NCBI RefSeq assembly: GCF_016658865.1
Contig: NZ_CP067992.1
Location: 1,073,001 to 1,137,000 of the forward strand
Source of the DNA: Streptococcus mitis
Lineage (GTDB): Bacteria > Bacillota > Bacilli > Lactobacillales > Streptococcaceae
DNA: 64,000 nt
Direction of reading: 5' to 3'
The position numbers and the translations under genes are program-made. Shown here in pieces: positions 1 through 64,000 of this stretch; within the stretch, counting starts at the first letter, position 1, and the number at the start of each line of letters is the position of its first letter. The notes beneath the pieces are model-generated. The model was not told where the DNA came from, did no database searches, and saw only the letters and a program-made list of their open reading frames with translations.

Positions 1-1132
1 CCAAGGCAGACGGCAAACGGAAACCATAATTAACCAGCATTTCCTTACGCGAGCGGTCTCCATTGTACATGCCCTTGATTTGCCCCATGGTCATGTGACT
101 TTCATCAATCATAATCAAGAAATCATCTGGGAAGAAGTCAAGAAGCGTATAAGGAGGCTCACCTTCGCTACGACCATCCATGTGGCGTGAGTAGTTTTCA
201 ACACCGTTGGTATAGCCCATCTCGCGCAGCATTTCGATATCATACTCTGTACGTTGCTTCAAGCGCTGGGCTTCTAGCAATTTACCTTCCTTTTCAAAGA
301 TAGCTAACTGCTCCTCCAACTCGGCCTGAATCTTGGCAATGGCAACTTCCATGTGGTCGTCATTGGTCACAAAGTGAGTAGCTGGGAAAATAGCCAAATG
401 ATCCACTTCTCCCAACACCTGACCAGTCAGAGCCTCAACCTCACGAATACGGTCAATTTCGTCTCCAAAAAACTCTACTCGAAAAGCGTGTTCATCACGA
501 GATGCTGGGAAAATCTCCACTACATCCCCACGAACTCGAAATTTTCCACGTTGGAAATCAATATCATTTCGCTCAAACTGAATATCGACCAAGTCATTTA
601 AGAGTTTATCACGAGAAATTTCAAGACCTGGACGGAGACTAACTACACTATCAGCGTATTCCTTGGGCGAACCCAAACCATAGATACAAGAGACTGAGGC
701 CACGACAATAACATCATTACGCTCCAAAAGGGCTGAAGTAGCAGAGTGGCGGAGTTTGTCAATCTCGTCATTGACAGAGCTATCCTTTTCAATATAGGTA
801 TCGCTAGAAGGGACATAGGCCTCAGGTTGGTAATAATCATAGTAAGATACGAAGTACTCAACTGCATTTTCAGGGAAAAATTCCTTAAACTCCCCATAAA
901 GCTGTCCTGCTAGAGTTTTATTGTGGGCAATAACCAGAGTTGGTTTATTGACTTTGGAAATGACCTGACTCATGGTATAGGTCTTCCCTGTTCCGGTCGC
1001 CCCCATCAGAATCTGAGCTTTTTCTCCACCCTCGATATTATCAACCAACTGCTCGATAGCTTGTGGTTGATCTCCTGATGGTTGATATTTTGATACTAAT
1101 TTAAATTGATTATCTGTAATACGATTGATCAT
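1..1132 (-). CDS. uvrB: UvrABC excinuclease subunit B, 5' part (gene runs off the window)
   Basis: Helicase-like damage-verification subunit of nucleotide excision repair, which acts with UvrA and UvrC. The reading frame starts at the ATG ending at 1132 (MINRITDN) and stays open to base 1, about 377 codons, so the C-terminal helicase part and the stop lie outside the window. Visible motifs are Walker A GATGTGKT near residues 44-51, the aromatic beta-hairpin stretch [10 protein letters not shown] near residue 92 that wedges DNA strands apart, and a DESH Walker B box late in the fragment. A GAGAGGA-type ribosome site precedes the start. An extended -10 (TGCTAAAAT) lies about 30 bases upstream, so the gene probably has its own promoter. 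Identification is secure. Confidence 0.96.
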
Positions 1133-1160
1133 AAGAATCCTCTCTCGATATGCTATTCCT

Positions 1161-1169
1161 ATTTTAGCA
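1161..1169 (-). promoter_or_regulatory. uvrB extended -10 promoter
   Basis: Read on the minus strand the bases give TGCTAAAAT, a TGn-extended -10. No good -35 is seen, which is common for extended -10 promoters in streptococci. A start about 7 bases downstream would leave a short leader carrying the GAGAGGA ribosome site. Confidence 0.5.
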
Positions 1170-1208
1170 TACTTGTAGCATTTTCACGAAGAAAAGGACA
1201 GACCAAAG

Positions 1209-2162
1209 TCATATCCTTTCATTTTCTTTCTTTAATTGATAGGCGAGATAGACAATCAGCAGTAGTAAGACCAGACTTGTCATGATGGAACCCTCAATAC
1301 CAAAAGATCCACCTGATAGCCAGCCTTGATTGCCTTGTGGTAAAAAGGTCATCAGCGATGTTCCTGACGGCTGACCACTAACTAAAATCCCAAATAGATT
1401 TCCCTGAGCAAAATTCCAGGCTCCATGAATACCTGCAACACCCCAAACTGTATCAGTTTTGAGAAGGTAAAGAGCCATGGCAACTCCGAATAAGAAGAGA
1501 TTTACTAAAGATAGTGGTGTTAGACCAGAATTGCCCATATGAAGCAGGGTAAAAAATATGCTAGATATAACAACAGCTAGTTTTAGATTGGTTCTTGAAG
1601 CCAATTGAGGAAGGAGCCAAGCACGGGCCACCACTTCTTCTGTTGTCCCCTGTAAAATCCAAAATGGAATGGTAAAAATGACAAAGGCAAGCGAATAAGG
1701 ATTAAAATGAATGGACTCAAAACGATATTGCCCTAATGCTACTAAACCTAACAAGGTCAGAAGAAAAAGTGCCAGACCTAGCCCAAATCCTTTCAGAAGA
1801 TTGCTGAGGAAATTCTCTCTATAAAATCCCAAGGTTCGAATAGGTCTTTTCTCAACTTTTCTAGTCCATCTGAACACAGTGTTGAGAATAAAACCAAAGG
1901 CCAGCAATTCTAAAATTAAACGAAAATCACTTGTTTTATCCATCAAGCTCTGCTGCAAGGTCTGCAAGTAGATTGCAAAAGCTTGACCAGCCTCTCCAAA
2001 ATTTCTAGCAAGTCCGATGAGAGCTAACAAACTAATACCATATAAAGTATAAGCCACAAACTCTCCAATAAAGACAAAAGCAAAGGCTAACAAGGGGCTT
2101 GTGTAAAGGTTTAACCGCATTTGAGAAGCTTGGAAGTCTTTAAAAATTCTTTTGTTCTTCAC
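1209..2162 (-). CDS. CPBP-family intramembrane metalloprotease
   Basis: A 317-residue polytopic membrane protein of the CPBP (Abi/CAAX protease-like) family. The family signature is visible: EE followed by R at residues 175-180 (EEVVARAW), a second conserved block LLHMGN near 206-211, and a third HGAWNFAQG near 246. These are the usual glutamate and histidine metal ligands of the family. About eight hydrophobic segments surround them. The start is a GTG ending at 2162 with an AGAGGA ribosome site. In Gram-positives such proteins are linked to bacteriocin self-immunity or peptide processing, but no bacteriocin gene is adjacent and the substrate is unknown. It is transcribed away from glnPH. 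Confidence 0.85.
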   Translation of the reverse strand: MKNKRIFKDFQASQMRLNLYTSPLLAFAFVFIGEFVAYTLYGISLLALIGLARNFGEAGQAFAIYLQTLQQSLMDKTSDFRLILELLAFGFILNTVFRWTRKVEKRPIRTLGFYRENFLSNLLKGFGLGLALFLLTLLGLVALGQYRFESIHFNPYSLAFVIFTIPFWILQGTTEEVVARAWLLPQLASRTNLKLAVVISSIFFTLLHMGNSGLTPLSLVNLFLFGVAMALYLLKTDTVWGVAGIHGAWNFAQGNLFGILVSGQPSGTSLMTFLPQGNQGWLSGGSFGIEGSIMTSLVLLLLIVYLAYQLKKENERI

Positions 2163-2245
2163 ATCTCAGTCCTCTTTTCTTCCATTATATACTATTATTA
2201 TAGCACTTTGTGGTCACAGTTCAAGAAAGAAATAAAGGGCTTTTA

Positions 2246-2262
2246 TGTTAGAAGATATAACA
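2246..2262. promoter_or_regulatory. GlnR operator upstream of glnPH
   Basis: The bases read TGTTA, seven bases, TAACA, a perfect match to the GlnR consensus TGTNA-N7-TNACA known from streptococci and bacilli. It is the core of a larger perfect 14-bp inverted repeat (2237-2250 with 2258-2271). It ends 16 bases before the -35 of the glnPH promoter. GlnR is the nitrogen repressor reported to control glnPQ-zwf in pneumococcus. Whether the outer arms also act as a hairpin on either transcript is not clear. Confidence 0.85.
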
Positions 2263-2277
2263 TAAAAGCCCCTAGAT

Positions 2278-2306
2278 TTGCATTTTTTAGTTTTTTCTGA
2301 TATAAT
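2278..2306 (+). promoter_or_regulatory. glnPH-glnQ(-zwf) promoter
   Basis: TTGCAT (2278-2283), a 17-base spacer and TATAAT (2301-2306) make a near-consensus SigA promoter. The GlnR operator lies just upstream. The stretch around 2313-2327 also loosely resembles a CodY box (about three mismatches), which is too weak to claim. Confidence 0.75.
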
Positions 2307-2335
2307 GGGAAAATATTCGGAAAAGGAGACTAAAA

Positions 2336-4486
2336 ATGAAGAAAAATTTTCTAGCATTTTTGCTAATTTTATTCCCAATTTTCTCATTAGGTATTGCTAA
2401 AGCAGAAACAATTAAGATTGTGTCTGATACCGCCTATGCACCTTTTGAGTTTAAAGATTCAGATCAAACTTATAAAGGAATTGATGTTGATATTATCAAC
2501 AAAGTCGCTGAGATTAAAGGATGGAACATTCAGATGTCTTATCCTGGTTTTGACGCAGCGGTCAATGCGGTTCAAGCTGGTCAAGCTGACGCTATCATGG
2601 CTGGAATGACAAAAACTGCAGAACGTGAAAAAGTTTTCACCATGTCTGATACTTACTATGATACAAAAGTTGTCATTGCCACTACTAAGGCACACAAGAT
2701 TAGTCAGTATGACCAATTGTCTGGTAAAACTGTTGGGGTTAAAAATGGAACTGCCGCTCAACGTTTCCTTGAAAGTATTAAGGACAAATACGGCTTTAGT
2801 ATTAAAACATTTGACACTGGTGATTTGATGAACAACAGCTTGAGTGCTGGTGCCATTGATGCCATGATGGATGACAAACCTGTTATCGAGTATGCTATTA
2901 ACCAAGGTCAAGACCTCCATATTGAAATGGATGGTGAAGCTGTAGGAAGTTTTGCTTTCGGTGTTAAAAAAGGAAGCAAATACGAACACCTTGTTACTGA
3001 ATTTAACCAAGCCTTGGCTGAAATGAAAAAAGATGGTAGTCTTGATAAAATCATCAAGAAATGGACTGCATCATCTTCTTCAGCAGTGCCAACCACAACT
3101 ACTGCAGCTGGTCTAAAAGCAACTCCTGTTAAAGCTAAATACATCATTGCCAGCGATTCTTCTTTTGCACCTTTTGTTTTCCAAAACTCAAGCAACCAAT
3201 TTACTGGTATTGATATGGACTTGATTAAGGCCATCGCTAAAGACCAAGGTTTCGAAATTGAAATCACCAACCCTGGTTTTGATGCTGCTATCAGCGCTGT
3301 TCAGGCTGGTCAAGCAGATGGTATCATTGCAGGTATGTTTGTCACAGATGCTCGTAAGGCAACTTTTGATTTCTCAGAATCTTACTACACAGCCAATACT
3401 ATCCTCGGTGTAAAAGAATCAAGCACCATTGCTTCTTATGAAGATTTAAAAGGGAAGACAGTCGGTGTTAAAAACGGGACTGCTTCTCAAACCTTCCTAA
3501 CAGAAAATCAAAGCAAATACGGTTACAAAATCAAAACCTTCGCTGATGGTTCTTCAATGTATGACAGTTTAAATACTGGAGCAATCGATGCCGTTATGGA
3601 TGATGAACCTGTTCTCAAATATTCTATCAGTCAAGGTCAAAAATTGAAAACTCCAATCGGTGAAACAGCCTTTGCCGTTAAAAAAGGAGCAAATCCAGAA
3701 TTGATTGAAATGTTCAATAACGGACTTGCAAACCTTAAAGCAAACGGAGAATTCCAAAAGATTCTTGATAAATACCTAGCTAGTGAGTCTTCAACTGCTT
3801 CAACAAGCACTGTTGATGAGACAACTATCTGGGGCTTGCTTCAAAACAACTACAAACAACTCCTTAGCGGACTTGGTATCACTCTTGCTCTAGCTCTTAT
3901 CTCATTTGCTATTGCTATTGTTATCGGGATTATCTTCGGTATGTTTAGCGTTAGCCCCTACAAATCTCTTCGCGTCATCTCTGAGATTTTCGTTGACGTT
4001 ATCCGTGGTATTCCATTGATGATTCTTGCAGCCTTCATCTTCTGGGGAATTCCAAACTTCATCGAGTCTATGACAGGTCAACAAAGTCCAATTAACGACT
4101 TCGTAGCTGGTACTATTGCCCTCTCACTCAATGCAGCTGCTTATATCGCCGAAATCGTTCGTGGTGGTATTCAAGCCGTTCCAGTTGGTCAAATGGAAGC
4201 CAGCCGAAGCTTGGGGATCTCTTATGGAAAAACCATGCGTAAGATTATCCTGCCACAAGCAACTAAATTGATGTTGCCAAACTTTGTTAACCAATTCGTT
4301 ATCGCTCTTAAAGATACAACTATCGTATCTGCTATCGGTTTGGTTGAACTCTTCCAAACTGGTAAGATTATCATTGCCCGTAACTACCAAAGTTTCAAGA
4401 TGTATGCAATCCTTGCTATCTTCTATCTTGTAATTATCACACTTTTGACTAAACTAGCGAAACGCTTAGAAAAGAGGATTCGTTAA
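2336..4486 (+). CDS. glnP: Glutamine/glutamate ABC transporter, fused double substrate-binding protein and permease
   Basis: A 716-residue fusion that supplies both binding and membrane parts of a polar amino-acid importer. A signal peptide (about residues 1-23) is followed by two tandem bacterial solute-binding domains (about 25-245 and 268-482) that share near-repeated blocks such as [12 protein letters not shown] and GVKNGTA. A permease domain with several membrane helices follows (about 498-716), carrying the EAA loop ([18 protein letters not shown]). The layout matches lactic-acid-bacterial GlnP with two substrate-binding domains per subunit. The stop overlaps the glnQ start by one base, so the genes are coupled. 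A GlnR box upstream supports glutamine as substrate. Confidence 0.93.
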
Positions 4487-5226
4487 TGGCAAAATTAAAA
4501 ATTGATGTAAATGATTTACACAAAAGCTACGGAAAAAATGAGGTTTTAAAAGGAATTACAACTAAGTTCTATGAAGGAGATGTTGTTTGTATCATCGGTC
4601 CTTCAGGTTCTGGTAAGTCAACCTTCCTCCGTAGCCTCAATCTTCTAGAAGAAGTCACTAGTGGTCACATCACTGTGAACGGTTATGACTTAACTGAAAA
4701 AACTACCAACGTTGACCACGTCCGTGAAAATATTGGAATGGTTTTCCAACACTTCAACCTCTTCCCACACATGTCTGTATTGGACAACATCACTTTTGCT
4801 CCTATTGAGCACAAGTTGATGACTAAGGAAGAAGCTGAGAAATTGGGAATGGAGTTGCTTGACAAGGTTGGGCTAGCAGATAAAGCTAATGCTAATCCAG
4901 ATAGCCTATCAGGTGGTCAAAAACAACGTGTGGCTATCGCTCGTGGACTAGCAATGAATCCTGATATCATGCTCTTTGATGAACCAACTTCTGCCCTTGA
5001 CCCTGAGATGGTTGGAGACGTACTAAACGTTATGAAGGAATTGGCTGAGCAAGGTATGACCATGATTATCGTAACCCATGAGATGGGATTTGCCCGTCAG
5101 GTTGCCAACCGCGTTATCTTTACTGCAGATGGTGAATTCCTTGAAGACGGAACACCTGATCAAATCTTTGATAACCCACAACACCCACGTCTGAAAGAGT
5201 TCTTGGACAAAGTATTAAACGTCTAA
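4486..5226 (+). CDS. glnQ: Glutamine ABC transporter ATP-binding protein
   Basis: A 246-residue ATPase that powers the GlnP importer on the cytoplasmic face. Walker A is GPSGSGKS near residue 38, the Q-loop is [10 protein letters not shown] near 88, the ABC signature is [16 protein letters not shown] near 141, and Walker B is [12 protein letters not shown] near 164, followed by the switch histidine in VTHEM. These are typical of polar amino-acid transporters of the GlnQ/HisP type. It is translationally coupled to glnP through a TAATG overlap and is followed by an intrinsic terminator. Confidence 0.96.
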
Positions 5227-5230
5227 ACAC

Positions 5231-5261
5231 AAACTGTAAGGATTTCCTTGCAGTTTTTTTC
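5231..5261 (+). terminator. Intrinsic terminator after glnQ
   Basis: A 10-bp stem (AACTGTAAGG with CCTTGCAGTT) and a 4-base loop, followed by seven T. Some read-through into zwf is plausible, since glnPQ-zwf co-regulation is described in pneumococcus. Confidence 0.85.
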
Positions 5262-5279
5262 TATCTCGTATTGGATTTT

Positions 5280-5307
5280 TTGATTTTTCGGAAAATTATG
5301 TTAGAAT
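5280..5307 (+). promoter_or_regulatory. zwf promoter and hairpin-bearing leader
   Basis: TTGATT (5280-5285), a 16-base spacer and TAGAAT (5302-5307). The leader that follows carries two small hairpins: GAGG-TTT-CCTC at 5322-5332 and CCTAG-CAAGA-CTAGG at 5336-5350. Their function is unknown. Confidence 0.6.
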
Positions 5308-5376
5308 TAAGTTTATGAAATGAGGTTTCCTCATACCTAGCAAGACTAGGAATAAAAATAGAAATTAGGTAGCTAG

Positions 5377-6864
5377 ATGTCATCTAAGGTTATTGTTACA
5401 ATTTTCGGTGCGAGTGGAGACCTGGCTAAACGCAAGCTCTACCCTTCCCTTTTTAGACTTTATAAATCCGGCAATCTTTCCGAGCACTTTGCTGTCATTG
5501 GAACTGCCCGTCGTCCTTGGAGCAAGGAATATTTTGAATCTGTTGTAGTCGAATCCATCCTTGATTTGGCAGATAGTACCGAACAGGCTCAAGAGTTCGC
5601 TAGCCACTTCTACTATCAAAGTCATGATGTCAACGATACAGAACACTACATTGCTTTGCGTCAATTGCAGGCTGAACTAAATGACAAGTACCAAGCTGAA
5701 CACAACAAGCTCTTCTTCTTGTCTATGGCGCCTCAGTTCTTTGGAACTATTGCCAAACACCTCAAATCTGAAAACATTGTGGATGGTAAAGGTTTTGAAC
5801 GTTTAATCGTTGAAAAACCATTTGGTACAGATTACGCGACTGCAAGCAAGTTGAATGATGAGCTCCTAGCAACATTTGACGAAGAACAAATTTTCCGTAT
5901 CGACCATTATCTTGGTAAGGAAATGATCCAAAGCATCTTTGCAGTTCGCTTTGCAAACTTGATTTTTGAAAATGTGTGGAACAAGGACTTTATCGACAAT
6001 GTTCAAATTACCTTTGCGGAGCGCTTGGGTGTAGAAGAGCGTGGTGGCTACTATGACCAATCTGGTGCCCTCCGCGACATGGTACAAAACCATACACTAC
6101 AACTTCTTTCTCTCCTTGCTATGGACAAGCCAGCAAGCTTCACAAAAGACGAGATTCGTGCTGAGAAGATTAAGGTCTTTAAAAACCTCTATCATCCAAC
6201 TGATGAAGAACTTAAAGAATACTTTATCCGTGGTCAATACCGTTCAGGTAAGATTGATGGCATGAAATACATCTCTTATCGTAGCGAGCCAAATGTAAAT
6301 CCAGAATCAACAACTGAAACCTTTGCTTCTGGTGCCTTCTTTGTGGACAGTGATCGCTTCCGTGGCGTTCCTTTCTTCTTCCGTACTGGTAAACGTCTAA
6401 CTGAAAAAGGGACTCATGTCAACATCGTCTTTAAACAAATGGACTCTATCTTTGGAGAAGCACTTGCTCCAAATATTTTGACCATCTATATTCAGCCAAC
6501 AGAAGGTTTCTCTCTTAGCCTAAATGGGAAGCAAGTAGGAGAAGAGTTCAACTTGGCTCCTAACTCACTTGATTACCGTACAGATGCGACCGCAACTGGT
6601 GCTTCTCCAGAACCATACGAGAAATTGATTTATGACGTCTTAAATAACAACTCAACTAACTTTAGCCACTGGGATGAAGTTGGTGCGTCATGGAAATTGA
6701 TTGACCGTATCGAAGAGCTCTGGGCTGAAAATGGTGCCCCACTTCATGACTATAAAGCTGGAAGCATGGGACCTCAAGCAAGCTTTGACTTACTTGAAAA
6801 ATTCGGTGCCAAATGGACTTGGCAACCAGATATCGCCTATCGTCAAGATGATCGTTTAGAATAA
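5377..6864 (+). CDS. zwf: Glucose-6-phosphate 1-dehydrogenase
   Basis: Cytoplasmic enzyme that oxidises glucose 6-phosphate to 6-phosphogluconolactone with NADP, the entry step of the pentose phosphate pathway. The 495 residues show the nucleotide-binding GASGDLAKRK (11-20), EKPFG (about 146-150) and the active-site signature DHYLGKE (176-182). The length is normal for the family. The start ATG has only a weak ribosome site (TTAGGTAG). It follows glnPQ after a terminator and its own promoter, fitting the reported GlnR-linked regulation, which ties NADPH supply to glutamine and glutamate metabolism. It ends at a shared terminator facing ftsY. Confidence 0.97.
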   Translation: MSSKVIVTIFGASGDLAKRKLYPSLFRLYKSGNLSEHFAVIGTARRPWSKEYFESVVVESILDLADSTEQAQEFASHFYYQSHDVNDTEHYIALRQLQAELNDKYQAEHNKLFFLSMAPQFFGTIAKHLKSENIVDGKGFERLIVEKPFGTDYATASKLNDELLATFDEEQIFRIDHYLGKEMIQSIFAVRFANLIFENVWNKDFIDNVQITFAERLGVEERGGYYDQSGALRDMVQNHTLQLLSLLAMDKPASFTKDEIRAEKIKVFKNLYHPTDEELKEYFIRGQYRSGKIDGMKYISYRSEPNVNPESTTETFASGAFFVDSDRFRGVPFFFRTGKRLTEKGTHVNIVFKQMDSIFGEALAPNILTIYIQPTEGFSLSLNGKQVGEEFNLAPNSLDYRTDATATGASPEPYEKLIYDVLNNNSTNFSHWDEVGASWKLIDRIEELWAENGAPLHDYKAGSMGPQASFDLLEKFGAKWTWQPDIAYRQDDRLE

Positions 6865-6903
6865 CAAAAAATCCTGCAAGTTTACGCCTTGCAGGATTTT
6901 TAC
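6865..6903. terminator. Bidirectional terminator between zwf and ftsY
   Basis: The stem AATCCTGCAAG pairs with CTTGCAGGATT around a 7-base loop, with A-run before and T-run after. It can therefore stop the convergent zwf (plus) and ftsY (minus) transcripts. Confidence 0.88.
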
Positions 6904-6909
6904 TTCTGA

Positions 6910-8199
6910 TTAGATTAAGCCTTCCAAGAGACCCTTCATAAAGTTTTCTGAGTTAAACTCTCCAATATCATCGATTTTTTCACCAAAACCAATCAATTTT
7001 ACAGGAATATTGAGTTCTTCACGGATGGCTAGAACCACACCACCTCGAGCAGTTCCATCAATCTTAGTCAAGACAATTCCAGTTAATGGCGTGATTTTTG
7101 AAAATTCTTTGGCCTGTACAAGAGCGTTTTGACCTGTTGATGCATCCAGAGCCAAGAAGGTTTCATGGGGTGCATCTGGAACAACACGCTTGATGATGCG
7201 TCCAATCTTTTCCAACTCAGCCATGAGGTTGTCCTTGTTTTGTAGACGACCAGCAGTATCAATCATGAGAATATCGATACCTTCAGCTACAGCACGTTCC
7301 ATGCCATCAAAGACCACACTGGCTGGGTCAGCTTTTTCAGGTCCAGTCACAACTGGAACGTCCACACGACGGCCCCATTCAGCAAGCTGAGCTACCGCCC
7401 CTGCACGGAAGGTATCTGCAGCAACCAACATGACCTTCTTACCAGCTTGTTTGTAGCGGTGGGCTAGTTTTCCGATAGAAGTTGTTTTCCCAACACCATT
7501 AACACCAACAAAGAGCATGACTGTCAAGCCATCTTGGAAATGGATTTGTTCATCGTAGTTGCCATCCTTTTCGTAGAGTTCAACCAATTTCTCGATAATG
7601 ACACGGCGAAGTGCATCAGGCTTCTTAGCGTTTTCGAGTTTAGCTTCATAGCGGAGCTCTTCTGTTAGGTTCGAAGCGACCTGCACACCGACGTCACTCA
7701 TAATCAGTAATTCTTCCAGTTCCTCGAAGAATTCTTCATCGACAGAACGGAAGTTAGCAAAGAAGGCATTCAAGCGTGCTCCGAATCCCGTACGCGTTTT
7801 CTTGAGACTACGGTCATATTTTTCCTGAACAGTTTCTTCTGCTTGAGACCTTTCTGCTTCAAGCACTTCAAAGCTATTTTCTTCTACAGTTCCTTCGTGC
7901 TTAAGCTTCTCTTCATCTGAGACTTCTTCTGAGTTTGAAAATTCTTCTATTTCTTCTTGAGAAGCCTCTACAGCTGGTTCTGAATCCAGACTTTCTTCAA
8001 CTGTGTCTTGATTATCCTCTTCTTCGAGCGCAGATTCTTCAGAACTTTCAACCTCTGCTTCTTCTTGAGGAACTTCCTCAGCTTCTGTTAAGGCTGGCTC
8101 AACATCTTCAGACAAATCAAGATTTTCCAGAGCTTCTTTTACAACTTCTTCGATTTTAGGTTCTTCTTTTTTTCCGAATAGACGGTCAAATAATCCCAT
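6910..8199 (-). CDS. ftsY: Signal recognition particle receptor FtsY
   Basis: The GTPase that docks SRP-ribosome complexes at the membrane for co-translational insertion. The 429 residues have a long acidic, Glu-rich N-terminal A domain (about 12-125) and then the N and G domains. The G motifs are G1 GVNGVGKTTSIGKLA, DTAGR, and TKIDGTARGG near the end. The A domain is low-complexity with many EE repeats, as is usual and variable in streptococcal FtsY. It is the last gene of a cof-cof-ftsY unit, with three bases between the upstream stop and this start. Confidence 0.97.
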   Translation of the reverse strand: MGLFDRLFGKKEEPKIEEVVKEALENLDLSEDVEPALTEAEEVPQEEAEVESSEESALEEEDNQDTVEESLDSEPAVEASQEEIEEFSNSEEVSDEEKLKHEGTVEENSFEVLEAERSQAEETVQEKYDRSLKKTRTGFGARLNAFFANFRSVDEEFFEELEELLIMSDVGVQVASNLTEELRYEAKLENAKKPDALRRVIIEKLVELYEKDGNYDEQIHFQDGLTVMLFVGVNGVGKTTSIGKLAHRYKQAGKKVMLVAADTFRAGAVAQLAEWGRRVDVPVVTGPEKADPASVVFDGMERAVAEGIDILMIDTAGRLQNKDNLMAELEKIGRIIKRVVPDAPHETFLALDASTGQNALVQAKEFSKITPLTGIVLTKIDGTARGGVVLAIREELNIPVKLIGFGEKIDDIGEFNSENFMKGLLEGLI

Positions 8200-8202
8200 A
8201 TC

Positions 8203-9021
8203 TTAGTTCTCCTTTAGCACATATTCTTCGATAGCCCAGGCGACAGCCTCTTCATCATTGGTCATTGGAGTCACTACATTTGCGACTGCCTTGACTTCAG
8301 GAACAGCATTTTGCATGGCAACACCGAGCCCTGCCCATTCAATCATAGAAAGATCATTGGCCTCATCACCACAGGCCATGACTTGGCTTTGGTCGATTCC
8401 AAGATGGCTGATTAGTTTTGCCAAGCCTGTTGCTTTATGAACATTCTTTGGTGACCACTCTAGCAACATTTCTCGTGATTTAAAGATTTCATATTTGTCA
8501 AACAATTCTGGAGAAATCTTCTGAATGGCTGCATCCAAGGGTTCTTGAGCAAAGGCAGTGACGCATTTATTATAAGTCATTTGACTAGATAAGTCTTCAA
8601 AATCCACTGGAACAAAGGTCAAAGCTGGATTGAATCTGGCATAAAGACTTTCTTGGTCTGATTGAATTTGATAAACAGTTCCTTCTGAGATGGCATCAAG
8701 AGGAAGTGATAATTTCTCTGTTTCCTCATACAAGCGTGCTACATCATCATATGAAAAGACTGTCTTATCAAGGATTTCACCTGTATTTTTCTGAACTAAA
8801 CCACCATTAAAGGTAATCGTATACTCATCTTCATGGCCGTCAGTCCCTAGCTCATGGAGAAAGAAATCCATGGCTTTTAAGGGACGACCAGTTGTCAATA
8901 CGACCTTGATACCACGATCACGTGCAGCTTTCAGGGTTGCCTTGGTACGATCCGTCAACCTTTTATCAGTAGTCAGCAAGGTCCCGTCCAAGTCCAATGC
9001 AATCAATTTTATATCTGCCAT
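8203..9021 (-). CDS. Cof-type HAD hydrolase (sugar-phosphate phosphatase family)
   Basis: A 272-residue haloacid-dehalogenase phosphatase of the Cof/IIB subclass. Motif I is DLDGTLL (residues 9-15), with the nucleophile and acid/base aspartates. Motif II is TTGR near 43, and the late Mg-binding motif is GDEANDLSM near 218. A C2 cap domain lies between. Substrates of such enzymes are sugar phosphates or other small phosphoesters, and the exact one cannot be told from sequence. Its start overlaps the stop of the preceding Cof gene by one base, and ftsY follows after three bases. Confidence 0.9.
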   Translation of the reverse strand: MADIKLIALDLDGTLLTTDKRLTDRTKATLKAARDRGIKVVLTTGRPLKAMDFFLHELGTDGHEDEYTITFNGGLVQKNTGEILDKTVFSYDDVARLYEETEKLSLPLDAISEGTVYQIQSDQESLYARFNPALTFVPVDFEDLSSQMTYNKCVTAFAQEPLDAAIQKISPELFDKYEIFKSREMLLEWSPKNVHKATGLAKLISHLGIDQSQVMACGDEANDLSMIEWAGLGVAMQNAVPEVKAVANVVTPMTNDEEAVAWAIEEYVLKEN

Positions 9022-9812
9022 TATAAACCCTCCATATAAGCTATAACCGACTGGTCCTTATGGTGACCAATCACAGTCTCTGCTAATTCTAAAATTTCTG
9101 GTCGTGCATTTTCAGGAGCTACAGGATGTCCCACAACCTGCATCATATGCAAATCATTAAGATTGTCTCCAAAAGCCATAACCTGATCCATTGTGATGCC
9201 AAGTTTTTTAGCTAATTCAACAATGGCCACTCCCTTATCGACATAGTCCAGAACAATATCAATAGATTCAAAGCCAGTTGTCATGGCCTTAACACCAGGA
9301 ACGTTTTCGTTTACCCAAGATTCACCAGCTTCTAACGTTTCTTCTGTGAAGTTGGTTGTAAATTTGAAAATGTCATCTGTGATATCTTCTAAACTCGCTA
9401 CTTTTTGGATATTTTCATTAAAATGCTGACTCTCTTTCAAATAGGTCTCATCAACCGTATCTAACACATAAGAACCCTTCTTACCCGTCAAGAGCAGTTT
9501 ATTGATATCTACATAAGGAGACGTTTTCAGCTTTTCAAAAGTTGAGAGATAAAAGTCACGAGACATAGTCGCTTCATACAAGTCCTGACCTTGATACTCC
9601 ACTAAACTGCCATTTTCCGCGATGAAAATAATATCATCACGAACATCAGCAAATAATTTTTCTAGTGACAGAAATCCGCGCCCCGAAGCCACCGCAAAGT
9701 ATATCCCTTTTTCCTTGTAGGAAACCAAGAGAGACTTGAGACGGTCCATATCAAAGCGTCCATTCTCATCTAGGAAGGTTCCGTCCATATCCGTTGCTAC
9801 TAGTTTAATCAT
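9021..9812 (-). CDS. Cof-type HAD hydrolase
   Basis: A second, diverged 263-residue Cof-family phosphatase. DMDGTFL (residues 8-14) is motif I, SGRG near 43 is motif II, and GDNLNDLHMM near 218 is motif IV. It shares architecture with its downstream neighbour but little sequence outside the motifs, so the pair is an old duplication or two separate recruits. The ribosome site GGAGTAAG precedes the ATG. An extended -10 (TGGTATAAT, core 9850-9855) about 40 bases upstream makes it the first gene of the cof-cof-ftsY transcript. The substrate is unknown. Confidence 0.9.
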   Translation of the reverse strand: MIKLVATDMDGTFLDENGRFDMDRLKSLLVSYKEKGIYFAVASGRGFLSLEKLFADVRDDIIFIAENGSLVEYQGQDLYEATMSRDFYLSTFEKLKTSPYVDINKLLLTGKKGSYVLDTVDETYLKESQHFNENIQKVASLEDITDDIFKFTTNFTEETLEAGESWVNENVPGVKAMTTGFESIDIVLDYVDKGVAIVELAKKLGITMDQVMAFGDNLNDLHMMQVVGHPVAPENARPEILELAETVIGHHKDQSVIAYMEGL

Positions 9813-9993
9813 AAAATCTTTCTTACTCCGATTAGTAAATCTACCTCCTATTATACCATAGATAAGTAGAAAAAGGACTAGTCTATCAGCTTTGTTTCTC
9901 TTTTATCCTTCTCTACTAGCTAGTGCTGTTTCTATCTTTTAAAAAACTCGTAAAATTAAAATCGTGCAACTTTTTTCAGATACTTTTAAAAGA

Positions 9994-10022
9994 TTGATTT
10001 CATTAGCTGTTTCCTTTATACT
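9994..10022 (+). promoter_or_regulatory. Promoter of the VIT-family gene
   Basis: TTGATT (9994-9999), a 17-base spacer and TATACT (10017-10022). The predicted start near 10029 lies downstream of an in-frame GTG at 9964, which argues for the ATG at 10042 as the true start codon. Confidence 0.75.
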
Positions 10023-10041
10023 GGATAAAAAGGAGAATAGT

Positions 10042-10737
10042 ATGTCAGAAACAAATCACGAAATCGATTCAAATTTTGCAGGTCGTTTAAATATCCTGCG
10101 TGCTGGTGTTCTTGGTGCCAATGATGGAATTATTTCCATTGCTGGTGTAGTTATTGGGGTTGCTAGTGCTACGAGCAATATCTGGATTATTTTTTTATCA
10201 GGTTTTGCGGCTATCTTAGCTGGTGCCTTTTCAATGGCTGGTGGAGAATATGTATCCGTTTCAACTCAAAAAGATACCGAGGAAGCAGCCGTTGCGCGTG
10301 AGCAAGTCTTGCTAGACCAAGACATGGAGCTAGCTAAAAAGTCTCTCTACGCTGCCTATATTCAAAATGGCGAGTGTGAAACATCAGCCCAACTTCTCAC
10401 CAACAAAGCCTTTTTAAATAATCCACTCAAGGCTTTGGTAGAGGAAAAATATGGGATAGAGTATGAAGAGTTTACCAATCCTTGGCACGCTGCTATCTCT
10501 AGCTTTATTTCTTTTTTCCTTGGTAGCTTACCACCCATGCTTTCAATTACCATTTTCCCAAGTGAATACCGCATCCCTGTTACTGTCCTTATCGTCGGTG
10601 TGGCCCTTCTTCTCACTGGTTACACTAGTGCCAAACTTGGAAAAGCACCAACCAAAACGGCTATGATTCGGAACCTTGCTATTGGTCTTTTAACCATGGG
10701 AGTTACTTTCATACTCGGACAACTTTTCAGCATTTAA
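10042..10737 (+). CDS. VIT family iron/manganese transporter
   Basis: A 231-residue membrane protein of the VIT1/CCC1 family, which moves Fe(II) or Mn(II) across membranes, in bacteria probably as an exporter. Helix 1 carries LGANDGIISIAGVVIGVA. A soluble metal-binding loop around residues 75-150 is rich in Glu, with YVSVSTQKDTEEAA at its start. Three more helices follow, with GSLPPML and a GYTSAKLGK turn. The start is set at 10042 because AAAAGGAG precedes it and the promoter excludes an upstream GTG. It has no partner gene. A BOX element begins directly after its stop codon. Confidence 0.9.
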   Translation: MSETNHEIDSNFAGRLNILRAGVLGANDGIISIAGVVIGVASATSNIWIIFLSGFAAILAGAFSMAGGEYVSVSTQKDTEEAAVAREQVLLDQDMELAKKSLYAAYIQNGECETSAQLLTNKAFLNNPLKALVEEKYGIEYEEFTNPWHAAISSFISFFLGSLPPMLSITIFPSEYRIPVTVLIVGVALLLTGYTSAKLGKAPTKTAMIRNLAIGLLTMGVTFILGQLFSI

Positions 10738-10888
10738 TACTCTTCGAAAATCTCTTCAAACCACGTCAGCTTCGCCTTGCCGTATATATGGTTACTGACT
10801 TCGTCAGTTCTATCTGCAACCTCAAAGCAGTGCTTTGAGCAACCTGCGGCTAGCTTTCTAGTTTGCTTTTTGATTTTCATTGAGTATA
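10738..10888. repeat. BOX element, boxA-boxB-boxC form
   Basis: About 151 bases matching the pneumococcal BOX repeat. The boxA end (TACTCTTCGAAAATCTC through CGCCTTGCCGTA) is followed by a single boxB (TTACTGACTTCGTCAG to TTTGAGCAAC). BoxC follows and ends TTTTCATTGAGTATA. The boxA segment contains the region used for BOX-PCR typing. The whole can fold into a long stem because the two ends are complementary. It starts right at the VIT gene stop. Confidence 0.93.
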
Positions 10889-10898
10889 AAATACAAGA

Positions 10899-10930
10899 AA
10901 TACCTCGATTTTCAAGTCGAGGTATCTTTT
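10899..10930. terminator. Terminator between the BOX element and bceB
   Basis: The 9-bp stem ATACCTCGA with TCGAGGTAT is followed by T-run on the plus strand and is A-rich on the other side. It can end the minus-strand bceAB operon and read-through from the VIT gene. Confidence 0.8.
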
Positions 10931-12922
10931 TTACATTTGTACAATCTTGCGATAGCTTCTTGAAGTAATCATAAAAATCAATACATAGGCGATAAGGAAG
11001 ATAGCGCAGATAGACAAGGTCACAATCAACATCATATTCGTATCTATTACACCAATCACTTTTAAAATCAGACTAAGCATATGGTAGGCAAAGGCTAGAT
11101 GTATAAAGGCAAAAAGCAAAGGAAGGAAGAAAACAGTTAAAACCTGTTTGTTGATGGTTTGCTTGATTTGCTTTTGATCTAAACCTACTTTCTGCAAGAT
11201 AATAAAGCGCTCACGGTCTTCATAGCCTTCAGAAATTTGTTTGTAGTAGATGACCAGAACGGTTCCGACCATAAAGATAATGGATAGGAAAATACCGATA
11301 AAGAAGACACCGCCAAAGAGGACACTCATTTGAGCACTAGCATCTGCTAGATTATTACCATACACATAGCTACCTTCTGTGTTTAATTGAGTATTAAACT
11401 GGTTGAGGTAGTTTTCATATTCTTCAGCGACCTTGAGTTGTTCTTCTTCACTGACATTTATTACATTCATACCACCGTACAGCTGATTATAGATAGCCGA
11501 ATCTGGGAATTGTTCCAAAAAGGCTTGTAAATCCGGAACAACAAGGTAATTGTAATCAGTAGTAAAAATATTAAACTGATTTGGGACATGGTTGACAATA
11601 AAATCTGTATTAAATTCTTCTTTGACAGAAAATTGATGGTTATTTAGAGTTAGAGCTTTCTGTCCTTTCAGTCCGTCATTTTTGGCAAAAAGACCGACCT
11701 CATTCCCTGATAGAGAAAGCTTTTGACCAGTCATATTTTCATAATCTTTTTGGTCAAATACCATGAAGACTGTTTTAGGTTGGACACGGTTTTGTCCTTT
11801 TTCAAAAATGGTTAACTTGGTTCCTTCTTGATTTGCAATACCAAAGTTACTGTAACGAAGCACTTCTTTCTCTTTGACACTATAACCTTTGTCACTTGCA
11901 AACTGGCTCAAGAGTTTGTCCAAATCTTCTTTTTCAACATTTTGTCCAGTAATGCCAAAGTCATGCGGATTCATCACTTTCTTAAAGGATTCTGAAGCAT
12001 TGAAAATACTTGTCGCTGCTGACATGGTTACCAAAACCATTGTTGACAAGATAGCGATAGTTGCTAGCCCAACCGCATTTTTCTTCATACGGAAAATCAA
12101 GTTGGAAACAGATATGAGGTTATTAGGTTGGTAATAGTATTTCTTGTTTTTCTTTAAGATTTGAAGGAAAACGGTAATCCCTGCATTAAACAAGAGATAG
12201 GTGCCAAAGATAACTAGCAAAACAGCTAAGAAGAAGGTTGTTAAGGCTGTCAGAGGATCTTTTACTGTAAGGGCAAGATAATAGCCAATCCCTAAACTTA
12301 TGGAACCAAGAATAGTTTGGAGAGGTAGGAAACGACCTCTTTTCTCTCCGCTTGCTTTCTCACGCGAGAGCTGGAGGGCATTCATACGGGCGATTCGAAG
12401 GGCATTCAGGAACATGAGGCCTAGGAAAATCAATCCAAAGACAACAAGTACTGCAATAACAACATTCATTTGGAAGGTAGCAACCAGCTCAACCTTCAAT
12501 TTCATCAGTTTGAGCAAGAAAGCGAAAATTAACTTGTCAAACAAGGCTCCAATACCGATACCCGCTCCAACAGTTAGAATCCCAAATACCACTAACTCCT
12601 TAAAGGTCATACTGATTAGATGGCGCTTTTCCAATCCCAACATGCCATAAATCCCCAGTTCCTTGGAACGATTTTTCATGACAAAACTATTGGCATAGAG
12701 GACGATAATGGCTGACGCAAGGGTGACGACAAACATACCAAATCCAAGTGTAGCCTGAATGGTTGTTCCTCCACGGATTTCAGCAATCTTGGGATTGAAG
12801 GTTAGGGAGTAAAAGAGATAGGTGACGGTGACTGCCAAGAGAACAGCCAGCGCAAAAGGATAGTAGAGTTTGCGGTTTTTAATCAAGTTCGATACCGCTA
12901 ACTTATTGGTTAATCGAAACAT
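10931..12922 (-). CDS. BceB-type ABC transporter permease (antimicrobial peptide resistance)
   Basis: A 663-residue permease of the FtsX/BceB class. Four N-terminal membrane segments with the FtsX-like fold are followed by further helices. A large extracellular loop lies at about residues 325-530, and a C-terminal FtsX domain with helices follows. This ten-helix plan with a peptide-sensing external domain is typical of BceB/VraE transporters that confer resistance to bacitracin, nisin and other cell-wall peptides by freeing lipid II-cycle targets. It is two bases from the end of the partner ATPase gene. No two-component system is encoded nearby, so signalling would come from elsewhere. Confidence 0.9.
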   Translation of the reverse strand: MFRLTNKLAVSNLIKNRKLYYPFALAVLLAVTVTYLFYSLTFNPKIAEIRGGTTIQATLGFGMFVVTLASAIIVLYANSFVMKNRSKELGIYGMLGLEKRHLISMTFKELVVFGILTVGAGIGIGALFDKLIFAFLLKLMKLKVELVATFQMNVVIAVLVVFGLIFLGLMFLNALRIARMNALQLSREKASGEKRGRFLPLQTILGSISLGIGYYLALTVKDPLTALTTFFLAVLLVIFGTYLLFNAGITVFLQILKKNKKYYYQPNNLISVSNLIFRMKKNAVGLATIAILSTMVLVTMSAATSIFNASESFKKVMNPHDFGITGQNVEKEDLDKLLSQFASDKGYSVKEKEVLRYSNFGIANQEGTKLTIFEKGQNRVQPKTVFMVFDQKDYENMTGQKLSLSGNEVGLFAKNDGLKGQKALTLNNHQFSVKEEFNTDFIVNHVPNQFNIFTTDYNYLVVPDLQAFLEQFPDSAIYNQLYGGMNVINVSEEEQLKVAEEYENYLNQFNTQLNTEGSYVYGNNLADASAQMSVLFGGVFFIGIFLSIIFMVGTVLVIYYKQISEGYEDRERFIILQKVGLDQKQIKQTINKQVLTVFFLPLLFAFIHLAFAYHMLSLILKVIGVIDTNMMLIVTLSICAIFLIAYVLIFMITSRSYRKIVQM

Positions 12923-12923
12923 A

Positions 12924-13682
12924 CTAATTCACCTCGCTTGCCATGACAGTCAAGGTATCAGAGATCTCTTGGAACATCTGACGTTCTGTCTTCTCTCCAC
13001 GATAGATTTGGTTGTAAAGAATGCCGTCTTTGATAAAGAGTACACGTTTAGCTCTGCTAGCTGCTGCTGTTGAGTGGGTTACCATGAGAATGGTTTGGCC
13101 TCGCTCATTGATTTCATCAAAGACATCAAGTAAGGCTGCAGATGACTTGGAATCAAGGGCTCCTGTTGGCTCATCCGCAAGGAGAATTTCAGGTTCTGTG
13201 ATGATGGCGCGGGCTACTGCTACACGCTGTTTCTGACCACCAGAAATCTCGTAAGGGTATTTCTCTTGCAATTGGTTGATACCAAGATTCTCAGCTGTCA
13301 CCACCAATTTCTTCATCATCTCCGTAATAGGTCTCCTTGACAAGACAAGCGGAAGCAAGATATTGTCCTTAACAGACAGAGTATCTAGCAAGTTAAAGTC
13401 TTGGAAGACAAAGCCCAATTTTTCACGACGGAAGCTAGAAGCCTGTGAATTTTTAATGGTTGCTGTGTCAGTTCCATTTAAGTAAACCTGGCCACGACTT
13501 GGTTTATCCAGCATAGCTAGAATATTGAGAAGAGTTGATTTACCAGAACCAGACTCACCCATGATGGCAACGTAGTCACCTTTTTCCACGGTAAAGTGAA
13601 TATCCTTGAGGGCCTCTACTTGGTTGCCCTGAAAACGTGTTTTATAAATTTTTTGAACGTGTTTTACATCTAAAAGTGTCAT
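12924..13682 (-). CDS. BceA-type ABC transporter ATP-binding protein
   Basis: The 252-residue ATPase partner of the downstream BceB-type permease. Walker A is [12 protein letters not shown], the Q-loop is VFQDFNLLD, the signature is [15 protein letters not shown], and Walker B is [14 protein letters not shown] followed by VTHS. This is the MacB/LolD/BceA group. The start is placed at the ATG ending at 13682 (MTLLDVKH) because AAGGAG precedes it; the open frame further upstream overlaps a separate small ORF. It lies in one operon with the 36-aa ORF before it (14-base gap) and the permease after it. Confidence 0.92.
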
Positions 13683-13696
13683 GAGAATCTCCTTTC

Positions 13697-13807
13697 TTAA
13701 TATCCCATCAAATGAAATGTCTCTTGCATCATAGCGCATCCCAGCTGAACGCGCTCGATATCTTTGTGGCTTGGTTTTCTTGTTTTCTTCTGTAAGATTT
13801 GTTTCAT
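13697..13807 (-). CDS. Small 36-residue protein in front of bceA
   Basis: An open frame of 36 codons beginning MKQILQKKTRKPSHKDIER and ending with MGY then TAA. It has an excellent ribosome site (AAAGGAG, 7 bases before ATG) and a promoter immediately upstream. It ends 14 bases before the bceA start. The first half is strongly basic (seven Lys/Arg among the first 15 residues) and the second half is neutral with a single Cys, three Met and no membrane segment. I do not recognise the family. It may be a real small protein, a leader peptide that couples translation, or a chance frame. The strong ribosome site and tight packing favour translation. Confidence 0.6.
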   Translation of the reverse strand: MKQILQKKTRKPSHKDIERVQLGCAMMQETFHLMGY

Positions 13808-13836
13808 GATGTTACTCCTTTGTTCTTTATGAGTCT

Positions 13837-13842
13837 AGTTTA
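13837..13842 (-). promoter_or_regulatory. -10 of the small ORF-bceAB operon
   Basis: Read on the minus strand: TAAACT, with a TG two bases upstream. The -35 (TGGCAA region) is poor, as expected for an activator-dependent promoter. The dyad and repeat at 13874-13913 lie just upstream, where a response regulator would bind. Confidence 0.55.
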
Positions 13843-13873
13843 CATCAAAAAAAGACCGCTTGCCATAACCTAA

Positions 13874-13913
13874 CCTTACAAAAGAGACTTTAATCTTACA
13901 TTTTTGTAAGATT
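13874..13913. promoter_or_regulatory. Candidate regulator-binding dyad and repeat in the bceAB / DUF1430 divergent region
   Basis: A perfect 9-bp inverted repeat, AATCTTACA-TTTT-TGTAAGATT (13892-13913), with an extra CTTACA half-site at 13875-13880. The two CTTACA copies are exactly 20 bases apart, two helix turns. The site sits about 30-70 bases upstream of the bceAB -10. It resembles a response-regulator site in layout. The identity of the regulator is inference. Confidence 0.55.
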
Positions 13914-14062
13914 GGAGAATTTTTTGAAAATATCTACTATACGAAGTCCTATAATCACTTGTTTTATTTTTAAAAAAGGAGTAAAATATAATTGTGAAAG
14001 GGTTTTCTTCGATATCTTGTAAAACTTTAGTTTTTTAGTGCTTATTTTAAAAAGTAGTAAGC

Positions 14063-14068
14063 TATAAT
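14063..14068 (+). promoter_or_regulatory. -10 of the DUF1430-ABC operon
   Basis: A perfect TATAAT. The -35 is weak. A start near 14075 would put the attenuator hairpin at the very beginning of the transcript. Two more TATAAT-like boxes lie in this AT-rich stretch (for example 13987-13992), so the assignment is not unique. Confidence 0.55.
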
Positions 14069-14084
14069 TCGCATAACTGCAATG

Positions 14085-14112
14085 AAGAGGGAGGTTGATC
14101 TCCCTCTTTTTT
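14085..14112 (+). terminator. Attenuator-type terminator in the 5' leader of the DUF1430 operon
   Basis: The 9-bp perfect stem AAGAGGGAG / CTCCCTCTT with a 6-base loop (GTTGAT) runs into six T. It lies between the -10 at 14063 and the ATG at 14127, so transcription would have to pass an intrinsic terminator before the first gene. No upstream gene needs this terminator on the plus strand. Confidence 0.75.
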
Positions 14113-14126
14113 AGAAAGAGGTTCCT

Positions 14127-16121
14127 ATGAAACGTATATTTCTCTTCATCAGCAATCTTCTTCTGGCACTCTTTCTGATTGGTGCTTTGTCCTTTTGGAA
14201 AGATTCTCTTCCACAAATCCTGTTCCCAGGTGCAGCAGTATTAAGCGGTCAAGCAGATTATTCTACCGTTAAAGAAGAATTAAATAGTCTTGCTAAAGAA
14301 CATAATAGTCTTATCGCAAGAACCATTTGGGAAGTAGATAGTGATGGAAAATCACAAACTTACTACGAAGTTTTTGGAGATGGAAAACTTCCAGACTGGA
14401 TGCCTCAAGCAAGTCAAGAAAGTATCAATAAAAGTAATCTTCTCAACAATTACAATATTATCAGTGGATCGCTAACAAATCAAGAATTAGCTATTCACCT
14501 TAAACAACTTGGACTAGAAAAAGTTAACACATTTGAAAATAATAGAGTCTCCTTCGTATTGGCCCTCATTGCCCAACCCAATCAACTTACTAGTCTTTTC
14601 ATTTTTTTATTAACCTTTTTATCACTTATTGTTATCGGACAGATTCAATCTCTCTCTCAATCAGGAATAAGACTGATTAATGGAGAACATCTCAGAAATC
14701 TCTTCTTTCGTTCTATCATAAGAGACGGACTTGATATCCTTCTTTTCGGCTTGCCTGCTTTCCTAATAGCTAGTGTTTTAGTAATTTACCTAGGCTATCC
14801 TTATGAAATTCAGACTTTTTTCGTAATACTATTTATTTTTTATAATAGCCTGCTTCTCTTGCTAAGTCTTCTCATCGCTTTTCTTTTTACTATTTCTTTG
14901 AAAAGAGTTCATCTTATCTCTATCATTAAAGGAAAATTACCAATTAAGTCAATCTTACGTATTCTTTACTTTGGTCAAGCTCTGTCTATCTTATTAGTTA
15001 TTGTAGGATTTGGGCGCTTGTCCATTTATCATCATATATTTATGAAAAATGAGGCTGGACAAGCTACTTGGAAACAACACTCCAATATTGTTAATCTTCA
15101 AACAGGTCGTTCAAGTCAAAGAAAAAATATAGATGAACTCAAAATGAATGCCAATAAATGGTTTGACTTTATTCAATATTCTTTAGAAAATGGAAATGCC
15201 TTTCTAGTCAAACATAATCTCGCTATTCAAGCTATAAAACATTCTCTTTCAACTCATAATGATTCTGAACAAAATCCCTATGACTTGGAAGGGAAAAATA
15301 TTCTCTATGTAACACCTGACTACTTCAAAAAAGAAGGTATAGAGTTAACATCAGAAACCTTTAAAAAAATCAATAATCTAAACGATGGACAGGTTCTTGT
15401 AATACTACCTCAAGAACAAAAGAAAAATGAGGAACAAATAAAACAAAACATACAAGAAGATTTAACTAATCGATTATACAGTAGTGATACAAAGCATAGA
15501 GTCGAAGTTAGTATAACTTATACTGATCAAAAAAAAGATGTATTCATTTATAATACTACCCATATTTCTTATGATCAATGGTTGTCAACCCCTATTTTTA
15601 TCGTAGTTTCTCCTAAGGCACTTGGAAAAGATTCTTCTATATTTTGGTTTACGAATCTAGAATATCTCTATTTTACCGATTTACAGCAAACACAAGAACT
15701 TTTGAAGTACTATCAACTTGATCCTATGATTTCAAGATTATCCTTTGCTAGAGAGACCTACCTCCAGTTAAATCAAAAAATTAAAATCGAAATTTATAGT
15801 AATTTAGCGAGTGGGATTTTTGCTATCTTGACTTCAATTTTACTTTTTACAAGTTTAAACCTACTCTATTTTGAATCCTTTAGAAAAAGTATATTCTTGA
15901 AAAAAATAGCTGGCTATTATTTCTTAGAATTACATAGCAGATATATCATTTCTCAGATAATCGCTCTCTTCATTGGAAGTAGTATAGCACTATATATCTC
16001 TAAGAATTTCTGGATTACGTTGCTTCTATTTCTCAGCTTTTCAAGTTTAGCTATTCTTCTATTAAAAATTTGTGATAAAAAGGAAACTAAAACTTATGCT
16101 AGCATTATCAAAGGAGGGTAA
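14127..16121 (+). CDS. DUF1430 bacteriocin-associated membrane protein (lactococcin-972 group permease)
   Basis: A 664-residue membrane protein that matches the bacteriocin-associated integral membrane family (DUF1430). It has an N-terminal membrane segment, an extracellular region of about 130 residues and four central membrane helices (about 150-300). A second large external region follows (about 310-545), then three C-terminal helices. The plan resembles FtsX-like permeases working with a small ATPase, and one follows after a single base. Such pairs accompany lactococcin-972-type bacteriocins as export or immunity systems, yet no precursor gene is visible here. Its base composition is noticeably AT-richer than the flanks, suggesting acquisition. 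Confidence 0.82.
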   Translation: MKRIFLFISNLLLALFLIGALSFWKDSLPQILFPGAAVLSGQADYSTVKEELNSLAKEHNSLIARTIWEVDSDGKSQTYYEVFGDGKLPDWMPQASQESINKSNLLNNYNIISGSLTNQELAIHLKQLGLEKVNTFENNRVSFVLALIAQPNQLTSLFIFLLTFLSLIVIGQIQSLSQSGIRLINGEHLRNLFFRSIIRDGLDILLFGLPAFLIASVLVIYLGYPYEIQTFFVILFIFYNSLLLLLSLLIAFLFTISLKRVHLISIIKGKLPIKSILRILYFGQALSILLVIVGFGRLSIYHHIFMKNEAGQATWKQHSNIVNLQTGRSSQRKNIDELKMNANKWFDFIQYSLENGNAFLVKHNLAIQAIKHSLSTHNDSEQNPYDLEGKNILYVTPDYFKKEGIELTSETFKKINNLNDGQVLVILPQEQKKNEEQIKQNIQEDLTNRLYSSDTKHRVEVSITYTDQKKDVFIYNTTHISYDQWLSTPIFIVVSPKALGKDSSIFWFTNLEYLYFTDLQQTQELLKYYQLDPMISRLSFARETYLQLNQKIKIEIYSNLASGIFAILTSILLFTSLNLLYFESFRKSIFLKKIAGYYFLELHSRYIISQIIALFIGSSIALYISKNFWITLLLFLSFSSLAILLLKICDKKETKTYASIIKGG

Positions 16122-16122
16122 T

Positions 16123-16770
16123 ATGATTGAACTGCGAAACATCTGTAAACAATTTGGCTCTCGTATCATTTTTTCAGACTTAAATCTGAATTTTCAAAGT
16201 GGTATAGTATATGCCTTAGTAGGTAATAGCGGCTGTGGTAAAACCACTTTGCTAAATATGCTAGCAAAACTGGAGACTTTTGATAGTGGAGAAATATTTT
16301 ACAAAGGAAAATCTTTAACTTCTATAAAAGATGAGGAATTCTACCGTAACAAACTAGGATATCTTTTTCAAAATTTCGGTCTTATAGAAAGTCAAACTAT
16401 AAGAGAAAACCTTGAGCTGGGGTTAATTGGAAAAAGGAAAAATAAAGTTGAAAAAGAAAAACTTCTTCTTCAAGCACTGAAAGCTGTTAAATTAGATTAT
16501 CTAAGGCTAAATCAAAAAATCTATGAATTATCTGGAGGGGAGGCCCAACGCGTAGCACTTGCTAAAATTATCCTCAAAAATCCACCTTTGATTCTAGCTG
16601 ATGAACCAACAGCTTCTCTTGACCCAAACAATTCTAAGGAAATAATGGAAATTCTCCTTGAACTTCGCAATTCTAATAGAACAATTATTATTGCTACTCA
16701 TAATCCAAGTATTTGGGAAATGTCAGATTGTGTAATCGATCTCTCCAAACATATTAAAAAATGTGATTAA
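16123..16770 (+). CDS. ABC transporter ATP-binding protein, lactococcin-972 group
   Basis: The 215-residue ATPase partner of the DUF1430 protein. Walker A is GNSGCGKTTLLNML, the Q-loop is LFQNFGLIES, the signature is LSGGEAQRVALAKIIL, and Walker B is LILADEPTASLDPN, then ATHNP. The start is taken at the ATG at 16123, preceded by AAAGGAGG one gene-end away, rather than at an in-frame upstream ATG inside the DUF1430 gene. It belongs to the LolD/MacB-like set found with putative lactococcin-972 exporters. A bidirectional terminator follows. Confidence 0.87.
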   Translation: MIELRNICKQFGSRIIFSDLNLNFQSGIVYALVGNSGCGKTTLLNMLAKLETFDSGEIFYKGKSLTSIKDEEFYRNKLGYLFQNFGLIESQTIRENLELGLIGKRKNKVEKEKLLLQALKAVKLDYLRLNQKIYELSGGEAQRVALAKIILKNPPLILADEPTASLDPNNSKEIMEILLELRNSNRTIIIATHNPSIWEMSDCVIDLSKHIKKCD

Positions 16771-16775
16771 ATACT

Positions 16776-16812
16776 AAAACCCCTTATGCTTAAACGAATC
16801 ATAAGGGGTTTT
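16776..16812. terminator. Bidirectional terminator
   Basis: The stem AAAACCCCTTATG / CATAAGGGGTTTT closes both the plus-strand ABC operon and the minus-strand PspC gene. Confidence 0.88.
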
Positions 16813-16864
16813 AAGTCGTTTATTTAAATAGTTAATCGTAAGAGATCAATGACCACTTTATGCC

Positions 16865-17137
16865 TCACCAAAACCAGCCTTCATTATCGTCAATGGCTTG
16901 GGCTTCTTTGCGTTTGCGTGGTCCTGTTCCGTACATTTCTGCTTCGATTTCTTCCTTAGTCGGCATGACAGAAGCTAGGATGATATAGATAATCACGCCA
17001 AGTCCAAAGTTTGCAACTGTAAAAATTGCAAACAAGAAACGAACAAGGGTAACATCAAAGTTCCACTTGTCTGACAGACCTGCCAGAACTCCTGAAATCA
17101 TGCGATTTCGTCTCATTTTATAAAATTTACTGTTCAT
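16865..17137 (-). CDS. PspC-domain membrane protein
   Basis: A 90-residue protein with a PspC (phage-shock protein C) domain. The conserved N-terminal block MRRNRMISGVLAGLSDKW is followed by a long hydrophobic segment (about residues 28-58, with a Gly turn) and a charged tail ending in tryptophans. PspC proteins act in envelope-stress responses; in Firmicutes the small one-domain form has no defined partner. A -10 (TATACT) lies upstream near 17170, and the gene seems monocistronic between sprT and the terminator. Confidence 0.85.
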   Translation of the reverse strand: MNSKFYKMRRNRMISGVLAGLSDKWNFDVTLVRFLFAIFTVANFGLGVIIYIILASVMPTKEEIEAEMYGTGPRKRKEAQAIDDNEGWFW

Positions 17138-17195
17138 GTTATTTCCTCTTTCTGCTAGGTTAGACTTAGTATATCACGGATAGGATCGGCTTTCA

Positions 17196-17645
17196 TCAGT
17201 CCTCAGGCTGATTTACTAGTAGTAATTTGCCTCTACAAAGTCCACAGCGATAGCGTTTGGTATCAATCCTGCGCTTGCGCTTATAAGTTTGCTGGCAGGA
17301 TTGACAACGATAGAGCTTGATTGGCTTGGAGTTGCTATTTGGCAAGGGTGGCACAAAGCGTAATCCATCCACTGCTTTCAACAGTTCCTTAAAATCCCGA
17401 TCCTTGTGTTGATAGCCCTTCCCTTGAAAATAGAGGTGATAATGACAGAGTTCATGGCGGACAATTTTCCTAAAAACATCCAAACCCAGTTCCTGATAAA
17501 CCTTGGGATTAAAATCCAAATGCCCATCTTTTAGGAAAAATCGCCCACCTGTCGTTCGCAGACGAGAATTCCACTGGGCTTGATGGATAAAAGGTCTTCC
17601 AAAGTCTTCTAGCGAAACCTGCTCGACGTAATCAGTCAGTTTCAT
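17196..17645 (-). CDS. SprT-like zinc metalloprotease-family protein
   Basis: A 149-residue SprT-family protein. The zinc motif HELCHYH (HExxH) is near residue 89. A C-terminal zinc ribbon has paired cysteines (CQSCQ and CGLC). The start is set at the ATG ending at 17645 (MKLTDYVEQ); a longer frame exists but lies entirely inside tex. The start overlaps the tex stop by 14 bases with only a poor ribosome site, so translation is probably coupled to tex. Bacterial SprT proteins are believed to act in DNA or transcription-related quality control, though biochemical proof is thin. Confidence 0.86.
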
Positions 17646-19761
17646 TTGGAGCCAGGAGCGACAGATTAACTTTTTCCCGTTCAGTATCGATTTTCTTGAC
17701 CCAAACGGTAACCAAATCACCGACAGACACCACTTGACTAGGATGTTTGATAAATTTGCGACTCATGTGGGAAATATGAATCAATCCATCCTCATGAATT
17801 CCGATATCAACAAAAGCACCGAAGTCAACGACATTACGCACTACTCCTTCTAGCTTCTGACCAACCACTAAATCCTTGATATCTAGGACATCCTGGCGAA
17901 GCACAGGTGCATCAAAGGAGTCACGGAAATCACGACCTGGTTTGAGAAGGTCTGCAATGATATCTTTAAGAGTTTCGGGACCAAGGTCTAGCTCTTGAGC
18001 CATATCCTTGACTGATAGGGACTTGAGTTTGCTTTGGGCCTCTTCGTTCAGTGCCTTGATATCCAAAATTTTGAAGAGTTCCTTGACGGCAGCATAATTT
18101 TCTGGATGAACTCCTGTATTATCAAGGATATTGCTACTTTCTGGAATGCGAAGGAAACCAGCAGCCTGCTCAAAGGCCTTAGCACCCAGACGTGGAACCT
18201 TCTTGATTTGAGCTCGTGAAGTGATTTTTCCTTCTTCTTCACGGTATTTGACGATATTTTCAGAAATGGTTTTGTTGAGTCCAGCAACATGGGAAAGAAG
18301 AGCTGGGCTGGCCGTATTGATATTGACACCGACTTGGTTGACCACGGTATCCACGACAAAGTCCAGGCTTTCAGACAGTTTTTTCTGGCTGACATCGTGC
18401 TGGTACTGACCTACACCGATTGACTTAGGATCGATTTTGACCAATTCCGCAAGGGGATCTTGCAAGCGACGGGCGATTGAGATAGCAGAGCGCTTTTCAA
18501 CGGTTAAGTCTGGAAACTCCTGACGAGCTAGTTCGCTGGCAGAATAGACAGAAGCACCACTTTCATTGACGATAACATAGCTGACTTCTGGAAAATCTTT
18601 CAGAACTTCCGCCACAAAGGCTTCACTTTCACGACTGGCAGTTCCATTTCCGATAGCAATAATCTCCACGCCGTATTGACCAATCAGGTCTGCCAAATCT
18701 TTCTTGGCTTCTTCGATTTGACGAGCAGAGGCTGGTTTGACAGGATAAATAACCTGAGTTGTCAGCATTTTCCCAGTTGCATCAACGACAGCTAGCTTTG
18801 CACCTGTACGAAAGGCAGGGTCAAATCCTAAAACCACGCGCCCTTTCAGAGGAGCAACCAAGAGAAGATTGCGCAGATTGTCAGAAAAGAGTTGGATAGC
18901 TCCTTCTTCTGCCTTTTCAGTTAATTCTGTCCGAATTCGTCGTTCGATAGCAGGCAATACTTTTTTCTTAACTGACTGTTGAACAACTTCATCAATATAG
19001 GCGTTTTTCACCTTAAAACGAGCTGCAAAGAAAGATTGAATACGTTCCGTCGCATGTTCAAAACCGACCTTCAAGACACCAAGTTTCTCCCCACGATTGA
19101 GGGCCAAAGTACGATAACCTTGCATATTGCCAACTGTCTCTGAAAAATCATAATAAATCTGAAAAACTTGTTTTTCATCGAGACTTTCATCTTTGACTTG
19201 AGAAGTGAGTTTAGAGTGTCTCAACACTTCCTGATAAGTCATAGCACGTAAATTGACATCTTCCGATAAGGCTTCGACCAAGATATCAACTGCACCAGCC
19301 AAAGCTTCTTTCCCTGTCGCAAATCCTTCACAGACAAACTTCTCTGCCTCTTTCTCTAAGTCAGCTACATTCTGCAAAATTAAGCGAGCAAGAGGAAATA
19401 GTCCAGCTTCACGGGCAATGGTTGCCTTGGTCCGACGTTTTTCCTTATATGGAAGATAGAGTTCTTCTACGTCTGCTAATTTTTCAGCTGCTAAGATAGC
19501 TTCTTCCAACTCCTTGGTCAGCTTACCTTGTTCTTGAATCTTAGCTAAGACAGCTTCCTTACGGTCGTTGAGGTTGGTCAGACTTTTATCCAAGTCAATA
19601 ATAGCCTTAATCGCCACCTCATCCAGACTACCAGTCATGTCCTTGCGATAACGCGCGATAAAGGGAATAGTTGCCCCTTCAGCTGTTAAAGACAAGACAG
19701 TATCAATTTGTTTTAAGGTCACACCCAAATCTTGGGAAATTTTTAAATATTTTTTATCCAT
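17632..19761 (-). CDS. tex: Tex family RNA-binding transcription accessory protein
   Basis: A 709-residue Tex protein. Visible parts are an N-terminal helical region, a YqgF/RNase H-like domain ([19 protein letters not shown] near 325), helix-hairpin-helix segments (near 500-560) and a C-terminal S1 RNA-binding domain ([27 protein letters not shown] near 630). Tex influences expression of toxins and other genes, probably at elongation. The ATG at 19761 has no ribosome site. The -10 TATAAT ends exactly six bases upstream, so the mRNA probably begins at or next to the start codon. sprT follows with a 14-base overlap. Confidence 0.94.
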
Positions 19762-19767
19762 GAATCT

Positions 19768-19776
19768 ATTATACCA
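19768..19776 (-). promoter_or_regulatory. tex extended -10, leaderless arrangement
   Basis: Minus strand TGGTATAAT, then six bases (AGATTC), then ATG. With the usual -10-to-start distance, transcription begins at the A of ATG. Confidence 0.65.
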
Positions 19777-19901
19777 CAAGCTAAACGTTTCAAATTAGCT
19801 CTTACAGTATTTAAAAACAATATGTGGGGAATAGATTTACTTCATTTCAATATTCTATTCATTGAGAAGGTTGCAATTTAATTCTAATAGTTTACAAAAG
19901 G

Positions 19902-20037
19902 ATCAGTGATTAATTGCACTGTTTTTATTTTTGACAATAATGCGCCACTATTCTCCCTCTCTATTCTTCAAGAAAACGCTTTTTTGAAGAATAGGATTTA
20001 GATTTCTGTTTCTAATCGTCCAAAATGCGTGATTTTT
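19902..20037. other. Intergenic stretch with an 11-bp palindrome and no gene
   Basis: No convincing open frame is seen. A perfect 11-bp inverted repeat CTATTCTTCAA / TTGAAGAATAG lies at 19961-19971 and 19984-19994, spaced by 12 bases and not followed by a T-run. A short CAGTG/CACTG stem followed by TTTTTATTTTT lies at 19905-19931 on the plus strand. They could be regulatory sites or relics of a mobile element. Confidence 0.45.
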
Positions 20038-20040
20038 GAA

Positions 20041-20071
20041 AAATAAAAAACCGCAAGCCTGAGCCTGCGGT
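20041..20071 (-). terminator. Second terminator downstream of the structured RNA
   Basis: Minus-strand stem ACCGCA/TGCGGT with an internal GGCTCAGGCT, followed by TTTTTTATTTTT. It backs up the first terminator at 20103-20127. Confidence 0.8.
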
Positions 20072-20095
20072 GAGTGTAATCTATTTTAAAATTTT

Positions 20096-20223
20096 AAATA
20101 AAAAAGGAGCATTTAAGCCCCTCCTTTGAAATAACGGACATTTGGCTGGTCGGTGTACCCAGCATCTCAGATACCTTTTTCAAGGTGCGGCAGGAACCTT
20201 TCTGCCCTCAAATGTCTTTCGTT
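20096..20223 (-). ncRNA. Structured small RNA with a four-way junction, family not recognised
   Basis: About 125 nt, with a strong promoter upstream and an intrinsic terminator at its end. Stem P1 pairs GACATTTG with CAAATGTC (20209-20216 with 20137-20144). Inside it are three hairpins: GGCAG/CTGCC (20202-20206 with 20089+100 to 20193), ACCTT/AAGGT with a GAAA loop (20073+100 to 20186), and GCTGG/CCAGC (20145-20149 with 20159-20163). After P1 come AAAGGAGG and the terminator stem AAAGGAG/CTCCTTT followed by U-run. I cannot match it to TPP, FMN, purine, preQ1, SAM, 6S, SRP or tmRNA. It could be a trans-acting RNA or an orphan riboswitch-like leader. Confidence 0.72.
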
Positions 20224-20229
20224 AATGTA

Positions 20230-20258
20230 ATTCTAGCACTATCTACTTCTTTTGTCAA
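20230..20258 (-). promoter_or_regulatory. Strong promoter of the structured RNA
   Basis: Minus strand TTGACA (20253-20258), a 17-base spacer and TAGAAT (20230-20235) with a TGC extension. It is a near-perfect SigA promoter and lies inside the 3' end of the neighbouring coding sequence. Confidence 0.85.
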
Positions 20259-20619
20259 GCTTTATCAATCTACCAGACTTAATACGACTTTGTAACTTGT
20301 AATCTTGTAAACGATACATGGTCGGAACATAAAAGAAATCTCCACTTTTATGTAACTTGATGGCAACAAGAACATTATCATCAAATCTTTTAACATATTC
20401 AAAACTGGCGCCTTTCTCTCTAGGATTGACCCCAACGAAATCTGGATTACTTAGTATAAGTTCCAAATCTTCGATATGATGAATCACATCATTATGATGC
20501 CGTTTCAACATATGACTTCTTAAACCTTCTTTGTTAACTTTGATATCACTAGCTTCAAGAACAATATTAAAAATTTCTTTTATTTCGTCAGTAACCTGAC
20601 CGATCTTTTTATGTTCCAT
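20239..20619 (-). CDS. PBECR-like (predicted RNase-fold) small protein
   Basis: A cytoplasmic protein of about 126 residues. The C-terminal two thirds (HMLKRHHNDVIHHIEDL, then NPDFVGVNP, SFEYVKRFDDNVLVAIKL, and a basic tail) resembles PBECR-type domains. These are a barnase/EndoU/colicin E5/RelE-fold nuclease group found in phage polyvalent proteins and orphan toxins. That match is from memory, not a search. A His-rich RHHNDVIHH segment could hold catalytic residues. Two ATGs stand in tandem; the second (ending 20619) is preferred because GGAGG is only two bases from the first. It has its own -10 (TATAAT, 20643-20648). No antitoxin gene is seen, but the structured RNA starts inside its 3' end. 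Confidence 0.65.
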   Translation of the reverse strand: MEHKKIGQVTDEIKEIFNIVLEASDIKVNKEGLRSHMLKRHHNDVIHHIEDLELILSNPDFVGVNPREKGASFEYVKRFDDNVLVAIKLHKSGDFFYVPTMYRLQDYKLQSRIKSGRLIKLDKRSR

Positions 20620-20737
20620 CATTTCCTCCGTTATTCACAATTATTATATCACAATCATAGTGTATATTAGGATATATCACGCTCTATTATTCGTTAGATA
20701 CTCAATTTTAACTTTTCCCTTTTCCTTAAAATAATAG

Positions 20738-20743
20738 TATAAT
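20738..20743 (+). promoter_or_regulatory. -10 of the SPJ_0845-permease operon
   Basis: TATAAT 31 bases before the small gene. The -35 is not clear. Confidence 0.5.
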
Positions 20744-20773
20744 AGAGGTAGAATTTAGAATCGAGGTACACCA

Positions 20774-20905
20774 ATGGCTGTAAAATTTACAAAACGAGAC
20801 GACTTGGACAAGATGTTTGAAGAATTTGCGAAACTCCCTAATTTGAAACAAGTCACTTTCACTGATGACAAAGAGAAAAAAGCCAAAGCAGAAAAGAAAA
20901 ACTAG
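20774..20905 (+). CDS. SPJ_0845 family small protein
   Basis: A 43-residue soluble protein, MAVKFTKRDDLDKMFEEF at its start and a Lys/Glu-rich tail ending KKN. It matches the conserved streptococcal SPJ_0845 family of unknown function. GAGG precedes the ATG. Its stop TAG is directly followed by the ATG of the permease gene, so it is the first gene of a three-gene operon. A role tied to the permease is likely from context, but nothing is known of it. Confidence 0.8.
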   Translation: MAVKFTKRDDLDKMFEEFAKLPNLKQVTFTDDKEKKAKAEKKN

Positions 20906-21811
20906 ATGACTGCTTTCCAACAACTCCCGTCTAGTGTGCTTCAGACTGGGGCTATTTTTCTCTCTATAATCATTGAAGCCCTACCCTTCGTTCTGATAGG
21001 AAGTATTGTCTCAGGGCTAATTGAGGTCTATATCACACCTGACAAGGTTTATCATTTTCTCCCTCGAAATCGTTGGGGGAGAATCTTTTTTGGCACCTTC
21101 GTTGGGATACTTTTCCCTTCTTGTGAATGTGGAATCGTCCCCATTATCAATCGTTTTCTGGAAAAGAAGGTGCCCAGTTACACAGCAGTTCCCTTTCTCG
21201 TAACAGCGCCTGTTATCAATCCTATTGTTCTCTTTGCGACCTATTCTGCCTTTGGCAACTCCTTCCACGTCGCCTTGTTACGAGCTCTTGGTTCCATTCT
21301 TGTAGCTGTGATACTTGGGATTTTTCTAGGATTTTTCTGGCAAGAACCGATTCAAAAAGAAAATCGTTTTTCCTGTCATGAGCACGATTTTTCTCATTTG
21401 AGTCCTGCAAAAAAAGTTTTTCAGGTCTTTGTGCAAGCCATTGATGAATTTTTTGATACGGGGCGTTATTTGGTATTTGGCTGTCTCTTCGCCTCTGTTA
21501 TACAGGTCTACGTTCCGACTCGGATTCTGACCTCTATCAGTGCGACCCCTCTTTTTGCTATCCTGCTCTTGATGCTTTTGGCCTTTCTTCTGTCGCTCTG
21601 TAGTGAGGCCGATGCCTTTATCGGCGCTTCTCTTCTCTCGAGTTTCGGCTTAGCACCAGTTTTGGCCTTTCTCGTCATTGGCCCAATGCTGGATATCAAA
21701 AATATTCTCATGATGAAAAATTACTTGAAAGTACGATTTATCAGTCACTTCATAACGATTGTGACACTCGTTGTCTTAGTATATTCTCTATTGATTGGAG
21801 TCATTCTATGA
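20906..21811 (+). CDS. ArsP_1/YraQ-type (DUF318) permease
   Basis: A 301-residue membrane protein with about eight helices. The family hallmark PSCECGIVP lies near residues 72-80, with a conserved Cys pair in the second helix pair, and a related SEADAF block is near 232. Homologues include permeases for organoarsenicals and unknown substrates. Here the partner is a TIGR03943 protein, as in the common YcgR-YcgQ two-component permease of Firmicutes. The start codon abuts the stop of the small gene upstream, and its stop overlaps the next start by four bases. Confidence 0.87.
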   Translation: MTAFQQLPSSVLQTGAIFLSIIIEALPFVLIGSIVSGLIEVYITPDKVYHFLPRNRWGRIFFGTFVGILFPSCECGIVPIINRFLEKKVPSYTAVPFLVTAPVINPIVLFATYSAFGNSFHVALLRALGSILVAVILGIFLGFFWQEPIQKENRFSCHEHDFSHLSPAKKVFQVFVQAIDEFFDTGRYLVFGCLFASVIQVYVPTRILTSISATPLFAILLLMLLAFLLSLCSEADAFIGASLLSSFGLAPVLAFLVIGPMLDIKNILMMKNYLKVRFISHFITIVTLVVLVYSLLIGVIL

Positions 21812-22623
21812 TTCGATTTTTAGTTTTAGCTGGCTATTTTGAACTGACCATTTATCTCCATCTGTCGGGCAAATTAAACCAGTACATCAACATGCACTAT
21901 TCCTATCTGGCCTATATTTCCATGGTACTTTCCTTTATTTTGGCAATTGTTCAATTGTATATCTGGATGAAGCAAGTCAAAACCCACACTCATCTGAACA
22001 GCCGATTGGCCAAGGTTACTAGTATTGCTCTTCTGGCTATTCCTATTGTCGTCGGCTTAACTTTTCCAACTGTTAGCTTGGATTCTCAGACCGTTTCTGC
22101 CAAAGGCTATCATTTCCCCTTATCAGAAGGCACGGATCAAGCCATTCAGACCAGTGAAGGGACGACAAGCCAATATTTGAAACCAGATACCAGTTCTTAT
22201 TTTTCAAAATCAGCTTATGAAAAGGAAATGCGAACTGCGGCGGATAAATACTTATCCCAAGATAGTATTCAGATCACTAATGAAAACTATATGGAAGTCA
22301 TGGAGGCTATCTACGACTATCCAGATGAGTTTGAGGGTAAGACAGTCCAGTTCACAGGCTTTGTCTATAACGACCCCAGTCATGCTGATAGTCAATTTCT
22401 GTTCCGCTTCGGCATTATCCACTGTATCGCAGATTCCGGTGTCTATGGATTGCTGACCAAGGGAAATACCCGTCAGTATGAGAATAACACCTGGATAACA
22501 GCCAAAGGAAAACTGGTCAATCACTATCATAAAGAACTCAAACAAAACCTCCCAACCTTGGAAATCGATAGCTTTACCAAAGTCGATAAACCAGAGAATC
22601 CCTATGTGTATCGCGTGTTTTAA
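21808..22623 (+). CDS. TIGR03943 family putative permease subunit
   Basis: A 271-residue protein with two or three N-terminal membrane helices (to about residue 95) and a C-terminal soluble domain. The domain has FTGFVYNDP, FGIIHCIADSG and WITAKGKL, typical of TIGR03943 (DUF1980) proteins. It pairs with the permease upstream, with a four-base ATGA overlap. A conserved cysteine (HCIADSG) recalls the cysteines of the permease and may bind metal; that is inference. A terminator follows. Confidence 0.87.
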   Translation: MIRFLVLAGYFELTIYLHLSGKLNQYINMHYSYLAYISMVLSFILAIVQLYIWMKQVKTHTHLNSRLAKVTSIALLAIPIVVGLTFPTVSLDSQTVSAKGYHFPLSEGTDQAIQTSEGTTSQYLKPDTSSYFSKSAYEKEMRTAADKYLSQDSIQITNENYMEVMEAIYDYPDEFEGKTVQFTGFVYNDPSHADSQFLFRFGIIHCIADSGVYGLLTKGNTRQYENNTWITAKGKLVNHYHKELKQNLPTLEIDSFTKVDKPENPYVYRVF

Positions 22624-22653
22624 AAAAGTAGCCTGGAAAGGGCTACTTTTTCT
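22624..22653 (+). terminator. Terminator after the permease operon
   Basis: The stem AGTAGCC / GGCTACT with a 6-base loop is followed by TTTTTCT. Confidence 0.82.
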
Positions 22654-22706
22654 ATTTAGAAATAAGAATCTAAAGTATGGATAATTTTATATAAAACTCC
22701 GATTTC

Positions 22707-23633
22707 CTACTCAGCATCCTTCCAATTCCGAGCAATTTCTTCATCTTTCTGGAGTTGATCTACCAGTTCTTCAACAGAGTCAAATTTGACCATTTCTCGG
22801 ACACGGTCTAGCCAGTAGACAATGACTGTTTCACCGTAAATGTCATCTGAAAAATCAAAAATATTGACTTCAAAACGTGGCTCTTCTCCATCGAAAGTAA
22901 CATTTTTCCCGACACTCGCCATTCCACGGTATCTTTTACGCTGTACTTCGACATCGACTACGTAAACACCATCTGCTGGCATATAGGTTCGATCTCTTAA
23001 AACTAAGTTTGCTGTTGGGTAACCGATAGTCCGTCCACGAGCATTGCCATGAACAACCATGCCACGTGATGGTAGAGGAGTGCCAAGTAAATGACCAGCT
23101 TCTCTGACATCCCCATCAAGAATAGCTTGACGAATACGAGTAGAACTAATTTTCCCCTTTTCATCCTCAACAGGAGGAACAATGATGATTTCTCCATCAA
23201 AATAATCCTTCAAATCATCCGCAGTTTTCTTATCAGAACCAAACGTGTAATCAAATCCCGCTACAATAATCGCTGGTTTTAATGCTCTAACATAGGTATC
23301 AAAGAACTCTTGACCCGTTAAACTAGCAAATTTACTACTAAAGTCAAGTAAGAAAAGAGCTTCTACTCCATGCCATTTCATCTTATGTTCCCGTTCTTCA
23401 TGGCTGACAATATGAAGCATTAATTCTGGCTTGTACGGTTGCAAAGCAAGCTTAGGAGACTCTGTAAAGGTCATCACGACAACTGGTAGATAATCTTTCA
23501 TAGAAGCCTTGCTAGCTACTTCAAAAAGCTTCTGATGTCCCTTATGAATACCGTCAAAATAGCCTAATACAAGAACTGTTTTATCCGGTACTGCAATGTC
23601 TTTTTCATTTTTTATAGGTACTGTTGTAATCAT
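22707..23633 (-). CDS. ribF: Bifunctional riboflavin kinase / FAD synthetase
   Basis: A 308-residue cytoplasmic enzyme that phosphorylates riboflavin to FMN and adenylylates FMN to FAD. The N-terminal nucleotidyltransferase carries GYFDGIHKGHQ (about residues 28-38), and ISSTRIR marks its end. The C-terminal riboflavin kinase domain carries GNARGRTIGYPTANL (about 196-210). The length is standard. Like tex, it has no ribosome site, and a TATAAT lies six bases before the ATG, pointing to a leaderless mRNA. Upstream and downstream genes are separate units. Confidence 0.95.
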   Translation of the reverse strand: MITTVPIKNEKDIAVPDKTVLVLGYFDGIHKGHQKLFEVASKASMKDYLPVVVMTFTESPKLALQPYKPELMLHIVSHEEREHKMKWHGVEALFLLDFSSKFASLTGQEFFDTYVRALKPAIIVAGFDYTFGSDKKTADDLKDYFDGEIIIVPPVEDEKGKISSTRIRQAILDGDVREAGHLLGTPLPSRGMVVHGNARGRTIGYPTANLVLRDRTYMPADGVYVVDVEVQRKRYRGMASVGKNVTFDGEEPRFEVNIFDFSDDIYGETVIVYWLDRVREMVKFDSVEELVDQLQKDEEIARNWKDAE

Positions 23634-23639
23634 GAAACT

Positions 23640-23645
23640 ATTATA
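23640..23645 (-). promoter_or_regulatory. ribF -10, leaderless arrangement
   Basis: Minus strand TATAAT, then AGTTTC, then ATG. Spacing and sequence are nearly identical to the tex promoter-start junction. Confidence 0.65.
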
Positions 23646-23736
23646 TCATAGAGAAAGCCTTTTCGCTAAAAGGAAAGCCCAAATGTCGTTTTTTGCCCCT
23701 GAACTGACCTTAAAAAATCATTCAAGATGTTAGTTT

Positions 23737-23765
23737 TAAAAAATAGCATCCCCTAAGAGATGCTA
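23737..23765 (-). terminator. Terminator after smc
   Basis: Minus strand TAGCATC / GATGCTA stem with a TCTTAGGG loop, followed by TTTTTT. Confidence 0.85.
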
Positions 23766-23776
23766 TCGTTTGGTAA

Positions 23777-26700
23777 CTAGTCTACTGTTTCTTCCAAATC
23801 TTTTAACTTCACCGAAACAATTTTTGAGACACCTGATTCTTGCATAGTCACTCCATAGATAGAATCAGCCGCTGCCATGGTTCCCTTACGGTGGGTCACG
23901 ACGATAAACTGGCTATCCTTGTCAAATCGATTGAGGTAATCCCCGAAACGTTTAACATTGGCTTCATCCAGCGCAGCCTCTACCTCATCCAAAATAACAA
24001 ATGGGATAGTCTTAACTCGAATGATAGAGAAAAGCAAAGCTAGAGCCGACAGGGCTTTTTCCCCACCACTCATCAGATTGAGAGATTGGATTTTCTTGCC
24101 CGGAGGTTGAACAGAAATCTCAACCCCAGCTGTCAGCAGGTCTCCTTCAGTCAAAATCAGGTCCGCCTGACCTCCACCAAACATCTGCTTGAAGGTCACT
24201 TTAAAGGACTCACGTATAGCCTCAAAGGTTGATTTAAAGCGGTCTTTGACCTCATCATTCATCTCTGTAATTGTTTCAAGCAGCAAGTTTTTCGCTGACA
24301 AAATATCATCTCGTTGGCTATTTAGGAAATCCAGACGGTTGTGAACTTCTTCGTACTGGTCAATAGCTTCTACATTGACAGGACCTAGTGAGCGAATAGA
24401 CTTCTCTAAATCCTGCACCTCTTGCTCTGCCAGATTGAGATTGTCCAACTCATGCGCCTTTTCTAAAGCTTCAGTATAGCTAATCTGGTACTGGTCTGTT
24501 AATTGACTTTGTAAATGACGCAAGCGCTCGCTAACCTTTTCTTTCTTAGCTTCAGCACGTGTTTGCTTGCGAATCCACTCCTCATTATGTTGGCGAGCCT
24601 GATCCAAATGACTAGCAATATCATCTAGTTGCCCTTCAATATCATCCAACTCAAACTGTTTGCGAATCAAACCTTGTTGGAGATTTGTTTTCTGGTTTTT
24701 GGCTTCTTCCGCCTGTTGACTGAGCAATTCTGTATCAACCTTCTCCAGATTATCAACCTTTTCTTGGAGAAGACGCTGGATTTCTTCTTGTTCAATATCC
24801 AGATTATCCAATTCCTTGCTTAGACGGTCAATGTCAGCCACTTCATAACGTTTTTGCCCTTGCAGTTCTGTCTTAAGCAGGCGAGCTTGCGCTACCTCTT
24901 CCTGCAAGTTTTGATAGCGTTCTTGGATGGCGTTTTTGTTAGACTTAATTTCTTCAATCTCAGCTTCCAGATTTTGCTTTTCACTGGCGATAGTAGCAAG
25001 TCGCTCTTGGCATTTTTCCTTGTCTACTTGCCAATCTCCCTCAGAAAGACGATTTAATTCCTCTTCTTGAAGTTTCCAAAGAGTTTCTAACTCTTCAACT
25101 TGCTGACTAGTCTGCTGATAAGCAAGGGACAAGCCCTGCTCCTGAATACGAGCCTGCTCTCCTTGAGATTTGATTTCTTCTAATCTTTCTGTCAATGAAG
25201 CCATCTGGTCTTGCAGGGTCTTCAAAGATGCTTCTTCTGAACGAAGACTTGCTTCTTCCTCAGTAATTTCTTTTTGCAATTGCTCCAGTTCTGGCTTGAT
25301 GAAAATACTGTTATTCTGGCGATTGGCTCCACCTGCATAGGAACCACCTGTACGAAGCTCTGTCCCATCCAGTGTCACCATGCGCACCTGATAACGAACC
25401 TGGCGCGCTGCTGCACGCGCATGTTCTACAGTATTAAAAATAGCTGTTGTTGCTAGCAAGTTCTTGAAAATAGCTTCCAACCTACTATCGAATGTCACCA
25501 ACTCATCTGCCATACCAAGGAAACCTGGACTTGCAGCGATAGCATCTTGGTTCTGACTAGAAATCGTACGCGCCTTGATCGTTGTCAAAGGAAGGAAAGT
25601 CGCACGACCGGATCTATTCCGTTTGAGAAAATCAATGGCCCTAGTTGCTGCATGTTCATCTTCTACGATGATATACTGGCTACTTGCCCCTAAGGCAATC
25701 TCTAGGGCAGTTTGATAATGCACATCAAAGGTCAGATGCTCACTGACTGCACCAATAATCCCACCAAGGCGGTCTTTTTCTTGGAGAACACTCTTGACAC
25801 CTGCATAAAAGTTACTATGATTTCTCAGGATATTTTCCAAACTTTGGGCTCTAGCCTGCTTGGTTTTGAGATTATCCAGACGGTCAAAGAGTTGACTTTG
25901 TTGAGCTTGATAGGAAGTTTTCTGCTCCTCTTGCTCCTTGGCACAGATTTGATAGTCGGCCAGTAGTTTCTGAACCTGCTCCTTGGCAGTTTCAAGCTCT
26001 TCTTTTTGCTGACTAGCCTTCTCTTTAGCTGTAGCCAACTGTTCTTTCAGCTTTTCTAATTGATCTGCTTGTTTTTGAGAAAGCTGACGACTATTTTCCA
26101 ACTCATTCTCAATACGAGTCAATTGGTTTGAGACATCTGCTTCTTCTTGTAAAAGGGCTACAAAGCGTTCACGTAAGAGCTCAATCATCTGATCAGGATC
26201 GTCTGAAAAAGCCAGCAATTCAGCTTCTAAACGATTGAGTTTTTGATTATTTTGGACTAGATTTTCCTCTAAAAGTGCCAAAGAGCTTTCCTTATCAGAT
26301 TTTTCTTTGCTGAGTGAATTTCTCTTATCCTCCAAAACAGCCAAACGAGCTTGTGCTTCCTGTTGATTCAGAGCTACTTGCTCAGATTCCAGTTTCGATA
26401 GGGCTAATTTTCTCTCTAAATCACTAATCAGACTGGCCAAATCCATCAAACTGCCCTGGTCTTTGGCCATTTCAGCCTGTAAATCTTGGCGTTGCTTTTT
26501 AAGAGTTTGATTTTCTTCTTCTAATTGTTCACGCTTCTGGTAGTAGCTCGTCAAGAGTTCCTGAACCTGTGCCAACTCTTCTTCTGTAGACTCTAGTTCA
26601 GCCTTATTTTCCTTGATTTGAGCAACAAGGACATCCAAGTAAATAGCCTTGCGTTGCCCTTCCAAGTCTAGAAACTTACGAGCATTTTCAGCTTGCTTCT

Positions 26701-27316
26701 CAAGAGGCTTGATTTGATTATCCAACTCGTAGATAATGTCCTCTAAGCGGTCTAGATTATCCTGAGTTTGCTGCAGTTTACTCTCAGTTTCTTTTCGACG
26801 AGTCTTGTATTTCAAAACTCCAGCAGCCTCTTCAAAAATAGCTCGACGTTCCTCAGGCTTGGAGTTGAAAATCTCCTCAACCTTCCCTTGAGAAATGATA
26901 GAGAAGGAATCGCGTCCCAAGCCAGTATCCAAGAAAAGATCATGAATATCACGCAGACGGACTTTCTTGCCGTCAATCTTGTATTCGCTATCTCCACTGC
27001 GATAGATATGACGTTCTACCCTGATTTCTTGACCTGCATCCTTGATAAATCCGTCATTATTATCCAGAGTCACAACTACAGAAGCATAATTGAGCGGTTT
27101 GCGACTTTCAGTTCCAGCAAAGATGACATCTGGCATCTTGCCACCACGGAGACTCTTAACACTTGACTCCCCCAAGGCCCAACGAAGACTTTCTGTAATA
27201 TTGGACTTTCCAGATCCATTGGGACCAACAACTGCAGTCACTCCTTGGTCAAAGATGACCTTGGTCTTATCAGCAAAAGACTTGAATCCCTGAATTTCGA
27301 TTTCCTTTAAATACAT
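23777..27316 (-). CDS. smc: Chromosome segregation SMC ATPase
   Basis: A 1179-residue condensin subunit that organises and segregates chromosomes with ScpA and ScpB. The N-terminal Walker A is [10 protein letters not shown] (about 32-41). Long coiled coils (about 170-500 and 680-1010) flank a globular hinge (about 510-670) with GGSYAGG. The C-terminal signature [14 protein letters not shown] and Walker [16 protein letters not shown] complete the head. The length is typical. It follows rnc with a ten-base overlap, the classic rnc-smc pairing of streptococci. A terminator is 12 bases after the stop. Confidence 0.97.
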
Positions 27317-28005
27317 GAATCCAGCCCTTTCTCAACGGCATTTTTGGCAGCTTCCTGCTCTGCTAGTTTCTTAGAACGACCTTGACCTTGACCAATGCTC
27401 TTACCTTCGACAAGAACTTCTACATCAAAGACCTTATCGTGGGCAGGACCCGTTTCAGAAATCACCTGATAACGAATAGCCACATCGCCATTGACCTGAA
27501 GTAACTCTTGGAGATGGGTTTTGTAGTCTGTAATCATCTCAAATTCGCCTGCTTCAACCTTAGGAATCATGACTTGATAGATAAATTCCTTGACCTTGGC
27601 CACATCCTTGTCCAAAAGGAGAGCACCAAGAAAGGCTTCGAAGGCATCACCAAGAATGGTGTCACGATTGCGTCCACCAGACTTCTCTTCCCCCTTACCC
27701 AGCTTGATAAACTGATCAAACTGGCAATCACGCGCAAAACCAGCCAAACTCTCCTCGCGGACAATCATGGCACGGAGTTTGGACAAATCACCTTCAGGTT
27801 TTTTAGGATATTTTTTATACAGATATTCTGAAATCAATAACTGTAGAACAGCGTCTCCTAAAAATTCCAAGCGTTCATTGTGTGAAATTTTTAAGAGGCG
27901 GTGCTCATTGGCATAACTCGTATGAGTAAAGGCAGTTTCCAATAAATTTTTGTCTGCAAATTCGATTGCAAAACGGCTTTTTAGTACAGTTTGTAATTCT
28001 TTCAT
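27307..28005 (-). CDS. rnc: Ribonuclease III
   Basis: A 232-residue double-strand-specific endoribonuclease acting in rRNA processing and small-RNA turnover. The signature [14 protein letters not shown] (about residues 41-54) contains the conserved acidic residues. A second acidic site (DAFEAFLGA near 120) completes the catalytic domain. A C-terminal double-stranded-RNA-binding domain (about 160-230) ends with [11 protein letters not shown]. The start has AGAGG upstream, and the end overlaps smc. A -10 (TATAAT, 28040-28045) abuts the terminator of the preceding transcript. Confidence 0.96.
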
Positions 28006-28039
28006 ACCAACCTCTTTCTAACTGATAACAGTCCTTTTT

Positions 28040-28089
28040 ATTATATCAAAAAAAGCCCCCTGAGTCACTTTAAAACGGGACTAGAGGGG
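28040..28089 (-). terminator. Terminator immediately upstream of the rnc -10
   Basis: Minus-strand stem CCCCT..AGTC / GACT..AGGGG with a long loop, followed by TTTTTTT (28048-28089). The T-run runs directly into GATATAAT, the rnc -10 at 28040-28045. Incoming transcripts are stopped right where rnc transcription begins. Confidence 0.75.
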
Positions 28090-28123
28090 ATTTGGGTATT
28101 CTTTAAAAAGAGTTTTTCAGTTT

Positions 28124-28229
28124 TATACTCAATGAAAATCAAAAAGCAAACTAGGAAGCTAGCCGCAGGCTGTACTTGAGTACGGTAAGGCGACGCTGAC
28201 GTGGTTTGAAGAGATTTTCGAAGAGTATT
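28124..28229. repeat. BOX element, boxA-boxC form without boxB
   Basis: About 106 bases. On the minus strand it begins with boxA (TACTCTTCGAAAATCTC, CCACGTCAGCGTCGCC), passes through ACTCAAGTACAG where boxB would sit, and ends with boxC (GCGGCTAGCTTCCTAG to CATTGAGTATA). The orientation is opposite to the element at 10738. The boxA core matches the BOX-PCR primer region better than the first copy. Confidence 0.93.
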
Positions 28230-28255
28230 AGGGGCAAATTTAGGGGAGTGTAAAG

Positions 28256-28279
28256 AGAAAAAGCCCTATTAAAGGCTTC
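28256..28279 (-). terminator. Terminator after the tRNA
   Basis: Minus-strand short stem AAGCC / GGCTT with an 8-base loop, followed by TTTTTC. Confidence 0.65.
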
Positions 28280-28294
28280 TTAGGATGTTTACAT

Positions 28295-28365
28295 CCACCC
28301 TGAGGGAATCGAACCCCCATCTCAAGAACCGGAATCTTACGTGATATCCATTACACTAAGGGTGG
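28295..28365 (-). tRNA. tRNA-Arg (anticodon CCG)
   Basis: 71 bases that fold as a cloverleaf. The acceptor stem is CCACCCT / AGGGTGG, the anticodon loop is TTCCGGT with CCG at 28330-28332, and the T arm GGGGG-TTCGATT-CCCTC is normal. It reads CGG codons. The 3' CCA is not encoded and must be added. It has its own strong promoter and is a single tRNA rather than part of a cluster. Confidence 0.95.
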
Positions 28366-28376
28366 AAACTTGTTTT

Positions 28377-28405
28377 ATTATAACAGAAATTTGCTCTAAT
28401 AACAA
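28377..28405 (-). promoter_or_regulatory. tRNA-Arg promoter
   Basis: Minus strand TTGTTA (28400-28405), a 17-base spacer and TATAAT (28377-28382). The first base of the tRNA is about 12 bases downstream. The promoter region is flanked by an AAACTTGTT / AACAAGTTT inverted repeat. Confidence 0.75.
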
Positions 28406-28431
28406 GTTTTTTTCTGGTGAGATGCCCTGTC

Positions 28432-29418
28432 TTAGTGAGAAGCATCCCCATTCCAGATGGAGTTTTTCACGATTACATAATCAACGTGTTTAAGGTCAGC
28501 AACCTGACGACCACCTGCGTATGAAATAGCGCTTTGAAGGTCTTGTTCCATCTCAGTTAAAGTGTCCTGCAAATGACCTTTGGCAGGAAGCAAGATTCGT
28601 TTGCCCTCCACGTTTTTGTATGCACCTTTTTGATATTGTGAAGCTGAACCATAGTACTCTTTGAACTGTTCACCATCAACTTCAATCGTTTTCCCTGGAC
28701 TTTCGATATGTCCTGCAAAGAGGGAACCAATCATGACCATGCTGGCACCGAAACGGATAGACTTGGCAATATCGCCGTGAGTACGAATCCCTCCATCAGC
28801 AATAATCGGTTTACGGGCAGCCTTGGCACACCAACGAAGGGCAGCCAACTGCCAACCACCTGTACCAAAACCAGTCTTGACCTTGGTGATACAAACCTTA
28901 CCAGGACCGATTCCAACCTTAGTAGCATCCGCACCAGCATTCTCCAATTCACGCACAGCTTCTGGTGTTCCCACATTTCCAGCAATAACAAAAGTATCTG
29001 GCAATTCTTTCTTGATGTGTTGAATCATAGAAATCACGCTATCTGCATGACCATGAGCAATGTCAATCGTGATGTATTCTGGAGCATCAGACTTGAGCTG
29101 GCTAACGAAATCATACTCATAGTCCTTAACACCGACAGAGATAGAAGCAATAAGCCCTTGATCGTGCATGCGTTTGATAAAAGGAATGCGTCCTGCCTCA
29201 TCAAAACGGTGCATAATGTAGAAGTAGCCACCTTTAGCTAATTGCTCTGCTACATTTTCATCCAAAATTGTCTGCATATTAGCTGGCACAACAGGTAGTT
29301 TAAAGGTGTGATTTCCTAGAGTGACACTTGTATCTGCTTCTGCACGGCTTTTAATAACACATTTATTTGGAATCAACTGAATATCTTCGTAATCAAAAAT
29401 TGGGAATTCATTTAACAT
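28432..29418 (-). CDS. guaC: GMP reductase
   Basis: A 328-residue enzyme that converts GMP to IMP with NADPH, releasing ammonia and rebalancing purine nucleotides. The catalytic cysteine is Cys176 in GPGKVCITK. The NADPH/substrate loops ([38 protein letters not shown]) are intact. No CBS domains are present, so this is GuaC rather than IMP dehydrogenase. The start ATG has a poor ribosome site and is preceded by a structured 70-base leader. A PurR box upstream fits a purine-responsive gene. Confidence 0.95.
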
Positions 29419-29489
29419 ATCGATGTCTCGTTTCTTTTGTAATGACCTACCTATGCTTGCGCATCCCTACGTCTTTCCTGACGTTTCCT
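29419..29489 (-). promoter_or_regulatory. Structured guaC 5' leader
   Basis: Between the predicted start and the ATG lie two hairpins, ACGTC-AGGAAA-GACGT and ATGC-GCAA-GCAT, the second with a GNRA tetraloop, followed by AGGTAGG. It does not match the purine riboswitch consensus. No strong ribosome site is seen near the ATG. Confidence 0.5.
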
Positions 29490-29495
29490 TGATTA

Positions 29496-29524
29496 ATTAT
29501 AAAACAAAGTAAGGTTTTTGTCAA
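29496..29524 (-). promoter_or_regulatory. guaC promoter
   Basis: Minus strand TTGACA (29519-29524), a 17-base spacer and TATAAT (29496-29501): a full-consensus SigA promoter. Confidence 0.88.
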
Positions 29525-29546
29525 ATAATTTTATAAATAAAAATAT

Positions 29547-29559
29547 ATTGTTCGGATTT
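29547..29559 (-). promoter_or_regulatory. PurR box upstream of guaC
   Basis: Minus strand AAATCCGAACAAT, matching the lactococcal/streptococcal PurBox AWWWCCGAACWWT at every position. It lies 22 bases before the -35, where the PurR activator usually binds. Confidence 0.75.
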
Positions 29560-29569
29560 TCTTCTATGG

Positions 29570-29608
29570 ATAAAAAAAGAAAGTGGAGAGATTATTTTCT
29601 CTCCACTT
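29570..29608 (-). terminator. Terminator overlapping the mcrC stop codon
   Basis: Perfect 10-bp stem AAGTGGAGAG / CTCTCCACTT with an 8-base loop that contains the mcrC stop, followed on the minus strand by TCTTTTTTT. Confidence 0.88.
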
Positions 29609-30908
29609 CTTTAGTAATATTCCTTTTAAAAGCTTCTTCAGAGTTTTCCATCATTTCACAAAATTCACGATAGGATGAAGACTCTCTAGGAATTTGGATA
29701 GACCATTTCTTTAACAAAGCTCCATAACCTGCTAGCTTTCCTATCTCATTATCAACAACTTTGTCCTCGCTCGGAAAAACAAGACCAGCCTTCTCAGCTT
29801 TCAAAATATAAGAATAGGAAATCAGCTGGAATAAGTCCTCACGGTTGATTCCTTTTTCAGTCAATTCCAGTTTTTTATACTTAGCATCTAATACTATTTT
29901 AAGCTCTTCTTGATAAAAATCTGGAAATACTTTTCTTTCTCGACTAGAAAATACTGAAATTCCGTCCGTCTTATCTTTATTTCGTGGATGGATGAAATCT
30001 TTTGGCAACAAAGTATGAACATACTCTTCCCAAAGCCAGGCAACATCAAAAAGAATACCATGAATTTTTTGATCTTGATACCCTAAACCGTGCTTTTCTT
30101 GGTTTAGAATCATCAGACAAAGTTCTTGTAACTTTCTGTACTCGTGAAAGTATGCATGACGTATAGGTTTAGATTGATTTCCCCGAATAATCTTAACACG
30201 ATCAGCTAGTTTATAAGAAGGAGTTACCCGCACGATTTCTGCTACATTTTCACGACTAGCAAAGAGATTATCAAGAACCCCTTGACCAATGCTTTTCTGG
30301 TTCTTAATGTATTCAATAGTGTGACGGACCAACTGCATGAGGGGATTATCATAGGTGAACTCTCTCGTTGTGTAGGCAATATTTCCCGTGAAAGGAAGAT
30401 TTTTCTTGAGATGGTTTCTTACATCAATCACTCCCTTAACATTACTGTCGTTATAAGAAAATCGATGGTATTCCTTATAAAAACCTTTTTTAATAGCTGC
30501 TTGTAGATACTTGGGGAAGAGATACATCAAAAGTTGATAAAGCCTCTCTTCACGAGACAAAGCAACATCTAAACTAGTGAGATTGATATGAAGAACCTTG
30601 TGTAAGAGATAATGCAAAAAATGGTCATTACTCTCATCAGAAAAGCGAGAGGAAATCGTTAATCTTTCCTGACCACACCCCAGAAAACCAATTACATTTC
30701 CTGTCTTGACTTCCTTATTAACTGTTTCAAAGATTTTTTGGTCCTTTTCTAAGTCAGGAGAATTCTTCAAATCATTTGGAAAAATAAAAATACGTTCATC
30801 TTGGAATAGACTTTCCAAGGTTCTGTCTAAAAGAAGATTGCTTAGTTTAGGATATTCTTCAACAAATTCTTCTTTAACAATCTTGTGTTGATTATCAGTG
30901 ATCCGCAT
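29592..30908 (-). CDS. mcrC: McrC-type subunit of a 5-methylcytosine-directed restriction system
   Basis: A protein of about 438 residues of the McrC family, the nuclease partner of McrB in type IV restriction of modified DNA. The C-terminal half holds a PD-(D/E)xK-like core: a conserved Asp in VFPDFYQEEL followed by IVLDAKYKKLE. N-terminal blocks such as VIGFLGCGQERLTISSRF are family-typical. The start is uncertain: candidates include the ATG ending at 30908 (MRITDNQ) and several in-frame ATGs up to 30935, and the gene overlaps mcrB by at least 14 bases. The pair is AT-rich and probably acquired. Confidence 0.88.
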   Translation of the reverse strand: MRITDNQHKIVKEEFVEEYPKLSNLLLDRTLESLFQDERIFIFPNDLKNSPDLEKDQKIFETVNKEVKTGNVIGFLGCGQERLTISSRFSDESNDHFLHYLLHKVLHINLTSLDVALSREERLYQLLMYLFPKYLQAAIKKGFYKEYHRFSYNDSNVKGVIDVRNHLKKNLPFTGNIAYTTREFTYDNPLMQLVRHTIEYIKNQKSIGQGVLDNLFASRENVAEIVRVTPSYKLADRVKIIRGNQSKPIRHAYFHEYRKLQELCLMILNQEKHGLGYQDQKIHGILFDVAWLWEEYVHTLLPKDFIHPRNKDKTDGISVFSSRERKVFPDFYQEELKIVLDAKYKKLELTEKGINREDLFQLISYSYILKAEKAGLVFPSEDKVVDNEIGKLAGYGALLKKWSIQIPRESSSYREFCEMMENSEEAFKRNITKEVERK

Positions 30909-32901
30909 CATCGTTTTCATCGCCTTCATTGTCATCAGCTACTGCCTGATCTTTTTGCTCATTCTTTGTCAGATCAAATGACTTCTTCAATATTTCAAGA
31001 GTTTCTGCTTCTTCATAAGAACCACGTACATAATCTTCCAAAAGTGGCTTGAGATAATCAGACCAGAGTAATTCATAATCATAATCCAATTCTTTTAAAT
31101 TACGTAAATAACTTGGTCCGATATGATAATGGCTATTTAATTCCTGAACGTTTTCGATAGCAACATTCAAGTTTCTTAGACGTTTTTTCGCTTCTTCAGC
31201 TTTATTACCAAGAGCAGGATCAAGCATACCTAATTGGCTTTCAGCAGTAACTTCAACAAAACGGAAACGACGACGCATAGCAAAATCAAAGGTATCCACT
31301 GAGCGGTCAATATCATTCATAGTTCCGATGATATAGACATTTTCAGGGATATAAAATTTCTCATCAGTCTCATGTAAATTAGCATACTGGGTAGAAACAC
31401 TTCCTTTCTCACCACGATAGCCAGGATCAATTGAGAAAAATAGTTCTCCAAAAATCTTAGAAATCTCACCTCGATTGATCTCATCAATGATGAAGACAAA
31501 ATTCTTGTCTGTCTTGATCTCTGTTGGAGAGATATAGTCTTTCAAACCAAATCTTTTCTTTAAAGTTTCAAGGACTTTTTTTCCTTGGTTACGATAATAG
31601 GGCTGTTTCAGATAGTTTTCATCCTTATAAAGTTCATAAACATAAAATTTTGTTAAGACAGTTCCTTGGGCTTTAGTTTCATAATTGATATTAAAATTAT
31701 TTCGACTATTTACTGTTAGGTAGGAAAATTCTGTCAAATATTCTTTTTCATCTCTACTATTTACATACTCAAGATAAAGATCCCAAGCTTCATCAAAATT
31801 ATCTTGTCCTCCAATCTTCTGAGCTTCTTTAGCCTTCTGACAAAATTTCTTAAAAATACCATCTTGTAATTTAAACTCAATAGCTCCATCCCCATTTGAT
31901 ACCGGTCTTAAACCCTCAACAAAATCCGTATAATCATAAGATGGGTGAAACTGTACAAAGCCTATTTGATCTTCGTTGCCATCCGTTAATTCTTTAGCAA
32001 TTTCTTTAGCAAGATAAGTTTTTCCTGTACCAGGAGCACCACGGAGGATGAGGTTTTTTGATTGTAATAAGATATTCTTATACTCGTTGATATTTTCTGA
32101 CATGTTTATCTCTTCCTTTTCTGATTCTCTATAAAAACTAGTGAAATTATCATAAAACTCTTTTAAAATATCGTTAGGTTCAGCAGTTGATTCCAACTCT
32201 AAGTCCTTGACAAAGTATTTATAATCTAAATCTTCATCTCGATTATTACTATACCATTTTACTATTTTAAATTCTGTGAGTTTAAATTTCTGAAAACCAC
32301 ACCTTATATTTATCCATGAGTTATCCATGTCACTCAGCCGATAACCAAAGTAAGGTGATTTAATATATCCATTACCACTCTTTGGACCAAAATGACCTGT
32401 GTTAAGCATTTCAACTTTGTACGGAATACCCTCAATAGTCAGAGCAGGGTAAATATGTTCAGCTCCATCTAATTTTTGAGAACGTTTAATTTCTATATCT
32501 TTTGAATTATAGATATTTGCTTGATTCACAAATTTAGACAAAAATTCTTTGAAGACTTTATAACACTCTGATTTAATTCCACTTTTTACAAATTCATAAG
32601 ATTTATTTATAAAATGTAAAATCTCATTTAATGAATTTTCATCCTCAATAAAATACTCAGCATCAAGTGTCCAACCGAATGAATCAGGCTTCTTATTAAA
32701 CAACAAAATATCTGAATTATGAAGACTCTTAGAGAGAACGGCAATCTTTATTCCTTTATTTTGAAAATTAATCTCTATAAAATTTTGTAACTTCCCTTTC
32801 CTATTTTTAACCTGAAAAGAAATATAACTTTTTGTTTGATTTTCAATTGCATCTGGGAATTCTTTTTTTATCCTGTCAATGAAAGTTTGTTTTGAAACCA
32901 T
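30895..32901 (-). CDS. mcrB: McrB-type AAA+ GTPase with unusual N-terminal region
   Basis: A 668-residue motor subunit that recognises modified DNA and drives McrC. The AAA+ part shows Walker A GAPGTGKT (288-295), the McrB segment FVFIIDEINRGEISKIFGEL (Walker B and following), and IGTMNDIDRSVDTFDFAMRRRF (the GTP-type NxxD region and arginine finger). The N-terminal 260 residues differ from the E. coli EVE-like domain. Residues 1-100 (with KGIKIAVLSKSLH and SFGWTLDAEYFI) resemble a DUF5655-like fold, and residues 120-250 (HFGPKSGNGYI, SPYFGYRL) are unrecognised. An internal ATG at residue 267 has a strong ribosome site and could give a short McrB. A -10 (TATAAT) lies at 32943-32948. Confidence 0.88.
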   Translation of the reverse strand: MVSKQTFIDRIKKEFPDAIENQTKSYISFQVKNRKGKLQNFIEINFQNKGIKIAVLSKSLHNSDILLFNKKPDSFGWTLDAEYFIEDENSLNEILHFINKSYEFVKSGIKSECYKVFKEFLSKFVNQANIYNSKDIEIKRSQKLDGAEHIYPALTIEGIPYKVEMLNTGHFGPKSGNGYIKSPYFGYRLSDMDNSWINIRCGFQKFKLTEFKIVKWYSNNRDEDLDYKYFVKDLELESTAEPNDILKEFYDNFTSFYRESEKEEINMSENINEYKNILLQSKNLILRGAPGTGKTYLAKEIAKELTDGNEDQIGFVQFHPSYDYTDFVEGLRPVSNGDGAIEFKLQDGIFKKFCQKAKEAQKIGGQDNFDEAWDLYLEYVNSRDEKEYLTEFSYLTVNSRNNFNINYETKAQGTVLTKFYVYELYKDENYLKQPYYRNQGKKVLETLKKRFGLKDYISPTEIKTDKNFVFIIDEINRGEISKIFGELFFSIDPGYRGEKGSVSTQYANLHETDEKFYIPENVYIIGTMNDIDRSVDTFDFAMRRRFRFVEVTAESQLGMLDPALGNKAEEAKKRLRNLNVAIENVQELNSHYHIGPSYLRNLKELDYDYELLWSDYLKPLLEDYVRGSYEEAETLEILKKSFDLTKNEQKDQAVADDNEGDENDDADH

Positions 32902-33055
32902 TGTGTTTTCCTTGCTTATTAAAAATTTATTGTTAGACTTAAATTATATTTGTTTCGTTCAAAGTAAGATATTTTACTTTTCAGAAACTACATTCTATTA
33001 ATATATTCTGCATCTAGCATATCATATCTATTTAAAAAAGAAAAGAATTTCTAAA

Positions 33056-33108
33056 GAAAAAGCCCAGTGTAGAGAGCTTTATTACCTCATAACACTAGAC
33101 TCTTTTTA
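33056..33108 (-). terminator. Terminator between the YrdC-like gene and mcrB
   Basis: Minus strand AGTCTAGTGT / ACACTGGGCT stem with a long loop, followed by TTTTTC. It separates the leucine operon and its last gene from mcrBC. Confidence 0.75.
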
Positions 33109-33110
33109 TC

Positions 33111-33890
33111 TTAATAATACTCACCCTGACGGTAGTCCCATGAGTTAAAGGTGTCTGACAGGTGCATCATAATCTTATCAATATCAAGCCCTTTGCGGAT
33201 TACAACTGGAGCTGGTGAAGTTGAGCGTGCTCCTCCTTGTTCTGGGATGAGTTTACCATCTTTATCGACCATAGACACCATCACACCTTGCTCGTAGCGA
33301 GTTTCAATCGTTTTGTCAGGCTGGATAGATGCCACGTAGTCGTCTGCCTCGATGACAAGGTCCACTGCTCCTTCGATACGTTCTCCGATACCTTCTACCT
33401 TACCACGGTTTCCTTTTCCAGATGGATTTGCAGATGAGGCATAAACCATCTTGCCTTCTTCCCAAAGTTTGGCAGCCAATTGTTCACCAGCTTTCCCAAA
33501 CTTGATAACAAAACAGCTAGTACCACGGACGTCAGTCATCAGTTCTTCACGGCCATCACCGTATGCTTTGAGTCTTTCAAAAGCTTCTGGTTTCCAAGGA
33601 AGAATACAACCAAGGAGAATGTCTTCGTCCCAATGTTTTTGGTAAAAGGCTTCAATTTCTGGGTTGAGTTGTGCTAAAGCGCGAAGCTCGTCCATGCTAC
33701 CACAAAGTACAACACCTGGTTTATTACGGTTACGTTCTTTGGCTGCGAACTTGCGTTCAAGACCAGCCTTGTCACTAGTCATGATGATGTAGCCAACTTT
33801 TGTAGGACAAACGATACATCCGCCCTCACCTTTTAAAATGTCATAGCCTTCTTGTGAAAGTGTTCCGTTCCATTGAATGTGTTTTGTCAT
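33111..33890 (-). CDS. Sua5/YciO/YrdC/YwlC family protein
   Basis: A 259-residue protein with a YrdC-type domain. The nucleotide-binding blocks are PTKVGYIIM (about 30-38), KERNRNKPGVV and SSANPSGKGN (about 152-161). The canonical PT[DE]T[VS]YG motif of threonylcarbamoyl-AMP synthases is altered to PTKVGY, and there is no Sua5 C-terminal domain but an unrelated tail of about 60 residues. It is therefore a paralogue of uncertain function rather than the essential tsaC. It starts 27 bases after leuD with AAAGGAAA and no terminator between, so it is likely the last gene of the leucine operon. Confidence 0.82.
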   Translation of the reverse strand: MTKHIQWNGTLSQEGYDILKGEGGCIVCPTKVGYIIMTSDKAGLERKFAAKERNRNKPGVVLCGSMDELRALAQLNPEIEAFYQKHWDEDILLGCILPWKPEAFERLKAYGDGREELMTDVRGTSCFVIKFGKAGEQLAAKLWEEGKMVYASSANPSGKGNRGKVEGIGERIEGAVDLVIEADDYVASIQPDKTIETRYEQGVMVSMVDKDGKLIPEQGGARSTSPAPVVIRKGLDIDKIMMHLSDTFNSWDYRQGEYY

Positions 33891-33917
33891 AATTCTATTT
33901 CCTTTTCTAATTTTCTT

Positions 33918-34511
33918 CTAATCCTGCCAGTAGACTGGTCGTTGTTTTTCATAAGCAGCAATCAAGTCTTCATACTGCAAAGTAATACCGATATCATCCA
34001 AACCATTTAAGAGCTTATGTTTCCATTCGCTATCGATTTCAAAAGTGAATTCTCCAACTGGTGAGATGATTTTTTGTTGTTCCAAGTCTACAGTTACCTG
34101 GTCACTTGGTTGTAGCTGGGCTAGTTTCTCTCGAACCTCTCTGGGCTGAACAATAGGCAACATACCATTATTGAGTTCATTATTGTAATGAATATCTCCA
34201 AAAGACCCTGCAATTACGACTTTAAAACCATAGTCAGATAGAGCCCAAGCTGCGTGTTCCCTCGAAGAACCTGCGCCAAAGTTATCCCCTGAGATGAGAA
34301 TACTAGCTTTCCGATATTCAGGTCGGTTAAAGACAAAGTCAGGATCCTCAGTATACTTCTCGTCCAGATAACGCCAAGCATACATGAGGTACTTACCAAA
34401 GCCTTTTTTATCAATTAACTTGAGAAACTGCTTGGGAAGGATTTGGTCGGTATCGATGTTATCATTCATGAGAGGAACGGTCGTTCCCGTATAAACTGTG
34501 AATTTCTCCAT
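33918..34511 (-). CDS. leuD: 3-isopropylmalate dehydratase small subunit
   Basis: The 197-residue swivel-domain subunit of isopropylmalate isomerase, which converts 2- to 3-isopropylmalate together with LeuC in leucine synthesis. Family blocks [15 protein letters not shown] (about 17-31), [17 protein letters not shown] (about 75-91) and [13 protein letters not shown] are intact. It lies nine bases after leuC and 27 bases before the YrdC-like gene. Confidence 0.96.
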
Positions 34512-34520
34512 ATCCTCTCC

Positions 34521-35903
34521 TTACTGGGCTTCTGGCATTTGTCGAACATCTACAAAGCGCCCTGCAATAGCTGCCGCAGCTGCCATAGCTGGACTACAGA
34601 GGTGGGTCTTAGCACCAAATCCCTGTCTGTCTTCAAAGTTGCGATTGCTTGTTGAGGCACAGTGAACACCATCAGGGACCTTGTCCGGATTCATCCCTAG
34701 GCACATGGAGCAACCCGGGTCTCTCCACTCAAATCCAGCATCCAGAAAGACCTTGTCCAAACCCAACTTCTCCGCAGCTCGTTTGACAGGACGAGAGCCT
34801 GGGACTACGATAGCCGTTAAGTTAGGAGCAATCTTCTTTCCTTTGACAAATCGAGCAGCCAGTTGCAAATCACTGAGTCGAGCATTGGTACATGAACCTA
34901 TAAAGATATATCCTAGTTCAATATCCGCTGGCTTTTGACCAGGCTCCAAGTCCATGTAATTGTAGGCTCGCTCATCATTCATATCCTTAATTTCTGGGAA
35001 ACTACTGTCAAAGTCAACCCCCATAGCAGGGTTGGTTCCCCAGGTAACCATAGGAGCAAGGTCTGAGATATCCATCTGGATAACCTTATCGTAAACAGCA
35101 TTATCATCACTGACAATTGTTTTCCAATCCGCCACAGCCTCTTCAAAGTCCTCTGGAACACATTCCCGTCCCTTGAGATAATCATAGGTGGTTTGGTCCG
35201 GATTCATGATTCCCATCTTAGAGCCAAACTCGATGGACATATTGCAGATGGTCATTCGTTCTTCCATACTCAGTTCATCAATAGCTTGTCCACGATATTC
35301 CACCACATAGCCAACTCCACAGGCAACGCCGTACTTGGCAATCAGGGCGAGAATGTAATCCTTAGAATAAACTCCTTTTTGAGGAACACCAGTGAATTCT
35401 ACCAGCATTTTCTTGGGTTTAACCTGCCAGAGTGTCTGGGTAGCGAAGACATGCTCAACCTCACTAGTCCCAATCCCAAAAGCGATCGCTCCGAAAGCCC
35501 CGTGGGTTGCCGTATGGCTGTCTCCACAGACGATGAATTTTCCTGGTTGGGTCCGTCCTGTCTCTGGACCAACCATGTGAACGATTCCTTGCTTTTCGGA
35601 ACCGTGGGCAGCATGTTCAATCCCAAACTCCTCAACATTTTCAGCCAGCTTATCAATTTGTGCCTTAGAAATGACATCTCGAATATCGTAGATATTGACC
35701 GTCGGGACATTGTGGTCAAAAGTTCCAAATGTCAAGTCTGGTCGTCTCAATCTGCGACCTGCATCTCGCAAACCTTGAAAGGCTTGAGGGCTGGTCACTT
35801 CATGAATATAGTGCTGGTCCACATACATGAGTTGGGGCTGCCCCTTTTCTCCTGTGATGACATGACGGTCCCATAATTTATCAAAAATCGATTTTCCTGC
35901 CAT
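34521..35903 (-). CDS. leuC: 3-isopropylmalate dehydratase large subunit
   Basis: The 460-residue aconitase-family catalytic subunit. The [4Fe-4S] cluster ligands are visible: Cys in [13 protein letters not shown] (about 342) and the [10 protein letters not shown] pair (about 405-408). Substrate-binding [13 protein letters not shown] is near 130. It acts as a heterodimer with LeuD. Gene order is leuA-leuB-DUF1294-leuC-leuD; the start is three bases after the end of the small DUF1294 gene. Confidence 0.97.
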
Positions 35904-35906
35904 CCA

Positions 35907-36176
35907 TTACCTCCAAATAAAATATAAGGCTACTAGTGTGGTCGCCATCCCGAGAAACCAAACTGTTTTAAAATACCATTTTCGAGTCTTGTGATGAAAG
36001 ATGATTCCTGCTAACCAGGCACCAAAACCACCACAAGTAAAGGCTAAAATGAGTAAGATTTTCTCTGGGATGCGCCAAGCTCTTCTCCTTGCCTTGGATT
36101 TGTCAATACCATAAATCAAGAAAACCATGACATTCCAAATCAAAAGGACTAGAGTAATTTTTTCGTCTAACTTCAT
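35907..36176 (-). CDS. DUF1294 small membrane protein inside the leucine operon
   Basis: An 89-residue protein with three hydrophobic segments (about 8-23, 40-61 and 70-87) separated by basic loops. The family motif GIDKSKARRRAWRIPEK lies between the first two, and GGFGAWLAGIIFHHKTRKWYF follows. This is the DUF1294 family, of unknown function. It overlaps leuB by four bases and is three bases from leuC, so it is co-translated with leucine enzymes. Why a membrane protein sits here is unknown; a role in transport or a neutral insertion are both possible. Confidence 0.85.
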   Translation of the reverse strand: MKLDEKITLVLLIWNVMVFLIYGIDKSKARRRAWRIPEKILLILAFTCGGFGAWLAGIIFHHKTRKWYFKTVWFLGMATTLVALYFIWR

Positions 36177-37210
36177 AACCTTGCAATAATAGCTTCTGTC
36201 ATTTCCTTGGTCGAAGCCTGTCCTCCTATATCTCTCGTTAAAATTCCAGCTGCTAAACTTGCATCAACAGCACGCTCGATACGCTCCGCATCCTCATAAC
36301 GTCCGAAACTATCTCTCAACATCATGGCAACTGATAAAATCATAGAAATAGGATTGGCGATTTCTAGGCCTGCGATATCAGGCGCCGAACCATGAATGGG
36401 TTCATAGAGACTTGGTCCATTTTCAGAATGACTGGCTGATGGCATAACTCCAAGTGTGCCAGATAGAACGCTTGATTCATCAGAGAGAATATCTCCGAAA
36501 AGATTTTCTGTCACGATGACATCAAACTTAGCAGGATTGGTAATCATAAGCATGGCAGCTGAGTCCACCAACTGGTGTTCCAAGGTCACATCTGGGAAAT
36601 CCTGTGCGACTTCCTCAGCTACTTTCCGCCAGAGTTTTGAGGTCGCTAGAACATTTTGCTTATCGATACTAGTAACGATTTTTCTCCGACTTCTTGCGAT
36701 TTCAAAGGATTTGCGAACAATCCGCTCCACTTCCTCATAGCTATAGTCGTTGATATCACGCGCTTTGCGCTCTTCAAGGATATGATCTCCAAAGTAAATC
36801 CCACCTGTCAACTCCCGCACCACGACAAAGTCCACACCAGCAATTCGTTCTGGTTTGAGAGGTGACAAATGCTTAAGACTGTCAAAGATTTTTACAGGCC
36901 GAATATTGGCATAAAGATTGAGTTCCTTACGAAGAGCTAGCAAGCCTTGTTCAGGCCTAACCGCTGCTCCATCATACTGAGGACTTCCGATAGCCGCTAG
37001 TAGAATGGCATCTGCTTCACGACATACCTTGAGGGTTTCATCAGGTAAAGGATGCCCTGCAGCATCGATACCTGCACCTCCAAAAGGTCTTCTATCAATC
37101 TCATAATCAAAACCTGTTTTTTCAGCTAGAGCTTCCAGAACCTCTAAACTAGCCTCCATGATTTCTGGGCCGATTCCGTCCCCTGCTAGAGCTACTATTT
37201 TCTTTGTCAT
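36173..37210 (-). CDS. leuB: 3-isopropylmalate dehydrogenase
   Basis: A 345-residue NAD-dependent enzyme that oxidises 3-isopropylmalate to the 2-oxo acid, which decarboxylates to 2-ketoisocaproate. Signature blocks are GDGIGPEI (about 10-17), VRELTGGIYFG (about 131-141) and the metal-binding NLFGDILSDESSVLSG (about 237-252). Length is slightly below the usual 350-360. It follows leuA by 11 bases and overlaps the DUF1294 gene by four. Confidence 0.96.
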   Translation of the reverse strand: MTKKIVALAGDGIGPEIMEASLEVLEALAEKTGFDYEIDRRPFGGAGIDAAGHPLPDETLKVCREADAILLAAIGSPQYDGAAVRPEQGLLALRKELNLYANIRPVKIFDSLKHLSPLKPERIAGVDFVVVRELTGGIYFGDHILEERKARDINDYSYEEVERIVRKSFEIARSRRKIVTSIDKQNVLATSKLWRKVAEEVAQDFPDVTLEHQLVDSAAMLMITNPAKFDVIVTENLFGDILSDESSVLSGTLGVMPSASHSENGPSLYEPIHGSAPDIAGLEIANPISMILSVAMMLRDSFGRYEDAERIERAVDASLAAGILTRDIGGQASTKEMTEAIIARL

Positions 37211-37221
37211 AGCCTTCTCCT

Positions 37222-38784
37222 TTACACACTAGGCATATCGCGATAGGAAACGCTACGTCCCATCTCACCAGCATTCTCTTTTTGAACAAAGGCATTCGCA
37301 TTGATGTAGGCAATAGCCGAAGCCTTCAACACATCGAAATCAAGACCTGCTGCGTTAAAGATGGTTTCTGTATCTCTGTTTTCAACAGTGACCAAGACCC
37401 GAGCTTGGGCATCAATTCCATCTGTCACCGCATCGATAGTATAGGATACCAAGCGAACAGATTGGTTAAAGAACTTATCGATAGCGTTAAAGATAGCCTC
37501 AACAGAGCCTTGTCCTGTCGCATTAAATTCGACTTTCTCACCATCCATATTGGCTAGGCTAACGAGTGCTTCAATGTCATTATCTGCATGGGTTTGCAGT
37601 TGTAAATCATCAAAATGGAAGCCTTCTGGATTTTCAACCATGGTTCCAGCTACCAGAGCACGAATATCTGCATCTGTGATTTCTTGCTTTTTATCAGCCA
37701 GCGCCTTGAACTTAGCAAAGAGTGGTTTGATATCCTCTTCTGAAAAGTCTAGGGCCAATTCTCTTAGTTTTTCAACAAAGGCATGGCGACCAGACAATTT
37801 TCCAAGTGGAAGACTATTACTCTTAACACCGACTAATTCAGGAGTGATGATTTCATAGGTAAGAGGATTTTTAAGGACTCCATCTTGGTGAATACCAGAT
37901 TCGTGAGAGAAGGCATTGCCACCAACAACGGCCTTGTTTTTAGGAACTGGGATACCTGAGAAGCGAGAAACCATTTCTGACGTATTGATGGTTTCATTTA
38001 AAACAATACTAGTTTCTGCTTGGTAGTAATCTTGGCGAATATTGAGCGCCACTGCTATTTCTTCCAAAGCAGCATTTCCAGCTCGCTCACCAATACCATT
38101 GATGGTTCCTTCGACTCGTCCTGCCCCGTTCTTGACAGCAGAAAGGCTGTTAGCCACTGCCATTCCGAGGTCATCATGACAGTGTGGTGAATAGATAATC
38201 TGACGATCCGTCTTGACATTCTCAATCAGGTATTTGAAGATGGCTCCGTACTCTTCTGGAGTGGTAAATCCTACCGTATCAGGGATATTGATATAAGTCG
38301 CACCTGCATCAACCGCTGTTTGAACAACTTGCAAGAGGAAATCCAACTCTGTTCTAGTCGCATCCTCAGGAGAGAATTCGACCACTTCAAACTTAGAACG
38401 GGCATAAGAGACATGCTCACTAATTGCCTCCAAAATCTCTTCCTTGCTCTTATTGAGCTTATACTTACGATGAATCGGACTGGTAGCGATAAAGACGTGA
38501 ACCTGTGGATACTTGGCGTCCTTGAGAGCATCATAACAAGCATCAATATCAGACTTGACAGAGCGAGCCAGACCAGTTACCGCTGTTTTCTTCAAGACTT
38601 TGGCAATCTCCTGCACTGCTGTAAATGAATCAGGACTCGCCGCTGGAAAACCAGCTTCAATTGCTGAAATGCCCCATTTCTCCAGCTGTCTTGCTATGGC
38701 AATTTTTTCCTTGATTGAAAAATTAACGCCAGGTGTCTGTTCTCCATCCCGAAGGCTGGTATCTAGAAATTCAACTGTTCTCAT
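37222..38784 (-). CDS. leuA: 2-isopropylmalate synthase
   Basis: A 520-residue enzyme that condenses acetyl-CoA with 2-ketoisovalerate, the committed step of leucine synthesis. The catalytic TIM barrel starts with [16 protein letters not shown] (about 8-23). Metal-binding [14 protein letters not shown] is near 203. The C-terminal LeuA regulatory domain (about 390-510), which binds leucine for feedback control, is present. It is the first structural gene after the attenuator. Confidence 0.97.
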
Positions 38785-38812
38785 AAGATTTCCCCTTTTC
38801 CAAATGTGGTTT

Positions 38813-38849
38813 TAAAAAAACATCTCGCTCAGAAACCCAAGCGAGATGT
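38813..38849 (-). terminator. leu operon attenuator terminator
   Basis: Minus-strand perfect 10-bp stem ACATCTCGCT / AGCGAGATGT with a 10-base loop and seven or more T (38813-38820), 30 bases before leuA. A competing antiterminator is visible: CCAAGCG upstream in the leader pairs with CGCTTGG in the terminator's loop side. A 10-bp hairpin GGGCTAGTGC / GCATTAGTCC overlaps the end of the leader peptide. Confidence 0.9.
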
Positions 38850-38896
38850 TGATTCACTCCCGCTTGGTAAGCCAAACAGGACTAATGCTTTTTGCA

Positions 38897-38950
38897 CTAG
38901 CCCGAGTACCTCAACAACAAAGCAAATTGATTAAACTTAGCTGCTTTCAT
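38897..38950 (-). CDS. leuL: Leucine operon leader peptide
   Basis: A 17-codon frame, MKAAKFNQFALLLRYSG and stop, with GGAG nine bases before the ATG. Three consecutive leucine codons (residues 11-13, all TTG) lie just before the hairpin region. When charged tRNA-Leu is scarce, a stalled ribosome would favour the antiterminator and let leuA be transcribed. This is classical peptide-dependent attenuation. There is no T-box signature. Confidence 0.87.
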   Translation of the reverse strand: MKAAKFNQFALLLRYSG

Positions 38951-38986
38951 GTTTGACTTTCTCCTTCGTTTGATATCTTGTTTAGT

Positions 38987-39015
38987 ATTTTAGCATAGGC
39001 AAAAGTACTTGTCAA
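38987..39015 (-). promoter_or_regulatory. leu operon promoter
   Basis: Minus strand TTGACA (39010-39015), a 17-base spacer and TAAAAT (38987-38992) with a TGC extension. Confidence 0.9.
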
Positions 39016-39027
39016 GAAAAAATCCAA

Positions 39028-39042
39028 TATTTTCTGAAAATT
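39028..39042. promoter_or_regulatory. CodY box at the leu promoter
   Basis: TATTTTCTGAAAATT differs from the CodY consensus AATTTTCWGAAAATT only at the first base. It is 12 bases upstream of the -35. CodY senses branched-chain amino acids and commonly controls their synthesis genes in streptococci. Confidence 0.82.
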
Positions 39043-39097
39043 TCTTCAGTAGAGAATATTTTGCTAATTGAAATTTCTTGAAAAATCTTGAAATATT

Positions 39098-39754
39098 TCA
39101 TTTTTTAGTGGTTAAATTCCAGCTTCTTTCTATCAATTCCAGTACTTCTTCATCTGATAAAGTATCATCAAGCGCCACACTAATCCAGTATCGTTTGTTC
39201 ATATGAAAAGCTGGATAAATACCTTTATTTAAAAGTAAATCAGCTACTTGATCATGTTTGAGGTTGACTGCTTCCACTTGCCCCTCTCTTCCCTTTTCCA
39301 ACTTATCCCAAGAAATTTTCATCAAGACGGCATACCACTTTTGATTGCCTTCGTGTCTTAACACTGCTGTATCAGGCGATTTCTCCCACAAATACTCCAA
39401 CTGATTTCCATACTTTTCCTGAACCTGAACCATGATACGCTTAGTCTGAGGACAGATAAAATCCTGTACCTCAAAACAAGCCTTCCGAATCTGGTAAAGA
39501 ATCTCCAAACAAGTCTCACGGACACTTGCAACAAAACTTCCTTTAAAACTTTCCATATGGACTTGAGGATAGAGATCACCAGTCTCCTGGTCAAAGACTT
39601 GAAAACTCACATTATCAGTAGTGATGGACACAGTCATGATAAAATCACCCTGCAAAATCTGGCAACTATAGGTCCAAACTCCCCTATTTTCTACAAAACC
39701 ATAATCATAAGCCTTTTCTTGATTCAACTGATAGGATTTAAAAATTTCAAACAT
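39098..39754 (-). CDS. MmcQ/YjbR-like protein with extra N-terminal domain
   Basis: A 218-residue cytoplasmic protein. The C-terminal part (about 100-215) is a MmcQ/YjbR (CyaY-like fold) domain with the typical KWYAVLMKISWDKL, VEAVNLKHDQV and NKRYWISVALDD blocks. The N-terminal 95 residues form a second domain often seen in streptococcal members. Such proteins are suspected to bind DNA, but function is not established. A hairpin (39762-39785) separates it from cutC upstream. Confidence 0.82.
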   Translation of the reverse strand: MFEIFKSYQLNQEKAYDYGFVENRGVWTYSCQILQGDFIMTVSITTDNVSFQVFDQETGDLYPQVHMESFKGSFVASVRETCLEILYQIRKACFEVQDFICPQTKRIMVQVQEKYGNQLEYLWEKSPDTAVLRHEGNQKWYAVLMKISWDKLEKGREGQVEAVNLKHDQVADLLLNKGIYPAFHMNKRYWISVALDDTLSDEEVLELIERSWNLTTKK

Positions 39755-39759
39755 AAGTT

Positions 39760-39787
39760 AAAACTGCTACCCAAAGCTAGCAGTTCC
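39760..39787 (-). terminator. Possible terminator after cutC
   Basis: Minus-strand 8-bp stem AACTGCTA / TAGCAGTT with a 7-base loop, followed by only TTTT. It is weak, and it lies eight bases before the next start codon, so partial read-through is likely. Confidence 0.5.
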
Positions 39788-39797
39788 TTTCTATTTT

Positions 39798-40430
39798 TTA
39801 AAAGACAACCTTAGTTCCGTGCAATTGTGTCACGCCCAGCTGGTCAATAAAGGTTTGACGGTTGTCAAGGTCAATCCCCCCACCTGGTAGAATTTCAATC
39901 TTACCTTTAGCGTGCTCTAAAATTCTGTGATAGTGAGCAAAACGTTTTTCTAGTGAATCGCCAGATACACCCGCACGAGTCAGGATTCGAGTGACACCAG
40001 CTCGACTAAGCCAGTCAATAGCTTCCAGTTGATCCTCATCACTCAATTCATCAAAGGCCATGTGGAAGACAATTTCCATTCCTTTTGATGCAGTAATTAA
40101 CTTTTCAAGATTAGGTTTATCCAACTTCTTATCAGCAGTTAAAGCTCCAAATACAACCCCTTGACTTCCAGTCTGAGCAGTTAAACGAATGTCTTCTAGC
40201 ATAATAGCAATTTCTAGGTCATTGTAGACAAAGTCTCCACCACGTGGACGAATCATGGTCATGATGGTCGTATCGTAGTTAGCTGCCAATTCAACCGCTG
40301 CCTTGGTCACTCCATAGCTTGGTGTTGTTCCTCCCACTGCTAGATTATCACAGAGTTCAATTCGACGAGCTCCAGCCTGCATCGCTTTTTCAAGCAAGGT
40401 CACATTTTCAGCACAAAATTCGTAAATCAT
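39798..40430 (-). CDS. cutC: CutC family protein
   Basis: A 210-residue TIM-barrel CutC protein, historically linked to copper homeostasis; a direct copper role is disputed. Conserved ARRIELCDNLAVGGTTPS (about 21-38), MIRPRGGDFVY and LPGGGID (about 183-189) are present. Length is slightly short of the 240-residue enterobacterial form. A -10 (TATAAT, 40461-40466) lies about 30 bases upstream. The following YjbR-like gene may be co-transcribed. Confidence 0.9.
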   Translation of the reverse strand: MIYEFCAENVTLLEKAMQAGARRIELCDNLAVGGTTPSYGVTKAAVELAANYDTTIMTMIRPRGGDFVYNDLEIAIMLEDIRLTAQTGSQGVVFGALTADKKLDKPNLEKLITASKGMEIVFHMAFDELSDEDQLEAIDWLSRAGVTRILTRAGVSGDSLEKRFAHYHRILEHAKGKIEILPGGGIDLDNRQTFIDQLGVTQLHGTKVVF

Positions 40431-40523
40431 TTGATTCTCCTTGAAGATTACTTTAAATTTATTATATCATATTGTTGTGAATATGTTTTCATTTTTATCA
40501 AGGGAAATAGTTACAAATTTTAC

Positions 40524-40883
40524 TTATTCTTTATCTGGAATGACCTTGAAGAGATAATAAGTGATAAAGATGGTCAAAGCACCCAGACCAATTTTTACTG
40601 GTAAAAGAGGGGCAAAATAAATTGAAATTCCCATCAAAATGTAGATAGATACGATGATTTTTTTCTTGCGTTCACGCGCAATAGACTTAGTCTCACGAAA
40701 ATCAGCTACATATGCTTGATAGAGCTTGGTATGATAAAGCCAGTCTTCGAAGCGCTTGGAACTTCTTGAGAAACAAGCAATAGACAACAAAAGGAAAGGC
40801 GTTGTTGGCAACAAAGGTAAAACAACCCCAACAATAGCCAAGGCCAGTGATAAAAAACCAATAATAAGATAAATAATACGCAT
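40524..40883 (-). CDS. YbaN/DUF454 family membrane protein
   Basis: A 119-residue inner-membrane protein. Two hydrophobic segments at residues 1-36 with the family PLLPTTPFLLLSIACFSRSS motif, a basic middle (RERKKK) and two more segments make up DUF454. The start is placed at the ATG ending at 40883 because GAGGAG is seven bases upstream; a longer open frame has no ribosome site. Function is unknown. It is downstream of topA beyond a terminator. Confidence 0.86.
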   Translation of the reverse strand: MRIIYLIIGFLSLALAIVGVVLPLLPTTPFLLLSIACFSRSSKRFEDWLYHTKLYQAYVADFRETKSIARERKKKIIVSIYILMGISIYFAPLLPVKIGLGALTIFITYYLFKVIPDKE

Positions 40884-40952
40884 AACTTCTCCTCGTGAAA
40901 ATAATCTTCTTCTAGTTTCGCATACAATGATGAATTTTGTCAAGCTCCAACC

Positions 40953-40986
40953 AAAAAGAGCCTGAAATTAACTTTCAGGACTCTCC
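40953..40986 (-). terminator. Terminator after topA
   Basis: Minus-strand stem AGAGTCCTGAAA / TTTCAGGCTCT with one bulge, followed by TTTTT. It lies three bases after the topA stop. Confidence 0.85.
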
Positions 40987-40988
40987 TC

Positions 40989-43076
40989 TTATTTAATCTT
41001 TTCTTCTTCGTAGTCGCCATTACTACATACAACCTGCTTGCCACCACCACGGACTTTTTTCTCCATGAGGAAGTTGCCACATTTTGGACAGTCACGACCA
41101 ACAGGCTTGTCCCAAGAGGTAAATTCACAGTCTGGATAGCGATTGCAACCATAGAAGAGGCGGTTACGTTTGGTTTTACGCTCAATGATTTGTCCCTGAT
41201 GACAACTTGGACACTCAACACCAATCTCTTTCACGATTGCTTGGGTATGACGGCAATCTGGGAAATTGCTACAAGCGTAGAACTTACCAAAACGACCAAG
41301 TTTAATAACCATTGGACTGCCACACACTTCACAATCAAATCCAGCTGGTTCATCCTTGATCTGGATTTTTTCCATTTCTTCTTCAGCCTTGGCCACTTCT
41401 TTAGAGAATGGTTTGTAAAAGGAGTCTATAACACGTTGCCACTGCTCTTTTCCGACTTCGACATCATCCAGCTTGCCTTCCATTTCAGCTGTAAAGGTCA
41501 CATTTACGATATCTGGGAAATATTCAACGATGAGCTTGTTAACAATTTCTCCCAACTCTGTCGGTTCAAAACGTTTGGATGCAAGGCGAACATAATAACG
41601 TTTCTGAATGGTTTCAATGGTTGGCGCGTAGGTTGACGGACGGCCAACACCATTTTCCTCCAAGGTCTTGATAAGGGTCGCTTCAGAATAACGGGCAGGT
41701 GGTTGGGTGAAATGTTGCTCTGGTTTGCTATTGACCTGTTTGACCACATCTCCCACAGCCATATCTGGTAACATCTTATTCTTGTCAGAATCATTATAAA
41801 TGGCAAGATAACCATCAAACTTAACCTGACTACCATTTGCAGCAAATTGAACTCCATTTTGAGACAATTTAACAGCCATGGTATCAAAGACAGCAGCTGT
41901 CATCTGGCTAGCTACAAAACGATTCCAAATAAGAGTATAAAGCTTGAGCTGATCCTTATCCAGATACTTAGCGATGCTTTCAGGTGTATTAAAGACACTA
42001 GACGGACGAATAGCCTCGTGGGCATCCTGAGCTCCTGAAGCATTTTTGACCTTGCTACCATGCTTAGAATACTTGCTACCAAAACGGTCCGTGATGAAAC
42101 TTGCTGCTTCATTCTGCGCTACAGGACTGATACGAGTCGAATCGGTACGCATATAGGTAATCAAACCTTGAACACCAGAACCGATATTAATTCCTTCATA
42201 GAGCTGTTGGGCAACCATCATGGTTTTTCGAGTACGGAAATTGATTTTATTGGCAGCATCCATCTGCATAGATGAAGTGGTATAGGGTAATGGAGCATTG
42301 CGTTTGCGCTCTTTCTTATCTACTTGATCCACTGAAAAATCTTTACTAGTCAGACGAGATAAGACTTCCTTGACCTCATCATTACTAGTCAGTTTTAGCT
42401 TTTTACCATCTACTCCATAGAAGGAAGCCTGAAATTGCTTGGTTCCCTTCTTAAAGACACCATCAATTGTCCAGTATTCTTCAGGCTGGAAGGCGTTGAT
42501 TTCATTCTCACGGTCAATGATGAGTTTAAGGGCAATGGACTGTACGCGCCCTGCTGACAAACCCTTCTTGACCTTTTTCCACAAAATAGGCGAAATCGAA
42601 TAGCCTACCAAGCGGTCCAAAACACGACGAGCTTGTTGGGCATCTACCAAGTCCATATCAATCTTGCGCGGTTCTTTAAAAGCATTTTTGACTGCATCCT
42701 TGGTGATTTCATTGAAGACCACACGGTTGGCATCATTTTCATCCAAGCTGAGAATATGAGCCAAATGCCAAGAAATCGCTTCTCCTTCACGGTCCGGGTC
42801 ACTCGCCAGAAAGACTTTATTAGCTTTTTTAGCTTCTTTTTTCAAGTCATTGATAAGAGGACCTTTTCCTCGGATATTGATATATTGCGGTTCATAATTA
42901 TTTTCAATATTGACGGACATACTAGATTTCTTCAAATCACGGATATGGCCGACGCTGGCTAAAACCTTGTAGTTTCTGCCGAGATATTTTTCAATCGTCT
43001 TGGCCTTAGCAGGCGACTCCACGATTACTAGATTTTTTTTAACTGTTGATTTTTTCTTTTTTGTTGCCGTAGCCAC
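40989..43076 (-). CDS. topA: DNA topoisomerase I
   Basis: A 695-residue type IA topoisomerase that relaxes negative supercoils. The Toprim domain starts with [17 protein letters not shown]. The active-site tyrosine lies in [12 protein letters not shown] (about residue 305). Three C-terminal zinc-ribbon motifs carry paired cysteines (CEVCGSP, CPSCHQG, CPKCGNF). The start is assigned to the GTG ending at 43076 because AAAAGGTG lies seven bases before it; the open frame extends a few codons further upstream. The 695-residue length fits pneumococcal TopA. Confidence 0.95.
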
Positions 43077-43111
43077 AGTATCACACCTTTTCAAAGTAAT
43101 AAACTTTATAA

Positions 43112-43140
43112 AGTGTAAACCATTTTGCCATAACTGTCAA
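43112..43140 (-). promoter_or_regulatory. topA promoter
   Basis: Minus strand TTGACA (43135-43140), a 17-base spacer and TACACT (43112-43117). Confidence 0.82.
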
Positions 43141-43193
43141 GACTTAGCTCCTATATATAGAAGAAAAGTTGGTTTAAAAAGCAAAATTTCGTC

Positions 43194-44042
43194 TTAAAAT
43201 TCAAATTCCGCAAGAACATCTTGCCCACTGGTGACCAATTTTGCTCCTTCTTGAATCAAATGATGACATCCATCAGATAGTCCATCTAAAATGCTACCAG
43301 GAATAGCAAAGACATCGCGCCCTTCTTCCATTGCTCGCTCACAGGTAATAAGACTACCTGAGCGCATCTTAGCCTCTGCTACAATCACACCACGACAAAG
43401 TCCAGCAATGATGCGATTACGGGCAGGAAAATGAAATTTCAGAGGTTGTTCACCAGGTCCATATTCACTGATAACCAGATGGTCATTGCTGATGTAGTCT
43501 TGCAAGCGTTTATTGGCTTTAGGATAAATCACATCCAGCCCTGTTCCAATCACTGCAATGGTTTTGCCACCACTCTGGAGAGCTGCCATATGAGCTGCTG
43601 TATCAATGCCCTTAGCAAGACCACTTACAATAACCAGTTCATTTTCCAAGCCTTGAATGACTTTTTCAACTGACTTAGCTCCCTGTTTGCTACAAGCACG
43701 ACTACCCACAACCGCTACTTTTGGAAATTTCAAGAGATCCAGATTTCCCTTGTAAAATAAAAGCACAGGCGCATCATAAATTTCACTCAGGTCCCAAGGG
43801 TAACAGTCGTCTAAAATAGAGAAAGATGGAAATTTTTGAAATTCTTTCTCCAAATGCGCATCGTCTATCTGAAAATAACGTTCCATAAAAACAGCTGGAT
43901 TTCGGCAACCTGATATATCTGCAATATCACCCAACAAAAGCTCCTGATCAACATTTTCACCGTATTCTAGCACTTTCAAAACCTGTTGATTGGTCAAACC
44001 TGATTTTTTTAACTTATAGATTTCATAGTTTGTAATTTTCAT
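43194..44042 (-). CDS. dprA: DNA processing protein DprA
   Basis: A 282-residue protein that loads RecA on incoming single strands in natural transformation and, in pneumococcus, shuts off competence through ComE. The Rossmann-like core has VAVVGSRACSKQG (about 109-121), GLAKGIDTAAH (about 139-149) and EYGPGEQPLKFHFPARNRIIAGL. The start is the ATG ending at 44042 with GGAG, giving the family length of 282. A SigX box 34 bases upstream marks it as a late competence gene. Confidence 0.96.
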   Translation of the reverse strand: MKITNYEIYKLKKSGLTNQQVLKVLEYGENVDQELLLGDIADISGCRNPAVFMERYFQIDDAHLEKEFQKFPSFSILDDCYPWDLSEIYDAPVLLFYKGNLDLLKFPKVAVVGSRACSKQGAKSVEKVIQGLENELVIVSGLAKGIDTAAHMAALQSGGKTIAVIGTGLDVIYPKANKRLQDYISNDHLVISEYGPGEQPLKFHFPARNRIIAGLCRGVIVAEAKMRSGSLITCERAMEEGRDVFAIPGSILDGLSDGCHHLIQEGAKLVTSGQDVLAEFEF

Positions 44043-44075
44043 AAATAACTCCATTTCTTTTTCTACTCATCTATT

Positions 44076-44083
44076 TATTCGTA
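44076..44083 (-). promoter_or_regulatory. SigX (ComX) cin-box before dprA
   Basis: Minus strand TACGAATA, the exact competence sigma-factor -10 element, preceded by a T-rich stretch. It follows directly on the T-run of the lic1 terminator. Confidence 0.9.
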
Positions 44084-44091
44084 AAAAATCA

Positions 44092-44122
44092 AAAAAACAT
44101 CCGACTATTTCAGCCAGATGTT
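44092..44122 (-). terminator. Terminator after licC
   Basis: Minus-strand stem AACATC / GATGTT with a loop of about 14 bases that can pair further, followed by TTTTT. It ends the tarI-licC operon. Confidence 0.75.
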
Positions 44123-44129
44123 GGAATTT

Positions 44130-44819
44130 TTAATTTTCGTTTTTAAGAATTTCTTCTAATTTATGATAGTCTTGGACACTATCGATTTCATAGATACTAT
44201 TGCCTTCTAATTCTTCAACATAGACATCTAGCTCTTTGATATTGTCCTTAACCATATTGTCCCAGTAGAGATCAACAAATTCACCACTTGCATAAGCCTT
44301 GTCGATAAAGCTGACAATCTTTTCTGCTGTTAGAGCATCCCAGAAAGATACACCACTAAGAATACGACCTGCCTTGCTATCAACAATGATGTCTTGAACC
44401 TTGTAGTCATCTCCATAGACCAAGAACCATTCGTTGGTACAATCTTCACGATAAACACTAAAATAAGTCGAACGTGTTAAATCATTACGGAACATATTTT
44501 TAAAGAGATAGTTATCTGCATCAATAACATAGCTGTTGGCCAATTCTTCTTTTACAAGATAGAGAGAGTAAAAGTTATTGTAATCAGCGTATTTATCATT
44601 GAAAACGAGGCGAACACCGTATTTTTCTTTCAAATAATCGAATTGTTCCTTAAGGTAACCAACGATGATGATGATGTCATTGATTCCTTTTTCTTTGAGA
44701 AACTCAATTTGGTATTCAATCAAAGGTTTTTGATTAACCTGAACCAAGGCTTTAGGGGTATTTTCAGTCATAGGACGCAAGCGAGTTCCCAATCCCGCTG
44801 CTAAGATGATGGCTTTCAC
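44130..44819 (-). CDS. licC: CTP:phosphocholine cytidylyltransferase
   Basis: A 229-residue nucleotidyltransferase that makes CDP-choline for decorating teichoic acids. The N-terminal AAGLGTRLRPMT binds nucleotide, TPKALVQVNQKPLI follows, and the catalytic acidic DADNYLF and late DNM residues are intact. It is the last gene of the tarIJ-licABC operon. The length equals pneumococcal LicC. Confidence 0.95.
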   Translation of the reverse strand: MKAIILAAGLGTRLRPMTENTPKALVQVNQKPLIEYQIEFLKEKGINDIIIIVGYLKEQFDYLKEKYGVRLVFNDKYADYNNFYSLYLVKEELANSYVIDADNYLFKNMFRNDLTRSTYFSVYREDCTNEWFLVYGDDYKVQDIIVDSKAGRILSGVSFWDALTAEKIVSFIDKAYASGEFVDLYWDNMVKDNIKELDVYVEELEGNSIYEIDSVQDYHKLEEILKNEN

Positions 44820-44830
44820 ACGAATCTCCT

Positions 44831-45709
44831 TTATTCTTTAATAATAATATAAACTCCAGCAATGACGACAAGTGACGTAATAATTGTCAGCATATCTAAC
44901 GGTGCACCTAAGAAAATAACTGCAAACAAGACAGTCCATACTACATAGCTCACGTTAAGACCTGTAGCCTTGGCTGGTTGCAAGCGATTTATAGCAATAT
45001 AATAAGCCAAGTAGGAAATCATATCAAAGGCTGCAAAGACAATCATAAGACCTAGCAATTGCCCATTGGCCACTTCTGCAAATGACTGATGAGAGAAGAA
45101 CACAATCACAAGATAGGACAAGAATGAAGTTACTTGACGGATTAAGAGGGCTTCGATTTCACTCAGTTCACTTTCCATAGCAAAAGAGCTAAGAACACTC
45201 TCACTTCCCCATGCAATAGCACAAACCAAAGCACAGAGAATCCCAATGTAGAAGGAATTAACCTGTTCAACCTTATAGGTCTGAGCAATTATCCCTCCAA
45301 TAATCAAGACAATCCCAAACACAGTATTTTTCGAAATCTTGTGCTTCAAAAAGAAGAAAGCCAATAAAACTGAAATCGCAGGATAAATAGCCGATACTGA
45401 TGACGCTAAAGAACTTCCGATATACTTAACTGCATAAAGATTGGCCTGCATACCGATAGGACCAGCTAGCAAGGCTCCGATAATCACACTCACATTGCGA
45501 ATATTTAAGAAAATTGAAAGACGAACTTTTCCTTCTTTTACTAAGAGAAAAACTAGTAAGATAAAGATGCTCAAGAAATCGTGAGCAGCGGCCACCACAA
45601 AGGGCGACAAATCTGTAAAAATTGAAAAGATGTAAGCGCTGATTGTTAGACCTAAACCCCAGAAAACACCTGAGAGTAGGCCGAAGGAAACTCCATTTTT
45701 ATTTTTCAT
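44831..45709 (-). CDS. licB: Choline transporter LicB (DMT/EamA superfamily)
   Basis: A 292-residue ten-helix permease with two EamA repeats (about 10-140 and 155-290) that imports choline for the phosphocholine pathway. The start is the ATG ending at 45709, with GGAGG five bases upstream, overlapping the licA end by 11 bases. Assignment rests on family and operon position between the kinase and the cytidylyltransferase. Confidence 0.93.
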   Translation of the reverse strand: MKNKNGVSFGLLSGVFWGLGLTISAYIFSIFTDLSPFVVAAAHDFLSIFILLVFLLVKEGKVRLSIFLNIRNVSVIIGALLAGPIGMQANLYAVKYIGSSLASSVSAIYPAISVLLAFFFLKHKISKNTVFGIVLIIGGIIAQTYKVEQVNSFYIGILCALVCAIAWGSESVLSSFAMESELSEIEALLIRQVTSFLSYLVIVFFSHQSFAEVANGQLLGLMIVFAAFDMISYLAYYIAINRLQPAKATGLNVSYVVWTVLFAVIFLGAPLDMLTIITSLVVIAGVYIIIKE

Positions 45710-46568
45710 CTGAACCTCCATAATAGGACAAACCTTTAACAGCTCTTTGGTAACGATTTACACCATAGTCACCAAAATCTGCACCTTGCTCTTCTTTATA
45801 GACTGTCCATAGACTCCAAATAGTATCTTGTAAAATTTTATAAATAGCAATCTTTTCACGAGAGACAGGTGTTTGGTCACTCTCATAGCGAGACAAGAAG
45901 GCTTCTTCCTCTTGAAGAGTGAATTCAGACTCTAAAAAGAGAGCAGCCAAATCCCACATTGGATCGTTCATTGATGAATATTCCCAGTCAATCAGATAAA
46001 GACGTCCTTGAGGTGATTCGATAAAGTTTTCAGGCACCAAATCGATATGACAAGATTTTCTGTCAACACCTAAGTCAGCCAGTCTTTTCTCCAAGGAGAA
46101 GACTTCTTCTCGAACAGCTTCATAGTTGGCATAAGGGATTTTCTCTTCAATCAAGGATTCGTATTTTTTGATTTCTTCAAACGGAGCAAATTCTCCTCTT
46201 AATTCCTTGCCAGAAGCATGAATAGTTTGTAATATTGGAGCAATTTTATCAAATTTGGTCTTGATCGACGTTGAATCCAGCGTAATCGCAGATTCGATAT
46301 ACTCATTAACTTTGATACCAGCTTCAATATCAAAAAGATAATTTTTTACATCTAAGTCTAAATCCTTTAGTAGTTCAAGATTATACTTTTCATCTTGACG
46401 ATTGATCAGCTTTTCTGTCCCTTTACCAAAAAACTTAACAATGTATTGCTTATTTGTTGTTTTGGCCAAATAGTTTTGATTGGTCATTCCCCCCAGTTGT
46501 TCAACACTGAGGACTTCCTCTTCTTGACTAAGTAAGGAAGAAATTTTTTCTTTAATGATTTTCTCCAC
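45699..46568 (-). CDS. licA: Choline kinase
   Basis: A 289-residue aminoglycoside-phosphotransferase-fold kinase that phosphorylates choline. The catalytic loop SCHIDLVPENFI (about 170-181) and the Mg-binding YLIDWEYSSMNDPMWDLA (about 193-210) are intact. The start is GTG (ending 46568) with GGAGG six bases upstream. It precedes licB with an 11-base overlap and follows tarJ after 16 bases. Confidence 0.94.
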   Translation of the reverse strand: MEKIIKEKISSLLSQEEEVLSVEQLGGMTNQNYLAKTTNKQYIVKFFGKGTEKLINRQDEKYNLELLKDLDLDVKNYLFDIEAGIKVNEYIESAITLDSTSIKTKFDKIAPILQTIHASGKELRGEFAPFEEIKKYESLIEEKIPYANYEAVREEVFSLEKRLADLGVDRKSCHIDLVPENFIESPQGRLYLIDWEYSSMNDPMWDLAALFLESEFTLQEEEAFLSRYESDQTPVSREKIAIYKILQDTIWSLWTVYKEEQGADFGDYGVNRYQRAVKGLSYYGGSDEK

Positions 46569-46584
46569 AATTAACCTCCAGCAC

Positions 46585-47607
46585 TTATACTTCCCACTTA
46601 AACACGGTTTTAAAGGCTGTATTTAAATCGGTAGCAAAGACACGGTGAATATCTTTAATTTCTCTTACAGGTTCTTCTAGATAAAGGATATTTTTAAGAC
46701 GATTAGCGAATTTCTTGACTTCCATCATTTGAATCGCATTTTCAAAATCAATGCGACCAGAACGAGAGGAACCAACCAAGAGCAAACCTTTTTCTAAGGC
46801 ATCGCGTGTATTGAGATTGACTTTATACTCACTAACTCCCATCATGAGAATCGTTCCCTGAGGACGAATGTAGCGAATCAAGTCATTAATAGCTGGTCCA
46901 GTACCATCACCACCACAACACTCAAAAGCATGGTCAAAGGCCAAATCTTCAGGAATATTATCAGTAATATAGCATTCCTTGGCAAAAGAGAAGAGTTCCA
47001 ACTTTTCCCAATGACGACCAATAACCACAATCTCTGCTTCTGGTAGAGTATAGTTGATAATATTGGCAACCACAAAAGCTAAACTTCCATCTCCGATGAC
47101 GGCGATTCGGTCCCGCTTGCTATGAGCAAGTGTCAATAAGCGATTCATAGCATGCATACCGACACTGACAAACTCTGTAATGGCTGCAACCGTATCTTCG
47201 ATAGCATCATAAGGCACCACACGATCTTTAGGGAGAGAAACAAATTCTCTCATAAAGCCATCAAAGCCACTAGACAAGAAATGGGTCCCTATCATGTAGT
47301 TTTCATAGAATTCTTCATCACTCTGCATAGGAGGCTGATTGGGAATCATGACAACTTTTTGACCAACCTCGTAGGTTCCTGTCGGGTCAGAAATAACGGT
47401 TCCACATGACTCGTGAATCATTGCCATTGGAAGTTTTTTATTCAAAATCTTCGGGTCACGTTTTCCTTGGTAGTAACGCTGATCCGCATGACAGACCGCC
47501 ATATAATTAGGGCGGATGAGGATATGATTCTCTTGGTCAATAGCCTCTTCCTGATATTTGACATTGATAAACTTAGGCTTTGTTAGTTGGTAAATTTGAT
47601 TAATCAT
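46585..47607 (-). CDS. tarJ: Ribitol-5-phosphate dehydrogenase (TarJ type)
   Basis: A 340-residue zinc-type alcohol-dehydrogenase relative that reduces ribulose 5-phosphate to ribitol 5-phosphate for teichoic-acid repeat units. The zinc ligands appear in CHADQRYYQG and MIHESCGTV, and the nucleotide fold in VIGDGSLAFVVANI. The start is taken as the ATG ending at 47607 (MINQIYQL), four bases after the tarI stop. It works with TarI next to it. Confidence 0.93.
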   Translation of the reverse strand: MINQIYQLTKPKFINVKYQEEAIDQENHILIRPNYMAVCHADQRYYQGKRDPKILNKKLPMAMIHESCGTVISDPTGTYEVGQKVVMIPNQPPMQSDEEFYENYMIGTHFLSSGFDGFMREFVSLPKDRVVPYDAIEDTVAAITEFVSVGMHAMNRLLTLAHSKRDRIAVIGDGSLAFVVANIINYTLPEAEIVVIGRHWEKLELFSFAKECYITDNIPEDLAFDHAFECCGGDGTGPAINDLIRYIRPQGTILMMGVSEYKVNLNTRDALEKGLLLVGSSRSGRIDFENAIQMMEVKKFANRLKNILYLEEPVREIKDIHRVFATDLNTAFKTVFKWEV

Positions 47608-47611
47608 TTTA

Positions 47612-48319
47612 TTACTCTTCCTCAATCATGCTTTTTGCAATCTTCAAATCTGTTACTGTAGTAATTTTCAGATTTGAATATTCACCCTTAGCCAAGGCTA
47701 CATCTTTTCCTTTGATTACAAAGATTTTACATGCATCTGTTAAGATTTCTTTCTCTTCGGCAGAGAGAGAACCGTAAAGATCCATGAAGTCCTTGCAACG
47801 GAATGTTTGAGGTGTTTGTCCTTGATAGAGGTGAGCACGATTTGGAATATCTGTAATAAATTGACCGTTAGTACTTTCAACGATAGTATCAACCGCTTCT
47901 ACCACTGTGTCCACTGCGTCATGATTTTGAGCAAGTTGGATATTGTCCTGAATCATGCGAAGCGTAATAAATGGACGAACAGAATCGTGGGTAACAACGA
48001 TGTCCTCTGGAGTAAGCGGACGATAAGCATCAATGGCTTCAATGATTTTCTCAATACTCGTATTACGGTCAGCACCACCTTTTGTAATGATGATACGATC
48101 CTTATGAAGAGGTAGATATTTATCTACAAGATCCTCTGCATGGGAAACCCAGTCTCCATGAACCCCAACCACAATTTTTTCAATACTTGGTTCCAAGACA
48201 AATTTTTCAATTGTATGAATCAAAATAGGTCTATCACCTAGCTCTAAAAATTGTTTTGGCAAATTACTGATTCCCATACGTGTGCCAGTTCCACCGGCAA
48301 GAATTCCTGCATAAATCAT
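47612..48319 (-). CDS. tarI: Ribitol-5-phosphate cytidylyltransferase
   Basis: A 235-residue IspD-like nucleotidyltransferase that makes CDP-ribitol. Motifs are LAGGTGTRMGISNLPKQFL (about 8-26), VTHDSVRPFIT and the C-terminal NLKITTVTDL. It is the first gene of the five-gene operon that joins ribitol and choline activation. Two promoters are visible upstream, one carrying a CiaR box. Confidence 0.94.
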   Translation of the reverse strand: MIYAGILAGGTGTRMGISNLPKQFLELGDRPILIHTIEKFVLEPSIEKIVVGVHGDWVSHAEDLVDKYLPLHKDRIIITKGGADRNTSIEKIIEAIDAYRPLTPEDIVVTHDSVRPFITLRMIQDNIQLAQNHDAVDTVVEAVDTIVESTNGQFITDIPNRAHLYQGQTPQTFRCKDFMDLYGSLSAEEKEILTDACKIFVIKGKDVALAKGEYSNLKITTVTDLKIAKSMIEEE

Positions 48320-48360
48320 CTATTTTCTCCTTTGTCTTACTAAAAAAACTTATTCTCTCT

Positions 48361-48369
48361 ATTATACCA
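48361..48369 (-). promoter_or_regulatory. Proximal promoter of the tarI-lic operon (extended -10)
   Basis: Minus strand TGGTATAAT, 42 bases before the tarI ATG. No -35 is obvious. It would be the constitutive promoter. Confidence 0.65.
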
Positions 48370-48379
48370 CAATCTAGTC

Positions 48380-48525
48380 CTATCATAAAAGAAATACTAG
48401 TCATCCCGTTCTAGAATAGGAGGATTAAGCAGTTCCATTATTCAAAGAAACTAGTCCATTTCTAGTAGTGACTAGGAATTCAATAGTCATTACTAATAAA
48501 TGGCTGTGAAATTTTAGAGTTCTTC
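48380..48525 (-). other. Long leader/intergenic segment with CTAGT-containing repeats and a hairpin
   Basis: No gene is seen. The segment holds at least five ACTAG/CTAGT words. A long imperfect hairpin at about 48455-48503 pairs CCATTT..TAGT.ATGACTA with TAGTCACTACTAG.AAATGG, and a CCTCCT stretch that is complementary to ribosome sites is also present. It lies between the CiaR promoter and the proximal promoter, so it would be transcribed as leader or as a short RNA. Confidence 0.5.
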
Positions 48526-48558
48526 AGAATAATATAGTTTTCTTAAAGAAAGCTTAAA
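48526..48558 (-). promoter_or_regulatory. CiaR-dependent promoter upstream of tarI
   Basis: Minus strand TTTAAG-CTTTC-TTTAAG (48542-48558) is a perfect NTTAAG-N5-WTTAAG CiaR repeat. Exactly ten bases later comes a -10 TATTCT (48526-48531), the spacing known for CiaR-activated promoters. The lic1 operon is a CiaRH target in pneumococcus, so the match in site, spacing and target gene is convincing. Confidence 0.87.
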
Positions 48559-48578
48559 TTTATATTTTCTTAATACAA

Positions 48579-48628
48579 GAAAAAGCTAGGAAATGATAAA
48601 TGTCCAATAGAGACACACTTCCTAACTT
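48579..48628 (-). terminator. Terminator after tatA
   Basis: Minus-strand GTTAGGAAGTG / CATTTCCTAGC stem with an inner TGTC/GACA helix, followed by TTTTTC. It closes the efe-tat operon. Confidence 0.7.
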
Positions 48629-48654
48629 CTTATTTTTAGTAAAACTCACCAGTC

Positions 48655-48825
48655 TTAATCTTTCTTATCTTGATTTTCAGTTCCTTTAACTGCTTTTTTA
48701 AATTCAGACAGCATTTTACCGATTGACTCTCCTAGTTCAGGCAATCGCTTTGGTCCGAAGATCAAGAGAGCTCCTAAAACAATAATAATCAATCCTGGTG
48801 CTCCGATATCACGTAAGATTCCCAT
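48655..48825 (-). CDS. tatA: Sec-independent translocase subunit TatA
   Basis: A 56-residue protein: one hydrophobic helix (about residues 9-23, GAPGLIIIVLGALLIFG), the conserved FGPKRLPELG hinge, an amphipathic helix and a Lys/Asp-rich tail. It forms the Tat pore with TatC. The start overlaps the tatC end by 17 bases and has GGAGAG upstream. It is the last gene of the operon. Confidence 0.93.
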   Translation of the reverse strand: MGILRDIGAPGLIIIVLGALLIFGPKRLPELGESIGKMLSEFKKAVKGTENQDKKD

Positions 48826-49540
48826 TTCTCTCTCCTTTCTGCTTGCGTTTCATAATGTGTTTGCTGATAGCAATACTCAATTCATAGAGTAATATCAAGG
48901 GGGCAGTCATTGCCAAATCGCTGACAAAGTCAGCTGGTGTCAAGATGACTGCGAGTACCAATAAAATAAAATAAGCATATCGGCGATAAGTAATCAATAA
49001 TTCTGGTCCAATGAGTCCAATTGACGTTAAAAAGGCAATGATAACTGGCAATTCAAAAATCAGAGCCAAAGGCAAGGTCGTTTGAAAAACAAAGGACAGA
49101 TAATTTTGAGCGGTTAACTGCGTTTCAAATAGACCTTCTCCTAGCCCTAATAAAACCTGAAGTAAGACTGGTGTTACAAAGTAAAAACCAAAAGCCAGTC
49201 CAACTAGAAAACAAAGGAAACTAGCTGGAATATAGGCAAAAATCGCTCTAGCTTCTTCCTTCTTTAGACCTGGCTTGATGAAAGACCAAATATGATACAC
49301 CGTATAAGGCAAGGTGATGGTAAAGGCCATCAGACTAGCCAAACGTATGTATATCCATAAAATATCATTAGGGCCTAAAACAATCAACTTTTGCTGAAAA
49401 GCTTGGGTCACATACTGGTAAATCTGGTCTGCAAAAAGCAAGGAGACACAGAATACCAAAAAGAAGCAAATGACCACTGCCAATAATCTCTTTCTAAATT
49501 CTACCAAATGTTCAACGATTGTCAATTCTTTTCTATCCAT
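48809..49540 (-). CDS. tatC: Sec-independent translocase subunit TatC
   Basis: A 243-residue six-helix membrane protein that recognises twin-arginine signal peptides. The N-terminal VEHLVEFRKRLL motif and the conserved FIKPGLKKEEARA loop are intact, with Pro/Glu residues in the periplasmic loops. It starts immediately after the efeU stop without a gap. Only a TatA-TatC minimal system is present here, as usual in Gram-positives. Confidence 0.95.
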   Translation of the reverse strand: MDRKELTIVEHLVEFRKRLLAVVICFFLVFCVSLLFADQIYQYVTQAFQQKLIVLGPNDILWIYIRLASLMAFTITLPYTVYHIWSFIKPGLKKEEARAIFAYIPASFLCFLVGLAFGFYFVTPVLLQVLLGLGEGLFETQLTAQNYLSFVFQTTLPLALIFELPVIIAFLTSIGLIGPELLITYRRYAYFILLVLAVILTPADFVSDLAMTAPLILLYELSIAISKHIMKRKQKGERNGNLT

Positions 49541-51229
49541 CTATTTTTCACCCTGCCTGAAAGTGACAATCAAGACAATAACAACAAAGACTAGCTGGCT
49601 AACCAAACCTTCCCAACTTGGATAAATTCCAAGTAAGTCGATTGTTGGAAATCCTGTCAGCAAGTGATTTGGTACCATATTAGTCAACTGAAGAGCGTGG
49701 ACACTAACCCCTAGAATCTTGAATGCCAAAGCATAAATCATCCAAGTCAAGATAAAGAAGACCTTATGAGGCAGGAAGAATTGACTGGCCTTGTTCATCA
49801 CAATAGCAATAATTACCAGAACCAGCAAGGCAAGTGAAATTCCCAAGACAAATTCAAAACTGGAAATTCTTGGTAAAATCCCAACATAAAAAAGAATGGT
49901 TTCTGCTCCCTCACGGAAAACAGCTAGAAAACTGAGGGCAAACATGGAAATGAAAGAACCTGTTTTAGTCACTGTTTCCATTTGCGACTCCATAAAGGCA
50001 TTCCATTTTTTGACAGAAGATTTGCTGTGGAGCCAGATTCCAATCAAAATCATCATAGCAACTGCAAAAATCCCAACTGCTCCTTCGATGATTTCACGAT
50101 TGGAGCCTGATGTTACTGCTGGAAAGGCAATTTGCAGAATAAAAGCAATAAGAAGACTGGCCATGATTCCAGTGATAGCACCACCATAAACCCACTTGAG
50201 GCCTTTTCGCAACTTGGCTGCTTTCAAGGTTGTCACCAAGGCCATAACGATTAAGAGAGCTTCTACTCCTTCTCTCAAGAGGATCAGCATAGCATCAAAG
50301 GCATTGTAACGTGCGCTAGTATCAATTTGTGATAGATCTGCAATTAGTTTTTCTAATTTTTCTTGGTATTCCTTCTCACTTCCTTTGACCATAATCACAG
50401 GGCTTTCACTCTCCACTCTAGTATAGAGGGATGGATTGGTCGTGCTGACAGAACCTTCAATAGTTGGCCAGATAGTAATAAATTCCTTCATACTAGCTGC
50501 TCCTGATGGTAAATCACCAGCTTGGAATTGTTCCAAAGCCTTCTTCAAAAGGGCAGTGCCGTCTTTAAGACTCAAATCAGAAGATGCTTCTGCGACTTCT
50601 TTTCCACTCACAAAATCATCAATAGCCTTTTTCAAGTCCTCAAAGGAAGTTTGAATCGAGTTAAAATCTGTAGGCTCGGTTTCCATGCTACTACGTAGAA
50701 AGGAAATAGCTGTTTCAACACGTCCATAATAGGCCGTACTGTTGTCACGAACCACACTTTCATTGATGGTCCAAGTAGAATTCATTTTCTTAAAGGCCTC
50801 TCGAACCTTTTCCAAATCTTTGGAGGCAATGGCTTGTTCCAAGGCTTCAAAACGAGGACTTAGACGGTTAACCAATTTTTCCTTTTCCGCATCTAAGTCA
50901 ACAGGATTTTGTTCTTTTTCAAAAGCCAATAAGGCTGAAGAAAGTTGGGTGAGTTTGTCTTCAGTAATCTCACCTGAATGGGCTAACTTTTCCTTAACGA
51001 CTTTACCAGCATCAGAATTGCTATCTTCCACTCTTTCAAAATCTGATGACATCTCTGTAACGAGTTTCTGGGCCTCAGACTTATTACCATTTTTGACTGC
51101 TTTGGACGCATCTGTGATTTTCACAAAGTAAGAACTCAAACTCTCTTGGGCACCTACTGGGGAAAAGATTAAAAATAACAGAGCAAAAACCAAGAACCAG
51201 CTTTTAGCCTTCCAATAATTTCTGACCAA
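49541..51229 (-). CDS. efeU: FTR1-family iron permease EfeU
   Basis: A 562-residue iron permease. A signal peptide (about 1-27) leads an external helical domain of about 280 residues. Seven membrane helices follow, bearing the two ferroxidase-permease motifs REGVEALL (about 318-325) and REGAETIL (about 441-448). The long external domain is typical of Firmicute FTR1 proteins. The start is TTG ending at 51229, preceded by AAAGGAGG at five bases, and overlaps efeB by 26 bases. It imports iron oxidised or released by EfeB and EfeM. Confidence 0.94.
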   Translation of the reverse strand: MVRNYWKAKSWFLVFALLFLIFSPVGAQESLSSYFVKITDASKAVKNGNKSEAQKLVTEMSSDFERVEDSNSDAGKVVKEKLAHSGEITEDKLTQLSSALLAFEKEQNPVDLDAEKEKLVNRLSPRFEALEQAIASKDLEKVREAFKKMNSTWTINESVVRDNSTAYYGRVETAISFLRSSMETEPTDFNSIQTSFEDLKKAIDDFVSGKEVAEASSDLSLKDGTALLKKALEQFQAGDLPSGAASMKEFITIWPTIEGSVSTTNPSLYTRVESESPVIMVKGSEKEYQEKLEKLIADLSQIDTSARYNAFDAMLILLREGVEALLIVMALVTTLKAAKLRKGLKWVYGGAITGIMASLLIAFILQIAFPAVTSGSNREIIEGAVGIFAVAMMILIGIWLHSKSSVKKWNAFMESQMETVTKTGSFISMFALSFLAVFREGAETILFYVGILPRISSFEFVLGISLALLVLVIIAIVMNKASQFFLPHKVFFILTWMIYALAFKILGVSVHALQLTNMVPNHLLTGFPTIDLLGIYPSWEGLVSQLVFVVIVLIVTFRQGEK

Positions 51230-52418
51230 TGTAGCCTCCTTTCTTCACACCACCAAAGCAAGCAAAGAGTCCACTACCGATGTGAGTGATGTATTCATTC
51301 ATCTTATCTGTAGCACCTAGATTGGTTTGAACCTTGACAAAGTTATCTGGATCCTTCTGGAAAGAAATGAAGAGCAAGCCCGTATCAAACTGACCAGTCT
51401 TTTCATCAATCCCATCTGAGTAAGAATAAGAACGACGCAAAAGGGGCTTGTCCACTTCCTTGGCTAAACGAACATGCGAATCATCTGGCAAAAGACTCAA
51501 ATCCACTTCATCAAACTCGTTCTTCTTACCAAAGGGGGCACCACTTTCCTTGTAACGACCAAAAGTATTTTCTTGTTCTTCAAGACTAGTGCGGTCCCAG
51601 GTCTCTAAAAACATCTGAATCCGACGCACTGCCATATAAGAACCATTTTCCATCCAGTCCTTACTATCAGCCCAGATAACGCGGTCAAAGTCTTGCTCCT
51701 TGGTTGGATTTGCTGTTCCATCTTTAAAACCAAAGAGATTACGCGGTGTTTCCATCCGGTCACCAATAGCTGCAAAACCAGACTGACTCCAACGAAGGGT
51801 CACTGCATTTCTCCCCTTACGGATGAGATTGCGAATGGCATGAAAGGCAACCTGCTCATCATCTGCACAGGCCTGGATGACAATATCCCCGCCAGTATAT
51901 TTTTCACGTAATTGCTCCTTAGGAAAAGGCGGTAAATCTCTGAACAATTGAGGACGCTTGTTTTCCAAGTTCATCTTTTTCAAGAAACTTGCAGACACAC
52001 CAAAAGTCAGGGTCAAACGATGCGGATTGAGCCCGACTGTCTCACCAGTATCACTCGGAGGTAAGAGAGCATTCTGGCCATCTTTTTTGACCAATTCTCC
52101 CTCTACTAATTTGGCACTATAATCTGTCCAATCCTTAAACAACTGGATAATCTTATCCTTATCTGTCGTATGCAAATCCAAGACAACAAAATAGATATTC
52201 TTTTGCATGGGCGTACTAATGCCTGCTTGATGCTTGCCGTAAAAAGCAATTTTTTCATTTCCGTACGAGATTTTTTCCTGATTCCCAAGCTTAGGTGCGA
52301 AAAAAGCAGAAGCACCAGAGAGTCCTAGCGCTAAACCAGCCCCTCCAATCCCTGCTTTTTTTAGAAATTCTCGACGGTCCATTTTCTTCTCAAAAAACTT
52401 TTCGTCTTTTTCAGTCAT
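51204..52418 (-). CDS. efeB: Dye-decolorising heme peroxidase EfeB, Tat substrate
   Basis: A 404-residue deferrochelatase/peroxidase that strips or oxidises iron at the cell surface. The twin-arginine signal DRREFLKKAG sits at residues 14-23, followed by a hydrophobic stretch and an Ala-rich cleavage region. The mature part has the DyP blocks GFKDGTANP with the conserved GxxDG Asp, and a proximal heme His toward the C-terminal half. It is the Tat cargo for which the adjacent tatAC presumably exist. Five bases separate it from efeM. Confidence 0.95.
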   Translation of the reverse strand: MTEKDEKFFEKKMDRREFLKKAGIGGAGLALGLSGASAFFAPKLGNQEKISYGNEKIAFYGKHQAGISTPMQKNIYFVVLDLHTTDKDKIIQLFKDWTDYSAKLVEGELVKKDGQNALLPPSDTGETVGLNPHRLTLTFGVSASFLKKMNLENKRPQLFRDLPPFPKEQLREKYTGGDIVIQACADDEQVAFHAIRNLIRKGRNAVTLRWSQSGFAAIGDRMETPRNLFGFKDGTANPTKEQDFDRVIWADSKDWMENGSYMAVRRIQMFLETWDRTSLEEQENTFGRYKESGAPFGKKNEFDEVDLSLLPDDSHVRLAKEVDKPLLRRSYSYSDGIDEKTGQFDTGLLFISFQKDPDNFVKVQTNLGATDKMNEYITHIGSGLFACFGGVKKGGYIGQKLLEG

Positions 52419-52423
52419 GACTC

Positions 52424-53296
52424 TTATTCTCCACTAAGAAATTTACCCATTTGTGATAGAGGCTCACCAAGTTTTGTCACAGCTTCTGACAATTCTTTGG
52501 TATCTTCTTTTGTCAAATCTGTGTAGAGCTTGTAATGTTCCTTGTCAGTCATGTGTTTATCCAGCAAACTATTAACAGATTTGAAATCAACTTCTAATTC
52601 TTTAACTAAATCAGCATCTGATTTTTCTAGTAATGGTTTAAAGAGTTGGAAAATCTTCTCAGCTCCTTCGATATTGGCACGGAAGTCATACAAGTCTGTA
52701 TGAGAATAAATTTCCTCTTCACCTGTAATCTTACTTGTCGCTACTTCATTAAGCAAGTCAACTGCTCCAGTCAACATAACCTTGTAATCCACATCTACAG
52801 TTGCAATCTTGGCTTTCAATTCCTTGATATCATTGACTAATTGATCGCCATAGCTTTCAGTTCCTTTAGTTGTATTGTCTTCCCAAAGGATACGCTCGAT
52901 ACGGTGGAAACCTGACCAACCTTCTTCTGTCTTGTTTTCGTCCATGTAGTCTGCCAAACGGAAGTCAATCTTGACATCTGACTCACCAAAACTCTCGGCA
53001 ATCGGTTCTGAACGCTCATAAGACATACGAATCAGTGGATAAACCTTCTTGGCTTCTTCTAACTTACCTTCTTTCAACAGTTTGACAAAGCCTTCCGTAT
53101 CTGTCAAGAGTTTATCAATTTGCTCTTGCACAAAAATCTTATAGTCAGCAGTGGCCTTATCAAGCATTTTTTGCTTGTCTTCAGAAAGGGCTGTCACCTT
53201 AGACGAATCACTTGTGTTGCTTGGCTTAGATTGGTTGTTAGCACAAGCTGTCAATAGCAAGGCTGAAGATAAAAGGACAAAACCTAGTTTTTTCAT
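52424..53296 (-). CDS. efeM: EfeM/EfeO-type imelysin lipoprotein
   Basis: A 290-residue surface lipoprotein of the M75 imelysin family that captures iron for EfeU. The lipobox LLTAC ends at Cys18, followed by an Asn/Ser-rich linker. The metal motif WSGFHRIERILW (HxxE) is near 130. There is no N-terminal cupredoxin domain, so it is EfeM rather than full EfeO. It is the first gene of the operon and lies directly behind a promoter with a palindromic operator. Confidence 0.92.
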   Translation of the reverse strand: MKKLGFVLLSSALLLTACANNQSKPSNTSDSSKVTALSEDKQKMLDKATADYKIFVQEQIDKLLTDTEGFVKLLKEGKLEEAKKVYPLIRMSYERSEPIAESFGESDVKIDFRLADYMDENKTEEGWSGFHRIERILWEDNTTKGTESYGDQLVNDIKELKAKIATVDVDYKVMLTGAVDLLNEVATSKITGEEEIYSHTDLYDFRANIEGAEKIFQLFKPLLEKSDADLVKELEVDFKSVNSLLDKHMTDKEHYKLYTDLTKEDTKELSEAVTKLGEPLSQMGKFLSGE

Positions 53297-53312
53297 TGTT
53301 TACTCCTATTGG

Positions 53313-53327
53313 TTCAGGAAACCTGAA
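53313..53327. promoter_or_regulatory. Palindromic operator in the efe leader
   Basis: TTCAGG-AAA-CCTGAA is a perfect 6-bp dyad between the -10 and the efeM start codon, in the position of a repressor site. It does not look like Fur or the MntR/MtsR consensus. An iron-dependent repressor is the natural guess. Confidence 0.6.
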
Positions 53328-53342
53328 TTAATTTTACGTTTC

Positions 53343-53371
53343 ATTATACCATGTTTTCACTCATTTTTCAA
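53343..53371 (-). promoter_or_regulatory. efe-tat operon promoter
   Basis: Minus strand TTGAAA (53366-53371), a 17-base spacer and TATAAT (53343-53348) with a TGG extension. Confidence 0.85.
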
Positions 53372-53481
53372 TGAATTGTCAGAAAATTTAATGTTTTAAA
53401 TTTATACTAATAATAGACTTTTAACTTCAAAATTGATAAAATAAAAAAGAAAATAATTGGAAAAGGAAACTATATATCACC

Positions 53482-53781
53482 ATGATGAACATGCAAAATA
53501 TGATGCGTCAAGCACAAAAACTTCAAAAACAAATGGAACAAAGCCAAGCAGAACTTGCGGCTATGCAATTTGTCGGCAAATCTGCTCAAGACCTTGTCCA
53601 AGCGACCTTAACTGGAGATAAGAAAGTTGTCAGCATTGACTTCAATCCAGCTGTCGTTGACCCAGAAGACCTTGAAACTCTTTCTGATATGACCGTTCAA
53701 GCAATCAACTCTGCTCTTGAACAAATCGATGAAACTACCAAGAAAAAACTGGGTGCTTTCGCTGGGAAATTGCCATTCTGA
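53482..53781 (+). CDS. YbaB/EbfC family nucleoid-associated protein
   Basis: A 99-residue DNA-binding protein that forms dimers. It starts [18 protein letters not shown] (a helix rich in Met and Gln), followed by [27 protein letters not shown] and a C-terminal helix. It is divergent from efeM and the only plus-strand gene in this part. A GGAAA site precedes the start. Confidence 0.92.
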
Positions 53782-53789
53782 GCATAAGA

Positions 53790-53845
53790 AAAAAGCTCCA
53801 TAATATCTGTAGATAAGTCTCCTACAGATATTATGGAGCCTATTT
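53790..53845. terminator. Very long perfect hairpin between ybaB and map
   Basis: An 18-bp perfect stem (53795-53812 with 53822-53839) and a 9-base loop. On the minus strand it is followed by TTTTTTCTT; on the plus strand only by CTATTTTGTT. It serves the convergent ybaB and map transcripts, but is much longer than other terminators in the window. Confidence 0.75.
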
Positions 53846-53953
53846 TGTTGTCTTCAAAAGCCTGAAAACATCAATACAATGCGTTTATTTTATATGAAAA
53901 GATCTACTGAAATTTTTATCAAAATCAACATCCAGCAGCCTTTTCACTTTTTA

Positions 53954-54814
53954 TTAATAAGTTCCTTCTTCACCTTGGCTAGTCAAGATTACCGGACCAT
54001 CCTTAGTAATGACAAATTGGTGTTCATATTGGCATGACAGTCCACCGTCAATGGTCTTATGCGCCCAGCCAGTTTTCATATCTGTATCAATTTCCCAGTC
54101 ACCTGTATTGATCATTGGTTCAATGGTCAATACCATTCCTTCACGGAGACGAAGCCCACGACCAGCAATACCATAGTTAGGAACCATTGGTTCTTCGTGC
54201 ATAGTTGGGCCAACACCATGACCAACCAAATCACGCACTACACCATAACCACGACTTTCAGCGTATTCTTGAATGGCTGCACCAATATCACCAATACGGT
54301 TCCCAACAACAGCTTGCTCAATGCCCTTATACATGGCTTCTTTAGTTACATTCATCAAGTTTTTCACTTCTTCGGATGGTGTACCTACAGCATAAGCCCA
54401 ACAAGAATCTGCTAGACCACCAGAATAGCTCTGAGTGTATTTTTTCATTTGCTCAACATTGTTGAAGTTTAATTTTGAGATATTCAAATCCGATTTAGCA
54501 ATTGGACCTCCCAAAACCATATCAACTTTGAGCAAATCACCATCTTTCAAGATATAGTGACGAGGGAAAGCATGAGCCACTTCATCGTTAAGAGAACAAC
54601 AGGTAGCATAAGGATAGTCCATCATGGCACCATCAACCCCAATCTGAAGTGGAAGGAAATTTTCTTCCTTACAACGACGGCGAACATACTCTTCTACTTC
54701 CCACATATCTACGCCAGGCTTAATCAAATCACGTAAGCCGATATGAATACTTGCTAGAAAATCACCAGCCTTGTCCATAGCTTCGATTTCACGAGCTGAT
54801 TTTAATGTTATCAT
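53954..54814 (-). CDS. map: Methionine aminopeptidase
   Basis: A 286-residue type I enzyme that removes the initiator methionine. Metal ligands appear as DLLKVDMVLG (Asp), DVGAA-type region, GHGVGPTMHEEP (His, about 204-215), TIEPM (Glu) and the final YEHQFVIT (Glu). The streptococcal protein is longer than the E. coli form by about 20 residues. It is downstream of spxR by 15 bases. Confidence 0.96.
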   Translation of the reverse strand: MITLKSAREIEAMDKAGDFLASIHIGLRDLIKPGVDMWEVEEYVRRRCKEENFLPLQIGVDGAMMDYPYATCCSLNDEVAHAFPRHYILKDGDLLKVDMVLGGPIAKSDLNISKLNFNNVEQMKKYTQSYSGGLADSCWAYAVGTPSEEVKNLMNVTKEAMYKGIEQAVVGNRIGDIGAAIQEYAESRGYGVVRDLVGHGVGPTMHEEPMVPNYGIAGRGLRLREGMVLTIEPMINTGDWEIDTDMKTGWAHKTIDGGLSCQYEHQFVITKDGPVILTSQGEEGTY

Positions 54815-54829
54815 TTTTTCTCCTAGTTT

Positions 54830-56107
54830 CTAATTAATTTTAACGGTTACATTAGCTTTTGAAACAATTTGATGACCATGATAAATATCGTAGTCAATAA
54901 TAGCTGACCGTCTCGTATGATGGATAATCCGTGCTTGAATGCGCAGTATATCATCAATCTGAACAGCCTGCAAAAAGTAGATCAGCATCTGCTCGATAAT
55001 GAGATTGCGCCCGCTATTCACAACTAAATCTTGTGTCATGTGAGTCAGAATTTCAGATAATACACCATTAGCCAAAACACCATTTTTTTCAAGCATAAAG
55101 GGCTCAACTGTAATGACGACTTCATCATGGTGATAAGAAAGTTTTTGACCAATCTGCTCAGAAAATGTTGGTAGAGCCGAAACTTGGGAACGACTCATCT
55201 TCTCCATGACATCTCGTCGTGTCACAACTCCAAGCAAGGTTTGATTATTCCGAACAACTGGTACCATTTCAAAGTCTTCTGCAATCATCCGTTGACTCAC
55301 ATTGGCAATATTTGTCGATAATCCAACCAAAAATAGACTACGAGACATGACCTTGTCAATTGTAGTACTTGGTGACTTATCACCAGCGTCTCTCATGGTT
55401 ACAACACCAATAACAACCTGATGTTGATTGATAACAGGGAAACGGCTGCTACGATTCTTACGCACCAAGTCCAAATAATCTTTGACTGTGTCTGTTTCCC
55501 TCAGAAAACCATACTCATGACTCGGACGGTAAAGTTTCTCAACTGTCAAAATATCAGTCTTGATTTGTACATTTGACAGGGCTTTATTGATCATGGTCGC
55601 GACAGTGAACGTGTCATGCTTACTTCTCAGAACTGGAATTCCTTTTTGATTGGCCAGTTTAATCACATCATCATGAACCTGAAATCCACCTGTAACCAGA
55701 ACTGCATTTTCATTTTCCAGAGCTAGTAATTGGATACGAGTACGGTCTCCGACAATCAAGAGCCCCCCATCGTGAAGGTATGACAAGATATTTTGTTCAG
55801 TCATGGCACCAATTGAAAACTTACTAAATTCTCTCTCTAAACCTTCTTGCCCAGCCAAAACCTCAGAAGACGTCACTTCTGCAATTTCAGCAAATGTTAA
55901 TCTTTCGATAGCAACTTTCTGAGATTTAACACGAATAGTACCACTTCTAGGACGAGTCTCCACAATTCCACGGTTTTCAGCTTCCTTGATAGCCCGATAG
56001 GCCGTTCCATCACTGACTCCTAGATGGTTGGAAATGCTACGAACACTGACTCTTTTACCGACAGCTAATTCCTCCAAATAGCTTAGAATTTCCTGATGCT
56101 TACTCAT
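54830..56107 (-). CDS. spxR: CBS-HotDog transcription factor SpxR
   Basis: A 425-residue regulator. An N-terminal helix-turn-helix (about 1-60, VSVRSISNHLGVSDGTAYRAIKEAE) is followed by a DRTGG domain (about 75-185), two CBS repeats (about 195-305) and a C-terminal HotDog domain (about 320-425). In pneumococcus SpxR raises expression of pyruvate oxidase SpxB; the CBS and HotDog parts suggest it senses nucleotides or acyl-CoA. The start overlaps the GNAT gene by eight bases. map follows. Confidence 0.9.
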   Translation of the reverse strand: MSKHQEILSYLEELAVGKRVSVRSISNHLGVSDGTAYRAIKEAENRGIVETRPRSGTIRVKSQKVAIERLTFAEIAEVTSSEVLAGQEGLEREFSKFSIGAMTEQNILSYLHDGGLLIVGDRTRIQLLALENENAVLVTGGFQVHDDVIKLANQKGIPVLRSKHDTFTVATMINKALSNVQIKTDILTVEKLYRPSHEYGFLRETDTVKDYLDLVRKNRSSRFPVINQHQVVIGVVTMRDAGDKSPSTTIDKVMSRSLFLVGLSTNIANVSQRMIAEDFEMVPVVRNNQTLLGVVTRRDVMEKMSRSQVSALPTFSEQIGQKLSYHHDEVVITVEPFMLEKNGVLANGVLSEILTHMTQDLVVNSGRNLIIEQMLIYFLQAVQIDDILRIQARIIHHTRRSAIIDYDIYHGHQIVSKANVTVKIN

Positions 56108-56651
56108 TGAATTCTCCTTTTAAATACCGAAATTCAAGATAATCCCGCATTTTTCTTGTATAGCGATCACTTCCTTTAAACTGACGAATCAATCGAAATC
56201 CAGACTTAAGAGCAACCCGTTGGCTAGCTTCATTTTCAAGATGAGTAATGATGGATAATTGTTTTAAACCAAATTCCTCAAAAGAAAGTTGGCAAAATTT
56301 TCTTACAACTTCTGTCATAAAGCCTTGGGACCAAGCATCTTTTCTCAAAAAATAACCAAGTTCTGCTTCTTTTTTAATTTCATCTAGCTTCTCAAACTTA
56401 ATTGAACCAATCATTTTTTCACTTTTCTTGTCACAAATAGCCCATACTCCTAAAGGAGCCTTCATAAAATAATTGGCCAGTGCATATTGACTCTCTTCCA
56501 AACTAGCTTGACTTGGAAAAATGAATTGTAAGTTTTCTGGATTTGAAGCTATCTCATGGAAGTCCTGACTATCACTAAAAAAGAAAGGACGCAAATACAA
56601 GCGATCCGTTTCAAAGATAGAAAACATTGCTAATTTGGTCCAAATATTCAT
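56100..56651 (-). CDS. GNAT family N-acetyltransferase (RimJ/RimL type)
   Basis: A 183-residue acetyltransferase. The RimL-like start FETDRLYLRPF (residues 13-23), GSIKFEKLDEIKKEAELGYFL and the acetyl-CoA loop region with LENEASQRVALKSGFRL are present. The substrate may be an amino group of a protein or antibiotic, which cannot be told. AGAGG precedes the ATG ending at 56651; an in-frame GTG two codons upstream is possible. It lies in the murZ-GNAT-spxR-map unit. Confidence 0.87.
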   Translation of the reverse strand: MNIWTKLAMFSIFETDRLYLRPFFFSDSQDFHEIASNPENLQFIFPSQASLEESQYALANYFMKAPLGVWAICDKKSEKMIGSIKFEKLDEIKKEAELGYFLRKDAWSQGFMTEVVRKFCQLSFEEFGLKQLSIITHLENEASQRVALKSGFRLIRQFKGSDRYTRKMRDYLEFRYLKGEFNE

Positions 56652-56666
56652 AAACACCTCTACGGT

Positions 56667-57926
56667 TTATTCTTCAACTAATGAAATATCTGCTCCTAGA
56701 TTACGTAGTTTTTCAATAATATCTGAATAACCACGTAAGATGAACTCAATATTTGTAATTTCAGTTTTACCTTCAGCCATTAAACCAGCAATGACAAGTG
56801 CGGCCCCAGCTCTAAGGTCAGTAGCTTTTACATTTGCACCACGTAAACTACGGCCACCAGTATATAAAATATGGTCGTTTGTAGTCGTAATATCCGCGTC
56901 CATCTTTGCTAGTTCAAAAACATGGTTTACACGTTTTTCATAAATGGTATCAATAATGGTACCACGCCCTTCTGCTGTTAACAAGAGAGGAGTAATTGGT
57001 TGCTGTAAGTCAGTAGCAAAACCTGGATAAGGAGCTGTCTTAATATTGATTGCTTTCAAATTAGACTGTTCCTCGACAAAAATACTGTCCTCCGATACAG
57101 TCATTCGAACTCCCATTTCTTCCAACTTAGCGATGAATCCTTCTAAGTGTTCGTATAATACATTATTGATACGAATTCCCTTACCGACTGCAGCAGCTAA
57201 GGAAATATATGTTCCCGCTTCAATACGGTCTGGAATCACCTGATGACGCGTTCCATGTAATCTGTCAACACCATCAATAATGATGATATTGGTTCCTGCA
57301 CCACGGATATGGGCACCCATATTATTCAAGAGAGTGGCAACATCAATAATCTCAGGTTCTCGGGCTGCATTTTCAATAATAGTACGACCATTTGCTTTAA
57401 CCGCAGCAATCATTGTATTAATCGTCGCACCTACACTAACCGTATCCATGTAAATACTTGCACCATGAAGTCCCACATCTTTAGCAGATAACTTCATATT
57501 ATCTCCCTCGTAGCTAACAGTAGCTCCCATTGCTTCAAAAGCCTTAAGATGTAAGTCAATAGGACGTGGTCCCAAATCACATCCTCCAGGTAAACCAACT
57601 GTAGCTTCCCCAAAGCGACCTAAAAGACTTCCATAAAAATAATAAGATGCACGAAGACTATTGATTTTCCCATAAGGCATTGGAATATTTTGAACACCTC
57701 TTGGATCAATCTCTAACACATCGTCATAACGCTTAACGGTAGCGCCCATCAATTCCATAATTTCGACAAGACTTGCCACATCCGAAATATCTGGAACACA
57801 ATCCAAAGTCACAACATCATCTGCCAAGATAATAGCTGGAATCAAAGCTACAACACTATTTTTTGCACCACTAATGGTAATCTCACCTTGCAGGGGCAAG
57901 CCACCATTGATAACAATTTTTCTCAT
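56667..57926 (-). CDS. murZ: UDP-N-acetylglucosamine 1-carboxyvinyltransferase (MurZ/MurA2)
   Basis: A 419-residue enzyme that adds enolpyruvate to UDP-GlcNAc, the first committed peptidoglycan step and the fosfomycin target. The catalytic cysteine is Cys116 in [12 protein letters not shown]. The EPSP-synthase-like double domain with [13 protein letters not shown] at the N-terminus and RGGAALV-like [10 protein letters not shown] near the end is complete. Mitis streptococci have two paralogues, and the neighbours spxR and map fit the murZ locus. A -10 (TATACT) lies about 50 bases upstream. Confidence 0.92.
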
Positions 57927-58087
57927 TTTAAATTTTTAATACTCTTTCAAAATTTCTAAAAAGGTCCTACGTTAAAGTATACCATAATTTCACCTTTTTT
58001 TCCATCATTTTCAATTATATTAGCTGAATCGTATTTGTATTAACTGGCCTTTTTTAAAAAGTTTTGCCCCTTTTTGCCCCCTGACAC

Positions 58088-58134
58088 AAAAAAGCCCATC
58101 ATATAGGCTAGAAAGCTTGATATGATAGGCTCTT
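58088..58134. terminator. Terminator after pyk
   Basis: Minus-strand stem AGCCTATCATAT / ATATGATGGGCT with a long loop, followed by TTTTTT. It is T-rich on the other side too. The preceding 58066-58080 has a GCCCC-TTTTT-GCCCC repeat of unknown meaning. Confidence 0.82.
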
Positions 58135-58144
58135 TTTATTTTAA

Positions 58145-59650
58145 TTAACGTACTGTACGGATACGCATTGTGTTTGTACGAACAGCTTCTCCAACTGGTA
58201 CACCAGCTACGATAACGATATCGTCACCAGATTGTACAAGACCTGCTTCAACTGCTTTACGTTCAGCGATTTCGAACATATCGTCAGTTGATGATGGAGC
58301 ATCTGTCAACATTGGGATAACACCCCAGTTCAACATCAATCCACGTTCTGTCAATTCGTCGAATGTCAATGCCAAGATGTCAGCATTTGGACGGTATTTA
58401 GAAATCAAACGTGCAGTATGACCTGTCTTAGTAAGAGTTACAACCAATTTAATGTCCATTGAGTTAGTAGCATCTTTAACAGCTGAAGCCATTACTTCTG
58501 TCTTAGAGTTACGTTCGAATGAATCTGAGTTCAGACGTCCGTATTCGTTAAGAAGAGTTTGAGCGTTCTTGTCAATTGTAGCCATTGTAGTTACTGACTC
58601 AAGTGGGTATTTACCGTTTGCAGACTCACCTGAAAGCATTGTAGCGTCAGTTCCGTCGATAACAGCGTTAAATACGTCTGATACTTCTGAACGAGTTGCA
58701 CGTGGTTTTTCAGTCATTGTTTCAAGCATGTTTGTTGCAGTGATAACAACTTTACCTGCAGCATTAACTTTCTTGATGATCATTTTTTGGTAAACTGGAA
58801 CCATTTCGAATGGTACTTCAATACCCATGTCACCACGAGCAATCATGATACCATCAGCAGCTTCGATGATTTCATCCAAGTTATCGATACCTTGTTGGTT
58901 TTCGATTTTAGCGAACAATTGAACGTGTCCGTTTCCAGTTTCTTTACAGATTGCACGAACTTCGTTCACGTCTTTTGCAGTACGTACGAATGAAATCGCG
59001 ATGAAGTTAATTCCTTGTTCAAGACCAAAGCGGATATCGTCGTTATCACGTTCAGCAAGAGCTGGGAAAGGAATTTTAGTGTTAGGGATGTTAACACCTT
59101 TTTGTTTAGCAATTACGCCATCGTTTTCAACTTCAACTTCAAATTCACGAGTTGCATCATCTTTAGCAACCACACGAAGACCAAGTTTACCATCGTCAAC
59201 CAAAACTTGACGACCAACTTCAACATCATCATAGATATCAAGAGCGCCAGCAACGTTCAATGCAATCACTTCACGAGTTGATTTGATTCCTTGTTTAGTC
59301 GCAACACGGATTTTTTCACCAGTTGTGTAAGAGTACTCTTTTGCATCTCCTTCAAACAATTCAGTACGGATTTCTGGTCCTTTTGTATCAAGAAGGAAAC
59401 CAACTTTTTTACCTGCAAGTTTTTCTGCAAGTTTAACAGTTGCCATACGGTCACCTTGTTCTTGGTGGTCACCGTGTGAGAAGTTGAAACGGAATGTGTT
59501 AGCACCAGCTTCAATCAATTTAGCAATGTTTTTAGCTGAAGCTTCAACATCAAGTTTTTCACCCCAGTATCCGTCATCACCAAATTTTTTACCACCACGG
59601 ATTTCTACCGCAGGTCCCAAAGTTGCAACGATTTTTACACGTTTATTCAT
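58145..59650 (-). CDS. pyk: Pyruvate kinase
   Basis: A 501-residue glycolytic enzyme making pyruvate and ATP from phosphoenolpyruvate and ADP. Active-site blocks are FRFNFSHGDH (about 53-62), AKIENQQGIDNLDEII (about 247-262), IMIARGDMGIEVP and GTDATMLSGESANGKYP. The allosteric C-terminal domain is complete. Codon use is strongly biased, as expected of a highly expressed gene. It follows pfkA. Confidence 0.97.
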   Translation of the reverse strand: MNKRVKIVATLGPAVEIRGGKKFGDDGYWGEKLDVEASAKNIAKLIEAGANTFRFNFSHGDHQEQGDRMATVKLAEKLAGKKVGFLLDTKGPEIRTELFEGDAKEYSYTTGEKIRVATKQGIKSTREVIALNVAGALDIYDDVEVGRQVLVDDGKLGLRVVAKDDATREFEVEVENDGVIAKQKGVNIPNTKIPFPALAERDNDDIRFGLEQGINFIAISFVRTAKDVNEVRAICKETGNGHVQLFAKIENQQGIDNLDEIIEAADGIMIARGDMGIEVPFEMVPVYQKMIIKKVNAAGKVVITATNMLETMTEKPRATRSEVSDVFNAVIDGTDATMLSGESANGKYPLESVTTMATIDKNAQTLLNEYGRLNSDSFERNSKTEVMASAVKDATNSMDIKLVVTLTKTGHTARLISKYRPNADILALTFDELTERGLMLNWGVIPMLTDAPSSTDDMFEIAERKAVEAGLVQSGDDIVIVAGVPVGEAVRTNTMRIRTVR

Positions 59651-59708
59651 GATTTTTGTGACTCCTTTATATATATGACCTTTTTGGTCTTATTAACTAA
59701 ATTATAAA

Positions 59709-60782
<1,074 letters not shown>

Positions 60783-60797
60783 CTATTTTCCGTAATT

Positions 60798-63700
60798 TTA
60801 GCGATAAATCGTTTTCATAACGATTCCAGCTAATTTCGCTTCTAATTCAGTTGATTTAGCTACAAAATGATGGGGAGAAACAATCGTTCTCTGTTCCTCT
60901 TCATACCTGATGATGACTGGGATTGGGCCTTTATATTGATCTAAAATTCTCGAAATTTCTTGATCTGAATCATGATTTTTCATCTGAATCCAAAAGCGCT
61001 CAGCAACTGCTTCTCTTATTTCTTGTGCAATCATTTGCAGACGACCGTCACGTGACTGGACTTTCCCTTTAATATAGTAGAAGGTTCCTTCTCTTACTTC
61101 CTGACCAACCTGTCGATATAAATCTGAAAAAAGTGTAACATCCAATTTTTTCTTACTGTCATCTACCTGTAAGAAGGCCATATTTTCACCCTTTTTGGTA
61201 CGAATTACTTTTATCTTCTGAACCTCAACCAAGATAATAGCATAGCTATTTTCTGACAAATTACTAATAGGAGTAATCGGATAAATAGCCTTACTTGCAA
61301 TAGCTTGTAGAGGATGTTTGCTGACGCCTACTCCTAGAAGCTCTTGTTCCATGTAGAATTTTTCTTGCTCCGTCCAGTCCTCCGAATCTTGCCAACTATA
61401 AATGCTCTCTCCAAATAAGCTTCCTAACACTTTCACAAATTCAAATAGATTAGCTAAATTATTGAATACTTTTTTACGATTTTTTTCAAATGAATCGAAA
61501 AGACCAACTTTTACCAAAGGTTCTAGCAGAGGAAGTTTCAGATAATTCTCAGGTAGTTTAGCTAAAAAATCTTCAATATTAGAATAAGGTCTATGTTCAA
61601 TAATCCAAAGCGCCAAATCCTTGCTGAGCCCCTTAATCGATTTCAAACCTAGATAGATAGACTTGTTGGCAATTTTATCGTGATAAGGAATAGTATTAAT
61701 GGACAATGGGGCTACTTCAAAACCTGCTTCTAAGGCATCTGTTACATAATCACTGTTGGCAGAATTCAACATAATCTGATAAAAGATGGCTGGATAATGC
61801 GTTTTGAAATAGGCCAACTGGAAGGCCAAGGCTGAGTAGGCATAGGCGTGAGATCGGTTAAAACCATAACCTGCAAACTTCTCCATAACATCAAAAACCT
61901 GCTCTGCTTTTTCCACAGTATGACCAGCTTCTATGGAGCCTTGAATAAAGGAATCCCTCATCTCATGCATGGCAGAGGCATCCTTTTTACCCATAGCTCG
62001 ACGCAAAATATCGGCCTTCCCAAGATTAAATCCAGCAAATCGCTGAGCAACCTGCATAACCTGCTCCTGATAGAGCATAATGCCATAAGTTGGAGCCAAA
62101 ATATCCTCCAGAGCTGGATCGAGAACAGTCACTTCTTCCTGCCCATGTTTTCTTGCCACAAAATTATTGATATAATCACTAGCACCTGGTCTATTTAGGG
62201 AAGTAGTTGCTACGACATCTTCAAAACAGACTGGTTGCACACGTTTGAGCAAGCGAATAGCACCAGGTTGTTCAAATTGAAAGATACCTTTTGTATTGCC
62301 AGATGCAAAAAGAGATAGAGTTTCTTTGTCTTCCAAATCTATTTCTTCAATTTTAAGGTGAATACCTTCTGTTTCAGCAAGCAACTCTTGCATTTTCTGA
62401 ACAAAGGTCAAATTTCGTAGCCCCAGAAAATCCATCTTTAAAAGTCCACTAGATTCAACACCATGAGCATCATACTGAGTCAGTGGAATTTCATCACCAT
62501 GCTTTAGAGGAATGTAGTTGGTCAAATCTTGGTCACTGATCACAACACCAGCCGCATGGACAGAGGTTTGTCTTGGGTAGCCCTCAATCTTGCAGGCAAT
62601 TTCAAAGGCTTTTTGGTATTCTAACTTACTATTGATTTGTTGACGAAACTGGAGATTCCCCTCATAGGCCGACTTGAGATTGTCCCGAAAACTGATTTTC
62701 TTAGTAATTGCAGATAATTCATACTCGGGCACACCAAAGCGTTTCAATACATCTCGAAGAGCTTGCTTAGCCCCAAAGGTAGAAAAAGTAACGATTTGAG
62801 CCGCATGTTTACTACCATATTTATTACCAACATATCTGATAAAATCTGGACGATAAATATCTGGAATATCAATATCAATATCAGGCATGGTATAGCGTTC
62901 ACGATTGAGGAAACGTTCAAAAATCAGATTTTTCTCTACTGGGTCAATCCCTGTAATGTCTAAAGCATAGGAAACCAAGCTACCAACTGCAGAACCCCGT
63001 CCCATTCCCATATAATAGCCATTCGAACGTCCGAAACGCAACAAATCCCAAACAACCAAGAAATAATCATCAAAGCCCATATCATGAATAACAGCCAATT
63101 CTTGGTCTAGACGGTCTTGATATTCTTTACCAGTTAACCCCTTCTGAGCAAGCCCCAGTTCAGCTCGTTCTCTCAACTCTTCTACGGCTGGTCTAGCTGG
63201 ATTAAAACGAGGCAGTTTCAAACTAGTATCCAAATCATAAGAAATGCCTGAAATAAGCTTTTCTAAATTGTCCAAAGCTTGAGGAAAACGTTCTTGGAAT
63301 AGTTTCTCTAAAGAACTTGCTGATATAAGAACATCTTGTCGTGAGCGCAAAGGAACTTCTCTGAGCGGTAGATTTTCTTTAATCGCTGTTAATACTTGAA
63401 GAACTTCTCTATCCTTACTTTCAAATGCATTGACCCGATACAATGGTAAAATAGGATGGTGAAATTCGCTGGCCAGTGTTTCTGGGTAAACCCCTATATA
63501 GTAATCACAGCCTAGATTTAACAACTCAAGTTCTTCAAAATAAGGAGCAATTACCGCAATATCCTCTAGATACTGAGATAGAACTGACCAACTTTTCTCC
63601 CCCTGCATCTTGGCTGTTGAAAGCTTCATCAACTGCTGATAGCCCACATTAGATAGAGCTAAAAAGCGCAGATTCACATCCTTGTCATCTACAAGCACAT

Positions 63701-63899
63701 TCATTTCAAGTCCTAATAAAGGATGAATGCCGTATTTTTTTGTAACCTCTAGAAAGTTGAAAGCTCCATAAAGATTGTCAATATCCATCATAGCCAGATG
63801 AGTGTAGCCGAATTCTTTAGCTGCTCTCACATACTTGTCGATTGAAATGACACTCTCCATAAAACTATAGACTGTTTTTGTATCTAGTTGTGCGATCAA
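60798..63899 (-). CDS. dnaE: DNA polymerase III subunit alpha, DnaE type
   Basis: A 1033-residue DNA polymerase of the DnaE class, the error-prone or primer-extending partner of PolC in Firmicutes. An N-terminal PHP domain is followed by the palm with catalytic aspartates in MPDIDIDIPD (about 338-347) and GRGSAVGSLVSYALDITGIDP. The finger/beta-binding region and a C-terminal OB fold (about 930-1030) follow. No exonuclease domain is present. The start is a TTG ending at 63899, preceded by GAGGAG at nine bases. An in-frame GTG at 63926 is excluded because it lies at the predicted transcription start. This gives the family length of 1033. Confidence 0.93.
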   Translation of the reverse strand: MIAQLDTKTVYSFMESVISIDKYVRAAKEFGYTHLAMMDIDNLYGAFNFLEVTKKYGIHPLLGLEMNVLVDDKDVNLRFLALSNVGYQQLMKLSTAKMQGEKSWSVLSQYLEDIAVIAPYFEELELLNLGCDYYIGVYPETLASEFHHPILPLYRVNAFESKDREVLQVLTAIKENLPLREVPLRSRQDVLISASSLEKLFQERFPQALDNLEKLISGISYDLDTSLKLPRFNPARPAVEELRERAELGLAQKGLTGKEYQDRLDQELAVIHDMGFDDYFLVVWDLLRFGRSNGYYMGMGRGSAVGSLVSYALDITGIDPVEKNLIFERFLNRERYTMPDIDIDIPDIYRPDFIRYVGNKYGSKHAAQIVTFSTFGAKQALRDVLKRFGVPEYELSAITKKISFRDNLKSAYEGNLQFRQQINSKLEYQKAFEIACKIEGYPRQTSVHAAGVVISDQDLTNYIPLKHGDEIPLTQYDAHGVESSGLLKMDFLGLRNLTFVQKMQELLAETEGIHLKIEEIDLEDKETLSLFASGNTKGIFQFEQPGAIRLLKRVQPVCFEDVVATTSLNRPGASDYINNFVARKHGQEEVTVLDPALEDILAPTYGIMLYQEQVMQVAQRFAGFNLGKADILRRAMGKKDASAMHEMRDSFIQGSIEAGHTVEKAEQVFDVMEKFAGYGFNRSHAYAYSALAFQLAYFKTHYPAIFYQIMLNSANSDYVTDALEAGFEVAPLSINTIPYHDKIANKSIYLGLKSIKGLSKDLALWIIEHRPYSNIEDFLAKLPENYLKLPLLEPLVKVGLFDSFEKNRKKVFNNLANLFEFVKVLGSLFGESIYSWQDSEDWTEQEKFYMEQELLGVGVSKHPLQAIASKAIYPITPISNLSENSYAIILVEVQKIKVIRTKKGENMAFLQVDDSKKKLDVTLFSDLYRQVGQEVREGTFYYIKGKVQSRDGRLQMIAQEIREAVAERFWIQMKNHDSDQEISRILDQYKGPIPVIIRYEEEQRTIVSPHHFVAKSTELEAKLAGIVMKTIYR

Positions 63900-63929
63900 T
63901 TTACACTTCTCCTCTATCGTTCTCACTAT

Positions 63930-63938
63930 ATTATACCA
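63930..63938 (-). promoter_or_regulatory. dnaE extended -10 promoter
   Basis: Minus strand TGGTATAAT (-10 core 63930-63935). Transcription would start near 63923, leaving a short leader that carries GAGGAG before the TTG start. Confidence 0.65.
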
Positions 63939-64000
63939 TTTTCTTAAAATTTCTATTACTATTACTGATGCTTTAATATCTAATAGCTCAAATCATAGTT

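What the first reader, a model, noticed from the sequence alone, without database searches (positions are those of the whole stretch)
20096..20258. Strongly promoted, highly structured RNA of no recognised family
A near-perfect promoter (TTGACA-17-TAGAAT) fires into about 125 nt that fold as one closing stem (8 bp) and three inner hairpins, a four-way junction, and end in an intrinsic terminator with a second terminator 50 bases further on. The combination of promoter, compact fold and terminator is seen directly. I could not match it to any riboswitch or housekeeping RNA I know. It lies between tex and a PBECR-like protein and could be a trans-acting sRNA or an orphan sensor.
Basis: partly seen in the sequence, partly recalled or inferred. 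Interest (0 to 1): 0.78.

Follow-up and report, generated by a model that had tools for sequence, protein, structure and literature searches.

The report
RNA partnered with phage-type RNA-cutting enzymes
The strongly promoted, folded RNA is a known but unexplained RNA family (skipping-rope), and comparing genomes shows that it sits right next to genes for a particular kind of RNA-cutting enzyme carried by bacteria and phages, so it is probably the antidote that keeps that enzyme harmless.

Summary
The RNA is real but not of an unknown family. It lies on the minus strand (core 20137-20216) and is Rfam RF02924, skipping-rope (74.8 bits, cut-off 36.7). What appears new is its partner. The gene 22 nt upstream (20239-20622, minus) is a predicted RNase, PBECR3. 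In 157 streptococcal genomes all 18 PBECR3 genes have the RNA beside them. In Bacillota 17 of 19 short PBECR3 genes and 11 of 12 PBECR2 hits do, but 0 of 5 giant ones. Of 24 viral contigs fetched by capsid-fused PBECR-like domains, 23 carry the RNA, 22 within 12-43 nt. Eight streptococcal loci lost the nuclease but kept the RNA. Nuclease and RNA diverge together (r 0.74). Most likely it is an RNA antitoxin or immunity RNA for PBECR2/3 RNases, type III-like in logic but not a type III member. Against or open: about half of RNA copies have no such gene nearby, PBECR4 genes mostly lack the RNA, and toxicity and binding were not testable.

The parts
20137..20216 (-). skipping-rope RNA core (RF02924): closing stem P1, hairpins P2, P3, P4, predicted kissing pair between the P2 loop (GGU) and the P4 loop (ACC)
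   Evidence: Rfam 74.8 bits vs 36.7; fold z -3.53; covariation; kissing pair
20230..20258 (-). promoter of the RNA, TTGACA-17-TAGAAT with TG before the -10; its -35 lies inside the last codons of the nuclease gene
   Evidence: sequence; the end of the nuclease gene that holds this -35 is retained in 8 nuclease-less relatives
20100..20127 (-). terminator hairpin of the RNA, U-tract paired into the stem
   Evidence: fold; not listed by the pattern scan
20050..20071 (-). second, standard terminator-like hairpin
20239..20622 (-). 127-aa predicted RNase, PBECR3; stop codon 22 nt before the RNA core; proposed toxin partner
   Evidence: PF18812 63.7 bits vs cut-off 30; AlphaFold2 pLDDT 91.5; dN/dS 0.089 in 7 intact streptococcal copies

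Best explanation
Skipping-rope RNA and the PBECR2/PBECR3 RNase gene beside it form a two-part module in which the RNA is the antidote. The small RNA is made from its own strong promoter at or inside the 3' end of the nuclease gene, folds into a four-way junction locked by a kissing pair between two hairpin loops, and binds and blocks the nuclease protein (or occupies its active site as an uncleavable look-alike of its substrate). The nuclease occurs either alone (as in the window) or as the C-terminal domain of a phage minor head protein (MuF or min_cap2), where by the published MuF model it could be injected into the next host; the RNA would then protect the producing or newly lysogenised cell. 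Stand-alone RNA copies would protect against nucleases of others. Shown here: fold, covariation, own transcription signals, near-obligatory linkage seen from the protein side, joint divergence, one-sided loss. Inferred: that the protein is toxic, that the RNA binds it, and that binding inhibits it.
For: Linkage from the protein side: 18 of 18 PBECR3 genes in 157 streptococcal genomes (the RNA of G112 is cut by its contig end; the gene of G150 has an internal stop); in Bacillota 17 of 19 PBECR3 genes in ORFs up to 520 aa versus 0 of 5 in ORFs over 600 aa (Fisher p 0.0005); PBECR2 11 of 12 hits, 10 of the 12 being the same genes. Of 24 viral contigs fetched by the C-terminal domains of two capsid-fused proteins, 23 hold the RNA, 22 with a gap of 12-43 nt, one of 2268 nt; the 24th ends at the gene. 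Of 18 such proteins examined (16 of the 24 contigs and 2 phages) 15 match PBECR2, 11 Phage_Mu_F, 6 min_cap2. Two reference phages looked at, DCC1738 and Javan235, have the RNA about 15 nt after the MuF gene. One-sided loss: 8 streptococcal loci keep the RNA and only the end of the nuclease gene, which holds the RNA's -35; in the sampled genus no PBECR3 gene was without the RNA. Protein and RNA distances correlate, r 0.74, 0 of 5000 permutations, 34 pairs under 75% protein identity. Own transcription unit: promoter-like site in 93 of 130 unique loci (12% in shuffles), terminator in 96 of 130 (4%). Convergent orientation occurs (G453, L347). His37 is present in 25 of 25 and a Thr/Ser was read by eye from the alignment; the nearest PDB folds include RNase toxins, weakly.
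Against: About half of RNA copies have no PBECR2/3 gene beside them: 17 of 33 places in the phylum sample do, 24 of 41 matches in named genomes. PBECR4, a sister Pfam family, is found in 59 of 157 streptococcal genomes but has the RNA beside it in only 2. Three short-ORF PBECR hits lack an adjacent RNA: G492 (only 171 bases of contig follow), G548 and G501 (both below Pfam's cut-off). Two of the 17 linked cases rest on weak RNA matches (G208 36.5 bits, just under Rfam's cut-off; G514 26.6 bits in my model). The 8 losses may be as few as two deletion events, since five loci share one scar and three another neighbour. The protein-RNA correlation may partly follow host phylogeny. [quoted passage not shown] I did not test for such ORFs. 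No solved structure matches the nuclease significantly (best E 0.028). Toxicity, binding and inhibition are not testable here.
Confidence: 0.68

Rival explanations
1. The RNA is a cofactor or substrate rather than an antidote: the nuclease processes it, or needs it to act, and the processed RNA is the effector or regulator.
For: The same near-obligatory linkage and joint divergence fit any physical protein-RNA partnership; type III toxins also process their RNA (PMC5086642, passages).
Against: Eight streptococcal loci keep the RNA after the nuclease was deleted, and two complete satellite phage records carry the RNA with no PBECR3-like gene found by profile (L243, L244), odd for a mere cofactor. 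The core is conserved in structure with no variable guide segment.
Confidence: 0.14
2. Hitch-hiking: both are independent phage cargo that gather at the end of late operons, at capsid genes or near attachment sites; the RNA does something unrelated, such as countering a host defence.
For: The RNA also lies beside lysins, integrases, TenpN-like toxins, an NYN gene and DUF3800 genes without PBECR.
Against: Spacing of 12-43 nt in 22 of 24 viral contigs, 18 of 18 in streptococci, presence in loci without visible phage genes such as the window's, and absence beside the 5 giant PBECR proteins are not expected of loose cargo. Joint divergence.
Confidence: 0.11
3. Type I antitoxin: the RNA pairs with the nuclease mRNA and blocks its translation.
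For: Small RNA encoded next to the gene.
Against: It is not antisense to the gene, and predicted pairing with the start region of its own nuclease mRNA is not clearly better than with those of others: mean -34.5 versus -33.3, sd 0.7, 124 of 2000 permutations as low.
Confidence: 0.04

Closest known systems
skipping-rope RNA, Rfam RF02924
   Same: The window RNA is a member: full-length match far above the curated cut-off; four helices; pseudoknot.
   Different: Rfam lists it as 'Gene; sRNA' with no function in the output I saw; the link to PBECR RNases is what is added here.
Type III toxin-antitoxin systems (ToxIN, CptIN, TenpIN)
   Same: Logic: endoribonuclease plus small structured RNA with a pseudoknot, spread on mobile elements.
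   Different: Nuclease of the PBECR kind, not the MazF-like kind; RNA usually a single copy, downstream of the gene, with its own promoter; not tandem repeats upstream behind a terminator.
MuF polymorphic toxins of temperate phages (PMC5576092)
   Same: Phage head protein with a C-terminal toxin domain and an adjacent protective gene.
   Different: That paper reads the small ORF that follows most MuF toxin genes as a possible immunity gene (passages); in the PBECR-type cases here an RNA gene lies directly after the MuF gene, which does not exclude a further small ORF. The window copy is a solo nuclease without MuF.
PBECR RNase domains (PMC5512222)
   Same: The window protein is PBECR3; that paper predicts RNase activity, describes solo and MuF-fused forms, and the active-site His plus Thr/Ser.
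   Different: Its passages that I saw propose mRNA or CRISPR RNA as target and name no RNA partner.

Membership tests
RF02924 skipping-rope | covariance model score above the gathering cut-off, full length | tested here: met
   74.8 vs 36.7 bits, model 1-80 of 80
RF02924 skipping-rope | closing stem, three hairpins and a pseudoknot (pseudoknot named in PMC7779021, legend passage) | tested here: met
   fold; two-sided changes in each of P1-P4; loop-loop complementarity of own loops 9.46 vs 7.21 (sd 0.26) for swapped loops, 0 of 1000. In the window itself the loop pair is only GGU:ACC, 3 bp
PBECR3 (PF18812), neighbour protein | profile score above cut-off | tested here: met
   63.7 vs 30 bits
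[quoted passage not shown]
   His37 in 25 of 25, in helix 31-40 of the model; Thr/Ser read by eye in the alignment
PBECR3 (PF18812), neighbour protein | ribonuclease activity | not testable with these tools
   prediction only
Type III toxin-antitoxin system | toxin of the ToxN/CptN/TenpN kind with MazF-like fold | tested here: not met
   PBECR3 by Pfam; no TenpIN or ToxN match for the window protein in NCBIfam; fold neighbours include BrnT, HigB and RelE, none significant
Type III toxin-antitoxin system | antitoxin encoded as tandem repeats upstream of the toxin, behind one promoter, with a terminator between | tested here: not met
   single RNA downstream with its own promoter; three relatives hold two copies (L249, L340, L402)
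Type III toxin-antitoxin system | RNA binds the toxin and inhibits it | not testable with these tools
   needs biochemistry
Type I toxin-antitoxin system | antitoxin RNA complementary to the toxin mRNA | tested here: inconclusive
   no clear excess pairing with the own mRNA start region, 124 of 2000 permutations as good
MuF polymorphic toxin | MuF domain fused to the toxin domain | tested here: not met
   window protein is 127 aa with PBECR only; relatives in phages do carry the fusion
riboswitch or cis-leader | lies in front of and in one transcript with the controlled gene | tested here: not met
   downstream of the nuclease with own promoter and terminators; convergent in G453/L320 and L347

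The most novel reading that the evidence does not exclude
Skipping-rope is the RNA half of a previously unrecognised class of RNA-protein conflict modules: one RNA architecture, shared from streptococci to clostridia and treponemes, neutralises PBECR2/3 RNases, including those that phages build into their heads and may inject. Stand-alone copies on chromosomes, phages and satellites act as genetic vaccines against such RNases. It would be an RNA immunity factor for a phage-delivered polymorphic toxin.
Probability: 0.5. Interest if true: 0.9.

Novelty: new variant of a known kind. Interest (0 to 1): 0.75.

Why it matters
An orphan RNA family gets a concrete protein partner and a testable function. 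PBECR RNases, and the MuF head proteins that carry them, get a candidate immunity factor that searches for small immunity proteins would miss. It would be a second, independently built way for an RNA to hold an RNase toxin, with a different nuclease family, RNA architecture and gene order from type III systems.

Tried and rejected
Unknown RNA family: rejected by Rfam. Riboswitch or leader: wrong position. Partner of the TenpN-like toxin: looked promising because skipping-rope touches TenpN-like genes in four streptococcal loci and precedes them by 278 nt in three (the TenpIN match was tested for the L068 protein only). But in the six such loci whose upstream stretch I printed there is another conserved RNA-like segment in front of the toxin gene, and the five viral contigs with TenpN-like genes at 66-71% identity (of 14 fetched) have no match to my RNA model. 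I read this as a shared insertion spot. PBECR4 as a general partner: rejected (59 of 157 genomes, RNA beside it in 2). Type I antisense: no support. Alignment searches with A1 in the contig collections failed for lack of conserved blocks. A viral-contig pattern for the satellite-type RNA found nothing. Sequence searches of the PDB found nothing useful. Two covariation measures do not separate from shuffles: pairs with two-sided change 18 vs 16.8 (68 of 500 as high), further pair types 63 vs 61.8 (207 of 500). Literature: the listings (some capped) showed no title or abstract start that joins skipping-rope with PBECR or an antitoxin role; PMC7682815 (holds RF02924) and PMC9403866 (holds PBECR) were seen in listings only. 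The 2017 paper that I recall as the source of the family is not held, so I cannot say what it notes about neighbours.

Full report
What is there. The promoter TTGACA-17-TAGAAT spans 20258-20230. The transcript from about 20223 to 20100 folds at -44.1 kcal/mol, z -3.88. The core 20137-20216 matches Rfam RF02924, skipping-rope, over its full length at 74.8 bits against a cut-off of 36.7. The claim of no known family is therefore wrong. A paper passage records skipping-rope among phage RNAs (PMC8501573, one passage), and a figure legend shows a covarying pseudoknot in the family (PMC7779021, one passage).

Structure. Over 97 distinct relatives 91.0% of base-pair cells are standard pairs (65.7% in shuffles), and 569 cells have two-sided changes against 174. 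Eighteen of 23 pairs show changes on both sides, at least one in each of the four stems; that count alone does not differ from shuffles (16.8), and the middle hairpin is the weakest, 76.8% paired. The alignment was fitted to a model built from 37 of these RNAs, so it leans towards that structure. The loops of the first and third hairpins are complementary: mean score 9.46 for loops of one RNA against 7.21 (sd 0.26) for swapped loops, 0 of 1000 permutations as high. The pair changes completely between relatives while staying complementary, from GGU:ACC in the window to CCGCC:GGCGG or CUGUC:GACAG in phages. In 130 unique loci with flanks, 93 have a promoter-like site and 96 a terminator, against 12% and 4% in shuffled flanks; 37 and 34 loci show none by these simple scores.

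Distribution. Matches occur in 42 of 157 streptococcal genomes and 28 of 398 Bacillota genomes, patchily, with up to four copies per genome (these searches use strict filters that lose weak matches). The window's genome has a second, diverged copy. Named genomes add treponemes and a Halanaerobiales bacterium. Streptococcal phages and satellite phages carry it too.

The partner. A neighbourhood comparison found one gene cluster within 1.5 kb of the RNA in 26 genomes, 18-22 nt upstream in the nine nearest. It is a predicted RNase: PBECR3 in the window (63.7 bits), PBECR3 or PBECR2 in others. I then went from the protein to the RNA. Streptococci: PBECR3 in 18 of 157 genomes, one gene each, all 18 with the RNA beside it (for one the RNA is cut by the contig end; one gene has an internal stop). 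Bacillota: 24 PBECR3 genes after merging two fragments of one gene; of 19 in ORFs up to 520 aa, 17 have the RNA next to them, of 5 in ORFs above 600 aa none (Fisher p 0.0005). Two of the 17 RNA matches are weak (G208, G514). PBECR2: 12 hits in 11 of 348 genomes, 11 with the RNA; 10 of the 12 are the same genes. The sister family PBECR4 does not share this: 59 of 157 streptococcal genomes, RNA beside it in 2 (none in the 30 PBECR4 loci that I scanned with my model). Of six phage records with a relative of the window nuclease I opened two: one has the RNA 18 nt after the gene (L240), the other record stops at the end of the gene.

A further check came from phages. I used only the C-terminal domains of two capsid-fused proteins, both first met beside the RNA, to fetch viral contigs (23 and 1). 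Of these 24, 23 contain the RNA; in 22 it starts 12-43 nt after the stop codon of that gene, in one 2268 nt after it, and the remaining contig ends at the gene. Several contigs are near-identical; there are 17 distinct RNAs. Of 18 such proteins examined (16 contigs and two reference phages) 15 match PBECR2, 11 Phage_Mu_F and 6 Phage_min_cap2. In the pneumococcal phage DCC1738 and in Javan235, 2 of 20 listed records, the RNA follows the MuF gene at once. Their C-terminus is only distantly PBECR-like: aligned with that of L421 and compared with the other MuF C-termini, hhalign gives 94.7%, E 6e-8.

From RNA to protein the link is looser. PBECR2/3 lies beside 17 of 33 RNA places in the phylum sample and beside 24 of 41 RNA matches in named genomes (the two sets overlap in part, and one gene has two RNAs behind it). 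RNA-only copies lie in phages, satellites and islands, next to lysins, integrases, toxin-antitoxin genes, NYN or DUF3800 genes.

Direction of loss. Three more loci (L066, L098, L099) have the same remnant. So in 8 loci, perhaps only two deletion events, the RNA outlived the nuclease, while no PBECR3 gene in the sampled genus lacks the RNA. That is what one expects of a toxin and its antidote. Seven intact copies of the nuclease evolve under constraint, dN/dS 0.089, so the gene is not decaying where it is kept.

Joint evolution. Over 34 pairs under 75% protein identity, nuclease and RNA distances correlate at r 0.74, 0 of 5000 permutations. Host phylogeny may contribute. In a Halanaerobiales genome and in L347 the RNA runs on the opposite strand, converging on the nuclease gene, so it is a gene of its own.

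The protein. AlphaFold2 with 25 sequences gives pLDDT 91.5. Its best viral match is a minor capsid protein (7e-6), with MuF C-terminal proteins among the ten below E 0.001; its best PDB matches are RNase toxins such as BrnT, HigB and RelE, none significant (best E 0.028). His37 is present in 25 of 25, and a Thr or Ser is at the position named for the fold in PMC5512222 (passages; read by eye).

Reading. The simplest account is that skipping-rope is an RNA antidote to PBECR2/3 RNases. It would work like a type III toxin-antitoxin pair, but it fails that class's definition in toxin kind, gene order and repeat structure (PMC5086642, passages). For MuF toxins a downstream small ORF has been proposed as immunity gene (PMC5576092, passages); in the PBECR-type cases an RNA gene lies directly after the MuF gene. 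The toxicity of the protein, contact with the RNA and inhibition are inferences.

What remains open is why about half of the copies stand alone and whether they protect against foreign nucleases, as their kissing loops suggest: L106, L109 and L113, where no PBECR or MuF C-terminus was found within about 5 kb, share their loops with the MuF-linked L114 and L421.

Noticed in passing
L377 3846-3990; also L378, L380, L068, L066, L098 (upstream of TenpN-like genes): TenpN-like toxins of streptococcal phages (171 aa; NCBIfam TenpIN 75 bits for the L068 protein, below its cut-off of 90) have a conserved single-copy segment upstream with promoter-like and terminator-like ends. No tandem repeats found in L377, no Rfam family; its fold is no better than shuffles (z -1.33), so that it is an RNA is a guess from position and conservation.
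   Followed up: partly
L249 74-151 and 285-363; L340 3216-3292 and 3382-3450; L402 4454-4537 and 4561-4645: Two skipping-rope RNAs in tandem, differing in sequence.
   Followed up: no
L064 5001-5082 (same genome as the window, 1880331-1880412): Second, diverged skipping-rope copy downstream of a gene like a phage transcriptional activator (phrog_248), with a long loop-loop pair and no PBECR3-like gene found within 5 kb.
   Followed up: partly
L244 7856-7958 and 8001-8078 (satellite phage Javan99): Another Rfam sRNA family, SpF41, lies 42 nt before the skipping-rope RNA.
   Followed up: no
L224 (NYN by Pfam), L279 (NYN-like by eye); L089 and L340 (DUF3800 by Pfam): RNA-only copies downstream of other genes that may be nucleases; may be chance or further partners.
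   Followed up: no
L068, L069, L079, L085, L087, L093, L097: Nearly the same RNA is preceded by PBECR3, PBECR4 or TenpN-like genes, as if prophage ends had swapped the left neighbour beside a fixed RNA.
   Followed up: partly
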